Both the position numbers and the translations under genes were made by a program. Positions 1 to 64,000 of a DNA stretch of 64,000 nucleotides are shown piece by piece. The first letter of the stretch is position 1; each line of letters starts with the position of its first letter. The stretch covers positions 2,728,001-2,792,000 of the forward strand of contig NC_003282.8 in assembly GCF_000002985.6 (NCBI RefSeq), given 5' to 3'. Source of the DNA: Caenorhabditis elegans. Taxonomy: Eukaryota; Nematoda; Chromadorea; Rhabditida; Rhabditidae. Under the pieces are notes generated by a model. The model saw only the letters and a list, made by a program, of their open reading frames with translations, was not told the DNA's origin and made no database searches.

Positions 1-116
1 AAAGAAGTAAAATCAGTAGAGTTTTTTTGATTATCATAAAAGATAAAATCTGTGCTGCCAGCTGAACGAAATTGCCGAATAGTATACATTTTCGCAATTT
101 CCAATCTATCAATATA

Positions 117-1071
117 CAGGGTGCGCCAAAAGTATGGTAACACGTGAAGCGCTCTTTTACATGAGCTTTTCGCGCGACTGCCACTTCATACATACAATTT
201 TCTATAGAATACTGATAGCTGAATAAATTTCCTTCAATTTGACCTAAAATTTGTAATGTTTCCCAATAAGGTGTAACCTTTATCACCTCGGCAATTTGAC
301 GAACCCTTTCGGCAAAACAAAAAAAAAGTTTTGGCACGCGGCACTTCCCACACAAACGCACATCCCACGCACGCCAATAATTTTCAGATCTATGATTTTT
401 ATGTTAAATTCAAAGTTAAAGAAGTGAAGAAGCGTTTTTAATTGTTTTTGTAGTATTTGAAAATTTTCTGTATCGACACTGGCGCCTAGAAAAAACCTTT
501 GAATATTTCATGAATTCAACTTTGCGAAAATTACTCAGTTTTTTTTGTCTTCACAAGGTGTAACGACCCACAAAATCATCCGAGCTTAATCTTCTATTAA
601 AATTCTTGAAAGTCAGATCAAAACGTTCCCCGAAAAATACTAAAATGAGTTTTCCTGCATACTGCTGCCGCCGCTCACATCTATCTTTCTGGCGACTGTG
701 TCATTCAAGGCTTCTATGTCATTCAAACTACTGCCACAGTCATACCATGACAGAACTTTTTTGGATTTTTGTTTTCAAAGAATCTCTAGACCAAGAGCAT
801 TCTTTGAACTATAAAAACTTGTAAGATACTTGATGGGTTCCTCGAAAAAAAAAAAGTAAAAATCCCGCAGAATGCCGACTTGCGTGCCATCAAGAACGTG
901 ATCTCAAAAGTTCGGAAAGCCTGCAGCGATGCGGTTAGGGAAATTTTAAAAATTTTAAACGTTAATCTGGTCAGTATTTCATGGAGATCAAAATTTATAC
1001 AAATTGATGTAATAACTCTCGCCACACGTGAAGTTACAGAGCTGCAAACGTGTTACCATACTTATGGCGCA
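117..1071. mobile_element. Non-autonomous mariner-like element in the left arm
   Basis: The left end reads CAGGGTGCGCCAAAAGTATG and the right end carries the inverted form CATACTTATGGCGC, giving terminal inverted repeats of roughly 23 bp about 950 bp apart. A CAGGGTG start is typical of mariner-type termini (family knowledge). No transposase reading frame is visible between the ends, so it looks like a deletion derivative or MITE. The same element occupies 4434-5388 in the other arm, so it was present before the arms were duplicated. The exact boundary on the GGCGCAG side is uncertain. Confidence 0.55.
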
Positions 1072-1100
1072 GAAGAAAAATCAATCAACAATAACTTTAT

Positions 1101-1317
1101 TTAGGATACACCTGCAAATATCCAAAACGATTTACGATCATAGTTTTTTCCCAAAAAAGTCTTTTCGAAAAATCCCTCAATCAAGGCGCCGGGTCTTTTT
1201 GAATACTCATTTAAGTACCAGTTCACCGGTCCGAAAAAGATAGTAGTGTTGCGCCGAATGATCAACACAAGTCCACATTCATCGCCGAACCGTTCGCAAA
1301 GCTTTTCCGCATAATCT
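1101..1317 (-). pseudogene. Antisense duplicate of the last exon of the 2292-4404 gene
   Basis: Read on the minus strand this encodes an almost exact copy of the C-terminal exon of the spacer gene, from a DYAEKLCERFGDECGLV-like start to a stop at 1101-1103; one visible change is K to E in the KLC(K/E)RF stretch. Homology with exon 7 stops inside the exon, without the exon-7 acceptor. The sequence upstream (up to about 1385) stays open in this frame but does not match the spacer gene, so it may be a remnant of another paralogue. With no first exons visible it is best treated as an exon fragment carried by the inverted duplication. Confidence 0.7.
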
Positions 1318-1531
1318 CCTGGAGATTCTTCGAAGGATGCTCGATGCAACACCTCCACAGTCGTAGTAAGTACAGTGTACCGCATTTTCTATATTAGTCG
1401 CCACTACCATACTTTTATAATGTGTTTAACTGAAGACAATTAATGTTAATGTTAATGCAATATGAACTAATACGGAAAATACGGTATTTATTTAAAGAAA
1501 ACACCATTAATTAATTTAAATCAATATTCAG

Positions 1532-1790
1532 CATTCATGACCTTCGTGAGTACGTGCGTGGTCTTCGCGAAACGTTCGGCGCCGAATGTGGCTTTGTGGG
1601 GATTATTCGAAAACATAGAAACATTCGCAAACGTTGGGTAAACTGTGACCCAGACGATTATCCCAGAGGACCCGGTGACTGTATTGAGAGATGTTTCAAG
1701 GGCAATGGTTCTGACTTTTTTTTTGGTAGTGGCGACTTTTTTCAGTACTGGTACGGTCAAAAGTTTGAGATAATTGCTGGTGTTCGATGA
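1532..1790 (+). pseudogene. Last exon of a second paralogue of the same family (orphan exon)
   Basis: An acceptor-like ATATTCAG precedes base 1532, and the frame begins in the same phase as exon 7 of the neighbouring gene (one base completing a codon). The product reads IHDLREYVRGLRETFGAECG and onward for about 86 residues to a stop at 1790, ending in a GVR tail. It aligns by eye with the spacer gene's last exon: LCKRFGDECGLVLII against LRETFGAECGFVGII, then GP/GD and IAGV-like ends. No upstream exons are visible between the left arm (ending about 1317) and here, so the rest of this copy was probably removed or displaced by the inverted duplication. It could serve as an alternative last exon only for transcripts starting further left. 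Confidence 0.6.
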
Positions 1791-2291
1791 ATATTTGTAG
1801 TTTTTATTCAAAACCGTTCCATTGTAATAAAAACTACGACATTTTATCTTTTTGCGATTTCTTTTTTTTTAAATAAATATTTTATCTAATACCTTCAAGG
1901 AAAACTAATGTATCTTTTACATGTTTTTTGTGAATAAATCTTTTCTTTCTTTTAAAATCTTTTAAAAAAATCAGAATTTATAGTTTAGTTCTTTAGTTCG
2001 GAACTCACTTACTATGCCAAAAATCGTGTTCCCTAAATGAGTCACTTGGTACTATTGACATATTTGAGTATTTTCAACACATAATTTTCTTTGACATTTT
2101 TGCCCTTTCCGAATTTTTATGAGGAAGACGCTAGCATTCCTGATAAAGAAAATGTCAGTATTCCTCATACTTAGTTCCACAAGAAAAATGGCATGCGTGT
2201 AATGTGTAGCACTAGAGTATAAAACAAGAACAGAGAAAAGAAAGATAAGACATCATTGCTTTTCTATTTGGAGACAGTTATATATTTCAAG

Positions 2292-4404
2292 ATGGCTGGT
2301 AAGATTCTATTTTTAAAATAATATGAAATTGAATCGAATTCTCAATTTTCCAGCTGTAAACTACACGACGGGATTTATTTCGGTGGTCACTGGCTGCCTA
2401 GGAGTACATGGGGCTTATGCGTCCGCCGCAGTGGTTCCGCATTTAACTGCGATTTGTGCATGCGGTGCTATAGTTAGTGCATATGTTACGATGGCTGCAT
2501 ACAAAGATGACAAATCAACGGAGCTGATACTCAGCGAGCTCAAAACGCTCGACAAGAAGATTGGGGAACTGTCACATAAGATGGACGCGTTGTTCGGTGA
2601 TCTTAAGTCATTTATAACAACGTCTCACTTTTACATGGTATGTTCGGAATAGATATTGGTTCAAAGTGTGGTTACGAAGCCTTCTGCGCAGGAAAAAAGT
2701 TAATCACGACCCTTTTTAACCTTCACCCTTTACCCTTACTCAAAATTTTGCAGAATGAGGTCGCTACAATCAAAACGTTGATGAAATACATGCAGGATAC
2801 GATGAACAATCCTTGTAAATACACAAAAGAGCTATTTCGTGGCGCTGTGACGGATAATAAACCTTTGTGGATTGCAGAGGTAGGACTTATTAAGGAATCA
2901 CAAGATTTCAATGTTAGACAGCTTCAAATTTCCAGCAAATGATTATAAAACTCGACCAGGAGGAAACGAATCCTCTCAAAATGGCAATGAACTGTGATCC
3001 TCTTCGACCAACGGAAACTTTTGAAAAATGGAGAAAAATAATCGACGGAGTGCTTGCCCAATGTGTAGGTACTCACTACATCCCTCACTAAATAAAGTGT
3101 ATCATATTCAGCTGATTTTGGAGACGTACCAGAATGGAATGTTTTGCGATAAGAACATGATTGGACCGAGTCGTTTAAAGAAGCAAACCGAAGAATTACA
3201 ACTGAAAATGAATAGATGGGCTGAAGAATACCGTCAAGATCACTCGTACTGGGACGATGGAGTCTTAAGTTTAATCCATAATGTGCAAGACAATAATGAG
3301 GGAAGTGAAAATATACGAAATATTTTGACTAAAGAATTGGGCAAGATCATGACAAAGTGAGTATTTTTGTAAATTGACAAGGGACATAAAAGGGTAATTG
3401 TGTATTATAACTTTACTTTTTTCAAATTAAATTATGACCGGGGTAGCAATTATTTTATCTGTTAAGTTATTTAAAACGTGAATAGTATTTCCATTATTAG
3501 GCTTACAAAGGAAGTATTCCAATTTAACCCCGGTCAATTTAGGCACTTTGAACTGGAAAGAAGTCGCTCTGAAAAATTTTCAATGCATTTTTCACGATTT
3601 TCGCAGCCCGTAAAATTCCTCCAAATGTTGATTTTTGCAGATTTCTGATGATTTCTAGGCTTTTGAGGGCCAACCAATTTTTTTCTGGAATTTTTTTAAT
3701 TTGTGAAAAAATATAAAAGATTTTGGTCCCGAAAGACCAAAAAAGCCAAAAAATCTGCGTTTTCCGAAAATTTATTCAAAAAAAGACAGCCCTGCTGTGA
3801 ACGTCAGTAATTTTTCTCACATCCACTTACAAATGTAACCATTTTTTGCACACCATATCGCAAACAGTCAGATTTCAAATTGATTTTCCAAAATATTTCA
3901 GCCACAAATTTTACGTGATCGTCTACGATTTCTGTGACGGTTCATCTGAGGAGTACCAATTCACTTCATACAGCTATTTCAAACGCAATTTTAAATCTTC
4001 TTTCAATCGAAACGGGTGCAATGCTTTTGTTTTACGAAGCCTCAGAACCCAAGATTGCAAAAGGCACGAGGAGAACCTTCAAAGAAAGCTGCAAGCTGCC
4101 CTTCCAATGGAATACGAGTTTGTATTTTGCGGCTTAATGGCATAACATTTGATCCAAACATTTTTTCAGCTACAGATTCAAATTGATTGATTATGCGGAA
4201 AAGCTTTGCAAACGGTTCGGCGATGAATGTGGACTTGTGTTGATCATTCGGCGCAACACTACTATCTTTTTCGGACCGGTGAACTGGTACTTAAATGAGT
4301 ATTCAAAAAGACCCGGCGCCTTGATTGAGGGATTTTTCGAAAAGACTTTTTTGGGAAAAAACTATGATCGTAAATCGTTTTGGATATTTGCAGGTGTATC
4401 CTAA
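2292..4404 (+). CDS. Unrecognised nematode family protein, 7 exons, 413 aa
   Basis: Exons 2292-2298, 2354-2637, 2754-2879, 2936-3064, 3112-3356, 3902-4117 and 4170-4404 join with consistent phases into 413 codons plus stop. Six introns are 47-116 nt except intron 5 (545 nt). The first exon is only ATGGCTG. Residues about 6-45 are hydrophobic and Ala/Val/Gly-rich with two likely membrane-inserting segments (TTGFISVVTGCLGVHGAYAS, then AAVVPHLTAICACGAIVSAY). Residues 50-80 are charged and heptad-like (ELILSELKTLDKKIGELSHK), a probable coiled coil. The C-terminal half is mixed alpha/beta-like with aromatic patches (HKFYVIVYDFCDGSSEEYQF, FGDECGLVLIIRRNTTIFFG). I do not recognise the family. Intron 6 has an unusual GTTTGT donor. 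The stop codon overlaps an AATAAA at 4404-4409, so the 3' UTR should be very short. The last exon lies inside the right arm, so its coding end is duplicated in inverted orientation at 1101-1317. Start choice follows the GTAAGA donor right after it. Confidence 0.75.
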
Positions 4405-5504
4405 ATAAAGTTATTGTTGATTGATTTTTCTTCTGCGCCATAAGTATGGTAACACGTTTGCAGCTCTGTAACTTCACGTGTGGCGAGAGTTATTACATCA
4501 ATTTGTATAAATTTTGATCTCCATGAAATACTGACCAGATTAACGTTTAAAATTTTTAAAATTTCCCTAACCGCATCGCTGCAGGCTTTCCGAACTTTTG
4601 AGATCACGTTCTTGATGGCACGCAAGTCGGCATTCTGCGGGATTTTTACTTTTTTTTTTTCGAGGAACCCATCAAGTATCTTACAAGTTTTTATAGTTCA
4701 AAGAATGCTCTTGGTCTAGAGATTCTTTGAAAACAAAAATCCAAAAAAGTTCTGTCATGGTATGACTGTGGCAGTAGTTTGAATGACATAGAAGCCTTGA
4801 ATGACACAGTCGCCAGAAAGATAGATGTGAGCGGCGGCAGCAGTATGCAGGAAAACTCATTTTAGTATTTTTCGGGGAACGTTTTGATCTGACTTTCAAG
4901 AATTTTAATAGAAGATTAAGCTCGGATGATTTTGTGGGTCGTTACACCTTGTGAAGACAAAAAAAACTGAGTAATTTTCGCAAAGTTGAATTCATGAAAT
5001 ATTCAAAGGTTTTTTCTAGGCGCCAGTGTCGATACAGAAAATTTTCAAATACTACAAAAACAATTAAAAACGCTTCTTCACTTCTTTAACTTTGAATTTA
5101 ACATAAAAATCATAGATCTGAAAATTATTGGCGTGCGTGGGATGTGCGTTTGTGTGGGAAGTGCCGCGTGCCAAAACTTTTTTTTTGTTTTGCCGAAAGG
5201 GTTCGTCAAATTGCCGAGGTGATAAAGGTTACACCTTATTGGGAAACATTACAAATTTTAGGTCAAATTGAAGGAAATTTATTCAGCTATCAGTATTCTA
5301 TAGAAAATTGTATGTATGAAGTGGCAGTCGCGCGAAAAGCTCATGTAAAAGAGCGCTTCACGTGTTACCATACTTTTGGCGCACCCTGTATATTGATAGA
5401 TTGGAAATTGCGAAAATGTATACTATTCGGCAATTTCGTTCAGCTGGCAGCACAGATTTTATCTTTTATGATAATCAAAAAAACTCTACTGATTTTACTT
5501 CTTT
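4188..5504. repeat. Right arm of the large inverted repeat
   Basis: Reverse complement of 1-1317 at a fixed coordinate sum of 5505. It begins inside exon 7 of the 2292-4404 gene, supplies that gene's last about 72 codons, stop and AATAAA, then contains the mariner-like element. A 129-codon open frame at 5144-5533 within the arm resembles no family I know and includes element terminus sequence, so I do not call it a gene. The right end of the arm in the window is set by the window's left edge, not by loss of homology; where homology really ends to the right of 5504 cannot be seen. Confidence 0.93.
4434..5388. mobile_element. Non-autonomous mariner-like element in the right arm
   Basis: Inverted duplicate of the 117-1071 element. 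Ends are GCGCCATAAGTATGGTAACA at the left and the inverted GTTACCATACTTTTGGCGCA followed by CCCTG at the right. No transposase is visible. Confidence 0.55.
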
Positions 5505-5997
5505 GCAGGTTTTTATCTGAGTTTGATGGGTAAAATTTACTCACTATCAACTCGGAATAAAATGTAAGATTACAGTTAGAGATTCGAAAACAATAATGCT
5601 TCGTGTTTTTGTGAGATGTCTCCTGGGGGAAGTTTCTTGGAACATTTGGTGATTCGAGAATTTTGAAATTACAGTAAAATAAAAGATTATTACATCGTGG
5701 TTGATTATATACGTTCTCACGTTGTCAAATCAATCGTTATGCAACAAAATAGTTATGAATTTTGAGCCGAGACTCATTCCCCCTAAATACCATTCAATTG
5801 TATCTAACAATTTTACATTCTAAATTTCTTCCGATTTGAATAAATATGTTTAACATCTATTCCGTTTTGTTTTATGAAGATTGTAGTAGACAAGTAGTAG
5901 AAAACTCTAATTCACAATCACCTGATTTTTATAGAGGGATAGAGGACAACAGAGCAAGCGGGAAAGATGTAGGTCACAATAGGAAACAACTTCCATG
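5505..5997. other. Intergenic, nothing recognised
   Basis: AT-rich sequence between the inverted repeat and the first dispersed repeat. No coding potential or repeat structure stands out. Confidence 0.5.
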
Positions 5998-6245
5998 GTA
6001 GGCAAGCGCGTTTTCAGGGACCTGCCCGCCAGCCTTCCTGCTCATTGTTTGCATTTTTACGTGAATTTACAAATTTATTATATAATTTTCTCATTTCTAT
6101 AAATTTGATAAATATCAAATCACAAATTAAAAAAAGAATCACGTATGCTTTACTAGTTAGCATAAGAAGCGGGTTGTGGCGAGAGGCAGGCGGAGGTTGT
6201 CTTAAGGTCAGGCAGGCAGGTGTTTTAACGCCTACATGGAAGCTC
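5998..6245. mobile_element. Palindromic GCAGGCAGG-type MITE
   Basis: The left end has TGCCCGCCAGCCTTCCTGC and the right end GGCAGGCGGAGG then TTAAGGTCAGGCAGGCAGGT, flanking an AT-rich core with CATTTTTACGTGAATTTACA. A related copy lies at 62686-62885 in atln-1 intron 3 (CCTGACCTTAAGGCGACCTC, then GAAAGGCAGGCGTCAGGCCC). The arrangement fits a dispersed non-autonomous palindromic element. Ends are approximate. Confidence 0.55.
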
Positions 6246-6652
6246 CAGGTCACAAAAAAATATATAGTATGTAACACCTATTGTTCTATTAACTGCTCGG
6301 GCTTCTCGATTTTCGCCATTTTTCTCGAAATTTTAAAAAATGTCATATTTTTCATGAAAACGTGTAGCTAAGCTCTGTGAGCTCATAAGCAGCTAGATTA
6401 AGCATATTCAGTCGAAGAGATAAGTCCCCGGAAGGCATTAGTTTTCATGAAAATTTCCAGAAAACTATTCGATTTCTGCTTTTTCTTTATCAACCATTTT
6501 CGCATGGTTGCCGAATTGCTGATAGTGAGTGCCGAGCTTTTCATAATCTTGAATCTTTTTTGTATTATAAATATTTAGAATATATCAAAAAATTGTGTTA
6601 TTCTCAGTAAAAAAAATCTCGTCTTCTGATTTGTGCTGCTCGCAATCTCTTG

Positions 6653-6675
6653 CTCTCTCTCTCTCTCTCTCTCTC
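6653..6675. repeat. (CT)n microsatellite
   Basis: Uninterrupted CT dinucleotides, about 11 repeats. Confidence 0.95.
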
Positions 6676-6924
6676 ATTCTAGACACCTGTTTTTTTTCTG
6701 CCATTTTGATCAAATTTCCCCTATGTGTGATGACGTTGTCTGCGTATGATCTTACAAAATGGAAAAAATTGAATAGAAAATAGAAAAAAAATGTCCAGAA
6801 AAAGCGAAGAGAGCAAAAGTGTAAGTGGATTATGATTTTCTGACTTGCTAACCCACTGATTTCTGAGTAATAATTCAGGGAAATTGCAGATAAATTGTAG
6901 AATAAACTCAATTTTTGTTCCTAG

Positions 6925-7740
6925 AAAGGTAGGCTTCTAAAAACCGCTATAACTTCCTAGGAAGTATATATAACAAAAAGTCGTCAACTAATAAATTGTA
7001 GAGCTTGTTCCGTTCTATATTTTATTAGTTGACAAATTGTTTGCAGCTGTTTCCCTTCTAAAGTTAAATGTGCAGGCATTGTGAGAGCGCACCAAGTTTA
7101 TCTCCATGGCATAATCTTAAAAATTTGTAACTCCGAGTTTAGAGTTGCAAAGTGCATAGCCGCTTGCCCGCCCTCGGAAACATGGTTATCTTCAAACGTT
7201 CACAGCTCTGCTCAAAAAAAAACGATAGTCAAATTTTGTCAACTAATACATTGTAGAGCTTAACAAGCTCTATAATCTGTCACTGAACAATTTTTTACTA
7301 ACTTGTTTTCCTACACAGGATCAAGTTCAAAGAGATGCATTGGGCGCGCTGAAACCTTCCGAGGTTTGAAACATACGAACTATATAATTTTTCAAGTTCT
7401 ACAGTTCATTGATTCACATATTTGATTTCTTATTACCTGCAAAGTTACAAGATGTTAAACTAAAACTTTCACGGGTCTTCAAAAGCATCTACCTCCTCAA
7501 CTGTTAAAATTACCAAATTTTTTTCAACTAACTTGTTGTAGCAAATCTAATGCCCTTTACACTGCAAGCATACAATTTTTTTTTTCAAACTTTAACTGTT
7601 TAGGAGTTCTAATGTTGTCAGGGTGTGCACACATTTTAAGCTGTATAACTCCGAGGAGAGACACGCTATCAATTAACTGTCAATTAACAAATAATAGCGA
7701 ACGTTTAGCTTTACTACATAACAATAATTAATTTAATTTA
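6925..7740. repeat. Cluster of short hairpins containing TTGTCAACTAATA / TTGTAGAGCTT motifs
   Basis: Repeated pairs such as GTCAACTAATAAATTGTAGA followed by an inverted TTTTATTAGTTGACAAATTG recur with spacings of 20-50 bases, separated by 'TATAACTTCCTAGGAAG' and 'TAACTCCGAG' type stretches. The same vocabulary (GTTAGTTGACAACTTTT, CTAGCTAT, TTGTAGAAA) builds the larger hairpins found in introns further right. No coding potential is visible. Confidence 0.55.
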
Positions 7741-9049
7741 TTTTTAGTGATGCTAGAGCTATGGTGGTTTGAAGACAGGCGGCCATGACGGAGCTCCGGA
7801 ATAAACGGTCATATATTACCTAGCTTTTGTATAAGGAAATTTGTTCATTCGTTTATTATGTATGTTCAAATTTGTCATGTTTGATATTCTAGCTGTACAA
7901 ATAATTTCAAACGTTAGCTTTATTAGTATATTTACACAGTATATTTTTATGTTGAAACTTCACCACATATGGCCCAATCAGTTTTTTTTCTGTCACGGGA
8001 TACGATACCGTGTGTCTACTAACATTGTTATCATCTTCTCATTATATCTCACTTGACACATGCACATTTCCGCTTGGCAACACGCTTTTCGGCTCGGTTT
8101 TTCTCGAATTTCTGCGTTTCCCTCTCGTCGCGGTTGTGCGTGTGCGTGTGTGTGTGTGTTGTGCGAATTCAATTTTTCGTATGTAGATTAGTCATAGTTG
8201 GATTTTTGATTTTTTGGTTTTATATGGAAGATTCTTGGAAATCCAAAAATTGTAATAGTAATTAAATTTTTTTTATTTTTTAAATTTATCATGATTAAGC
8301 CGCCAGCTTGACTCCAGCATCACCATATTAACTTTGGCCTATTGACTAACGCTATTGGAGCTCACTCTATCGGTCCTGGCGCCGAAACACCGTAAAAATC
8401 GCTGATTTTTAACTTTTGGTTTCCAAGCTAAAAATAATTGAATTCTTGATTTTCCCGAGCTTAACATGTTGTAAGTTCCGTCTCTCTACGTGAATTTCGG
8501 CACTTCTCAATGTTTCGCAGGTGCAAATTTAGAAAATTAACAGCGTGTTTGATGTATGAAAACAGAAAACGCCTTGAATTTTTGGGTTTTGATTGGAAAA
8601 TTTTGAATTTTCGTTTTAAGGGTTTATTCTGTGTCTGAATTTAAGTTTTCGTTTCCCCTAGCTTGAAGCCCTTTTTGAGCAAAATAATATATATATTATA
8701 ATATCGTTTAAAAAAGAAAATTGAAGAAAAGGAAATAAAAAATCGATAATTATAAGGTTCAAAAAATCAATAATCCTCCTTCACACTTTGCCGGATTTGC
8801 CGTTTGCCGAGGTCGGCAAATTTCAAAATTTGCCACACACACATCAAAAATTTTACAATACAATTTTGACCAAAACTATTGATTTTTTCCCAAAAATTCA
8901 ATAAAATGGCACAAATATGAGAGTTTTTTTGATGCTTAAGCAGACACACTACACAGAACTTTTTCAGAAACCAGATTTTTGTTCAGAACTCAGTAGTTTT
9001 GGTGCTCCAAAAAACTTCAAAAATCATGAAATTTTTTTCGGAGTCTCTT
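7741..9049. other. Intergenic, no gene seen
   Basis: Contains a (GT)n/(GC)n-rich run at 8134-8160 and AT-rich sequence. Short frames exist on both strands but none has splice context or a recognisable product. Confidence 0.5.
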
Positions 9050-9412
9050 AAGCACGCCAAATTTGCCGAATTTGCCGGCAAATTTTGAAACAAGAGATTT
9101 GCCGAATTCGCCGAGCTCGATAAATTCGATAAAAAAGAGATTTGCCGAATTTGCCAAGCTTGATAAATTCGATAAAAAAGAGATTTACCGAATTTGCCGT
9201 GCTTGGCAAATTTTGGAAAAAGAGATTTGCCGAATTTGCCGAGCTCGGTAAATTTGCCGAATTTGCCAAGCTCGATAAATTCGATAAAAAAGAGATTTGC
9301 CGGTTTTGCCGTGCTTGGCAAATTTTGGAAAAAGAGATTTGCCGAATTTGCTGAGCTTGGTAAATTTGCCGAATTGCCGAAAGAGCTGGGCAAATTTTGA
9401 GATTTGCCACAC
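9050..9412. repeat. Degenerate tandem array of TTTGCCGAATTTGCC
   Basis: The basic word GCCGAATTTGCCGAGCTCG and variants (GCCAAGCTTGATAAATTCGA) repeat with a higher-order spacing of about 112-118 bp; compare 9196 with 9308 and 9144 with 9262. All six frames are open with repetitive peptides, so open frames here are artefacts of the repeat. A smaller related patch with CGGCAAATTTGCCG-like words lies at 10265-10370. Confidence 0.85.
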
Positions 9413-10669
9413 ACCCCTGTTTGCTTCCCACCTGAAAGACCGGGGATTCAAGTTCAAATACCGAAAAGCTTTATTTTTTATTTCGATTTTCCAATATTCC
9501 AAAATGCTTTTCGATCGTCATCTACTTCCCGCTTTCTATAAAATATCCCTGAATGAGTGCTGAGTCAAAATCTTCAAAAGCTTATAGTTCATCCGACTCC
9601 GTCGTCAAACTAGACTTTTTCGGCGTTTCCGCCCTCTTTTTTAATGAACAACATGATTATTTGATCTTTCTCACATCTCAAATACACCTGCTTGCAACTC
9701 CCAGAAACTGAGACCTAATATTAGTTTTCGTATACTTTCGGGCTTCTCTTTTATTAAAAATTTTCGCAAGCAAAGAAAAAAAGAGATTAGAGAAATATTA
9801 GTACCTTTTTAAAACTTTCATCGGCTCTATCAGTTGTGGAGCTTCACATAGATGTGTCTTCTGCTAGAACTTTATCAAAATAGAAAAGAATTCCAAAGAC
9901 TATGAGTAAGGTTGTATTTAATCATAGTGATTAGCAACATTGTTTTAAAAGTTAGCATTTAGATCATAATAATATATTTCTGTAGGTTATAGTCTAAACT
10001 ATTTAGAATTGTTTGATTTTGAAATTACTCTAATTTGAAGTCGTTTACCTTTTTTTGTATTTAGAACTTGTTGTTACCATCAAGAAGAGCTGAGATATAA
10101 GCCCTTAAAGTCTAGAAATGTTAGGTGTCTTGCACTTTATCTTTGGCAGCTCATATCTTGGTCCATATTGATTTTTAAAAAAATATGAATTACATCCTTC
10201 GTGCTATCCTCCATTAGTCTTGCATGCGAGAGTAATTTTAGAAAGGTCCGTAGGGGTACAAGGTTGCTAATGCAAATCGGCAAATTGCCGGAATTGAAAG
10301 TTTCCGGCAAATCGTCATATGTATTGCCATATTGCCAATTTGCCGAAAATTTCCGGCAAATTGTGGTTTTGCGAATATACTTTTACCGTGATAACGTTTA
10401 TGATATACGTTTCTATCAGCTGACATTATGTCTTCTTAGCCGTTATCAAAACATATCCGTTGAGCATACAAAAAACTAATGAATTCTTAGAATGTAATAT
10501 TATTATTACTACTGATTTACAAAATGAATCATTAAGCTTTTGTTTAGTTTTCATATGCATTTGATATTGTATTATAGAACGTATTTTATTAGTCAACAAA
10601 TTTTCAAGCTCTCCATAAATTTTCAAACTATTTTGAGCCCCATACCGAAAAAATTTGGAAAATGTGTGC
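9413..10669. other. Intergenic, no gene seen
   Basis: AT-rich. The only structure noted is the CGGCAAATTGCCGGAA / TTTCCGGCAAAT inverted patch at about 10275-10370, related to the 9.1-9.4 kb array. Confidence 0.5.
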
Positions 10670-10738
10670 ATTGGCGGCTCAGTGGATAAGAGGCTTGCCT
10701 GTGACGCAGACCACCGGGGTTCGATTCCCAGTGGGGTA
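10670..10738 (+). repeat. tRNA-like element (SINE or tRNA pseudogene)
   Basis: Has an A-box-like GGCTCAGTGGATAAGAGG and a B box GGTTCGATTCC about 35 bases later, ending in CAGTGGGGT then an A-rich tail. The T arm and acceptor stem do not pair like a functional tRNA. Near-identical wording recurs at 12801-12869 and 13104-13172, which suggests a dispersed tRNA-derived family more than a single decayed tRNA gene. Confidence 0.6.
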
Positions 10739-10999
10739 AAATATTTTTGTTTTTCATTTTTTCCAATAAAAAGTGAAAATAATTCATTTACTTACGGTAT
10801 TTTCAAACTAATGAATATATAATATTATGATTTTTGATTTAGTGCTTTTTCAAACATAGTAATTTGAAACTTTGGAAAGTTTTTTCCGCAATCTAAAAAT
10901 TACAGAGTACAAGGAAATTGCATACCTTTATTCAAAGTCCCAACTAGTTATTAGCAAAATTTTCTAAACTACATATAGAAAATTACAACCTTATTTATA

Positions 11000-12140
11000 T
11001 TTTTCTGCCAAGCAGCCTCTAATAAATGCCGAGTGTACAGACTCCGCCCCTTTTTCGCGTTTTTTCGCGTTTTTTTTGGCTTGCGAAAAAATGTCACACT
11101 ACGTTTTCATTCACAACTCCTGAACCGTGTGACTTCATGCTCTAATATTTGAAATCCTACTAGAAATATTTTGCCCCACAGTGGAGCAGAAAACGGCACT
11201 AAGTTCGGAGCAAAATTGAGCCCAGGACGGCTTTCCCCAGTTTGAAAAAATTTTTTGTTGCTCTTTTTACCCCCAAAAAATCATGTTTTAATTGAATTAA
11301 AATTCGGGTTTTGCTCGCTTTCATTTCAAATTCATGTGCAAGATACTACTCAGAGAGACTGATTTTTTGAAAAAAAGTTTGAGTTCATAAGTGCAAACGA
11401 AAAAAAGTTGTGATAAAACAAAAGGCCAAAAAATGACATTTTGCCAAAAACAATTTTTTTTCCGAAAAAGTAGTTTTTCGTCATTATCTCAAGTTCTACT
11501 TCATCTTTTTTGATATTTTTTTTGCTTACCCCACGTAAAAAAGTACGCTGAACACGATTTTCAACTCAAAATTGAGAAAAGTTCTATGAGTCGGCCGAGC
11601 AAGACGAATAAGTGCCAAATTTTGCACACTTTTCCATTTTCGTGAATCTACTTTTTCAATCATAACTCGGTCAGTTTTCAATTTTTCTTAGTTTTCCAAA
11701 AATTGACGTGTAGGTCTCATCAAGACGCATCGAGACATATAAAATTTGTAAAAAGTTCAGTGGGAAAATTTTTCAAGAACAAAATAATTCAAAAATTTAG
11801 TACTGGGGGGAGTGGTTTCCTGGGTCTCCTGAACATTTTATCCACTAAAGTTTTGCGGAATGTATTTTTAATTCATAGTTTTTGATTTTATCTAATGGAA
11901 GATGAAGTTTCGTCGCGTTAGCAATGCTCTGCCAAGAGATATTATTTTTTTTAATTTTCAGGACAAAACTTGTTTTCTTCTATACATCTGTCTGTGTACA
12001 AGATATAGCCATCAACTGTACGTCTCCTTTTCGGGAATTCAATAATCAGTACAATCCTGTAATAAAATTTTAAAAAATTCGTTTTCCCGCTGACATATCA
12101 ATAATAAACGGTTTTCGAACGCCTTTTCTCAAAATGTAAT
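11000..12140. other. Intergenic, no gene seen
   Basis: AT-rich DNA with repeated 'TTTTTCGCG' and 'GCGAAAAA' words near 11050. Nothing coding is supported. Confidence 0.5.
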
Positions 12141-12216
12141 TATTGAAGAAAGCGGAATCGAAAAACGACTCCCTCCAGAAATTTCCCTTCCCTACATCTC
12201 CCTCTCAGGTCTCTCC

Positions 12217-12285
12217 CGCATGGCCGAGTGGTTATTGCGTATGTCTGCGAACATTTTGGTCGTTGGTTCAATTCCACCAACTGAC
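12217..12285 (+). repeat. tRNA-like sequence of a second type
   Basis: GCATGGCCGAGTGGTTATTG looks like a type II (Leu/Ser-like) A box, and CGTTGGTTCAATTCCACCAA supplies a B box with a T-arm that pairs (TTGGT/ACCAA). A convincing acceptor stem is not seen, so this is probably a pseudogene or tRNA-derived repeat. Confidence 0.5.
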
Positions 12286-12489
12286 AAACTTTTTTGTTTT
12301 TTGTGAGTACTCGGGATTCGAATAGAAATACTCAATTTTATACAAAATATGGGTACGTCTCCCCTAATATAAAGCCTCCTCAAACTTCAATCAATCAAAA
12401 CTCAGCTTTAACTGATTCATCGGGTGCGTCTGTTTTTGGTCAAACCGAACTCAAAAAACAAGAAGACTCCCATTGACCTACTGAAATTT

Positions 12490-12600
12490 TCACGAACCCT
12501 CTAACAGGTTCGAGGCGAAGCCGAGAGCCTACGCCCGGCAAGGGGGCTCGCCTTACACCCCCTACAACTGGCGGGCCCGCAGGGCCCGCTAGTCTGAAAT
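12490..12600. repeat. GC-rich dispersed repeat fragment
   Basis: A roughly 110-base GC-rich block (GGTTCGAGGCGAAGCCGAGA, GGCGGGCCCGCAGGGCCCGC) in AT-rich surroundings, with self-complementary GCGGGCCC words. Origin not recognised. Confidence 0.4.
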
Positions 12601-12800
12601 TTAAAAAAAAAACCTCTGACGTAAATTTTCAGATGCAGTTTTTTTATTATTTGAATAACAAAATAATGTTTACCGTGCGTATTGTGATTTTTGAAATAAT
12701 AATAGTTAAATTTTTACATATAACTTAATAGAAAAATCCCCAAACTAGAAATTAACAGCATTTTCGAAGAATTTTGAACCGATTTGATCCAAAAAAAGTG

Positions 12801-12869
12801 TTTTGTGGCGCAGTGGTTAAGAGGCTCGCCTGTGACGCAAAAGACCGGGGTTCGAACCCCAAATGGGGT
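12801..12869 (+). repeat. tRNA-like element
   Basis: A-box-like TGGCGCAGTGGTTAAGAGG and B box GGGTTCGAACCCC, same family layout as 10670-10738 including GCCTGTGACGCA between the boxes. Confidence 0.6.
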
Positions 12870-13103
12870 CAAATTTTTTTTCTTCATCGACGAATCACAG
12901 AAATATCACGCAAGTCTGGCGTTTTTTGGAATTTTCTGAAAAAATGGAAAATTTCGCCAAAAAAGGAATTGAAATTTTAGTTTTTGAGTCCTAACTTGCT
13001 AGAAAACGCTCAAAATTTGAAATTAACTAACTTTTCGAAATCTTCATGAAATTTAGCACTGATTTGACCCCCCATGCGAAATTTTTTTTTCGAAAATTGT
13101 GTG

Positions 13104-13172
13104 CTTTGGTGGCTCAGTGGATAAGAGGCTTGCCGGGGACGCGGACAACCGGGGTTCGATCCCCGGTGGGGT
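13104..13172 (+). repeat. tRNA-like element
   Basis: Third copy of the family: GGTGGCTCAGTGGATAAGAG, then GGGGTTCGATCCCCGG (a strong T-arm-like hairpin), then GTGGGGTAAAAT. The T loop is short by one base compared with a standard tRNA. Confidence 0.6.
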
Positions 13173-14500
13173 AAAATATTTTTGTTCGGTTTGTTTAATA
13201 TAGCAATAAATTCCAAAAAGGTTTGAGATCTTTGATTTATGCTTTTTTTCCAACAAAAAAGTAAAAATAAACAAATCCAGAAAATGTTCCGTGTCCTGTG
13301 CGCAAAAATATTGTTCCAGCCACACGATTGTGACTATTTCTGAAAATAAAAAGAGGCGGAAAACTAGAACTTTCGGCTGTCGTCTGACACAATTGATGTA
13401 AATAATTAGTCGCGTAAATCTGAGAACACGCCCGGATTTTTTCCGATTTTTCAGACCTTTTCGCACAAGTTCCGCCAAACTTCCAGCTGAAATCGTGGGA
13501 ATCCGGCGTGTTACGTGGATTTATTCAGACCAACAAAAAGAGCACATTTTTTCAGACGCGTAAACAATCAATTTGGGAGGCCCTGTTGACCTAAATAATG
13601 ACGGCGGCGTGTGAGTATAAAAGGAGCTGTGATTTTTGAAGAAAATTGTAGTTTTCATTTTTGAAAGCGCTCTAACTTTAAAATAGGTTGAGATAGAAAA
13701 AAGTTGCAAATTTACAAATTATAGGATTTTTTGAGTTCTACAATTTGCTTGTTGATAACTTTTTGATAACTTTTGTGTGTACGAAGATGTGATTGTTTGA
13801 AGTAGACTGACATACTGTATGCACCATTAATTCTTTCACACTACCGCCTGTAGTTTGACAGAGAGGAGAGATATTAAAAATTTGCTAACTACTAAAATGT
13901 AGATAATTTTATGTTCTACAGTTGACAACTTTTTGATAGCTCTTATTTCTGCAACGCTAGAAGCGTTTGAAGTGGACAGGTGAGAACCTGCGTCACCTAT
14001 TTCCACAGGCGAGTGCCTGTATTTTGTCGGAGAGAAGAGGCATAAAAAATTGTCAATTAGCAAACTGTAGGAATTTTGATACTTTAAAACTAGTCCGTTG
14101 AGAATTTTCCAGTAACTTTTGTATTAGCTGGAATAAAACCGGGTTACCCCCCACTGCTGAAAAACTCTAAAACTATCCGAGACATCAAAAACCAATTTTA
14201 CGTATCTTTTGACCCGTATAATCCGATTCTGACCCGAAGTGTTAATAAAAAAATCATTAGAAAAAAAACATCTAAATAGTTCTAAGAATCTTAATGAAGT
14301 AAGGGATCACCCCTTATGTGGTCACGAGAAGTCCCCCCACTCAATCCGTTCGTGATCTTCCATGAGTGATCTCTTATTTTTGAACATTTAGTGACCAAGC
14401 TGCTCATCGCACAATTTTCTTTTATCTCTTTCCACTTTTTTCAGTTCATTATTTAATCTACTGTCACATGAGGAATGGTGGACTTTGGTTGATTTTGTAT
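13173..14500. other. Intergenic, hairpin-rich, no gene seen
   Basis: Contains several TTGCTAACTACTAAAATGTAG / CTACAGTTGACAACTTTTTG pairs (13690-14110), the same hairpin vocabulary as elsewhere. Short frames have no splice context. Confidence 0.5.
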
Positions 14501-14514
14501 GACCCGGAGAGGAG

Positions 14515-14765
14515 ATATTAAAAATTTGTTTACACACAAATTATAGAGCTTTAAATTTCCTATATTTTGTTAATTGGAAACTTTTTTCCAGCTATCTTTT
14601 CCGCGGAGTTACAGGGGTTTGAAATTCGTAGAGAGAAATAGTGTAGGGGGAGAGGAGACGCAGGCAGCGCGCGCCCTCTGCGTCTCTCCTCCTCCCATCG
14701 TGTCTCACCGCGAAAATTTAAAACCACTATAACTCTTTTGTGAAAAGAGATATAAAACAATTTTT
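14515..14765. mobile_element. Palindromic GAGACGCAG hairpin element, copy 1
   Basis: Outer arms ATTTTGTTAATTGGAAACTT and AAGAGATATAAAACAATTTT flank a central GC-rich hairpin GGAGACGCAGGCAGCGCGCG / CCTCTGCGTCTCTCC. A near copy lies at 17615-17900 inside the receptor gene. Confidence 0.75.
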
Positions 14766-15006
14766 AACTGCAAAAATATGGTAAAAAATACGTAGAATAT
14801 TTTGCCCGTTCACAAATTTCCGATATCTCCCACCTAAACTAATAAAATCCGTTTCCACGTGTTAGCTAGTCGACCAACGACCACAAAATCGTGTACAAAA
14901 TCAAATAGAGTCTTACCCTCTGGATTATCTGTCTTATCACCTCATCCGCTAGCTAAGAAATATGTTTGTTATCAACAAAAAAGTATTTAAATTAGTTTTC
15001 AGGAAA

Positions 15007-18000
15007 ATGTTGACCAACATGCTACTTCACGCCGATCACCACTTTTATTCGTCGTCGCAATTCGCGAGCTACTACCAGTACTCGCAAAGTTCACAGTTCT
15101 TCGAGCAAATGCTTCGTGAGAGCTCCGAGATACGGGCTCCGAGCAGTGGCGAGTCGAGGATACCGGTTGTCGGACGTTTAAAGATGGTGAGTCATTCGTT
15201 TGTTTTAAAGCCGCAAAGAGTAACTAAAGTGTGGAGTGCTCTAGTCTTCAAAAGCCTGTAGCTTTGCGGAGAAAAGAGCTATAGAAAAGTTGTTAATTAA
15301 CAAATTGTAGAAAAATTTACAAGCTACAATATTGTAGTTGACAACTTTTTGATAGCTTTTTTGCTAGCTGAGATATTAGCGATTTTGCAAGATAGGGGCA
15401 ACAACTTTGACAAAATTTTGTATAGCTTTATATAACTCTACTTGGAGCAGAATTATCAAAAAATTGTCAACTGAAAAAATGTAGAGAAATTTCGGCTCTA
15501 CAATTAGTTAGTTGACAATTTCCATTTATCTTTTCACCTTCACTCCCAAAAGCTAAATCTTTCAGCCCCCTCCTCCACCGAAACTCAAGCATTGCGAGGT
15601 GTGTGGCAACGCTGGTGCCACGTCACACTACGGTGGTACGGTATGTGGTGGATGCAAGATTTTCTTCTCACGGACAGTGCAAAGCAGAAAAGGATTCGTC
15701 TGCGAGCGGGGCGGTCAGTGCCCGATGAACGCTGGGAAGAGGGCAAAGTGCCGGGCGTGCAGGTTTCAGCTGTGTTTGAAGGCTCGTATGAGTCCGGAAG
15801 GTAGGGATTTGCAACAAATTGTCTAATAGAGTTATGAGAGTTGTAAAGTAAAAGAGGGAGACACAGTGGAAGAGGGAGAGACGTAGATAGCGCGTGCTGT
15901 CTGCGTCTCTCTTTCGCCTGCACTCTTTAGCTCCACTAATTTCAAACCCTTGTAACTTTGCGGGGAAGATAGCTAGAAAAAAGTTTTCACCTAAAGTTTT
16001 GTAGAAAATCAAACATTCTACATTTCAGCAGTAAACAATTTTTGTCTATCTAGCCTTGATGCAAAGTTATAGACTCAAAAAATTGGCAGAACGGAGCAGA
16101 TAGGCTCTTGCTTCACTGCGTCTAGCCCACCCGTTCTACGTAAATTTTACGGTAATTCTGCAATTTTTTTTTATTTCAGAAGTCGGACGTCTCCGAGACA
16201 TGCGGATGGGTGATTATCTGCCGATTGTGAAGAAGGAAGGATGTGTGGTGGGATATTTCGACGAGAGCTCTCAGCCATCGGTGAGTTAAAATTCTGAGTG
16301 ATATCTGAAAAACTGGGAGAAGTAGCAACAAATTATCAACTATCAAGTTGCAAAAAATTGAAAGCGCTATATTTTGTTACTTTGTTGATAACTTTTTTCT
16401 AGCTATCACTTCAACGGAGTTAGAAAGGCTAAAGGTGGAGTAGCGCCAGTGGGAAAATTGCTTTAAAACATGTATTGAATTACCGCCAATAGTTCGATGT
16501 TCGATGGAGCGCGCTTGCATTATTTTAACTTTTATTCATCAAGCTTTCTTATTTTTGATTGATTTTCCATGTTTTTTTTTGAGTAATTTTACTGGAAATT
16601 TAATAAAAAAATTCAAGATAAATGTAGATTGTTCACTAAAAATAATTGAAAACAAAGAAAGAACGTTTTCCAACGAAGTTGAGCCTGAAATAATCTATTT
16701 CACAGATTTAGGCTTTAGCGCCCGCTTTTTAATAAACCATTTACATTTTTCTTGAATTTTTCATTAAATTTCCAGTAAAATTACTCAAAAACATGGAAAA
16801 TCAATCAAAAATAAGAAAAGTTGATAAATAAAAGTTGAAATAATGCAAGCGCGCTCCTTCGAACCTTAATGCGTACTTGGTGCATTTTATTTGACGCGCG
16901 ATATCTCTTAGCGAAAACTACAGTAAGTACTCAAATAACAATATAGATATTTAAGCTCTTACTGTAGTTTTCGCTAAGAGATATCGCGCGTCAAATAAAA
17001 TGCTCCAAGTACGCATTCTCATGATTTATTGTTCCCGTAATAATTCAAATAGGAAATTGATGCAATTCGAGATTTTTTCAATTTTCAAAAAATCATATAA
17101 AATTTAGAAAATTTTTTTACTATGATATTCGGTTATTGTGGTACCATAGGCATGCGCTACTCCACCTTAAAAAGTTCCAAACGGATTTTGACTATTTTTG
17201 GTTAACGCCTATAACTTCTCAGTGGTCTTATTTAGCAAAAAGTTACCAACTAACAATTTGTAGATCATCCCAATCCCTACAATTTGTTAGTTAACAATTT
17301 CCCTCTATCTCTTCTAATTTCCAAGTTTCAGACGTCCATAGAAGACTGCACCAGCCAAGTGCACTCCTTCATTGATACCTTCAAATACAAAGAGGATGAG
17401 ATGTCAGTTGTGAATATTTTTGTAAACTTGGAACGGTAGGCTATTGAAAATTTTGAGAAAAGTACCAGAAAATGTTCGTTCAGATCTTGCGAAAACAATG
17501 CAGCATTATGCTACCGGGACGATTTCCCCAAAACGTTCAATGCATCGATTGATTTGCAAAGCGCTATGGAGTTTCCTTTGCCAATTTGTGAGCGGATACC
17601 TGTGAGTGATTTCATTTTAGTGACAAATTATAGATCTCAAAATTTCCTATATTTTGTTAATTGGAAACTTTTTCCAGCTATCTTTTCCGCGGAGTTGCAG
17701 GGGTTTGAAATTCGTAGAGTGAAATAGTGTAGGGGGAGGGGAGACGCAGATAGCGCGTGCCCTCTGAGTCTCTCCCCCTCCCACAGTGTCTCTCCTCCCA
17801 CACCTTAAAAACCCTCATAACTCGGTTAGGAAAAGAGCTATCTAAAAATTTCCAGTTAACAAAATATTGTAAAATTTATGAACAATATTTTGTTAGTTGA
17901 CAGCTTTTCTGTAACTTCACCGAAAACCGAGTTGCAGATGGATTTCCTCCGAAAACTGTTCCTTCGAGACCCGAAAGAAAATTTCAAGTTGTTCTGGTGC

Positions 18001-19377
18001 AGGAGTGTGCTACATTTTCTTCAGTGGTGCTCCGCTATAGAAGATTTGAATTATTTCTCACGGCAGGAGAGGGTAAGATTCGAAAATTTCAAAAACTCTG
18101 ATGAAAAATCATTAATTTTAGACAATGCTAATCGCTGAAAATTTTGTTTCCATCGGCTGCCTGATCAATTTCTACGGATTTTTAAAAATTCAAAGAGAAG
18201 AGTTTGAAAATTGTCCAGAAGACGGCCAAATCCCGGCTCCGTGCTCCGCAGAATGGTTTCAAGAACTTTCAGGGTTAGTGCTCGTAAATCTACACAAGCC
18301 TCCGTAAATCCACACAAAATTTTTCCAGACTGTCATTTGAAGCTCAAACTGCCGTGCATCGCGCAATTTCCGAGATTATGGAGCCCATGGACTCGTTGGA
18401 CGTCAGTATAGAGGAGCTTGTGCTCATGAAGTTCATAATGATGTTCAGTGGTAAGTTAGATGCCCGTAAATCTACAATAGACTCCGTAAATCCACACTGA
18501 TATTTACAGAACCTTCAACCCAAACGTCCGGTGACATCTACCGTATTCGCAGTTATCGATTAAAGTACTGCGAGCTGCTCCAAAAATATATAAAGACTCA
18601 GATACCCGACCCGGAAAGGCGGATTGCTCGAATCGGCGAGCTGCTGAAGATTGTGGAAGCTGTGAAGGTGGGAGCCCGTAACATAAATCATGAATATCTA
18701 CATAGAATCCGTGTAAATTTACAAAAAAAACCTCGTAAATCTACACAGAAGAATCGTAAATCTACATAAGATCCTCGTAAATCTACATTGAAACGCTGTA
18801 AATCTACACAACAGGGCTGTATAACTACAAAAAATCCTCGTAAATCTACAAAGCCTCTCGTAATTCTACACTAGAGCCCATTAATTCGCGTAGACATTTG
18901 TAATTCTACTCAGAGAGACTCCCGTAAATCCACACCAACCCTCGTAAATCTACACATACTCCGTAAATATACACATACTCCGTAAATATACACATACTCC
19001 GTAAATCTACACATACTCCGTAAATCTACACATACTCCGTAAATATACACATACTCCGTAAATATACACAGACTCTTGTAAATCCACATCGATCTTCGTA
19101 AATCTTCACCCGTAAACCTAGAAAAGCTCCCTTTTTCGCGCGCTTTGCAAATACGCTCCAATGATAAAATTTTGAAAATTTCCAGACCACCTCGCAATAT
19201 TTTGACAAATGGATGACAATGTTTTTCGCATCGAACACGTGTCAAATGAATGACGTATTGGTCTACGATTTCCACGTCAGAATGTGGAGTGACGTCATCC
19301 CAACCTCCACGTCATCATCATCATCATCGATATTTGCCACGTCATCAACCTTGCAAAAAATTAAAAAGGAATATTGA
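15007..19377 (+). CDS. Nuclear hormone receptor, 10 exons, 498 aa
   Basis: Exons 15007-15186, 15566-15800, 16180-16280, 17332-17435, 17484-17601, 17938-18072, 18122-18273, 18329-18450, 18510-18667 and 19186-19377 keep phase throughout. Residues 1-60 are a Ser/Gln/Tyr-rich N-terminus. Residues 70-132 form a C4 zinc-finger DNA-binding domain: Cys 70, 73, 87, 90 (finger 1) and 106, 112, 122, 125 (finger 2), with P-box region CGGCKIFFSRT and the hallmark KCRACRFQLCLK. The rest is a divergent ligand-binding domain; the FKLFWCRSVLHFLQWC helix fits its core. It should act as a nuclear transcription factor of the expanded nematode NHR family; ligand unknown. TTTTCAG ends at 15002, four bases before the ATG, a likely SL trans-splice site, which is why I prefer this start to the in-frame ATG at 14962. 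The exon 6 acceptor (GAGTTGCAG) is weak. Introns 2, 3 and 5 hold transposon-like palindromes; intron 9 holds a minisatellite. AATAAA at 19458. Confidence 0.92.
15815..16030. mobile_element. Palindromic GAGACGCAG hairpin element, copy 2 (receptor intron 2)
   Basis: Central AGAGACGTAGATAGCGCGTG / CTGTCTGCGTCTCTC hairpin with GCTAGAAAAAAGTTTTCACC on the right, in receptor intron 2 (15801-16179). Confidence 0.7.
16432..17167. mobile_element. Palindromic element in receptor intron 3 with a nested palindrome
   Basis: Outer ends are AAGGTGGAGTAGCGC at the left and its inverse GCGCTACTCCACCTT at the right. Inside, 16497-16865 is itself palindromic (GGAGCGCGCTTGCATTATTT against AAATAATGCAAGCGCGCTCC). 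A second independent palindrome at 16870-17015 has arms of about 57 bases (TGCGTACTTGGTGCATTTTA against its near-exact inverse). No reading frame for a transposase is present, so it is a non-autonomous fold-back composite. Confidence 0.8.
17615..17900. mobile_element. Palindromic GAGACGCAG hairpin element, copy 3 (receptor intron 5)
   Basis: Almost the same wording as copy 1 at 14515: GTTAATTGGAAACTTTTTCC, CGGAGTTGCAGGGGTTTGAA, GGGGAGACGCAGATAGCGCG, and a GTTAACAAAATATTG right arm. Its right edge lies next to the weak exon 6 acceptor, so it may have displaced the original one. Confidence 0.75.
18680..19120. repeat. Minisatellite of (C)CGTAAATCTACACATACT units in receptor intron 9
   Basis: From about 18940 to 19080 there are seven or eight near-exact 19-bp units CCGTAAATATACACATACT. 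Looser copies of CGTAAATCTACA extend back to 18680 and into introns 7 and 8. Units differ mostly at one base (CTACA/ATACA). Confidence 0.9.
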
Positions 19378-19457
19378 GGGATTTTTTTGTGATAATTTTG
19401 GAAATTTTTATCTGATTATTTATTTTTAAATTGATTTTATGTAAGCATACAGACGAT

Positions 19458-19463
19458 AATAAA
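19458..19463 (+). terminator. Polyadenylation signal of the nuclear receptor gene
   Basis: AATAAA about 80 bases after the receptor stop codon, followed by a T-rich tract. Confidence 0.7.
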
Positions 19464-19510
19464 TTATTTTTACACCTTTAGAAATAATCAATAACCAGAA
19501 AAAAAGAAAG

Positions 19511-19581
19511 AAACCACAATGTGGACTCGAACCCTGGTCTTGTGATTGCCAGCCATCCGTGTTATCCACTACACCAAAAGT
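19511..19581 (-). repeat. tRNA-like sequence, minus strand
   Basis: On the minus strand it reads TTTTGGTGTAGTGGATAACA (A-box-like), then AGGGTTCGAGTCCACA (B box GGTTCGAGTCC). Length and box spacing fit a tRNA, but T-stem pairing is poor, so a pseudogene or tRNA-derived repeat is more likely. Confidence 0.5.
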
Positions 19582-19979
19582 TCAAACTTCGATGTGGGTG
19601 TCAAATTGATCGGAATTGCATGAAAAATCCGAGTTTCTTAATTTTCCGGCAGTTTTCTTTGAGTTTTCACCTAATTTTTTCATCTCTGGCACCTAAAAAT
19701 AGCCTAAAGGCATAGGGAAAAGCCGAAAAATTCCCATTTTCTTTCATTTTCTCGGCGTCTCGTCGTTTTATCCGGATTCCCTTATCCATTCACACTTCAA
19801 ACTTTTTTGTGTCGCCCTTTTTTTCGCATTTTATTTCACTTTCTTCTTCGCCACGCAGGCCCTTTTTGGGGATGCTCCACGGCATCTTTTCTGTGTGTAA
19901 GAGAAGCCAGTGATGACGTCATCAATAGATTATAGTGACGTAGATTTTTTTGCAGAATGTTTTTGAAAGTTTGTTGTAA

Positions 19980-20220
19980 CTGGCGTCATGTAGATTTACG
20001 AGCGGTTTTTTGTTGCTTTTTTTGAGTTCCTTGGTGTAGATTTACGGACCTTAATTTAGATTTACAATATTTGGATTTGCGTAATGTTTTGTAGATTTAC
20101 AGGACTTTTACACTAAGTTTTTTTTTAATAGTGTGTAGATTTACTGGCATTTTTTGTATCTCACCGTGTAAATTTACGGAGCTGGTCCCGATTTACGCAA
20201 GTTTTGTGTAGATTTACAAG
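19980..20220. repeat. Dispersed GTAGATTTACGG motifs, opposite orientation to the receptor minisatellite
   Basis: At least seven copies of GTAGATTTAC or GTAAATTTACG variants, the reverse complement of the intron 7-9 motif. The region is otherwise T-rich and non-coding. Confidence 0.7.
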
Positions 20221-22044
20221 ATTTTTTCCATCAATTTTTGCTAAGAAATCAAAAAAAAAACTGGAGATAATTAATATTTTGTGCAATTTGAGACTCTCTG
20301 AGCAGCTGCTCTTCTTTTTTTTTTTTTTAGCAAAACACGTTTTTTGTGCAAAAAAGTTGCTCCGCCGCGAAGCCCCAAATGTGTGAAGTTTTTGCAATTC
20401 CCAGTAGGTTTTTACTACACGTTTTATGTTCTATCTAATTTCTTTTCAGTAGCAAATGGAATTTTTTTTTGTTAGTCTTTTGGAAATTTTCGGAAAAATT
20501 TTGTTGAGTTTCTTAAAAGTGTTTTTCTTTTTGTTTTGGGTAAAACTTTCAGAATTTCTAATTAATCCTGAGCAGAGTTATACTGAAAGTTTTGCAAAAC
20601 ATTCAAATAACGGAGTTTTCTGAAACTATAAAAATCCACAATTATTTCCAAAAAAAAGTTTTCTTGAAAAATTAAAATTTTTTGAAACTGCTAACCTACT
20701 ATTAAAAATGATTAACCATAGCTTTGTTAACAACTCCAAAAAATTTCGAAGCGATCAGACCGTTTTGAACAAGGTTAGAAGCCTTCAAAGTTTAGAAGGT
20801 GCGGCGCGGTCGCGTCGCGGTCGGCCCTCAGACTTTGAGTGGGCGTATCTCAGCTCTCATTGGTCGTGGGATGTTGAAACTTTTTGGTTTTTTTGTAAAA
20901 TTGAACCAATTTTTGGTAAATTAAACAGTGCATATTTCCATTCTATTTTGGATGATCATCAATGAATTAATCTAAATACGTAATAACTCTGTGAATACCG
21001 TCAAATAACTATACAACGTGCGTAAATGATGACGCAAGCCATGTGTTTGTTATCGGTGTGGGGTACAGAGGCTTATTTATTCGTCGTCGCCTGATAATGA
21101 ATTAGCCTGAAAACTTTTGTGTTTATTCATTTTTTCGCGCTAAAATTAGAAACTAAATTATTTCTACGAAAAAAAAAACGAGATTCAAAAAAAATTGAAA
21201 CAATATACTTATTTTGAAAATTTCCAGTTGCTTATATTTCAAACACTTCGAAAATATAGTGCAGCCGCGACGCGGCAGCGTCGCGAGGTCGAAACTTTAG
21301 AAGTGTTAAAAAATATATTTAAAAATTACGTAAACTGGCTAAGATTTAAAATAAATTCTGTTTTTGTTTTCAGAATTTACTTTTAAAAATTTCAACGCAG
21401 ATTGCCAACGGGGAGCTGACTATGAGATACAGGTTCTTTTATAACAATTATTTTTAGTTTCATGTTTCAAAAAATGTATTGTTTCTATTTTTGAAACCTC
21501 TACAAAAAGTTCAAAAATCTGATCTTGATCTCAAGGTTTTTTTCTAGATTTTATCTATATAAGCACATCTATTTTCCCCAAAAATAGACAACACCTTGAA
21601 AATGTTCTCTTTTTTCACCATTTCTGACGAATTTTAATTGTAAGCAAAGTTTTCAATACAATTGTATTACTAGGAAAAAAGTTACAGTACTCCAAAGGCA
21701 GCTCGCGTTGCGAATGCGTCGCGGTCACGTCTCGGTCGACCTCAAAGTAGTCCAATTCAGCTAAATGTTTATTTGTGAATTTTTAAAAAAAAAGTGGCGT
21801 GTGCGCACGAGGAAAAGGAAAACCTTACATAAAAATATTTACTCAATTGAGGACCCAGACTCATATGAATAAAAACTTGAGCTCACGCAGTCACATGATT
21901 TTTTTGTGACCAATATAAATAGGTATTCATCTGTGATGACTGAAGATAATTTGTATAACATTTTTAAAAAAATTTTTTTGGCAATTTTGTTTTTGAATTT
22001 TTAGTTTATAATGTGAACTGAAACATTTGAAATTCAGTCATAAA
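20221..22044. other. Intergenic, no gene seen; CG-rich motif copies
   Basis: AT-rich with CG-rich blocks at about 20797 (GCGCGGTCGCGTCGCGGTCG), 21261 (CCGCGACGCGGCAGCGTCGC) and 21700 (GAATGCGTCGCGGTCACGTC). No coding sequence is supported. Confidence 0.5.
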
Positions 22045-22470
22045 CATTGATAAAACATTTCAGCGGTTTTTGCATTCCCCTACGCGGAGTTATGTGCGTT
22101 TTAAATAATTTGTGCGAGAGGAGAGAGACGCAGGTGTTGAGAGTGCGCGCGCTGTCTGCGTCTGCTCTTCCCTTACTCTCCTACCTGGTCACCTTCAAAC
22201 CTTTGTACGGGGAAAATCACGGAATTCTGGCTTCCCTCATAAATCGAAATGGCAGAGTTTGCCGAACTAGGCCATTTTGGGTCGGAGAGATACTGTGAAG
22301 ATTTACGGCGCGTTGCGTGTCGCGTCGCGGCACATTTTTAGTTGTAACACTAAATGCCATTGTCCGTGTGGAGTACACGAGACTTTTCCACGCGTTGTCC
22401 GGCAGGCGATTGTGATTGGAGCGCGAAAATTCAATGAGGAAGGCCAGAACCCCGTGTTTTTGAATTTGTG
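22045..22470. repeat. Long dispersed repeat, copy A (inverted copy at 28840-29330)
   Basis: Contains the GAGACGCAG hairpin (22120-22180), a TTCAAACCTTTGTACGGGGA block, AATGGCAGAGTTTGCCGAAC, the CG-rich motif and GGAGTACACGAGACTTTTCC. All of these reappear in inverse order and orientation in 28870-29250. Confidence 0.85.
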
Positions 22471-23867
22471 AAAATTTTCTTATTTTTTGGTTTTTAGTTG
22501 TAAGTTAATTGTGACCACTTTTCTAGGTATGATTAAAATTCAGCTAAATCAGTGGGTGGACCGCGACGCGACCGCGACGCGACCGCAACGCGCGATTGAA
22601 ACTTTTTTGTTCCAAAATTTTAAAAACGGTTGTGTGAGACTTTCTATGGTGTTTCTACTCTTATCACTTAGGCTTATGAATTGTAGCAAAAATGATTATT
22701 TTTCACATGTTTTGGCGAAAAGCTTATAATACTTTTGATCTCAAAAAAAAAAATCTAAAATTCATACTTCTCTGAGAACCGGGAAATTATTGTTTACACA
22801 CATGTCTATCCCGTTTTGATAGAAATAATAATAGTAGTTCTCTAGAAATTCAGAGAAAAACAGAAGAAACACGGAAAATAAGGGGTGTCTCTAATCTCTC
22901 GAGCCATATGCTTCAATAAACACACTTTTTGACTTTTTTTGAGGTTATGTTATGTTAAAGTAGGTGAAGTAAAGTAAGCATAAAGGTTTTTAGTAGGTTT
23001 TTTTTTTCTAAAATTGAAGTTTTTGAAAAATGATACATTTTAGAATTTTGAGGCAGTTTTAGCAACACAAAACGTTCTGCAAAATTTAAACTTACATATA
23101 ACAGTGTATTCTATAAATGGAATTTTTCTTTGAACCTATAGGTAAATAGATTTTCTGAAAATTTGGAAAATTCCAGAATATTTTTTAGTTCTTCAGTCTT
23201 CAAAAAGCACTTAATTTTCAATTAAACATGAAACTTGAAACATTTTTTTTTAACCTTTCGCTTTAATTACCCCACTAGGACCGGAGTGACCGCGACGCGA
23301 CCGCAACGCGCGTGCAAAACTCTAGAAGGCTGTAACTTGACTCAAACTGAACCAATTTTAGAAAATTTTAATTTTCTGCAAATTGCCAAAAGTTGCAAAT
23401 TTAACATTTGTTTCAAGTAAAATTCCTGTGACTTTTGAAATTATTCAGACCGCGACGCGACCGCAACGCAACTCCTTTTTTTCAGATTTGTAAGTCGGCT
23501 CTCGGTGTTTTTTTTGCAATTTTAAAATTTTAAACAAAACTATTTTAAAGTAATTTTTTCAAAAATTTTTGTACTAAGAAAACCACAAAGATATATCGAA
23601 CCTGAAAATTCAAAGAATTTTTTGAACTCTGCCACTTCCCCATGGTTCTTTGACATAAAACCCTAACAGAAAAAGGCTTATCCAATATTCACATTCACTT
23701 TTATTCGATTCCTCTTCTTTTCTTCCCCCTTCTTTTTGCTCCTTTTCGCCTTCCACCTTTCTGCTCCAAGTGTGCTCTTTTTTGTGCATTTTCTTGTGCG
23801 AATCAACAACAGCTTAGCTTTTATGACTAGTCCCACATTGAAAAACAAAACGAAAAACGATTTCCAG
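22471..23867. other. Intergenic, no gene seen
   Basis: AT-rich sequence with CG-rich motif copies at 22555, 23290 and 23447. The last 200 bases are T/C-rich and probably include the promoter of the gene starting at 23882. TTTCCAG ending at 23867 is a possible trans-splice acceptor for it. Confidence 0.5.
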
Positions 23868-23881
23868 ATTCACACGCAGAA

Positions 23882-25373
23882 ATGTCTATTGATCGTGCAC
23901 GTGCTGGAACTATCGAGAGGAGACAGGTAAATTTTTGATTTATTCGATAAATTGAAATGTTATTTGAAAAATACAATGTCCGTTAACTTTTGGGTAAGCT
24001 GGAAAATTTCGATGAATTTGGAGCATTTTGAACTAAATTACAGCCGTTCAAATTGTGAGGGGCGCGGCGCGGTCGCGTCGCGGTCAGCTCAAAAATTTTG
24101 AGCGACTGTAGGTTTGCCCCCAAAATTCGTATTGCGTTGAAAATTTTTGGGGATTCTTAAAATACGATTTTCCATCAAAAACTGAGTGGCTTGGAATTAT
24201 TGAAAATCAAAGTTACCTTCGGAATTTTCGGAATTTTCGGATTTTTAAAAAAAATTTATTAACAAGTTATATGAATTTTAAATTTTTGAATAAAATCATG
24301 CTTTGGGTCAGCTGAAAAAATTTCAAAGAATAATAAGCATTTTAAGCAGAACTACAAGCACCCAAAGTTTGTAGGACGCGGCGCGGTCGCGTCGCGGTCA
24401 GCACTCAAACTTTGTGCAGATATAACATTACTCAATGTTGTCGTAGATGTCTGAAAATTTTGGAGCTAGTGAGCAACTGGTTAAACTACAAAACTTTTAA
24501 TTTTCAGCGTCTCCATGACCTTGTCGACTTGCGGGAGGAGCTGAGAGATCTTCAAGCTAACTTGGTGGGTGCTTCTAGTTTTCAGTGCTTTTTATAGTAT
24601 TTCAGTATTTATTTTATAATTTAGGAACACGAAGAACTACGGTTTGCGGATGCCGTAAAAGAAAGATCCTCCATTATGAACAAAAACGACCAGGAAGATT
24701 CAGAGGACGAGGATCATTTTTTGGAAAGCTTGCGGCTAACTGAAGAAAATATTGTAAGTTTGGAAGATGCACAAAAAAAATGCAGAGTTCTAGGATAATT
24801 TTGAACAAAGCTATAAGCTTCCAAAGTTTTGACCGTGCGACGCGGTCGCGTCGCGGCTAATCTCTCATTTTCAATTACATATATCTCAGCTCTCAGTTGT
24901 TCAATTGACTTCTAAATTGATAGGCGGTCTAATCAAGTTGTGCTCTAGTGGATTATCAAAAAAAAAGCAAAAATTCGAAGATTAAAAAATTTTCTGTTTA
25001 AAATTTAAAAAAAAAGTTGACTCTGCTTATTAAAACCTAGCCGTTTAGAAAGCATTTCTAATTTCCGGTAAAATCATCAAATTTTAAAATTCTAAAATTT
25101 TTTGAGCAAAGTTAAAGGCTCCTAATGTTCAAAGCGTGCGTCGCGGTCGCGTCGCGGCGGCAGTCAAATCTTGGCTCCTATTGAAGCTAGCACGCTAAAT
25201 ATTTTTTTGGCGACTGGGAGCTTAATTTCCTTTTAAATATCGATATTAATATCTAAATATTACAGCACTCCCATCGTCAGAAGATTCTGGAAATCCAAGG
25301 GAAGATAATCGACAAAAAGGAGAGCATTTTAAGCCTTGAGATTCTAGTGAAGCTTCACGAAAATGATAAATAA
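23882..25373 (+). CDS. Small coiled-coil protein, 4 exons, 112 aa
   Basis: Exons 23882-23926, 24508-24564, 24625-24753 and 25266-25373 are all phase 0 and join to 112 codons plus stop. The product is highly charged and almost entirely heptad-like: RRQRLHDLVDLREELRDLQA, an acidic linker with DQEDSEDEDHF, then QKILEIQGKIIDKKESILSL. It has no signal peptide, membrane segment or catalytic motif. This looks like a small structural or adaptor subunit, but I cannot assign a family. TTTCCAG ends 14 bases before the ATG, a possible SL acceptor. AATAAA at 25445 gives a short 3' UTR. Introns 1, 2 and 3 are enlarged by repeats; introns 1 and 3 each contain CG-rich motif copies. Clean splice sites at every junction and no frameshift argue for a real gene. 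Confidence 0.75.
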
Positions 25374-26289
25374 TTATCGGGTTTTTTTTCGTTCTTGATT
25401 TTTCGCACCTAAAATTAAATTGTTGGTTTTTTGTCCTCGCTAGAAATAAAACAAAAAATCCAAAACACCAATTTACCCGGTTCCAAAGGGAAAATACTAG
25501 TGCAATCTCTAGAGAAAACTGGTATATTTACAGAAAAAATTCAGTTCTTCTTTTTCGTTAGTTTTTGCTCTTAAAATGTAACGGTTTTGTCTAGAAGCTT
25601 TAAAACTTTAATATCTTAAAACCAATAACTTTTGTCAAAATTTGCTAACTATCAAATTAATCTACGCAACATTTCCTATATTTTGTTAGTTGACAACTTT
25701 TTTCTAGCTATTTTCCCGGAGGAGTTACGGGGATTCAACGGTGGCAAGGTAAGAGAGTGTGGGAGAGAGAGAGAGAGAGAGACTCAGACAGCGTGCGCAC
25801 TCTCCCCACCTGCGTCTCTCTCCTCTCGCCGTGATACTTTTAAACGCATATAACTTAGTGTAGGAGAACGCTGCAAAAAAGTTGTCAACTAACTAAAATG
25901 TAGGGAATTTTGCGTACAACAACTTTTTATTCACTATTTGTTGATTCCTTGACTGTAAATTGAAATATGAGAAATTTTCACATGTAGTCCAAAACACCAA
26001 TTTACTCAGTTCCAAAGGGACAAATACTAGTACATACTCTAGAGAAAGCTTGTATGTTTATTTTAATTTATTACGATAGTTAAATATCGTGAGGTAAAAA
26101 AGCATATTCACAGTATATGAAAGTATATACAAAGAGTATAAAGCTGGTATATTCTCTGAAAAACTCCGTTTTCCTTTTTGGTGCTCTTGAAAACTATTTT
26201 TTCTACAAACTTGAATATCTTGAAAATAAACCATTTTATTCAGTTTTGCTAATTGTCAAAACAATCTTCCCAAAATCTTTTGAAGGAAT
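25374..26289. other. Intergenic with one hairpin element
   Basis: Holds palindromic GAGACGCAG element copy 4 at about 25625-25925 (with a (GA)n stretch at 25765-25780). Two similar blocks, 'CCAAAACACCAATTTACCCGG' at 25460 and its near repeat at 25990, flank that element. No gene is seen. Confidence 0.55.
25625..25925. mobile_element. Palindromic GAGACGCAG hairpin element, copy 4
   Basis: Arms ATTTTGTTAGTTGACAACTT and AAGTTGTCAACTAACTAAAA flank GAGACTCAGACAGCGTGCGC / CACCTGCGTCTCTCTCC. Confidence 0.8.
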
Positions 26290-26760
26290 ATTAGTTTGAG
26301 GTTAGTAGTGGGATATGGTCGGGACTGTAGTAATACTGTAGAGGTACTGTAGGAGTACTGTAGGATTACTGTAGTTTGGGAAAAATTGACTTTTTGTCTT
26401 ATGAAGGAATATTGGTTTGAGGTTAGTGGAGGGATATGGTCGGGGTACTGTAGAGATACTGTAGGAGTACTGTAGGATTACTGTAGGATTACTGTAGTTT
26501 GGAAAAAATTGACGTTTCGTCTTTTGAAGGAATATTGGTTTGAGATTAGTGATGGGATATGGACGGGTACTGTAGTAGTACTGTAGAGGTACTGTAGGAG
26601 TACTGTAGGATTACTGTAGTTTGGGAAAAATTGACTTTTCATCTTTTGAAGGAATATTAGTTTGGGGTTAGTGGAGGGATATGGTCGGGGTACTGTAGTA
26701 GTACAATAGAGATACTGTAGGAGTACTGTAGGATTAATTTAGGAAAAATTGGTTTTTCGT
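26290..26760. repeat. TACTGTAG array in about 120-bp units
   Basis: Four imperfect units run from a 'GAAGGAATATTGGTTTGAGG' lead through a string of 10-11-bp words (GTACTGTAGG, AGTACTGTAG, GATTACTGTA) to 'GGGAAAAATTGAC'. Each unit carries three to five TACTGTAG words. The array abuts the heat-shock-element satellite, and the lead 'GAAGGAATATTGG' runs directly into it. Confidence 0.9.
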
Positions 26761-28600
26761 ATTTGGTAGGAATATTGGAAACTTCGGGAAAATTCAGAAA
26801 TGTTCCAGAACCTTCTGAAAATTTCTGGAAAATTCTGGAATGTTCTAGAACGTTCTGGAAAATTCGAGAAAAATCTGGCATATTCCAGAACCTTCTGGAA
26901 AATTCGAAAACGTTCTGGAATTTTCTAGAAATTTCTGGAAAATTCGAAACAATTCTGGAATGTTCTAGAACCTTCTGGAAAATTCGAGAAAATTCTGAAA
27001 TGTTCTAGAACTTTCTGGAAAGTTCGAAAAAATTCTGGAATGTTCTAGAACCTTCTGGAAAATTCGAAAACGTTCTGGAATTTTCTAGAAATTTCTGGAA
27101 AATTCGAAACAATTCTGGAATGTTCTAGAACCTTCTGGAAAATTCGAGAAAATTCTGAAATGTTCTAGAACTTTCTGGAAAGTTCGAAAAAATACTGGAA
27201 TGTTCCAGAACCTTCTGGAAAATTCGAGAAAACTCTGGAATGTTCTAGAACTTTCTGGAAAATTCGAAAAAATTCTGGAATGTTCTAGAACCTTCTGGAA
27301 AATTCGAAAACGTTCTGGAATTTTCTAGAAATTTCTGGAAAATTCGAAACAATTCTGGAATATTCCAGAACCTTCTGGAAAATTCGAAAACGTTCTGGAA
27401 TTTTCTATAAATTTCTGGAAAATTCGAAACAATTCTGGAATGTTCTAGAACCTTCTGAAAAACTCGGAAAAATACTGGAATGTTCCAGAACCTTCTGGAA
27501 AATTCGAGAAAATTCTGGAATGTTCTAGAACCTTCTGGAAAATTCGAAAACGTTCTGGAATTTTCTAGAAATTTCTGGAAAATTCGAAACAATTCTGGAA
27601 TATTCCAGAACCTTCTGGAAAATTCGAAAACGTTCTGGAATTTTCTAGAAACTTCTGGAAAATTCTAAACAATTCTGGAATGTTCTAGAACCTTCTGGAA
27701 AACTCGGAAAAATACTGGAATGTTCCAGAACTTTCTGGAAAATTCGAGAAAACTCTGGAATGTTCTAGAACTTTCTGGAAAATTCGAAAAAATTCTGGAA
27801 TGTTCTAGAACCTTCTGGAAAATTCGAAAACGTTCTGGAATTTTCTAGAAATTTCTGGAAAATTCGAAACAATTCTGGAATATTCCAGAACCTTCTGGAA
27901 AATTCGAAAACGTTCTGGAATTTTCTAGAAATTTCTGGAAAATTCGAAACAATTCTGGAATGTTCTAGAACTTTCTGGAAAACTCGGAAAAATACTGGAA
28001 TGTTCCAGAACCTTCTGGAAAATTCGAGAAAATTCTGGAATGTTCTAGAACCTTCTGGAAAATTCGAAAACGTTCTGGAATTTTCTAGAAATTTCTGGAA
28101 AATTCGAAACAATTCTGGAATATTCCAGAACCTTCTGGAAAATTCGAAAACGTTCTGGAATTTTCTAGAAATTTCTGGAAAATTCGAAACAATTCTGGAA
28201 TGTTCTAGAACCTTCTGGAAAACTCGGAAAAATACTGGAATGTTCCAGAACCTTCTGGAAAATTCGAGAAAACTCTGGAATGTTCTAGAACTTTCTGGAA
28301 AATTCGAAAAAATTCTGGAATGTTCTAGAACCTTCTGGAAAACTCGGAAAAATACTGGAATGTTCTAGAAACTTCTGGAAAATTTGAGAAAGTTCTGGAA
28401 TATTCTAGAACTTTCTGTAAAATTCGAAAAATTTCTGGAATGTTCTAGAAACTTCTGGAAAATTCGAGAAAATTCTAGAATGTTCCAGAACTTTCTAGAA
28501 AAATCGGGAAAATTCTGGAATTTTTAGAACCTTCTGGAGAATTCGAAAAAAATTCTGGAATGTTTCAGAACCTTCTGGAAAATTCAATAAGAAATCTGGA
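26761..28600. repeat. 1.8-kb satellite of continuous heat-shock-element pentamers
   Basis: The sequence is an unbroken alternation of TTCnn and GAAnn pentamers, for example TTCTGGAATGTTCTAGAACC. This is the consensus architecture of a heat shock element bound by HSF trimers. The 10-bp register is kept from 26761 to about 28520, so every insertion or deletion there was a multiple of 10 bp. Local units of 80 bp are visible. A 520-bp higher-order repeat is clear, since 27241-27760 and 27761-28280 match with few changes. After 28525 the register slips and the array decays. Open frames through the array on both strands (FRIFQKFLENSRTF-like peptides) follow from the repeat and are not genes. Confidence 0.95.
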
Positions 28601-28839
28601 ATGTTCGTGGTGAGACCAATCGTGGTGAGACCCACAAGTTTAGGCGGGAAATTTAAATTTTCCGAAAAAAAACATTTTGACGGGATGTTCAAATTTTCTG
28701 AAAAAAATTTACCGGGAAATTCAAATTCGAAAATTGTGGACCGATCTAGAATCTTCTTGAAAATTCGTTCCATTATGATTTTTCTTTTGAGTACGCCAGT
28801 CGGAGCACGCGCTTTAGCGCGTGCGAACGGCAGGTTTAC

Positions 28840-29330
28840 TATATTTTGTCAGTTGACAACTTTTTTCTAGCTATTTTCCACGAGGTTCTGGCCTTCCTCA
28901 GGAATTTTTCGCGCTCCATTGGCAATCGCCTGCCGGACAATGCGTGGAAAAGTGTCGTGTACTCCACACGGACAAATCCATTTAGTTTTACAACTAAAAA
29001 CGAGCCGCGACGCGACACGCAACGCGCCGTAAATCTACACAAAATCTCTCCGATTCAAAATGGCCTAGTTCGGCAAACTCTGCCATTTCGATTTATGAGG
29101 GAAACCAGAATTCCGTGATTTTCCCCGTACAAAGGCTTGAAGGTGACCAGGTGAGAGAGTAAGGGAAGAGCAGACGCAGACAGCGCGCGCACTCTCACCA
29201 CCTGCGTCTCTCTCCTCTCGCACCAATTATTTAAAACGCACATAACTCCGCGTAGGGGGACGCTAGAAAAAAGTTGTCAACTAACAAAATGTAGGGAATT
29301 TTGCGAACAATGTGTTGGTAGTTGACACTT
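28840..29330. repeat. Long dispersed repeat, copy B (inverse of 22045-22470)
   Basis: Flanked by ATTTTGTCAGTTGACAACTT at the left and AAGTTGTCAACTAACAAAAT at the right, so the unit behaves as one palindromic-ended element of about 480 bp. It carries the CG-rich motif (28992), GTGTACTCCACACGGACAAA and the GAGACGCAG hairpin. The perfect outer arms suggest this is the more complete copy. Confidence 0.85.
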
Positions 29331-31440
29331 TTTTGAAACTCCTGCTAAATGGTGAGATATACTACTTTGAATTTTACATTAATAAATTGTGTGTATTTTT
29401 TTTTGAAATGTGCCAGATTGATGTTTCAAAAAACGTATCATCAAAAAAGTTGTAACTAAAAATCTAACGAAAAAAACACGTCCAAAAACCGGAAAGTTGT
29501 TCATCTGACGCATGTTTTGACATCCCGAGGGGACCCTGATTGCTCACTAACAGACAGGTGATAAAGTTCAATTTGCAAAGTTCAAGTTATATTTTTTTGG
29601 CTATAAATTGGCGTGAAAACATGAAAACACTGCATTTTTGCAGTTTGAAAGGAAGTTTTTATTTTGAATTATTTTGAAATTTTTTCAATTTTTAATTTCT
29701 ATTTTTCACCTGTTTTTTCTTGTTATTTATATTTTCGTTCTAATTTTTTTTGTATCTGACAATTAGTTTTTAAGATTTTTGGTAGTTATTCATATCGGTT
29801 TTTGGTTCCAAAATTTTGAAGTTTTTTTTGGAAGCTACTACCAGTGCCTAATGTTCCGGAATAGTGATTTTAAGCTTTAGAAAACGGGTTTCTGGGTGAT
29901 CAGTAAATATGTGGCATTTTTTTTTAAATTTTTTTTTTTGACATTTTTCAAATAGTAATATTTCTCTGACCGTTAGTCGTACATATTAGTTGCTAATTGC
30001 CAAAATGTAGCAAATTTTCTGTAGATCACTGTATTAGTTAAAATTTTCCAGTAGTTGTTACAGTTCAACAGATAGAGCGGTTTGAAGCTGACTGAAACCA
30101 CATTTTATATTTTTCGTAAAATTTCCGATTTGCAACTTTCCTTTTTTTAACTTTTGCCTATGCTTAAAATTTTCCTATTTAGAGTAATTTCAACGAGATA
30201 AAATTTTTGACCCTAACGAAGGTTTGAACCATTGACCTCCAGAGCCACAGACATTCATGTTAGCCACTGCGCCATCTGACCGATTTTTTCGAAACACCAA
30301 AAAACTAGCAGAATTGATCCAGAGATCAAAGTTTATGTAATATTATGCACTTTTTGATGAATGTTTTGATTAACCATATTAAATATTTAAACTATGAGTC
30401 AATTACCAAAAAGTTCAGTAATCCTTAGACTCCCCTCGGGCCTTTTTTGGCGAAAATGTCACTTTACGTTGTTCCATTAGGAATTTAGAGACTAGAGTAT
30501 ATAAACTGAACCAAAAAAAACATTTTGTCGTTAGACAACACTTAATGTTAGACTAACCTCTAAACAATAAACGAAAAACTACAAAGGGTCAAATATTTTC
30601 CAAAAATTTCTGTGATGTAGGAAAAACTTGACCCAGGTTTATTTTTACTTTAAAAGGAAAAGTGAAATTATTGAAACATCTAGGTAAAATTTCAGCTCAC
30701 TAGGACCATTTTGAGCATAGTTATGAACTTTGGAAATTTTTGGGTGAACCGCGACGCGACCGCGCCGCGCGGCTGAAACTTTAAACTGTTGTAACTTTGT
30801 TCACAGTTACCCGATTTTTTCGAAATTTTTGGTGATAATTTCAAATTTAGAGTATGTATGCGACGCTACGTAGGATTAAAATTTTTTCATTTTTTAATTT
30901 AAAAAAAATCAAAATGGAAAACACAAAAAATCAGTCTGAAAATTTTGCGACATATTTTCATAAATTTTCGACGCGTTGCGGTCGCGTCGCGATTGTTCTA
31001 AAAATTTCAAATTTTCGAGTGAGTCAGAAAATTAGGAATAACTTTAATTTCTTCCTCTCTCCACCCTCAAATTGCACCAGAAACTTTCACCTGTCCTGCA
31101 AAATGTCTGAGAAAAGTTTGAAAGAAAATTGATTTATTTACTTTTTTAAAATTTTATATAAATTTTGAAACATCGGCAATACGAACGAAATACGAATTAT
31201 GCGCTGAGCTCTTCGAACTTTTGTGGGAATATTCGAAATTCTTTTCAATTTTTTTTTTTGAAATTTTTTTTTGGAAGTTCCCATAGCCTTTGTCTGTGCG
31301 AAAATCGTATAAATTCCAGCGTTCTTTGTCTGAAAAGTTCAGTTCAATTGGAGATTAAACTCCTTGGGTTTTCGCCAGAAAGCCACTTTTGCAATTTCCT
31401 CAATTTTCAGAAATAAGAAAACACTACAAAAGACGATTTT
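29331..31440. other. Intergenic, no gene seen
   Basis: AT-rich, including CG-rich motif copies at 30748 (CCGCGACGCGACCGCGCCGC) and 30967 (GACGCGTTGCGGTCGCGTCG) and a tRNA-like sequence at 30208-30282. The last 100 bases probably contain the promoter or trans-splice site of the chemoreceptor starting at 31463 (TTTTCAG ending about 31443). Confidence 0.5.
30208..30282 (-). repeat. tRNA-like sequence, minus strand
   Basis: On the minus strand it reads CAGATGGCGCAGTGGCTAAC (A box), then AATGGTTCAAACCTTCGTTA (B box GGTTCAAACC). Acceptor and T stems are weak, so a tRNA pseudogene or SINE is likely. Confidence 0.5.
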
Positions 31441-31462
31441 CAGGCTCAGTTTTCATTTAAAA

Positions 31463-34169
31463 ATGGCATTTTTCAATCTGAAATTTATTTTGGCATTTGG
31501 TTACTGTTCTATTTCATTTGTTATCTATACACTTTTAATTATAATGCTATTGAAAAATTGGAAGGATTTTAAAAGTGCATTCTTCCATATTGTAATTGCT
31601 GATTATTTCTTTGTGAGTTTACTGTTTGAATTTGCAAAATTCGTAAAATTTGTATATTCTGCTACAACTAGGTTTTTTTAATCGAAAAAATCTCAAAAGC
31701 TGACAGAGAAACGGGTAGTTTAAAATTTTCGTTTCGAGCCCTAAAATCTAGATATTTTCTTACAGAAGCTTCGATTTTTTTTGTGAATTCTAATAAACAA
31801 AAATTTGAATTTAGTGAGTTTTCAGATTTTATTTAAGTATGATCATGACCAATTTTGCTCAAACTCTAAAAAAAAGTTGGGTCCCACAGCGAAATCTCTG
31901 GGTTACTGTACTCGGAAATTTTCAGGCTTATATAATAGTAAGAAAATCGCGGATTATTTCTTTTGTGGAAATCTGCAAATACCAAATTATTTAGACAATT
32001 TTCTTTTTAAAATTTCAAAAATTGAAAAAAAAATCTTCTGTTTTCAAAATTTTCGCTTCGAGACCCAAAACTACATATTTACTAATGTTTTGTTAACGGC
32101 TCTATAATACATTTAATTTAAATAGAAACATGACATAGTTAGCTTGAATTTGAAAAACTTTTGGTCTCGCCACGAAATCTCCAGGGTTACTGTAGTTTTC
32201 CCCAAATTTTTCAAAATCATCGGAATCTTGTCATTATTATACTTAATTGAAAGCTCTCGACAAGCTGAATTCAAGTATTTATGTCAAATCTCGAAAAATC
32301 TTCTGAAAAGTTTAGAATATTTTGGGTCTTGAAGAGAAAATCTTAAAGCATCTGTGTGGGGATAGAGCTGAAAATTTTTATAATACTCTAAAAAACAAGC
32401 CAAAAACTGGGAGTATTAATCAAAACTTATTTAAAAAGTTGCAGAACCTACTAACGTGGCTAAATTCCATGATAACCCTGCGACTTCCAAATGGAACTTG
32501 CAAAGATTGTGTACTTTCGAATTTATTTGCTAGTTTGGGAAAAGATAATCAATATACAAGTAGTTTCCTGTTTTTCTGCTATTTTTTACACTTTGGAAAT
32601 GCGTATTTTCAATATTTTATGGTCACTTTGATGGCTGTCAACAGGACAACTTCCATATTTTTCTACTTTGTGAATGAAAAAGTAAGGGTATTGGAAATAT
32701 TGAAATTGGTAGAACTTAATGAGTTGAGTATTTTATTAGTGGAGGACGTTTTGATAGCTGGTACCTCTGTGAAGTTTAGACTGCTAAACACAACCTATTT
32801 AGTATAACTCCGCGGTGAGAGTAGCTATCAAAAATTTGTCAACTAAGAAAATGTAGAGCTTGAAATTTCCTATATTTTGCTAGTTGAAAACTTTCTAATA
32901 TCTCTTTCCACTGCAAAGATACATGCGTTTGAAATTGAAGGAGGAAATAGTGTGAGAAAGGGGGAGACGTAGAAAGCGCGCGCTCGCTGCGTCTCCTCCT
33001 CTCCCATATTCTCTCACCCTATTAACTTCAAGCGCGCTTATCTTGGAGGGGAAAGCAGCTAGGAGAAAAATTCCAACTGACAAAAGCTATGAAATTTTAA
33101 GATCTACAAGTAGAGCTATTTCAGATTTGGTCAATCCTCTTTCCCCTTTCCCTGGGAGCAGTTATCCTTGTGGAGGTGTTTTTCACTCGGACAATTTTGT
33201 CCACTAAACCATATTTTGTGTTTAATGAGGCTTTAGATATGTACAGTATTAAATCAGACTCGGTAAGACTTTCGGCAACTCGGCATCCTCACGCAATTGT
33301 GCTCTTCAGGACATTCTCTCTGCCTACTCGAATGTGATCATTTTTATGGGATTTTGCGTGATATGTTCTATCGTCTGTAACTTTTTATCGATTATGCAGT
33401 TGAAACTTATGAAAAAAAATTTATCGACAATTGAAAGAAATTTACTATTCTCCACTCTTGCTTCGTCGGTGATTCAGTGTGCTGCCGCAGGAAATACGGT
33501 TTTTTTCTTAAAATTGAACGCAGTTTTGAAAATTATTATTTTCAAAGTTATAGAGCATAAAATTTCCTACATTTTTATAGTTGACAGCTTTTCCATAGCT
33601 CTTCCCTCCGCGGAGATATGAGCGCTGAAAGATTTGCAATGAAAAGACTGTGGGGAGGGGGGAGACGCAGACACGCGCTCTGCGTCTCCCCCCCCCCCCC
33701 CCCCCACACTCTCCCTGCCTAAACTTCAACCGCTTGTATCTCCGTGGGGATGATAGCTATGAAAAAATTTTCAACAGCAAACTTGTAAAAAATTTCGCGT
33801 AGTATTCAAAAATATTTTTTAAAAATTTCAGTTCCTTCTCCAATTCGACCGCAACGCCATCTACGGACAAATTGGACAGCTTTTGCTCCCGTTTTTCAGC
33901 GATTTTCTCACCATAAGTCAGCCATATATTCTGATTTTGATGAGCTCAAAGGTACGAATACAAAAAAACGAACCTGTTCATAAATTTTTTTAATAGGTCC
34001 GCAATGGTATGCTGAAAAATTTCTTCGGGAAAGAATCGAAGGCTAGCAGTTTGTTCGTGAAAACTCAGGGTAACTTCCGATAAGTTGGAAAATTTCGAAA
34101 ATCGATGATTTTTCAGGCCCTCAAACCGGATCCAGAACTTCTCAGGTTCTTCAGTCTAGGAATATTTAA
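31463..34169 (+). CDS. 7TM chemoreceptor (Srg-superfamily-like), 7 exons, 319 aa
   Basis: Exons 31463-31612, 32445-32681, 33125-33262, 33310-33498, 33832-33951, 33997-34069 and 34117-34169 join in phase. Seven hydrophobic segments are visible: FILAFGYCSISFVIYTLLII, the HIVIADYFF region, FLFFCYFLHFGNAYFQYFMV, ILFPLSLGAVILVEVFF, VIIFMGFCVICSIVCNFLSI, the LLFSTLASSVIQCAAAGNT region and LLLPFFSDFLTISQPYILIL. The TM7 signature SDFLTISQPYILxxxSSKVR resembles nematode Srg-superfamily receptors (srg/srv/srx group, from family knowledge); class V is my best guess. The expected role is a plasma-membrane GPCR in sensory cilia; ligand unknown. A tandem paralogue follows at 34680-37612, with all intron positions conserved. 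Introns 2 and 4 carry GAGACGCAG hairpins. AATAAA at 34274. Confidence 0.85.
32810..33110. mobile_element. Palindromic GAGACGCAG hairpin element, copy 5 (chemoreceptor 1, intron 2)
   Basis: CTATATTTTGCTAGTTGAAA / GGAGAAAAATTCCAACTGAC arms with the GGGGAGACGTAGAAAGCGCG / CTGCGTCTCCTCC centre. An equivalent copy sits at the same place in the paralogue's intron 2. Confidence 0.75.
33530..33790. mobile_element. Palindromic GAGACGCAG hairpin element, copy 6, with an 18-C tract (chemoreceptor 1, intron 4)
   Basis: The arm CATTTTTATAGTTGACAGCT faces CTATGAAAAAATTTTCAACA. The central hairpin contains an uninterrupted run of 18 C at 33688-33705 opposite only short G runs. Confidence 0.75.
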
Positions 34170-34679
34170 TTTTTAGAATTTTTGTATATTTTTCAAAATT
34201 TTCGTGAGCGAGGCCATCAAAAATTGGGCAATTTTCTCACTTTTTATGCCAATTTTTCCATATTTTTTCTCTCAATAAACCATTTTGATCAGAAACCAAA
34301 AAAAAACGTCATTCAACATGTTTTGTGCTGCAAATGTACCAAGAACTGCTTTTCTCTGAAATCAACCGTGAAATTTCAAAAATTTCAAAAAACATTGATG
34401 GAACATATTTTGAGGTTTGAAAATCTCATTTTTCAGACAAAAAAACCACAGGTGAAAATTTTGTGGAAAATTGACTCATTTTTATTTTACTATTTTTCTG
34501 AAAAAAAAACAGACTCCGACTGAAAAAAATATTTTTTTTTTTTGATTTCTTTCCTTTTTTTCTGTTTCTTCACTACCTGATCCCTTTTTTTCCCTTCACT
34601 ACCTGATCCCTAATTTTCTAAATTTTCAGCCTTAAAACTTTTCCAATTACCGATTTTCAGAGCTCTTTTCCCTTTAAAA
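34170..34679. other. Spacer between the tandem chemoreceptors
   Basis: T-rich, with AATAAA at 34274 for the upstream gene. A short duplicated block, CACTACCTGATCCCT, occurs at about 34570 and 34596. Nothing coding is seen. Confidence 0.6.
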
Positions 34680-37612
34680 ATGGCATTTTTCAATCTGAAA
34701 TTTATTTTGGCATTTGGTTACTGTTCTATTTCATTTGTTATCTATACACTTTTAATTATAATGCTATTGAAAAATTGGAAAGATTTTAAAAGTGCATTCT
34801 TTCGTATTGTAATCGCTGACTATTTTTTCGTGAGTTTACTGTTTGAATTTGCAAAATTCGTAAAATTTGTATATTCTGCTACAACTAGGTTTTTTTAATC
34901 GAAAAAATCTCAAAAGCTGACAGAGAAACGGGTAGTTTAAAATGTTCGCGTCGAGACCCTAAATCTAGAATTATTCTTACAGTAGCCTCGATTTTGGTGA
35001 AATCAAGTTTAAAATTTTGAACTCAGCGAGTTGTTAGTTTCAGTTTAAATATAATCATGACCTGGTTCTCTCGAAATCGAAAAAAGTTGGGTCCCACAGC
35101 GAAAACTTTGGGTTACTGTAGTTTTGCCAGACAAATTTAAAACTAAATCGAACCTAGTCATGATTATACTTAAATAGTAGGTCTTGGCAAGCGGAGTTCG
35201 GTTTTTAAAGTAAAAATTCTCTAAATCTCAAAAAAAAAGTGTTTAATGTGCTGAAATTGTGCTGAAATTTTCTGCAATATGCTACAAAATAAAACTGAAA
35301 TTTTAAAATTTCAAAAATAATTACAGAACCTATTAACATGGTTGAATTCAATGATAACCCTCCGGATTCCAAATGGAACTTGCAAAGATTGTGTACTTTC
35401 GAATTTATTTGCTAGTTTGGGAAAAGATAATCAATATACAAGTAGTTTCCTGTTTTTCTGCTATTTTTTACATTTTGGAAATGCGTATTTTCAATATTTT
35501 ATGGTGACTTTGATGTCTCTCAACAGGACAACTTCCATATTTTTCTACTTTGTGAATGAAAAAGTGAGGGTATCGGGCAAACTGAAAGAGATAGAAATAA
35601 ATTTGCAACTATGAAGATGTAGAGCTTGATGATCTGCGTATTTTGTTAGTTGGCAGTTTTTTGATACTTCTTACCTCTGTGGAGTTATAGACCGTTAACC
35701 GAAATGACTCGGCTGAAAAATTAGCTTTCGACAAAATGTCAAATAAGTAATGTAGAGCTTAAAATTTCCTATATTTTGTTAGCTGAAAACTTTTCAATAT
35801 CTCTTCTCACTGCAAAGATACACGCGTTTGAAAATTGAAGTGCGAGGGTGTGTGGAAAAGTGTGGAGGAGGGGGAGACGCAGAAAGCGCGCGCTCTCTGC
35901 GTCTCCCCCTTCTTCACACTTCCTCGCGCTCTCTTGCACCCCAATTTTCAAACGCGCCTATCTCGACGGGAAAAAAAGCTAGAAAAAAGTTTTCAACTAG
36001 CAAAATGTAGCAAATTTTCTGCTTAACATTTTCTTAGTTAACAATTTTCCCCTACTGTTCTCATTTTCCAAGTTACAGCCCACCTTTTCAGATCTGGAAA
36101 TTCTTGTTCCCCTTTTCCATCGTCCTCATCATTGGAATAACTACTTTCTGTGCCCGAACAATTCTTGCCACGTCACCATATTATTTGTACAACGAGGTGT
36201 TGGATATGTATTATATTAAGTCGGACTCGGTAAGCACAGCAGTTTTGATAATTTTCTGAAAGCCCTCAACATTTCCTACATTTCTTCTGTTGAAAAATGT
36301 TTTCTATCACCTTTCTCCGCAGAGTTATACTCGTTCAAACATTTACAATGAGAGAGTGTGGTGGGAGGGGAGACGCAGAAAGCACGCGCACACTGCGTCT
36401 CCCACTTCCCCTCACTATTTTGCCTGGAAATATTTGAACGCTTGTATCTCGACGGAGAGAACAGCTAGAAAAATGTTTTCAACACACGAAATGTAGGAAA
36501 TTTTGCGTAGAAAATTTTACCAAACGACAATTTTCAAAATCTCTGCAAGATTTTAAGATTTTCCTCTTTTTTCTAGAACATCCTCCCGGCCTACTACAAT
36601 ATCCTGTATTTTATGGCATTTTCAGTTGCATCATCCATTTTTCTGAATGTTATAGCTGTAATTCGTCTTAAAATGATACAAAACCAAATATCCTCAGTTG
36701 AGCGAAATTTGCTTTTGGTAACCATTTTTTCGTCGATTATTCAGTGTTTTGCAGCAGCGAATACGGTGGGTGAAGTTTTTCCGATTTTTTTGCAAAGTTT
36801 GAATTTGACAAGCTGAGAGCTTCATGTATACTTAGTTTGCTCGAATTTGACTTTAAAAAAACATTTGGGTGGTTAATGTAGATTTCGCGGTGGGCCCAAA
36901 ATTTTCGAACTCAATTCTCAAATTCCAGTTTATCCTCCAAATTGATGTCCAGCGAGCCACAATTTTGGGTCAGGCGGCTCAGATTATGCTACCATTTGCA
37001 AGTGACTTCTTAACCATTTCACAACCCTACATTCTACTATTTGTGAGCTCTAAGGTAAGAAAAAATTTAAGATTTTTAGGTTTTTTTAATTGACAGAGGG
37101 TAGAGCTCAAAATGTCCTACACTCTGTTAGTTGAAAACATTTTTCTAGCTTTTTTTCCCGCCGAGATACACGTGTTTGAAAATTGAAGTGCGAGAGGGCG
37201 CGAGGAAGTGTGGAGGAGAGGGAGACGCAGACAGCGCGCGCTCTCTTCGTCTCCCCCTCCTCCACGCTCTCTCACCCTGCAAACTTAAAGTCTCTCTATC
37301 TCGGCGGGGAGAAGAGCTATAAAAAAGTTTTCAACTGACAAAATGTAGCAAATTTAGAGCTCTACAATTTGCTGGTAGCCAATTTTTTAAAATATTAAAT
37401 GACTTTCGAGATATCAATAATTATTGATTTTTAAAGGTTCGAACTGGATTTTTTGGGATGTATCTCAAGAAATATGAGAAAAGCATTAATTCATGGGGAT
37501 TTTCAAAAACCGGAGGTAATTACTGATTCGTTGTCTAAAGAATTTCGATTTTTTTCCAGGGTTTCAATCGGGGCCAGCTTCGAGATCAACTTCAAAAGTC
37601 ACGAGATTTTAA
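34680..37612 (+). CDS. 7TM chemoreceptor paralogue, 7 exons, 323 aa
   Basis: Exons 34680-34829, 35327-35563, 36092-36229, 36577-36765, 36929-37054, 37437-37515 and 37560-37612 are all in phase. Membrane segments match the upstream paralogue; TM7 reads LPFASDFLTISQPYILLFVS followed by SSK-VR. Exon 1 differs from the paralogue by one residue in 50 (H to R in FF(H/R)IVIADYFF) and exon 2 by three in 79. Exon 3 matches at only 26 of 46 positions and later exons are similarly diverged. The C-terminal tail (KKYEKSINSWGF) is different. Introns 2, 3 and 5 carry GAGACGCAG hairpins. Function is inferred as for the neighbour. No frameshift or premature stop is seen, so it appears intact. Confidence 0.85.
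35610..36030. mobile_element. Palindromic GAGACGCAG hairpin elements, copy 7 (chemoreceptor 2, intron 2)
   Basis: CCTATATTTTGTTAGCTGAA / AAAAGTTTTCAACTAGCAAA arms and GGGGAGACGCAGAAAGCGCG / CTCTGCGTCTCCCC centre. The 5' flank also has a second short hairpin (35610-35700). Confidence 0.8.
36250..36510. mobile_element. Palindromic GAGACGCAG hairpin element, copy 8 (chemoreceptor 2, intron 3)
   Basis: Centre GGGGAGACGCAGAAAGCACG / CACTGCGTCTCCC with flanking ACATTTCTTCTGTTGAAAAA and AACACACGAAATGTAGGAAA. The upstream paralogue's intron 3 (33263-33309) has no such insertion. Confidence 0.8.
37090..37345. mobile_element. Palindromic GAGACGCAG hairpin element, copy 9 (chemoreceptor 2, intron 5)
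   Basis: CTACACTCTGTTAGTTGAAA / AAAGTTTTCAACTGACAAAA arms and GGGAGACGCAGACAGCGCGC / CTTCGTCTCCCCC centre. Confidence 0.8.
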
Positions 37613-37977
37613 TTTTTTTTTCTAGTTTTCTGACTTTTTTTCCTTTTTTTCAAGTTTTTTTCAAATGAAATTTTTTCTTTTAAAAAATTGATAAAAACAT
37701 ATATTTTTAAGGTAAAACTGTCGGGAAAATTATTTATTTTGCAGAGAAAATTTTAAAAAATTTAAAAAAAAAGAAAAAAAAAGTTGAAAGCATAATTGGG
37801 AATTCCTGGGGGAGTATAATATTTACAAAAATTTTTTCACAAAAAAATACATGTTTTTTTACAATTTTTTTTTGTACAACAATTGGAAAAAAGCTAGACG
37901 TTTTGCGCTAATTGAGGTGAAAATTTATACAATTATCGATTTTTTTTTAAATGTTGGGGACAAATTCCGAAAAAATT

Positions 37978-40900
37978 TTAGGCTCTCGAGCGGAGATGGG
38001 CTCTGTGGAGCCCACGCTTGTGGTGCCAATCGTCGAATTTTGTGCTTGTCGATGGCTTGCGAGTTGGTTTTGGTGACGATGGTTCTGGAAATTTGAAAAA
38101 ATTGAGAATTTGCAAAAGTTTAAAAATTTTCTTATAAATTGGAATTTGGCTCACCGAGAGCTTCAATTTAAGTACAATCATGACCTACTTTGTTCAAAGT
38201 CGGAAAACTTGGGTCCCGCCGCGAAAATTTCCGGGTTACGGTAGGTTTTCGCGGCAGGACCCAAAATTGGTCATGATTATACTTAAATTGAAGGTACGGA
38301 AGAGGTGAATTCGAATTTTTGACTTGAAAATTGGAGAACAAAAATCGTAAAAAAAATTTTTTTTAATTTTCAAAAAAAAACAAATACTCACGATAACTTT
38401 GCACTTTGCATGGAAGTGGAGTTTTATAGGCAATATGTTTTCTGCGGGGTGTGAACTTGGAGAAGTGACGAGAATCGCATTGATCAGTTGGTTTTGAGAC
38501 GGTTCTCATAGATTGACTGGCTTTCTGAAAAATAATTTCTTGCAAAAATTTATAAATGGGCTTTAAAGTTAAGTTTTCATGCGAATTGCAAAAAAAATTT
38601 TAAAAATTGACCTAAATTTGATAATTTTGAGATTTTCGCGGCGAGACCCAAAATTTTCTTAGAGTATCGTTTTTGAATTAGTATTTAACTCATCAAGAGC
38701 TGAGCTTCAATTTGGGTATAATCATGGCTGGATTTGGATAATTTTTAAAAAAAGTGGGGTCTCGCCACGAAAATTGAGCAAAGTAGGTCATGATTATACT
38801 TAAATTGAAGCACTCAGTGAGCTGAATTTAAATATTCAACTGAAATTATGGAGAAATTCAGAATAAAGTCTTGAAAAATTTTTTAAATTTTGTAAATCTA
38901 AAAATAAAATTTGAAATTCCTTCTAAAATTTTAGACAAAAATTATATTTTTTCAGTTTTACTTATTGAATTTGATTATAACTTACCGAGAGCTTCAATTT
39001 AAGTATTGTCATGACTAGGTTTGGTTAATTTTGAAAAAAATCGGGTCTCGCCACGAGGTTACTGTAGGTACCCTAAATGTTCAATCTCAAGCAAAGTGGG
39101 TCATGATTGTACTTAAATCAAAGCTCTCAGTAAGCTAAATTCAAATATTAAATTAAAATCATGAAGAAATTCAAAATAAACTCTTAAAAAATTTTTAAAA
39201 AAATTTGAAAATCTAAAAATAAAATTTGAAATTCCTTCTAAAATTTTAGACAAAAATCTTTTTTTTCAGTTTTACTTATTGAATGTGACTATAATTTACC
39301 GTTAGCTTCAATTTAAGTATAATCATGGCTAGGTTTGGTTAATTTTGAAAAAAAATCGGGTCTCGCCACGAGGTTACTGTAGGTACCCTAAATTTTCAAA
39401 CTTGAGCAAAGTGGGTCATGATTGTACTTAAATTGAAGCTCTCAGTGAGCTAAATTTAAATCTTCAACTGAAATTATGGAGAAATTCAGAATAAAGTCTT
39501 GAAAGATTAAAAAAAATTTTGAAAATCTAAAAATAAAATTTGAAATTCCTTCTAAAATTTTAGACAAAAATCTTTTTTTTCAGTTTTACTTATTGAATGT
39601 GACTATAATTTACCGTTAGCTTCAATTTAAGTATAATCATGGCTAGGTTTGGTTAATTTTGAAAAAAAATCGGGTCTCGCCACGAGGTTACTGTAGGTAC
39701 CCTAAATTTTCAAACTTGAGCAAAGTGGGTCATGATTGTACTTAAATTGAAGCTCTCAGTGAGCTAAATTTAAATCTTCAACTGAAATTATGGAGAAATT
39801 CAGAATAAAGTCTTGAAAGATTAAAAAAAATTTTGAAAATCTAAAAATAAAATTTGAAATTCCTTCTAAAATTTTAGACAAAAATCTTTTTTTTCAGTTT
39901 TACTTATTGAATGTGACTATAATTTACCGTTAGCTTCAATTTAAGTATAATCATTGCTAGGTTTGGTTAATTTTGAAAAAAAAATCGGGTCTCGCCACGA
40001 GGTTACTGTAGGTACCCTAAATTTTCAAACTTGAGCAAAGTAGGTCATGATTGTACTTAAATCAAAGCTTCCAACTGGTTGAATTCGAATTTTCTAATTA
40101 AACTTTGAAAAATTTAAAACAATTTTAATTTTTGTCGAATTTTGGGGGGTTTTCCCCGACATACCTTTCCACAAATTTGTGCTCTTTGTGGTTTTCTATA
40201 GGACACCAGTGTTGGCTTGTAAATAACCGCTGGCAGGTTCTTCTGACAAGTCCACTTGGACTCGTTGACGTGTACAAGGCATGGCTGATGACGTGGCACG
40301 TGACGTTGCAGACGTCTGCGTGGCGAGAATGGAGCCGGTGGGATTGGAGCCAGAGCTCTACACTTTGGCTCATTATCGATTGGGAAAAATGCAGGTAAAA
40401 TTGTGGTTTCGTTATCCCAATTGAGCACTAGATCTACGCTTTTTTCAGAAAATTTCAAAATTTTTGGCGTCTGGATTTGGACTTCCACTTCGGATTGCAT
40501 TTTCCAAGTGTGAGTGTTGTTGGTAAAGATATCAAGAATTTCAAAGGATCTTATCGGTTTAGAGGCCTTTGGGCGGCGTAAAATATCCCGCAGCATGTGC
40601 AAATGCTTCTTCTTGTCGGACAACGGGGCCTGAAACAAAATTTTAAAATTTTCAGTTAAGAAATTTGAATTCCTTATGCCAAGAGCTTCAATTTAAGTAT
40701 AATCACGACTAGGTTATGTCCAATTTGAGTTTTCCTGTTGAAACTACAGAAACCCGGGAGATTTCGTGGCGGGACCCAACTTTATTTTTCTCCCAACATT
40801 ATGAACTCAAAGTAAGTCAATCATATACGTAAATTGAAGCACTCGGTTCATATAGAAAACTTTCAAAAATGGAAATTTCTAAAAAAAAATTTGGGTCTCA

Positions 40901-43735
40901 CCACGAAAACTTTAAAACCCCTCTAACTCTGTCAGTTTTTGAGATTTTTTCATGATTTTTGAAGTAGATCGTTTGAAATTTTTTAGTAGATTGAAAATAA
41001 ATTATAATTATAAATAAACAGATGTTTTTTTATGGAAACTTTTGCGAAAATTGGGTCTCGAAGCGAATATCTTAAACTAGTCGTATCGTTAAGTTTTTTT
41101 TCAAACTCTAGTCAAAACATGATTATACTCAATTTGGAGTAAACTCAGTGGTTGTAGTGTAAATTTGTAAAAAAAAAAATCAAAAACTTCAAGGTTTTGG
41201 GAAATTTTTGGCACTTTTAAAAAATAAATTTTATTCACAAATTTGAACAGAGCTTGCGAAAAAATTTGATTTGAGTATAATCATGACCTAGTTGCTCAAA
41301 TTTGGAAAACCAGGGTCCCACCACGAAAACTCTAGGGTTACTGTAGGTTTTCGTGGCGAGACCCAAAATGAACGGAATCTAGCCATGTTTATACTTATTT
41401 TAAAGCTCTTAGCATGCTGAATTCAAATTATCAAAATATGACAATTTTAGAAAATCTGAAATTCGGAAAATTTCGGGTCTCGAAGCGAAAATCGGTAAAA
41501 TCTTTAAACCCCTCTATATATAGATTGTTCAATTTGTTAGATTGAAGGCTCTAAATACATTTTTTTTAAAAACCATAATTTTTTTTGCCGTATTTCATCA
41601 CATACTTTTCTCATTGCCGGCTTCACAAACTCCTTCCACACGTCGCTCCTCTTCTCGGAGTTCTGGCGCTGCAGGCCAAAATCTTCCGGGAAAGCTGGAA
41701 CTTCGAAGAGGTAATCACTTGGAACTGGACGTGGATGAGATTGTGCCAACATCCAAGATGTGAAAAGATCCGCGACTGGGAACATGACAAGGAACATTGT
41801 GGAGAAGATTAGGATTCGGGGAAAGCCCAGGATTGGGGAGTTGTCTGAATTAAAAAAAAATTTTTTGAAATTAATTAGTTAGTTGTTTTTTTCTTAAAAT
41901 TAAACAGCTTTTTCAAGTTAGTTAGTCAAAAAAAAAATCAACTTAAAATTTTAAAAATTGACAGTGATACATCGATTTTAAGATTTTCGCATCGAGACCC
42001 TAAAATTACAGTTTTTCACAAGAAAATTCCAAATCAGCTCGCCAAGAGCTTTTACCTAAGTATAATCATGACGAGATTACTTCAATTTTAAAAAAAGTTG
42101 GGTCTCGCCACGAAAACCTACAGTAACCAGGGAGCTTTCGTGGCGGGACCCAATTTTTTTAAACTTGAGCAAAGTAGGTCATGTTTATACTTAACTCAAA
42201 GCTCTTGATCAGCAGAATTACATAGTTTTCGAGATGTTTTGAAAAATTGGGTCTCGAAGCGAAAATCTGAAAATTCGAGACCCAAAATCTATCAAAACTT
42301 CGATTTTTGCATTTTTCGTTTAGAAAATTGAATTCAGTTTACCGAGAGATTCAATTTAAGTAAAGTTCTTACTAGGTTCTCTCAAATTTGAAAAAAGAAA
42401 TGGTTCTCGCCACGAAAACCTACAGTAACCTGGGGTGTTTTCGTGATGGGACCAAATTTTTTGAAACTTGAGCAAAGTAGGTCATTTTTATACTTAAATT
42501 GAAGCTCTCAAGGTATCGAAATCAAATTGTTTAGTAAAAAATACTGAAAGATAAAAAGTTTAAGAAATTTTGACAAAATGGGTCTCGAAGCGAAAATTTT
42601 CTAAACCCTCGTATTTCAGTCAATGTTTCACGTCTTGGGCCGATTTTTTTGCTGAAAATTGCTCTCACCCTGTGGCTCCTCATCCATCCACTCTTCGTCC
42701 TCCTTGCATTTGATAGCCGCCTCAATTTCCTCACTGGAAATGAGATCCTCATCATCTTCAGACTCCGATGCCACGTCATCGAGGTCGGAATCCTCAGAGT
42801 CTTCAGAATTTTCAGATTCAGAGTCATTTTCGATTGCTCCTTCTTCCTCCACTTCATCTTCACCCTCATTATCAGAATTTTCCAGAATTTCAGCTGCAGC
42901 CCCCTCCTCGGCTTCTTCCTCCTCGGGCTCAGAGATTTCGGATTCCGATTCGGATAGGGAGTCGGAGTCGGAGTCGGAATCAGAGTCTGAGAAAGACTTT
43001 TCTGAAGCTGTATCATCATCGTCAGAGCTTGGCGGCTCCTCAACAATTGGCTCAGGCTCCGCCGCCTCGTTGTCGGTGGAGTTTAGGGAGAAGTCATCGT
43101 CCAGGCGGTCTGTAATATCTTTTTTTCGGTTTTTTTGTAGTTTTGAGAACTAAATCAAGTAGCTTCCCAAATTTGGCACATTTTGCAAAAAACATTTTCA
43201 AAAAATCTCTCGAATTAAGCTAGATTTCAGGTTTTCCCGTCGAGACCCAATTTTTTTTCGAAAATTTCGAATATCTAAGATTTTTGATTAGCGAAATTGA
43301 ACTCAGCTTGCCAAGAGCTTTGAATCAAGTTTAACCACACCAATTTCCATGTAATTCAAAAAAAAATTGGGTCACGAAAACCGGGATTATCGTGTTGGGA
43401 CCCAATTTTGTTCAGAATTGGACAACGGTAGTCATGATTATATTTAAATTGAAGCACTCGGCGAGCCTAATTCAATTTTCAAATTAAAAACTTTAAAAAG
43501 TTGAAATTTAGTGAACAGTTTGGGTCTCACCGCGAAAACTTAAAAACCCCTCTAACTCTGTCAGTTTTTGAGATTTTTTCATGATTTTTGGGTAGATCAT
43601 TCAAAATTTTGTTACGTTTTTGAAAATAAAGTTTATTGAATAAAACATGGATTTTAAGAAAAATAAATTACCTTCCTCCACAAGAGACCACGAGTCGGTG
43701 GACGTCTCACTGTCACGACGCTCTCGTCGGGACAT
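37978..43735 (-). CDS. Acidic single-pass membrane protein of unknown function, 6 exons, 482 aa
   Basis: On the minus strand, exons 43735-43672, 43109-42669, 41844-41606, 40629-40165, 38524-38392 and 38084-37978 join in phase with standard donors and acceptors. The protein begins MSRRERRDSETSTDSWSLVE. Residues 22-147 are extremely rich in Ser, Asp and Glu (SFSDSDSDSDSDSLSESESE and further acidic tracts), a likely disordered, phosphorylatable cytosolic tail. Residues about 152-176 form one strong hydrophobic segment (RILIFSTMFLVMFPVADLFT). After it the protein turns basic and proline-rich (APIPPAPFSPRRRLQRHVPR) and ends in RAHLRSRA. No catalytic motif or known domain is seen. Layout suggests a type II or tail-like membrane protein with oppositely charged ends. 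Introns are long and stuffed with palindromic repeats, including four copies of a 314-bp unit. I do not recognise a homologue. Confidence 0.75.
38140..43460. repeat. Family of palindromic CAATTTAAGTATAATCATGA elements in introns
   Basis: Each copy has GCTTCAATTTAAGTATAATC and, 70-120 bases later, the inverse GATTATACTTAAATTGAAGC. The loop contains the GGGTCTCGCCACGAAAA and GGTTACTGTAGGTTTTCGTG words. Copies are seen at about 38165-38300, 38700-38810, 38990-39130, then in each 314-bp unit, and at 40685-40850, 41270-41410, 42045-42215, 42340-42510 and 43310-43460. Looser copies occur in chemoreceptor introns (31835, 35045). The palindrome and loop words are constant in order, so this is one dispersed hairpin family. 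Confidence 0.85.
38800..40080. repeat. Four tandem copies of a 314-bp unit in an intron of the acidic protein gene
   Basis: The landmark CAGTTTTACTTATTGAAT occurs at 38953, 39267, 39581 and 39895, exactly 314 bases apart. Copies 2-4 are nearly identical; copy 1 is more diverged. Each unit contains one CAATTTAAGTATAATCATG palindrome with the GGGTCTCGCCACGAGGTTAC loop. The array lies between coding exons 4 and 5. Confidence 0.95.
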
Positions 43736-46700
43736 TATCGATCAGTTGGGATTTATGGGGAGAATTTAATTACCCAAGTAGTTGATTTATCTGAATTTAC
43801 AAGAATTGAAATTATTGAGAAACCGTGTTGAGAAAAAAATCGGAAAAAAAAGAAAAAAATCTGAATTTTGAAAAAAGTAGTTCTGAAAAAGTAACCGTAT
43901 CTTAAAAGGAGGCGGAGCTAAAAAGTTGTTCACTAAAAATTTGTTGGAAAATATTTGGTCAATAAACTTTCAGTTTACAACACTTTTGAGTGGTGCGCCT
44001 TTAAACTTTGGCACTTTTTTTTCCAAATTTTTTTGTTTAAATTTGTTTTTTGAAAAACTGACATAACTCCAAAGTGAACAGAGCTAGAAGCAAGTAGTCA
44101 ATTAACAAATTGTAGAAAAAATATTTTCCAACAGTCTGCTAGTTAACAAATATTTCCTAGCTCCGCCCACTGTCGAGCAATGCGCCTTTAAACTCTGCCA
44201 AAATGATTAAAAATAAGTGAAAATAATCGAAAATCAGCGCGGCAGTAAAGCCATTTATAGCCGATTTTTGGCGGGAAAAAGCAGTGTAACATTGAGAAAA
44301 CTGCGCAGTACAAGAGTAAATGGGTCATATGACTGTTGGCAGCTAGCTGCTGGTAGGAGAAAGACAGAGAAAGGTCATTCTTCGTAGTGGCAGCTGTAGA
44401 AGGCGGGAGAGGGGGGGGGGGGGGGGAAGGGGGATGGAGACCAGTTTGAAGGGCAGCTAGAAGCTGTCAGACTAGTGAAAGGGTCACATGGGGGGGGGAG
44501 AAAAATCAGGTGATGATTCTAGAGAAAAAGGTCATGACAATGGAACTGTCGAATTTAGTTTGGAGACAATTTTTTTTTGGGAACAATGGGTGTGTTGCAA
44601 TGTGTTCTGAACTTAAAGGCGCATATCTCGGAAATGGGCGGGGTTTGGGAATCGTTTTTTTGTGAAAAAAAATTGACGTTTGACAACTTTTTTCTAGCTT
44701 TACGGAATTCTGAGATTTTCAGAGTTTCGTGAAGTAAAGAAAAATCAAAAGCAGGAGAAGCCAAGTTTAAAGGCGCATGGCTCGAAAGTGGGTGGAGCTG
44801 AGGTAAAAGTGAAAATTAACAAATTGTTGGAAATTTTGTAATAAATGATTTGTTAGTTGATAACTTTTTTTGAGCTGTGCATTTTTTTGGAGATATATGC
44901 GTTTGACAAAAATTTTGTCACAAAAGTGAAAAAAGTTTAAAAGTTTAAAGGCGCATATCTCATGTGTTAAATTGTTGGAAAATATTTTATTAACAATCTG
45001 TTAGTTGATAACTTTTTTTCTGATTTTGCCCATTTAGGAGATATTTGGAATTTCATGAGGGATAGAAAAACCACAGGCAGGAGATTCTGAGTTTAAAGGC
45101 GCACATCTCTAAAGTGGGTGGAGCTACAAAAAAGTTATCAACTAGCAAAATAATATTCAAATATTTTTCTGCATTTTGTAAGTTGGCAACTTTTTTCTAG
45201 CGTTCCTCTACGTGGAGTTACGTGCGTTCAAAATGTTTGCGGCGGGAGGGGAGAGGCTGTCTGGTAGCTAGCAAAACTCAACGAAATTAATTTTTTTTTC
45301 GAGATTACTCATCTTGAAGATGTGGGTGTCTAAATTCTTCAATTTTTTTTTTTGAAAAAAAAAATGATATATCAACTATACAAATCTAATGTAAAACGAA
45401 AATATTTTCATGACCTGTTTATTTTTTTTAAATCGATCTAAAAAAGTCAACTATAGAAGAAAAAAACAAGAAGGATGGTCAGTACACAGTTGAGATGGTC
45501 TGGGGGCCCCCTATAGATCAAAACATAAACAACTGGAGGAAGAAAAATAGTGTGATGATGGGAGAACACGGCAATATAATGTGGACGACGGCGGGAAAGT
45601 CATATGACACTTTTTTGTGATGACAGGGGAGGGGGAGGAGGTCGAAAATTAAATCGCGGATATCGAAAAAGTGAGTGGTGATATGGAAAATTGATAGTTT
45701 TGAGGTGGTAGATCACAAAATTTGCAACAATTTGATAGTTGGCATATTTTCTGTAGCTCCGCCCACTTTTGAGATATGTGCCTTTGAATTATGCACGTTT
45801 TGGACACAAAATTCAGAATTTCACGTTTAATTGAAAGGCGCTCTTCTCAAAAGTGGGCGGAGCTAGAGCAAAATTGCTATTTAACAAATTGTAGAAAAAT
45901 ATTTGATTATTAGTTTTTTTGTTTGAAAAATTATTCAGCTCCGCCCATTTTGGAGTTATGCGCCTTTATACCTGCGCCTTTAAACCTGGCCAGTCCTCAT
46001 TTTCGAGCAGAAAAAAAAAAATTAAAGGCACATAACCAAGAAATGGGCGGAGCTAGAGAAAAGTTGCTATTTAACAAATTATTCAAAAAAATTGTGGAAA
46101 AATTTTTTGCTAGTTGACAAATTTTAAATAGCTCCACTAGTTTTTGAGATATCCCATTTTTTCAAATTTTTCAAATTTGCCAACAAAAAAAATTCAGAAA
46201 AAAAGAGGAAAATTGTCACCTGACAAATAGTAGAAAAATATTTGAATATTATTTTTTGAGCTATTAATTTTCACTAGCTCTACCCATTTCCAAAATATAG
46301 TATCTTAATAAGGCAAAAATAGTTTTTTTTTTAATTCCAAAAAATGAAGCCCGAAGAAAATCGACAACACTTTTTGCTCCAGTGAAGAAATTTGGTTTCT
46401 TTAATAAAGTATATCTCGAATATGGGCATAGCTATGCAAAAATTTCCAACTAACAAAATAATCTACACAAGTTTTCCAACATTTTCTCAGTTGCAACTTT
46501 TTTATTAGCTCCGCCCACTTCTAAGTTATGCGCCTTTAAACAAGACTCTCTGGAGCAAAATGTGATCTAACTATAAGTGCACACACATTGTACAAACTCT
46601 TTCCAAAACCATCGAAATACCTTTGGAAAGAGAAAAAAAAGTTCTTTTTTTCTTTTTTCCAGGCTCTCGAACCGGTCGTAGGGCGCCCGCGCGCTCAGTA

Positions 46701-48000
46701 AACATGTGAGGGATGAGGAGAGAGAGAAGAGACGCAGGTAGGAAAAGACACAAGAAAATGGTTGAAAAGTCATGTGAGTGTGAGGGTTCTTTGTGTCAAT
46801 GTTTTAACTATATGCCAACACAGACTTTGGCATCACGGAAATATTATGTAAAGACGGGGGAGGGGGTTGAAAAGTTTAAAGGCGCATAACCAAGAAGTGG
46901 GCGGAGCTAGAGGAAAATTGTCAAGTAACAAATTGTTGAAAATTTTGTAAAAATTATTTTGATAGTTTTCAAATTTTTGATCACTCAACTGGTTTTTGAG
47001 ATATTTGCAAGTTTTTGTAATTCTTTTTTTTTTTTTACTTGAAATGTATTTAAAAATAAAAAAGTTTAAAGGTGCATAACAAATTAGTGGGCGGAGCTAG
47101 AGAAAAATTTTCAACATAGAAATTGTTGGAAAATATTCAAATGTTACTTTGGCTGTTGACAAATTTTTGGCAACTCAAATGGTTTTTGAGATATCCCAAT
47201 TTACAAATTTGCAAAAAAAAAAAAAAAAAAATTTCAGAAAAATGAACAAAACTTTAAAGGCGCATAACCAAGAAGTGGGTGGAGCTAGAAAAAAGTTGTC
47301 AACTAACGAATTGTTGGAATTTGTGTGGAAATTATTTTGTCAGTTGAAACATTTACAATAGATCCAATAGTTTTTGAGATATTTGCATGTTTTTGTAAAA
47401 CTTTTTTTTGACTTAAAATAAATTTTAAAAAACGATAAAAAAAGTTTAAAGGCGCATAACCAATAAGTGGGCGGAGCTAGAGGAAAACTGTCAACACAGA
47501 AGTTGTTGGCAAATCTCTGATAACTCAAATGGTTTTCGAGATATCCAATTTACAAATTTGTCAAAAATTTTTTTTTTTTAATCCAAATTTTAAAGGTGCA
47601 TAGCCAATAAGTGGGCGGAGCTAGTAGAAATCGCAAACTTGTAAAAAATTATTTTTTCGCTTCTTCAATTTTTGATAAAGCCCAATGTACAAATTGCCAA
47701 TAAAATGGTTTTTTTTTCAAAGCACAAAAAAATTAAAGGCGCTCAACCAAGAAGTGGGCGGAGCTAACAAAAAGTTGTCAACTGAGAAAATGTTGGAAAA
47801 TTTGTTTAGATTATTCTGTTAGTTGGCAATATTATTTTATCTTTGCCGATTTTTGAGATATGTGTCTTTAAATTTTTCAAATATCGTTTTTTTTTCAACA
47901 GAGCGAAATTGCTTTTTAATATAAAAAATTTACTCCGCCCATTTTTTGGCTTCTAGCTCTTGCGAACCGAAATTCAAAATCAAAAATTGTTGCTGGGGAC
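43736..48000. other. Gene-poor stretch of hairpins with GGGCGGAGCTA
   Basis: At least ten copies of GTGGGCGGAGCTAGA or its inverse TAGCTCCGCCCA occur between 43910 and 47790, usually following TTTAAAGGCGCATAACCAAG and preceding AAAAATTGTCAACTAACAAA. The alternation of forward and inverse forms makes a chain of imperfect hairpins. A 16-G tract lies at 44411-44426. GAGACGCAGG and a GA-rich tract occur near 46720-46740. I see no convincing exon. Confidence 0.7.
44411..44426 (+). repeat. Poly-G tract of 16
   Basis: Sixteen consecutive G within a wider G-rich stretch (44395-44440). Confidence 0.97.
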
Positions 48001-48006
48001 CACAAA

Positions 48007-48381
48007 ATGAATGAAAAATCCAAAAAAACCGCAAAAAAAAGAGCACAGCCGGCCGTGTGCTCTTTTCTCAACTCTCCAAGGCAGTCAGCTGAGCGCAATG
48101 GGAGGCGAATTGAGCCGTTTTCTCTCGCCACACTCTCTCATTTCTTCACACTATCTCGCTCCAAGGAAGAGCTGTGTGACGTCGCTGGAAACAGTGTGGC
48201 ATCCGTTGGAGGCGCAGAGCCGCCGCCGCCGCGAATTGTTTCAAGTGACAGACAATGGCACCGGCTGCTGCTTGGGTGGGAGGAAGAAAGCGATCGGAAA
48301 TCGGAGATTGATATTTTGAACTTAAAATTCTGGAAAACTATCAAAAATTTGAATTCAGAGAGTTCCATGGAGAAAACTTAA
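48007..48381. other. GC-richer island with overlapping open frames, status unclear
   Basis: A locally GC-rich block. Two overlapping plus-strand frames stay open (48007-48381, 124 codons; and 48011-48319), and frames are open on the minus strand too. Codon bias cannot decide between them by eye, and no splice partners are evident. A perfect 11-bp stem, AAAAGAGCACA with TGTGCTCTTTT, around a GCCGGCCG loop lies at 48035-48066. It could be an exon, a promoter island or a structured RNA; I do not choose. Confidence 0.3.
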
Positions 48382-48889
48382 AATCACGTGGTGTCAGGCT
48401 GTCTCATTACGGTTTGATCTACAAAAAATGCGGGAATTTTTTCCAGAAAAATTGTGACGTCAGCACGCTCTTAACCATGCGAAATCAAATGAGATGTCTA
48501 AAAAGAAATTGTCCTTTTGAGCTAAAAATTACTCAATTTTTCACTGAAAACGTCCGAAATTTCAGACAAATTCCTTTTTCTGTTCGAAATTTGATTTTTT
48601 TTTCTATGTCAGAAAGCACATTTTCTAAAATTTTTTAATTCAACCAGTTGCAAGCACGCTCCAAGGAGAAAGCTTTAAAAACCTGCAATTTTCAACGAAA
48701 TGTTTCAGGAAAAAAACTGAATAAACGAAGAAAATATATTATAATCTTGAATTTTCATCCGATTTTTCTTGAATTTCTACTATTTAAAAACGTTTTTAAA
48801 ACCAGCAAAATCGATTGAAAATCCTTAAAACGTTTTCCAGTCGAGACCCGAGATACAAATTTCTGACATGCGCCTTAAGGCTTACTCAC
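48382..48889. other. Intergenic, no gene seen
   Basis: AT-rich. The block TTTTCCAGTCGAGACCCGAG then CATGCGCCTTAAGGCTTACT at 48833-48885 recurs at 55382-55437 (CCAGTCGAGACCCGCTGCAC, then CATATGCGCCTTTAAAGCTT), on the other side of the split prp-17 copy. Confidence 0.55.
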
Positions 48890-48955
48890 GCTCTTCTCGT
48901 CCGCCAATGCGCCAATGACTAATTTGCTGGCGCGTTTCTCGTGCTTTGCGCGTTT
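48890..48955 (-). other. Orphan exon-like segment, minus strand
   Basis: On the minus strand a CTTTTCAG acceptor precedes 66 bases encoding KRAKHEKRASKLVIGALADE-KS in one frame, then a perfect GTGAGTAAG donor. The length is a multiple of three. No neighbouring exon that would join it is identified, and the peptide does not match the prp-17 regions expected here. It may be a surviving exon of a lost gene or chance. Confidence 0.3.
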
Positions 48956-49309
48956 CTGAAAAGAAAAGAAAAAGAAAAAAAAAGCCAGAAAGCCCATTTC
49001 ATTTTTTCATTTCTCCTAAAACCGTTTTTTTGGCAAACACTCATTGACTACCTTTCGGATCTTTGACTACCTTCCGAATTTAGAGAAAAAAACGATTTTC
49101 TAAATTTCTAAAACTCAAAATTGTAACGTCTGTTCAAAAGCTATACATACAATTTTAAATACAAATTGTAGAAAAAACACTTCGTGTCTAAAGATAGCGT
49201 AACGAAATTTCAGAAAAAATTTTAGACAAAATTTATAAATTTCAGTTCATTTTTTTACGTCAAAAAAATAGGGGAAAATAGTGGGAAAATAATAATTTTT
49301 TTACAAAAA

Positions 49310-49525
49310 AATGCAAATCAATTCCACATTCTAATGAGCCGTTAATTTGTCCAGTGTTCACGTATCGATCAAAGGATGCTGATAAGAATTCTGTACCCTC
49401 ATTATTGAATGCCACTTCACGAACAGGAAGCTTATGTCCAGAGTATGTTCTGACAACTCGTTGACGATCATACACTTCCCATAGTTTAATCTTTGTGTCC
49501 ATTGAGTAATCTACGGTTTCTTTCA
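49310..49525 (-). pseudogene. prp-17 (CDC40)-like WD-repeat fragment, downstream half
   Basis: A TTTTTCAG acceptor (49526-49532 on the minus strand) leads into a frame reading YSMDTKIKLWEVYDRQRVVR, then TYSGHKLPVREVAFNNEGTE and FLSASFDRYV. This matches one WD repeat of the spliceosomal factor Prp17/CDC40, where SMDxKIKLWEVY and FLSAxxDRYxKLWDTETGQ are conserved (family knowledge). After DRYV the expected KLWDTE is missing, the frame jumps to NTGQ and soon stops at about 49260. The remaining five or so WD repeats are absent. The N-terminal half lies about 4.7 kb upstream at 54170-54824, beyond the transposon nest. Confidence 0.8.
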
Positions 49526-49872
49526 CTGAAAAATCATTGTTTTATTACACTGCAACTTTTTCCTCACGAGGGACGAGGAAAAGTGGTTTCTAGGCCACGG
49601 CCGAGGGGCCGACAAGTTTCAGCGGCCATTTATCTTGCTTTGTTTTCCGCCTGTTTTCTTTCGTTTTTCACCGATTTTTTTTGTTTTTTTCTTAATAAAA
49701 CTGATAAATAAATATTTTGTGCAGATGCTAAAACACTTTCCAAGTAAAAAAATTATGTATTCAGTGGGCAAGCAGCGGTGAAAGTGGGCAATGTAAAATG
49801 ATGGATTACGGGAATACACAACCTAAACTTTTTCTGAAACATGATACATATGCTGCTTAGATGCTGAAACTA

Positions 49873-50289
49873 TTACCTGTACAGAGAGTGTAGATAGTTA
49901 GAGAGTGGCAGACATCCGGGACCCAAAGGGGAGGGGCGCGGGGAAGAGACGAAACGATTTACGAGGTGTCGGTTTACGGAGCATTTCTCTTGATTTTTTT
50001 TCTTTAGCGCAGACCGATTTTCTTCTAATTTCTGTTGTTTTTATCCATTTTTCTTCCTCTTTTTTTTGTTTTCTTGTAAAAAATAATTTTTTGAATAAAG
50101 ATAATATGTTTTTAATGTGTTTTCTGTTTATTTTTTATGGAAAATTGAAAGGATACACCCTCACTAGCTTTTCTGCATTTTTAATCCCCTTTTTCAGCAA
50201 TTTCAGGTAATTCGCCGGTTTTTTCATTTTATAAAGGTATGTTTAATTCTTATTTTATTTTTAAAAATCTAAATAAATTCTATTTTCAG
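49873..50289 (+). repeat. Left 417-bp terminal inverted repeat
   Basis: Pairs with 52745-53161 and ends exactly at a TTTTCAG splice-acceptor-like site. The repeats look almost identical; one residue (N/S) differs when both are read in the same frame. The repeat contains splice-donor- and acceptor-like words used in the small upstream gene model. Confidence 0.9.
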
Positions 50290-50591
50290 TTATCCTCGCT
50301 CTTGGAACGATTATTCATCTGGCTGCGTCAGGAATTCTGGAAATGATTTTTTTAAAACAGGTTGGAATTTTTAAAGTGCCTATAAATCATAGTTTTCAAG
50401 ACTTTTTTTTTTTCAATGCAAAAATTGATGGGAAAAGTAAACTTTGTCCGGAAAAGTTTTAAACTGGGAATTTATTTACAGGTGAAGCTCAGCTACGGTT
50501 GCAACTTGAGGATAACAGCTCCGAGACAACTCCATTGGCCGCAAAAGGAAATTTCAAGCAGTTTCCTTTAAGATTATTCAAAAATAAATAA
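50106..50591 (+). CDS. Possible small accessory protein of the transposon, 3 exons, 93 aa
   Basis: Exons 50106-50206, 50290-50360 and 50482-50591 join in phase through GTAATT and GTTGGA donors and TTTTCAG and TTTACAG acceptors. The first exon lies inside the terminal inverted repeat and is very hydrophobic (MFLMCFLFIFYGKLKGYTLT). The rest is polar (SYPRSWNDYSSGCVRNSGND, then EAQLRLQLEDNSSETTPLAA) and ends in LRLFKNK. An AATAAA overlaps the stop region. The three-exon phase agreement and poly(A) signal argue for a transcript, but there is no homology support and the first exon may be wrong. The function is unknown. Confidence 0.35.
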
Positions 50592-50776
50592 ATTTTTATT
50601 GAATATGTGACTTTCTTATGCTTATTTCATAGGACTTTTAATGGCCAAGAGTGAGCGCCTGAAAATTAGAAACACATGTAGCTGTCACGTCTACGTAGGA
50701 GTTCTCAGTCAGTCTATCAATTTTTCACACTTTGTGAAGTCTTCGTCGTACTCTTCGCTTTGTCCTTGGTTTGTAA

Positions 50777-52666
50777 ATGTCTAGCGAACCGAAATATGCA
50801 AAAATCCGTGTAGATGGGAAACCACATGTTATCGAAAGAGCTCTTCTGTCGTCTCCCCAAAAACGTACGTTTGCAAAAAAGATTTATTAAAACCATAAAA
50901 TACAGAAGAGCTTGATGATTGCTTCGAAGGATTCATCAATTTACCAGGCATTCCAACATCTCCAAGTGAAAAATTCTTCAAGGATGCCTGTGTGGGGACA
51001 TCTTTCATCGGGAAAAATCAGTCGACTCTTGTGAAACCTGAAAGTTTAGAGGTACATAGGCGTGAAACAATAATATAATTTTTTCTTGAAATTAGAATAT
51101 CTATGACAAGATGGCTCGAGAACAAGATGAAAGAGATCTGAATCTAGGGCGGGCAATCAGAACCTTGGAGCTGCTGACAAGGGATCAATGTGATGTTAAA
51201 GGAAAATATTCAAAGGATGATTTAGACGTTTCCATGGTTAATTATCTTTATGATCAAGTTGTTAATATAAAATCAGTGCTGGGAGAGCTTGCAAAAGGAA
51301 CTATCTTCGATAACACCAACGATCTCGTAGCGTCGCTATTGGGAATTAGTTCTATAACAGTGTATCGCAAGAGAAAAAGGATTGGAGAAGAGAAACCTGA
51401 AAAAGAAAAGATTTCCAAGAAACAGCGAATTCTGAATATGGTAACAGATGAGCAACGCAAGGAGATTTTTGATCATGTGCAGGAATGCTTCAGAACTGAC
51501 ACAAATTTTACTTTATCAACTCTACTGGTTGATCTGAAGGAGAGGTTCAACTTCCAATATGGACGTTCATCACTCCACGATTTGCTCCGAGCAATGGATC
51601 TAGTTTACAAAGTCAAAACCTACAACCCAATGGTATCAGATAGAGTGGATATTGTAGCTTGGAGAGGACGGTATCTGAGGCAAATTTCAGAATTGAGAGA
51701 AGCTGGTGCCTATATCACGTTCTTTGATGAGACTTGGATTTATCACGGGATGGTCCGCAAGCATGGTTGGGACTTAAAAAACCATACGGCCTATGAACTT
51801 GCTCGTATTGGAAGTATGAGAAATCCGATTCCAGGCTTTGCCGCCGGTAGTGATAAAGGTGTTAGGGCAATTGTCCTAGCGGTTTTGACTCCATCGGGAA
51901 TTCTAGAGGCCTCCATCGACGTGGTAACTTCGAAGCGTCCCGCTTCGGAACAGCTAGTTGATTATCACAAATCGATGGATTCTGAAATGTACTATAAGTA
52001 TATGGAAAAGGTGCTTCCAGAAATTGTTGCAGCAGCTCCTCCAGGTCGGCAACCGGTGATGGTAATCGATAACTGTGCCATTCACAACCAAACGACGCTG
52101 AAGGCAAATAATTTTGAAAAAAAAGAGAAAGGGAGATTTTATTTAGCTCCCCACGAAAAGCTCCAAGAAGGAAGACATCACCAATTTTCTCAAAGATCAG
52201 GGAGTTGCAGTGGATCCTTCTCTTAAAAAAGATGAGCTATGGGATGAGGCCGACAGTTACATGAGAATGCATGGGGGTAGAAAGGCTTTGATGAAATACG
52301 AGGTCGATGAAATGGCTGCAAGGTTGGGAGTGCAAATCGTCAGACTTCCACCGTACCATTGTTGTCTCAATCCCATCGAGCTCATTTGGAACCAGCTGAA
52401 AAGCTTCCTGCGCAAGCATGGAAAATTTGACAGCAAACTGGAAACAGTAAGATCATTTTTACCAAATTGCTTTCAAATTTTCTGATATTAAGGTCCGTAC
52501 TCAAGCGATTCAATTTCTTAAAAGCATCGACGAGGAAGCTGTGGCAAATATAATGGATCACGTTATGGATGCTGAGATTGACCTTAAGACTATTATGGAT
52601 GCCGATTTTGAGCAAAATCTACGCGAGGATGAGATGGATTCGGGGGATGATGACATCAGTTTTTGA
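50777..52666 (+). CDS. DDE transposase, 5 exons, 571 aa, apparently intact
   Basis: Exons 50777-50864, 50906-51051, 51096-52103, 52147-52446 and 52493-52666 join to 571 codons without a frameshift or stop. Intron 3 (52104-52146) uses a GC donor (AAG/GCAAAT) and TTTAG acceptor; without it the frame would break. The N-terminal half includes a helix-turn-helix-like NDLVASLLGISSITVYRKRK and a basic stretch. The catalytic core has D289 (YITFFDETWIYHG), D403 (VMVIDNCAIHN) and E492 (RLPPYHCCLNPIELIWNQLK), the DDE triad of IS630/Tc1/mariner enzymes. The gap between the second D and the E is 88 residues rather than the usual 34 and contains a KKEDITNFLKDQGV segment, as in long-spacer subfamilies. It should cut and paste the surrounding element at TA sites. 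The acidic C-terminus (REDEMDSGDDDISF) is unusual. Confidence 0.9.
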
Positions 52667-52744
52667 TATTTTTCTTTTCAGTTCATCTCACCTCTGCAAT
52701 CGACACATCGAACGCTGTTATTCTTCTAACTTTGTTTCCTGATC

Positions 52745-53161
52745 CTGAAAATAGAATTTATTTAGATTTTTTAAAATAAAATAAGAATTAAACATACCTT
52801 TATAAAATGAAAAAACCGGCGAATTACCTGAAACTGCTGAAAAAGGGGATTAAAAATGCAGAAAAGCTAGTGAGGGTGTATCCTTTCAATTTTCCATAAA
52901 AAATAAACAGAAAACACATTAAAAACATATTATCTTTATTCAAAAAATTATTTTTTACAAGAAAACAAAAAAAAGAGGAAGAAAAATGGATAAAAACAAC
53001 AGAAATTAGAAGAAAATCGGTCTGCGCTAAAGAAAAAAAATCAAGAGAAATGCTCCGTAAACCGACACCTCGTAAATCGTTTCGTCTCTTCCCCGCGCCC
53101 CTCCCCTTTGGGTCCCGGATGTCTGCCACTCTCTAACTATCTACACTCTCTGTACAGGTAA
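52745..53161 (-). repeat. Right 417-bp terminal inverted repeat
   Basis: Inverse of 49873-50289. The transposase poly(A) signal AATAAA-like words (about 52775) lie inside it. Confidence 0.9.
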
Positions 53162-54169
53162 TACTTGATTTTCATAACGAGACCGCTGAAAAAGTTTTGA
53201 GGTTTTCAAAATTCAACTTTTTGTGCGAAAATCTCGACTTTTTCACCAAAAAAGTAGAATTTTGAAAAACTCAAAACTTTTTCAGCGGTCTCGTTATGAA
53301 AATCAGGTAATTTCAGCATCTAAGCAGCATATAGATCATGTTTCAGAAAAAGTTTAGATTGTGTATTCCCGTAATCCATCATTTTACAATTCCCACTTTC
53401 ACCGCTACTTGCCCGCAGAATACACATTTTTTGACTTGGAAATCGTCTTGGCATCTGAAAAAAAAAATTATTTATCAGTTTTAATAAGAAAAAAAGGAAA
53501 AATCGGTGAAAAACGAAAGAAAACGCGCGGAAAACAAAGCAAGATAAATAGCCGCTGAAACTTGTCGGCCCCTCGGCCATGGCCATGGTTTCTAAACCAC
53601 TTTTCCTCGTCCCTCGTGAGGAAAAAGTTGCAGTGTTATTGGGAGATTCAACATTTCAAGTGTAATATTGCGTTAGATATTCAAGATAATTTAGAAAAAA
53701 TGAGCTGAAATTAGTTTTAAAGTTTTAAAAAATTCGAAAAGATGCACAAAATTTAAAAAATGGCTTATAGTTTTGGGAAGAAGTGAGCGATATTTCCCTA
53801 AAATCTTTGAAAATGTGTTTAATATTTCGTAAAGTAGTTGAATATAGCTGAAATTTTAAAAAATGATTCAAAATTGTTCAAAAACTGACAGAATAGTTTA
53901 AATGTTCAAAAAGTGGCTCAATTTAACTGAAAATTTTAAAAAATATTCTTAATTTTTAGAAAAAAGAGCTAAAACTATCTTAAATCTTTTCAAACATGAT
54001 TTTAAAATTTTAAAATAAGAGCACAAAATTGCTAAAATAAGAAAAAGTTTGAAAGAAAAAAAGTCGAAATTCACTAAAATTAAAAGAATTTTTGTTGTTT
54101 TGTGTCGTTTTAGGTAAATTTTCAGTACACAAATTTGATTAAAATCTGCCGAAATCGCATAGTTCGACA

Positions 54170-54824
54170 AATTGCAGCTTAATTTTGCATTTTTCCTGAA
54201 TTCTAAAGCGGTCTTCTTGGCTTTTTGGGCTCCTTTGAGCCAAATAATCAAGAATAAACTCGTACAATGAAGCGTGGAGCTCTCTTCAGCCATATGCTCA
54301 CTATCCTCCTTCTCTTTCTTCAATCTTCTACTCTTTTCTTGACCCTTCTTCACAATTTCATCCATTTGTTTCTGAAGTTCTGGTGTTGGTTTTGCGACAG
54401 TCTTTTCATCAACATATCGACTCCATGGACCACTATATCCATCAATATCTGCCGAATCATCATTTCCAACGCGTTTTCTCTGCTCTCCACCAGTCTTTTT
54501 TGATTCAAAAAGTGAAACTCCTTTCTCGGCTTCTGCTTTTTTGACGTCTCCCACGAAGCGAGTTGTTCCGAATTGCTCTGATTTAAAATGATTCACTGGC
54601 CCAGATTCTGGCTTGAAGAGCTGATCAAATTTTGGATTTGATTTAATCTCTTTAGTCTTTGGATCGACAATCGCTACTTGTCGAATTGCACTTTTTGACT
54701 CAACGTCCGGAGCAGTGACGATGGCTCTTTCCAGCAATGCCGATGATTTCCCTTTTGCGATCTGATCCATACTGACGTCATTATCTGAGTGTTCACTGTC
54801 GCTATACGCTTGTAGCGCATCCAT
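54170..54824 (-). pseudogene. prp-17 (CDC40)-like N-terminal half, upstream part of a broken gene
   Basis: The ATG at 54824 follows a TTTTTCAG 19 bases upstream, a possible trans-splice site. The frame reads MDALQAYSDSEHSDNDVSMD and continues for about 185 residues with clear Prp17 features: IKSNPKFDQLFKPESGPVNH, EAEKGVSLFESKK, DDSADIDGYSGPWSRYVDEK and TVAKPTPELQKQMDEI (human CDC40 has IDGFLGPWAKYVDEKDVAKP, from memory of the family). Around 54265 homology leaves this frame just after ESSTLH and appears to continue in another (LYEFILDYLAQRS), consistent with a frameshift. The segment that should connect to the first WD repeats is missing. Together with 49310-49525 this is a decayed duplicate; the functional gene must be elsewhere. 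Confidence 0.8.
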
Positions 54825-56376
54825 TTTTGATTTGTTTGAGTTGCTGAAAAAAAAAACAATTAAAAAAAATAATTTAAATTATTAAATTTAAATTTCACGT
54901 CTATTCTCGAGAAAACGGAGACATTTCTCATTTCAAATACAGAGAAAAACTACAACAAAAAATGGACAAATACCAGCCCCATTTGTGCAGTTTTGCCTAT
55001 TTTTTGGTGTAATTAAGCAAACAATCGGTTCAAATTGAATTCATAGACTTTCACTCTTTGTTATCTCCATTAAAACACAGAAAAAACTATGAAAAATCAC
55101 TCAAAAATACGAAAAATCGCCTAAAAATGCCGAAAAGCAAGAAATTAATTATTTGGTTGTCCGAGAGGATTACACACGAGGGGGCGCTCATTTGCGCGCG
55201 AAATTCAAATTAGATGAACGAAGAGATTTTTTTTGGCACTTTGAAGGCTCATAACTTCCACACATCGACTTGTAAGAGCATAGAGAATGTTTTTAAGCAT
55301 AGTCTCAAATTTGACTACACCACCTTTAAAGTTTTTATCACCAGAAACCTGTAAATTTAATCTTAAAGCGCTCAAAACAATTTTCCAGTCGAGACCCGCT
55401 GCACAAATTCCTCATATGCGCCTTTAAAGCTTACTGTACATTCCATTTAATTTCTCATCGACTTTTCCAATTTCGCGCCCCGATTTTTATGCAAATTCGG
55501 CGCGTAAAAGTGCATTTTTTCTCAAATTTATTCGTTTTTCATTTTATTCAAATTTTTTATCACCAGAAACCTGTCAATTTTCCCGCAATCAATCACTTTT
55601 CCGCCATTTTCCTCAAAAATTCCTCCCAAAATGCATTTTCACTCTGTTTTTCTGGAAAAACCTGCACAGAAATTAGTACGTTCTCAAGTACACGTTGAGT
55701 TAGTCTCAAAAATTTCGCAATTTTTGAAGAATGGAGGAAATGAGGCAAAAAACAGGGCGGGGGTGCCATTTTTGTCAACAAAAATAGTGTTACGCCACTG
55801 GTTTTCGGTGTTTTATGTGTTTTTTCACGTGTTTTTTGGTGTGTTTTTATAGAAAAATGTGAAGTTTTCAGGGTTTTTTGTTATAAAAATAGACGATTTT
55901 CACTGTTAGAAATAAATAACGGAACAAATGCGCTTTTTTCTGGAAACATACGATCTCCCCTGTAGTTTTTGACTGAAAAGATCCCGCATTTCTTCAATTT
56001 TAACTGAAAAATCGATTTTCTCATCAAAAATCGAAAAATTGATTTTTTAAACAACAAAATTTGGGTAAAAATATCAATTTTTAAAAATTTCCAACGTTTT
56101 GTGGAAAAAAACATTTTCTCAAATTTTGAGGTAAATCAACCCAAAAAATCTGAAATTTTCAGTTAAAAAAATCAGTTTTCAGTTTCAAAACTGGAATTTT
56201 TCCCAAAAAGCTGAAAATTTCCAGTTTTTTTCACTGAAAACTTCAGAAATCTTTCAAATTTTCTGAATTTCACGTAAGAATGATAAATTTCAAACCAAAA
56301 ATTGTCTCAAAAAGCTGTAAATTTGCAAATTTTTCACTCAAAATTTGCAAATTCACACCTTTAAAATATCTAATTT
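54825..56376. other. Intergenic, no gene seen
   Basis: AT-rich. Includes the CCAGTCGAGACCCG / GCGCCTTTAAAGCTT repeat at 55382-55437, a duplicated TTTTATCACCAGAAACCTGT phrase (about 55337 and 55558) and a stretch of self-complementary TGAAAATTTCC words (55950-56370). Open frames at 55489-55852 lack support. Confidence 0.5.
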
Positions 56377-57141
56377 CACTGCAACTTTTTCCTCACGAGG
56401 GACGAGGAAAAGTGGTTTCTAGGCCATGACCGAGGGGCCGACAAGTTTCAGCGGCCATTCATCTTGCTTTGTTTTCCGCCTGTTTTCTTTCGTTTTTCAC
56501 AGCTTTTTCCCGTTTTTTCTTATTAAAACTGATAAATAAATATTTTTTGCAGATGCTAAAACAATTTCCAAGTAAAAAAAGTGTATTCAGTGGGCAAGCA
56601 GCGGTGAAAGTGGTCAATGCAATATGATGGATTACGGGAATACAAAACCTAAACTTTTTCTGCTGAAACTACCTGATTTTCATAACGAGACCGCTGAAAA
56701 AGTTTTGAGGTTTCCAAAATTGAACTTTTTGTGCGAAAATCTCGACTTTTTCACCGAAAAAGTTGAATTTTGGAAACCTCAAAACTTTTTCAGCGGTCTC
56801 GTTATGAAAATCAGGTAGTTTCAGCATCTAAGCAGCATATGTATCATGTTTAAGAAAAAGTTTAGGTTTTGTATTCCCGTAATCCATCATATTACAATGC
56901 TCACTTTCACCGCTGCTTGCCCACTGAATACATAAATTTTTTCACTTGGAAATTGTTTTAGCATCTGCAAAAAGTATTTATTTATCAGTTTTATTAAGAA
57001 AAAAACGGGAAAAAGCTGTGAAAAACGAAAGAAAACAGGCGGAAAACAAAGCAAGATAAATGGCCGCTGAAACTTGTCGGCCCCTCGGCCATGGCCTAGA
57101 AACCACTTTTCCTCGTCCCTCGTGAGGAAAAAGCTGCAGTG
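56377..57141. mobile_element. Palindromic CACTGCAAC element without the nested transposon, 765 bp
   Basis: It runs from CACTGCAACTTTTTCCTCAC to GAGGAAAAAGCTGCAGTG and is close to a full-length palindrome centred near 56742. The core arms are CATAACGAGACCGCTGAAAA and the inverse at 56670-56815. AATTT flanks both ends, a candidate 5-bp target duplication. It has no transposase frame, so it is non-autonomous and would need another source. It is the empty-site reference for the 49873-53161 insertion. Confidence 0.9.
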
Positions 57142-57409
57142 AATTTTTCCAATTCCCCGCCTAAATGAAGTGTTCAATTTGATTAAAAAAGTGTCCCGTA
57201 TCTCCCCCCTATTGACATATACACTCTTAATATCTCTGCGTCTCTCACTCTCTCACTCTTCATCCGATTTCTCTGCTACTCTCTTGTTTTTCCATACTCT
57301 CTCTCTCTCTCTCTCGAGTACCGCTCTTGTTTCTGTTCGACACAGACAGACTCTGGTGACTGACCTCTTTTTATTATTAGTTTTCTCCCGGTTTTTATCA
57401 ATTTTAGGT
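57142..57409. other. CT-rich intergenic stretch
   Basis: Contains CTCTCACTCTCTCACTCTTC and an 18-base (CT)n run at about 57297-57315. No gene is seen. Confidence 0.6.
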
Positions 57410-58945
57410 AGAAAAATACCGATTTTTGATATGTTTTTTAGTGGAAATTCGAGAAAAATCGGCTGAAAAATGGTTTTTTTTTGAGGAAAAATCGCAAATT
57501 TCCATTTTTTAGCTCCGTTTTTTCGATATTTTGTCCAAAAATCACAAATTTCCATCCAAATTTTGTGATTTTTTGTATGCCAATTCAGTTTTTTTTTGCA
57601 TAAAAACTGTAATTTTCAACCAGAAACCATTTTTTTTTCTCGGTTTTTATTAATTTTAGGTAGAAAAATACGTTTCTAACAGTTTTTCAGTGGAAAATCT
57701 AGAAAAATTGGAGAAAATTTTTAAAAAAAAATATTTTTTTCTCAATAAATCGAATTAAGGAAGTAATTTTTTCCTAAATTCCATTTTTAGGCCATTTTTT
57801 CGATAAATTTGAGGCGAAAAGTGGTTTTTCTGAAGTTTTTTTTCAGACTTTATGGGAAATTTGATTAAAAAAAGTGCTTTTTCAAGGTTTTTTCGAAATT
57901 TTAACAATTTTCGAGAAATTTGAGGCGAAAAAAGTGATTTTTAATTAAATTTCTCCGATTTTCCAGAGAAAAAGCTCAGAAAAACGTGATTTTTTAATGT
58001 TTTTCATTATATTTTTAAATAAAAACTCAATTTTCTCCTTAAAATTACGATTTTGCTCGAATTTTCCGGTAAAAACGGGCGGAAACTTTTAAATTTACAA
58101 AAATCAATAAAAATACCGTGTTTTTGTGTAGTTTTTCCCCCAATTATTTTTGTAAAAAGTAGAATTTTTCACTAAAAATTTGAAAAATTCAAACTTCCCG
58201 CCAGAAAACAAATGCAATTTTTTTCACATTCTGTTCCCATTTTCACAAGTGTTCTGACTCATAAAAAAATGCGCCAAAATGTTACACTTTTTCACTGCTG
58301 CAGCACACTAGTTTCCGCCCGTTTTTACCGGATTCGAGCAAAATCGTAATTTTAAGGAGAAAATTGAGTTTTTATTTAAAAAATATAATGAAAAACATTA
58401 AAAAATCACGTTTTTCTGAGTTTTTTCTCTAAAAAATCGGAGAAATTTAATGAAAAATCACTTTTTTCGCCTCAAATTTCTCGAAAATTGTTAAAATTTC
58501 GAAAAAAAACCTTGAAAAAGCACTTTTTTCATCAAATTTCCCATAAAGTCTGAAAAAAAACTTCAAATTTATCGAAAAAATGGCCTAAAAATGGAATTTA
58601 GGAAAAAAATTACTTCTTTAATTCGATTTATTGAGAAAAAAATATTTTTTTAAAAAAATTTTCTCCAATTTTTCTAGATTTTCCACTGAAAAACTGTTAG
58701 AAACGTATTTTCTACCTAAAATTAATAAAAACCGAGAAAAAAAAAATTGGGTTCTGGTTGAAAATTACAGTTTTTATGCAAAAAAAAAACTGAATTGGCA
58801 TACAAAAAATCACAAAATTTGGATGGAAATTTGTGATTTTTTAACAAAATATCGAAAAAACGGAGCTAAAAATGGAAAAATTTGCGATTTTTACTTTAAA
58901 AATCCATTTTTCAGCCGATTTTTCTCGAATTTCCACGTAAAAATA
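57410..58945. repeat. About 1.5-kb imperfect palindrome
   Basis: The left arm, about 57410-58090, faces the right arm, about 58310-58945. Matching blocks include GGTAGAAAAATACGTTTCTA against TAGAAACGTATTTTCTACCT, and AACGGGCGGAAACTTT against TAGTTTCCGCCCGTTTT. Indels are few. The 220-base spacer contains TTTTTCACTGCTGCAGCACA. Most open frames here are Lys/Phe-rich by-products of A/T runs. Confidence 0.85.
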
Positions 58946-59049
58946 GAGAAAAATAGTTTTTTTAAAATCAAATTTTGCCATTTTTACTCTAAAAATTCAT
59001 CGAAAAACCGATTTTTTTCGAATTAATGCTCAAAAACGGCGAAACAATT

Positions 59050-59590
59050 TGAAAAATACAAATTTGATATTTTTGAGTGGAAATTCGAGAAAAATTGGCA
59101 AAAAAATGTATTTTTTTGATTTAAAATCGCAAATTTCCATTTCTGCCTTCTTATTTTTGATATTTTGTCCAATTTTTGTGGTTTATTTGTGCAAAAATTC
59201 ACGGAAAAACAGTTTTCTGAGCAAATTTAAAATTTTTTGCGATTTTTTTACAAAAAATCCATTTTTCAGCCGATTTTTCTCGAATTTCCACGTAAAAATA
59301 GAGAAAAATAGTTTTTTTTTTAAATCAAATTTTGCCATTTTACTCTAAAAATTCAACGGAAAACCGATTTTTTTCAAATCAATGCTCAAAAACGGCGAAA
59401 CAATTTGAAAAATACATATAACAACAGTTTTAAAAGCAAAATTTGTTATTTTTGAGTGGAAATTCGAGAAAAATTGGCTAAAAAATGTATTTTTTTGATT
59501 TAAAATCGCAAATTTCCATTTCTACCTTCTTATTTTTGATATTTTGTCCAATTTTTGTGGTTTTTTTGTGCAAAAATTCAATGTTTTTTT
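59050..59590. repeat. Duplicated block of about 150 bp
   Basis: ATATTTTTGAGTGGAAATTCGAGA and about 140 following bases at 59068 recur at 59448 (offset about 380). The intervening sequence also repeats fragments of the right arm of the 57.4-58.9 kb palindrome (CATTTTTCAGCCGATTTTTC). Confidence 0.8.
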
Positions 59591-59667
59591 TTACAAAAAC
59601 TTCAAAAAAAAAAAAAGAAAAAAATACTTTTATCGTCTCAATTCCTCTAATTTTCTCAATAAAAATA

Positions 59668-60540
59668 TTAGGTCTCCAAATAAGTTCCGGGTCAAAAATC
59701 ATAACTTTGTTCGCTGTGTATCGATTTTTATGAAACTGTGGGAATTTATGTTATCAACCATGTTCTTTCATTTGACAATAGTCACAAAATTTTTTGGCCG
59801 TCCGAAGTGCCCTAACTCAGAGCCATTTTTTTCAGACATTTTTCAGATCTCGCTTCTTTTCAGCTTTGAATTGAGGTTTGTGTGCGGATTTTGCTTAGTT
59901 TAGTACACAATGTAAGAAAACAAAAAAAGTTTGGAAAAAAATCCGTCCAAAAAAATTTTTGTCGAAAATTCTTGATTTTTCATACAAAAATGATGTAACC
60001 AAGTGTAAACTATTTTTACACATATAAAACATATAAGTTTAGTTCGGTACACTAAAATGATAATAGAAAATATAATTTTTTCGGATAATTTTTGAGTTTT
60101 TTAAATATTTCTTGAGATTCAAATTTCAAACTCAAATGATTTTTATGTTTAAAAATAGTTTACACTTGGTAACATCATTTTTGTATGAAAAATGAAGAAT
60201 TTTTGACAAAATTTTAAAAAAAGATTTTTTGACGACCAACCAAAAAAAATTTTTTTGGATGGATTTTTTTCCAATTTTTTGTTGTTTTCTAATAATGTAT
60301 TTTAAACATAGCAAAATCCGCACACAAACCTCAGTTCAAAGCTACAAAGAAGCGAGATCAGAAAAATGCCTAAAAAAATTGGCTCCGAGTTAGGACACTT
60401 GGGGTGGTCAAAAAATTTTGTGACTATTGTCAAATGAAAGATCATGGTTGATAACATAAATTCCCAAAGTTTCATAAAAATCGATACACAGCGAACAAAG
60501 TTATGATTTTTGACCCCCGGAACTTATTTGGAGACCTAAT
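59668..60540. mobile_element. Palindromic element with TTAGGTCTCC ends and a TA duplication
   Basis: The left end TTAGGTCTCCAAATAAGTTC and right end GAACTTATTTGGAGACCTAA are perfect inverses, flanked on both sides by TA. Arms continue inward for about 200 bases (GTTATCAACCATGTTCTTTC against GAAAGATCATGGTTGATAAC). No transposase is seen. TA flanks point to a Tc1/mariner-mobilised MITE. Copies of TTTTATCGTCTCAATTCCTC lie just outside each end (59629 and 60630). Confidence 0.85.
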
Positions 60541-60700
60541 AAATATATTAAAAATTAACTAAAAGTTATCTTTTTGAGCAAATTTTCAATCAAAAACTCC
60601 AAAAAAAAACGAAGAAAAAAAATTACTTTTATCGTCTCAATTCCTCTAATTTTCTCAATAAAAATACTCAAAATTTCACCCCTTTTTTCAGCAAAAAAAA

Positions 60701-63700
60701 ATGGAAACAACTCCTCAAAACGAGCACAATGAGCATCAACAGCAGCAACACGCTGGTCACGTGGAAGACGTGCTTTTGCCAAAAGAGCCACAAGCAGTTC
60801 GAGTCGTTGAAGTTGTTGAGGATACGGATCATTCGTTCGAATTGAACACCGAATTACTCGAGAAAATCCTGTTGGACCCGAAAGTCGCCGATAAAAAGGT
60901 AGAAAAACTGGTGGCAAAAATGGGGAAAAAAAGACAAAAAATTCGGCTCTATAATTGGCTAAATTATGCCAAAAAAAGCGTGAAAATCTCGAAAAACTGG
61001 CAATTTTTCGCTGAAAATGCATAGAAATTGCTGAAAATTTATGGAAAAAACATATAATTCGTAAAAAAAACTCGGAAATTTCATTTGAAACATATTTAAA
61101 ATATGCCTGAATATCCCGAAATAGAAAATAAAATCAGAAAATTGCTTAAAATTTCAGAAAAAGTGCCAAAAAATGCCAATTTTTCACAGAAAATGCATAG
61201 AAATCGCCAAAAATTTATGGAAAAACTAATAATTCGTAAAAAAATATCGGAAATTTTATAAAAAAAGTATTTTAAATATGCCTGAATATCCCGAAATAGA
61301 AAATAAAATCTGAAATTGATTAAAATTTCAGAAAAAGTGCCAAAAAATGCCAATTTTTTCCAAAAATCTCGAAAAAATGCCAATTTTTCACTGAAAATGC
61401 ATAGAAGTTGCTGAAAATCGCCAAAAATTTATGGAAAAACTAATAATTCGTAAAAAAATATCGGAAATTTTATTAAAAAAGTATTCAAAATATGCTTGAA
61501 TTATCCAGAGATGGGAAATAAAATCTGAAATTGATTAAAATTTCAGAAAAAGTGCCAAAAAATGCCAATTTTTCACTGAAAATGCATAGAAATTGCTGAA
61601 AATCGCCAAAAATTTATAGGGAGAAAAAAAATTTTTAATTTAAGAAAAATTTCTGAAAATTTCAGTTTTTTTTTGGCATTAAAAATGCTCATTTTTGAGC
61701 AATTTTCAGCTAGTTTCAGCGGTTTTTTGCTCAAAATTTTAATTATTTTTTTCCAGGTTGCCGTAATCGGAGTTGCCGGTGCATATCGTAAAGGAAAATC
61801 CTTCCTTTTAAACTTTTTCCTTCGTTATTTGACATGGAGATCGAAAGCTGATAAGGTTATGGGAGGTATAATATATTTTATTGTTTTTTTTTTAATAAAA
61901 TTGAAAAAACAACTAATTTTTAACTGGAATTTTTAACTGGAGTCGATGGACGGCTAGTTTTGGTTTAAAAAAATTAAACATCTCGCCGTCCATCGACTTT
62001 TAAACACCTTAATCAAGTTTAAAACGCAATAAGATCAACTTGTAAACTCAAAATTTGACGGTGATTTCAAAAAAAGTTAGTTTCCAGCCGCTACGACATT
62101 GACAAGTCGGTAAAATGTCAGATTTTAGCTAAGTTTAGACCATTTTTTTGAGCCGTCATAACTGTTTTTTTTTGAGAAGTTTTCAAAAAGTTTCATTATG
62201 AAATTCGGTGTTTTCAGACAATTTTGAGTCTAATAAAGAAATTTCAAAAAAAATTCAACTACACCACCTTTAATACAGTTGTGATGTAGTTTTTCTACAC
62301 TTTTTAAAAAAATTTTCCGCCACTACTTGAATAACCCCGTAAATCGGTACAAGCGCTACTACAGTAGTAATTTATAGAATTACTGTAGTCGAGATATATT
62401 TTGCGCGTCAAATATGCTGTGCGTAGTACGCATTCTCAGAGTTGTGTGGTGTTCCCGTAATAATATTATCGATAAAAATCCATTTTTGCAGAAGTGGAAC
62501 TCGACAATTCTCAATGGATGTCGCCAAATTCTCCATTATCCGGATTCTCGTGGCGTGGTGGAAGTGAACGTGATACTAATGGAATACTTATTTGGAGTGA
62601 ACCATTCATTATGAAGGATAAAAATGGAGAGGAGGTGCCGAATTTTATCTATAAAAAACGTTTAAAAAATCTAGAACTTCCATGTAGTCCCCCCCCCCCC
62701 TACATGCCTGACCTTAAGGCGACCTCCGCCTGCCGCTTGCCGTATGCTAAACATCCGTTTTTTCATATCAATTTGATCTTCATCAAATTGATTAGAAATT
62801 TTGAAAATTTACGTAAAAATGTTTGAAGAAAAAAAAAGAGACGAAAGGCAGGCGTCAGGCCCTGAAACGGTGCCTGCCTACCATGGAAACTCTGAAAATA
62901 TGTTTTAAAGGTGGGGTACAGAAATTTTTTTGCTTTTTTAGACCCAAAATGGTCCAAAACTACCAAATTTCGTAATGAGACGTTCTGAAAATTTTTCAAA
63001 AAAAAGTTATGGTCGCTCAAAGTTTCGGAAAAAATGGCCCATTTTAGCTAAAATCTCAGATTTTGGCAACTTCTCGGTGTCACAGCGATTGGAAATTAAT
63101 TTTTATTTGATTATCATCCTTTAATGCATGTTTTGGCATTTTATTACGTGTTATTTCGTTGATTGAGATGGTTTTTTGGTCGATGGGGACGCAAAATTGT
63201 ATCATATTTGTGCCCGCCGCATCGACCGAAAAACCATCTCAGCCAACGAAATAACATTTAATAAAGTGCCAAAATATGCATTAAATGATGATAATCAAAT
63301 AAAAATTAAATTCCAACTGCTGCGCGACACCGAGAAGTTACCAAAATCTGAGATTTTAGCTAAAAATGGACCGTTTTTTCCAAAACTTTGAGGGGTCATA
63401 CCTTTTTTTTTTGGGAAATTTTCAGAACGTTTCATTACGAAATTTGGTAGTTTTGGGCCATTTTGGGTCTGAAAAAGCAAAGTCTCAAATTTCGGTACTC
63501 CATGTTTAAATTTGAAATTGTGTGTGAAATTTGATCGAATATATTATTATTCATTCAAAATTTGCATAGAATATTGATTTTCTCGCTGCAGCAGTATCTC
63601 TCTAAAATTCGCTTTTTCCACAGATTGCCGTTCTCCTTATGGACACACAAGGAGCATTTGATTCACAATCGACTGTCAAGGATTGTGCTACGATTTTCGC

Positions 63701-63728
63701 ACTTTCCACTATGATTTCCAGTGTTCAG
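60701..63728 (+). CDS. atln-1: Atlastin GTPase, first four coding exons (3' end beyond the window)
   Basis: Exons 60701-60898, 61757-61865, 62492-62634 and 63624-63728 join in phase; the gene continues right. TTTTTTCAG ends ten bases before the ATG, a probable SL trans-splice site. Residues 1-66 are a polar Gln/His/Glu-rich tail. The dynamin-like GTPase domain begins at 67: the P-loop is G74-AYRKGK-S81 in [20 protein letters not shown]. The atlastin hallmark follows as [23 protein letters not shown], then the G3 motif DTQG in [17 protein letters not shown], and [12 protein letters not shown]. These match animal atlastins closely. Atlastin is an ER-membrane GTPase that drives homotypic fusion of ER tubules. 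The three-helix middle domain, membrane hairpin and tail lie outside the window. Introns 1-3 are long (858, 626, 989 nt) and filled with tandem repeats and palindromes. The call is confident; the symbol assumes C. elegans. Confidence 0.95.
60930..61660. repeat. Degenerate tandem repeat in atln-1 intron 1
   Basis: The phrase CAGAAAAAGTGCCAAAAAAT, then TTCACTGAAAATGCATAGAA, CGCCAAAAATTTATGGAAAA and ATTCGTAAAAAAATATCGGA, repeats three to four times with spacings of about 175-215 bases. Confidence 0.9.
61942..61997. repeat. Short perfect hairpin in atln-1 intron 2
   Basis: GTCGATGGACGGC and its inverse GCCGTCCATCGAC form a 13-bp stem with a 30-base AT-rich loop. Rightward, 62385-62460 shares CGCGTCAAATATGC / GTACGCATTCTCA / TTCCCGTAATAAT wording with the receptor intron palindrome near 17000. 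Confidence 0.85.
62686..62885. mobile_element. GCAGGCAGG-type palindromic MITE in atln-1 intron 3
   Basis: Starts by a 12-C tract (62689-62700) and CATGCCTGACCTTAAGGCGA; ends AGGCAGGCGTCAGGCCCTGA then GGTGCCTGCCTACCATGG. Related to 5998-6245. Confidence 0.7.
62904..63510. mobile_element. 607-bp palindrome with TTTAAA ends in atln-1 intron 3
   Basis: It runs from TTTAAAGGTGGGGTACAGAA to TTCGGTACTCCATGTTTAAA. The arms pair almost end to end: GGTCCAAAACTACCAAATTT with AAATTTGGTAGTTTTGGGCC, and TTCTCGGTGTCACAGCG with GCGCGACACCGAGAA. The centre is near 63207 (CAAAATTGTATCATATTTGT). No coding frame is present; it is a non-autonomous fold-back element. Confidence 0.85.
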
Positions 63729-64000
63729 GTATCAAAAAAAACTAGAAAACTACAAAAATTTTACTCTAAATTACAGTTTTATATTGATAAAATTCGCGTA
63801 AAAACTACACAAAAAAATTATGAATTAATACAAAATCAGTTTTCCTAACGAAATTTGCTGATTTTTCAGTAGAAAAAACGCTTAAAATGCAGAAAGTTTG
63901 TCCGGTAGATGCAAGAATTTCTAAACAAAAAACCCCCTTTTTTTCGGGAAACCAACGAAAATGCTGAGAATTGTTAATTTTTAATTTTAAAATCTATATT

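Follow-up and report, generated by a model that had tools for sequence, protein, structure and literature searches.

Human satellite III is a satellite of HSF1-binding repeats that is pericentromeric and far longer than 1.8 kb. The heat-shock-element (HSE) array described here is likewise a satellite of such repeats, but it is a 1.8 kb tract within a transposon. A C. elegans repeat named RcS5, holding heat-shock consensus sites, was reportedly described in a 1988 paper; a literature search by author and title words gave no such paper among the matches listed, and RcS5 was not met with as a C. elegans repeat in the literature covered. Human satellite III is cited in both PMC6765114 and PMC9261439, and the former reports that Helitron1_CE RNA is up on heat shock, an increase that is sensitive to HSF-1 levels.

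The closest described family is Cele_Fam_7_40 (Subirana et al. 2015; PMC4595182), whose repeats are multiples of the decamer AGAANNTTCT and Helitron-related; its Helitrons also hold 11-, 15- and 34/35-bp satellites. The same paper lists a satellite at V:7916946 (8,052 bp; 40-bp × 201), which is the chromosome V HSE array found here at G000:C5:7916856-7925030, and its HelitronY4_CE at I:7868158 coincides with an HSE array accompanied by 15-, 35- and 11-bp companions. The array under study resembles these (40-bp multiples of AGAANNTTCT within Helitrons of the same genome) and has the defining features of Cele_Fam_7_40, namely a Helitron-linked 40-bp repeat of AGAANNTTCT decamers. It differs in that this copy is unnamed in the available text of PMC4595182, where neither 'heat shock' nor 'HSF' occurs in the main text.

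According to class-level ChIP, HSF-1 occupies five Helitron classes, with stronger binding on heat shock (Garrigues et al. 2019; PMC6927752). Helitrons hold 11,527 of 18,766 HSEs (61.4%), with more than 100 in each of eight HelitronY4_CE copies, and Helitron HSEs can make nearby genes heat-inducible, with GPCR genes enriched among those (PMC6927752). These Hac-HSEs, which are bound by HSF-1, are like the present array in being dense HSE clusters confined to Helitrons, with more than 100 HSEs in some copies; unlike the present analysis, the available text discusses neither register, indels nor array growth, and does not name this copy. Both the satellite family and its connection with Helitrons have already been published (PMC4595182, PMC6927752), and since this kind of element is known the locus by itself adds little.

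The HSE satellite and its host transposon

The window, the whole 64,000-nucleotide stretch analysed (C4:2728001-2792000), contains an HSE satellite whose TRF edges correspond to chrIV:2,754,776-2,756,606 (+ strand; Table 1). Between 26700 and 28600, 160 of 164 TTC trinucleotides lie on one phase modulo 10 and 139 of 181 GAA on the partner phase; across the remaining window the phases of both are even. The pentamer slots up to 28520 number 348, with 292 exact, 46 carrying one mismatch and 10 carrying two. The longest exact pentamer runs contain 14 pentamers, compared with 3 in the remaining window and 2–4 in first-order Markov copies (n=200), and on these run lengths a chance origin is rejected. 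In 44 places the array has at least three exact pentamers in succession, each such run a predicted HSF-1 site by the sequence definition (at least three inverted nGAAn pentamers at 5-bp spacing), and the array alone has 86 HSE trimers in phase. Neither a tRNA (ARAGORN) nor an Rfam feature at gathering score was found.

Table 1. Features of the HSE satellite, its host element and the Srg-like ORFs to its right (window coordinates).
Feature	Position	Strand	Description
Predicted whole non-autonomous Helitron, 2,559 bp	26276..28834	+	Junctions ...CCCAAAA/TCTTTTG and ...CGGCAGG/TTTAC; insertion between A and T
Helitron 5′ end	26276..26776	+	123-bp unit with ACTGTAGGAGT 11-mers, repeated about four times; TRF period 123, 4.1 copies
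HSE satellite	26776..28606	+	TTCnnGAAnn decamers, 40-bp period × 45.8 (TRF, phase counts, slot counts)
1,560 bp absent from sister copy	27013..28572	+	One of 108 equal alignments
Out-of-register block	28521..28550	+	1-bp deletion, then 1-bp insertion; direct reading, gaps also by consensus alignment
15-bp CGTGGTGAGACC(C)A satellite, two relic copies	28606..28636	+	Sequence; satellite also in other Helitrons of this kind
3′ hairpin	28805..28824	+	GCACGCGC-TTTA-GCGCGTGC; 8-bp perfect stem
3′ terminus	28831..28834	+	CAGG, then T; direct reading
Srg-match ORF	32316-32807		Pfam E 5.5e-5
Srg-match ORF	33253-33621		Pfam E 1.3e-3, below curated cut-off
Srg-match ORF	35321-35614		Pfam E 6.1e-5

The sequence-only reading had described an unbroken array of about 350 pentamers at 26761..28530, in strict 10-bp register for about 1,760 bp and with 80- and 520-bp units. 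The array is real and is composed of inverted nGAAn pentamers, and the slot count agrees, although only the 292 are exact. Both units are genuine, as the top self-similarity lags are 520, 240, 760 and 80 bp, and a Fourier scan, which that reading had proposed, has its peak at 10.01 bp. The edges lie elsewhere, however, and direct reading finds a stretch of ~20 bp out of register near the right end. Here the 9-base decamer at 28521-28529 (TTTTTAGAA) represents a 1-bp deletion and the 11-base decamer at 28540-28550 a 1-bp insertion inside an A run, the two compensating each other; 'strict' register is therefore valid only up to ~28520. Alignment to the repeat consensus gives three 1-bp gaps (-1, +1, +1) in the array. 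Its mismatch to the unit is 10.0%, much of which reflects variants common to several units, and only 8 private substitutions are recognised within it.

The array makes up ~72% of what is predicted to be a non-autonomous HelitronY-type transposon. A left-flank search of the genome (best 40 of 879 candidates) finds the flank repeated at many loci from 26276 on, which is also the repeat boundary in the best copies, and several of these 5′-part matches directly adjoin other HSE arrays. The right boundary, at ~28835, was set from a sister copy and the termini by direct reading. The Helitron features present are a 5′ TC with insertion between A and T (A/TCTTTTG at 26276; T at 28835), a 3′-proximal hairpin ending 6 bases ahead of the terminal four bases, and the same ends in copies elsewhere (the 5′ part at many loci, and the 3′ part, with the right flank to ~28835, at C4:2694686-2694932 with 98% identity). 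The hairpin also occurs in loci L013, L018 and L028, with TTCA loops. Canonical Helitrons end in CTRR followed by T, and the CAGG end of the window copy departs from this. CTGG followed by T closes the sister copy as well as L013, L018 and L028, so CAGG is most simply a one-base change in the window copy, and the element is classed as a Helitron copy on account of these relatives. The sequence-only reading had noted that HSE-bearing Helitrons are reported in Caenorhabditis, and placement of the array within one is upheld by the element ends, the hairpin and the related copies.

The 15-bp satellite that follows the array is also present in L063 and other loci. No Rep-helicase gene was found beside the array by a genome search with the Pfam Helitron family PF14214, whose 13 matches all lie off contig C4. 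The name HelitronY4_CE was considered and rejected; the companion satellites are of the same kinds, yet the 5′ part matches a HelitronY4_CE copy at only 82% over 139 bp, and the label is therefore kept at HelitronY-type. A repeat of ~240 bp with many genome-wide copies lies directly to the right of the Helitron (28875-29120). Further right, positions 38770-40069 hold 4.1 copies of a 314-bp unit (93% matches; TRF), and a 376-aa ORF at 51096-52226 with weak, below-cut-off matches to DDE_3 and HTH_33 is possibly a decayed Tc1/mariner-type transposase.

The sister copy is located 60 kb away at C4:2694687-2695209, measured from the left preface of the array through the 3′ end, with identities of 96.5%, 96.7% and 98.2% to the window copy in three aligned segments. 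The array start, odd variants included, and the 3′ end are common to both copies, and the sister array is exactly 1,560 bp shorter (39 × 40, 3 × 520). Outside the array, an A run differs in length by a single A; left of the array there are gaps of 10 and 5 bp, and the alignment weakens leftward. The 520-bp blocks of the window array are 94.2% (1–2), 90.8% (2–3) and 85.8% (1–3) identical, and with blocks only 85.8–94.2% alike a single 3-copy 520-bp block is only partly supported as the source of the extra 1,560 bp. The exact difference fits homologous unequal copying, which yields whole units for free. Length change by whole units thus does occur.

Register, indels and substitutions across related arrays

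Pattern matching across the genome gave 1,038 forward and 1,000 reverse matches and 0 for the control, with places known among the matches listed. Forty of 401 first-look candidates were scored, and the best matches together with 20 fetched stretches form 40 loci after merging. Register was counted in the 41 arrays of at least 400 bp (the window's included) in 39 of these loci, shorter arrays being left out. The sample favours strict register, because the arrays scored are those most like the window array. Phase segments holding under 3 hits were also ignored in the count, so that the window's two 1-bp indels go unseen and the window array (L001) is scored as strict.

Among these best 40 of 401 candidates, one phase is held by 26 of the 41 arrays and shifted in 15, with 32 shifts in 38.9 kb ranging from -4 to +3 bases. 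Arrays L012, L019 and L024 wander across many phases, and another 12 arrays shift once to three times. The same +1 shift is repeated at intervals in L019, L032 and L048, as if off-register blocks containing the unit with a one-base insertion had themselves been duplicated. At the family rate ~1.5 shifts are expected per 1.8 kb, with a shift-free probability of ~0.2 by our own arithmetic, so a shift-free run of this length is not unusual. Divergence does not always bring loss of register, as L014 has 11.9% mismatch to its unit and zero gaps. The sequence-only reading had named free loss of 10-bp register in related arrays as evidence against its proposal, and such loss is found, strongly in L012, L019 and L024.

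Two other loci have distinctive arrays. In L015 (G000:C6:441643-445390) 37 exact HSE pentamers follow one another without a break, the longest such run among the top 15 of the 40 loci, and its array has two +3 register shifts. The HSE array of the chromosome V locus (L004/L006/L008; G000:C5:7915641-7926358) spans 8.06 kb and shifts by +1 once, with an HSE density of 0.27 of slots; it is the longest of the 41 arrays from the best 40 of 401 candidates and has the third lowest HSE density.

Indels were scored by alignment to cyclic consensus sequences in 44 HSE arrays of at least 250 bp, separated from controls by HSE density and leaving out L001 as a duplicate of the window array, and in 43 control arrays. 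The controls comprise 12 satellites hand-chosen from a 27-row table in PMC4595182, companion satellites from the HSE loci and window tandem repeats, and are a non-random sample. The HSE arrays contain 83 gap events, 79 of which are not multiples of ten. Gap events number 83 per 2,211 mismatches in HSE arrays versus 246 per 2,062 in controls, and distinct gaps number 67 per 827 distinct mismatches versus 120 per 694 (Fisher p 2e-6). For periods of up to 45 the distinct gaps are 43 per 549 versus 45 per 275 (p 0.001), and at mismatch below 6% there are 1.09 gaps per kb in HSE arrays (33 arrays) versus 4.66 in controls (31 arrays; p 0.002). The pooled indel rate of HSE arrays is therefore about half that of the control satellites, in statistics where some control arrays repeat one variant often and events within an array are not independent. 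The remaining comparisons of HSE arrays with controls are not significant: arrays with any gap (24/44 versus 30/43, p 0.19), distinct gaps per kb by array (p 0.06), the per-array test at short periods (p 0.52) and gaps per kb at 6–12% mismatch (5.87 versus 10.46, p 0.97). Equally regular controls exist, among them L059, a 20-bp satellite, and, of the five 15-bp companions, the four that have no gap. The deficit of indels in HSE arrays may be real, but mild and at most twofold.

Family-wide, 73 of 109 private substitutions fall in the six core positions contacted by HSF, where position alone would predict 65 and position adjusted for base 63 (p 0.07, in the direction of an excess). Three other settings give p values of 0.07, 0.64 and 0.02, with depletion in none. 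HSE-destroying and spacer changes are in a ratio of 56:38 among private variants versus 26:23 among amplified ones (p 0.48), and other contexts give p values of 0.57 and 0.41. None of the register, indel, core-base and amplified-variant tests thus points to purifying selection acting on binding sites once they have been amplified.

Probable origin of the register and possible roles in the heat-shock response

The array is very probably the internal HSE satellite of a non-autonomous HelitronY-type transposon, with a register that comes from repeat copying and needs no selection. Element ends, array, sister copy and register statistics are observed directly. The array would have grown from decamers and 40-bp units via homologous unequal exchange or slippage, processes that add or remove whole units; it has accumulated few small indels so far, and several more diverged relatives have drifted off register. 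Published work on the Helitron class suggests that HSF-1 can bind the window array on heat shock, and that such binding drives the transposase in autonomous relatives and can spill onto nearby genes.

The sequence-only reading had offered selection for HSF-1 binding, or copying constrained to whole HSEs, as what preserves the phase. Selection for binding, acting on host or transposon to maintain the phase of 10 bp together with the HSE cores, appears most improbable. Strict phase in 26 of the 41 best-matching arrays and the pooled indel deficit relative to control satellites are what it would predict, but core bases change no less frequently than spacers, amplified variants do not come out cleaner than private ones (p 0.48), and the +1 shifts in L019, L032 and L048 are repeated. 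The longest array, the 8-kb one on chromosome V, likewise speaks against it, with the third lowest HSE density (0.27) and yet a single +1 shift. With 15 of 41 arrays shifting, 79 of 83 indels off multiples of ten and core bases not spared, the proposal that selection for HSF-1 binding keeps the phase is not sustained. Heat-inducible enhancer activity of the array on an adjacent gene, for example one of the Srg-like ORFs to its right, is unlikely. Nearby genes, with GPCR genes enriched, are made heat-inducible by Helitron HSEs elsewhere (PMC6927752), and three ORFs with Srg chemoreceptor Pfam matches are located 3.5–7 kb to the right of the array; this distance, at least 3.5 kb, counts against it.

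Another role, which we consider quite unlikely, would have the window array and the 8-kb chromosome V array act as a sink for HSF-1, seeding nuclear stress bodies or producing heat-induced satellite RNA in the manner of satellite III in human cells. In C. elegans, HSF-1 forms nuclear stress bodies, for which its binding is required (PMC9261439), the HSF-1 DNA-binding domain shows cooperative binding to multimeric HSEs (PMC9148306), and a decoy role of transposon-borne binding sites is already a published speculation (PMC8896005). Ranked by non-overlapping HSE trimers, counted over whole loci with flanks and of unequal lengths, the window locus is second of the 40 loci (best 40 of 401 candidates) with 88, behind chromosome V with 184, and both are thus fair candidates for HSF-1 foci. 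The 40 loci total only 1,609 trimers, however, and PMC6927752 counts 11,527 Helitron HSEs, so the window copy would be a small share of any sink. The available text of PMC9261439 names no worm locus for HSF-1 foci, and PMC9737000, a review, mentions HSF-1, Helitron and stress bodies together. Among the papers listed, none was found by title or abstract start to place stress bodies on Helitron satellites. In PMC9918286, which treats C. elegans satellite transcription, none of heat shock, HSF, 10 bp, 40 bp, TTCTGGAA or 'length of the repeat' occurs. The broader proposal that HSE satellites, led by the chrV:7.92-Mb and chrIV arrays, seed stress bodies and that HSF-1 occupancy or the decamer itself lowers their indel rate about twofold is highly unlikely.

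Repeat copying within a Helitron thus stands as the preferred account of the register. The ranked arrays, with the 8-kb chromosome V array first and the window array second of 40 loci, are candidate sites of C. elegans stress bodies. The negative test of selection is itself useful, as it indicates that a striking ten-base register in an array of factor sites can come from repeat copying alone.
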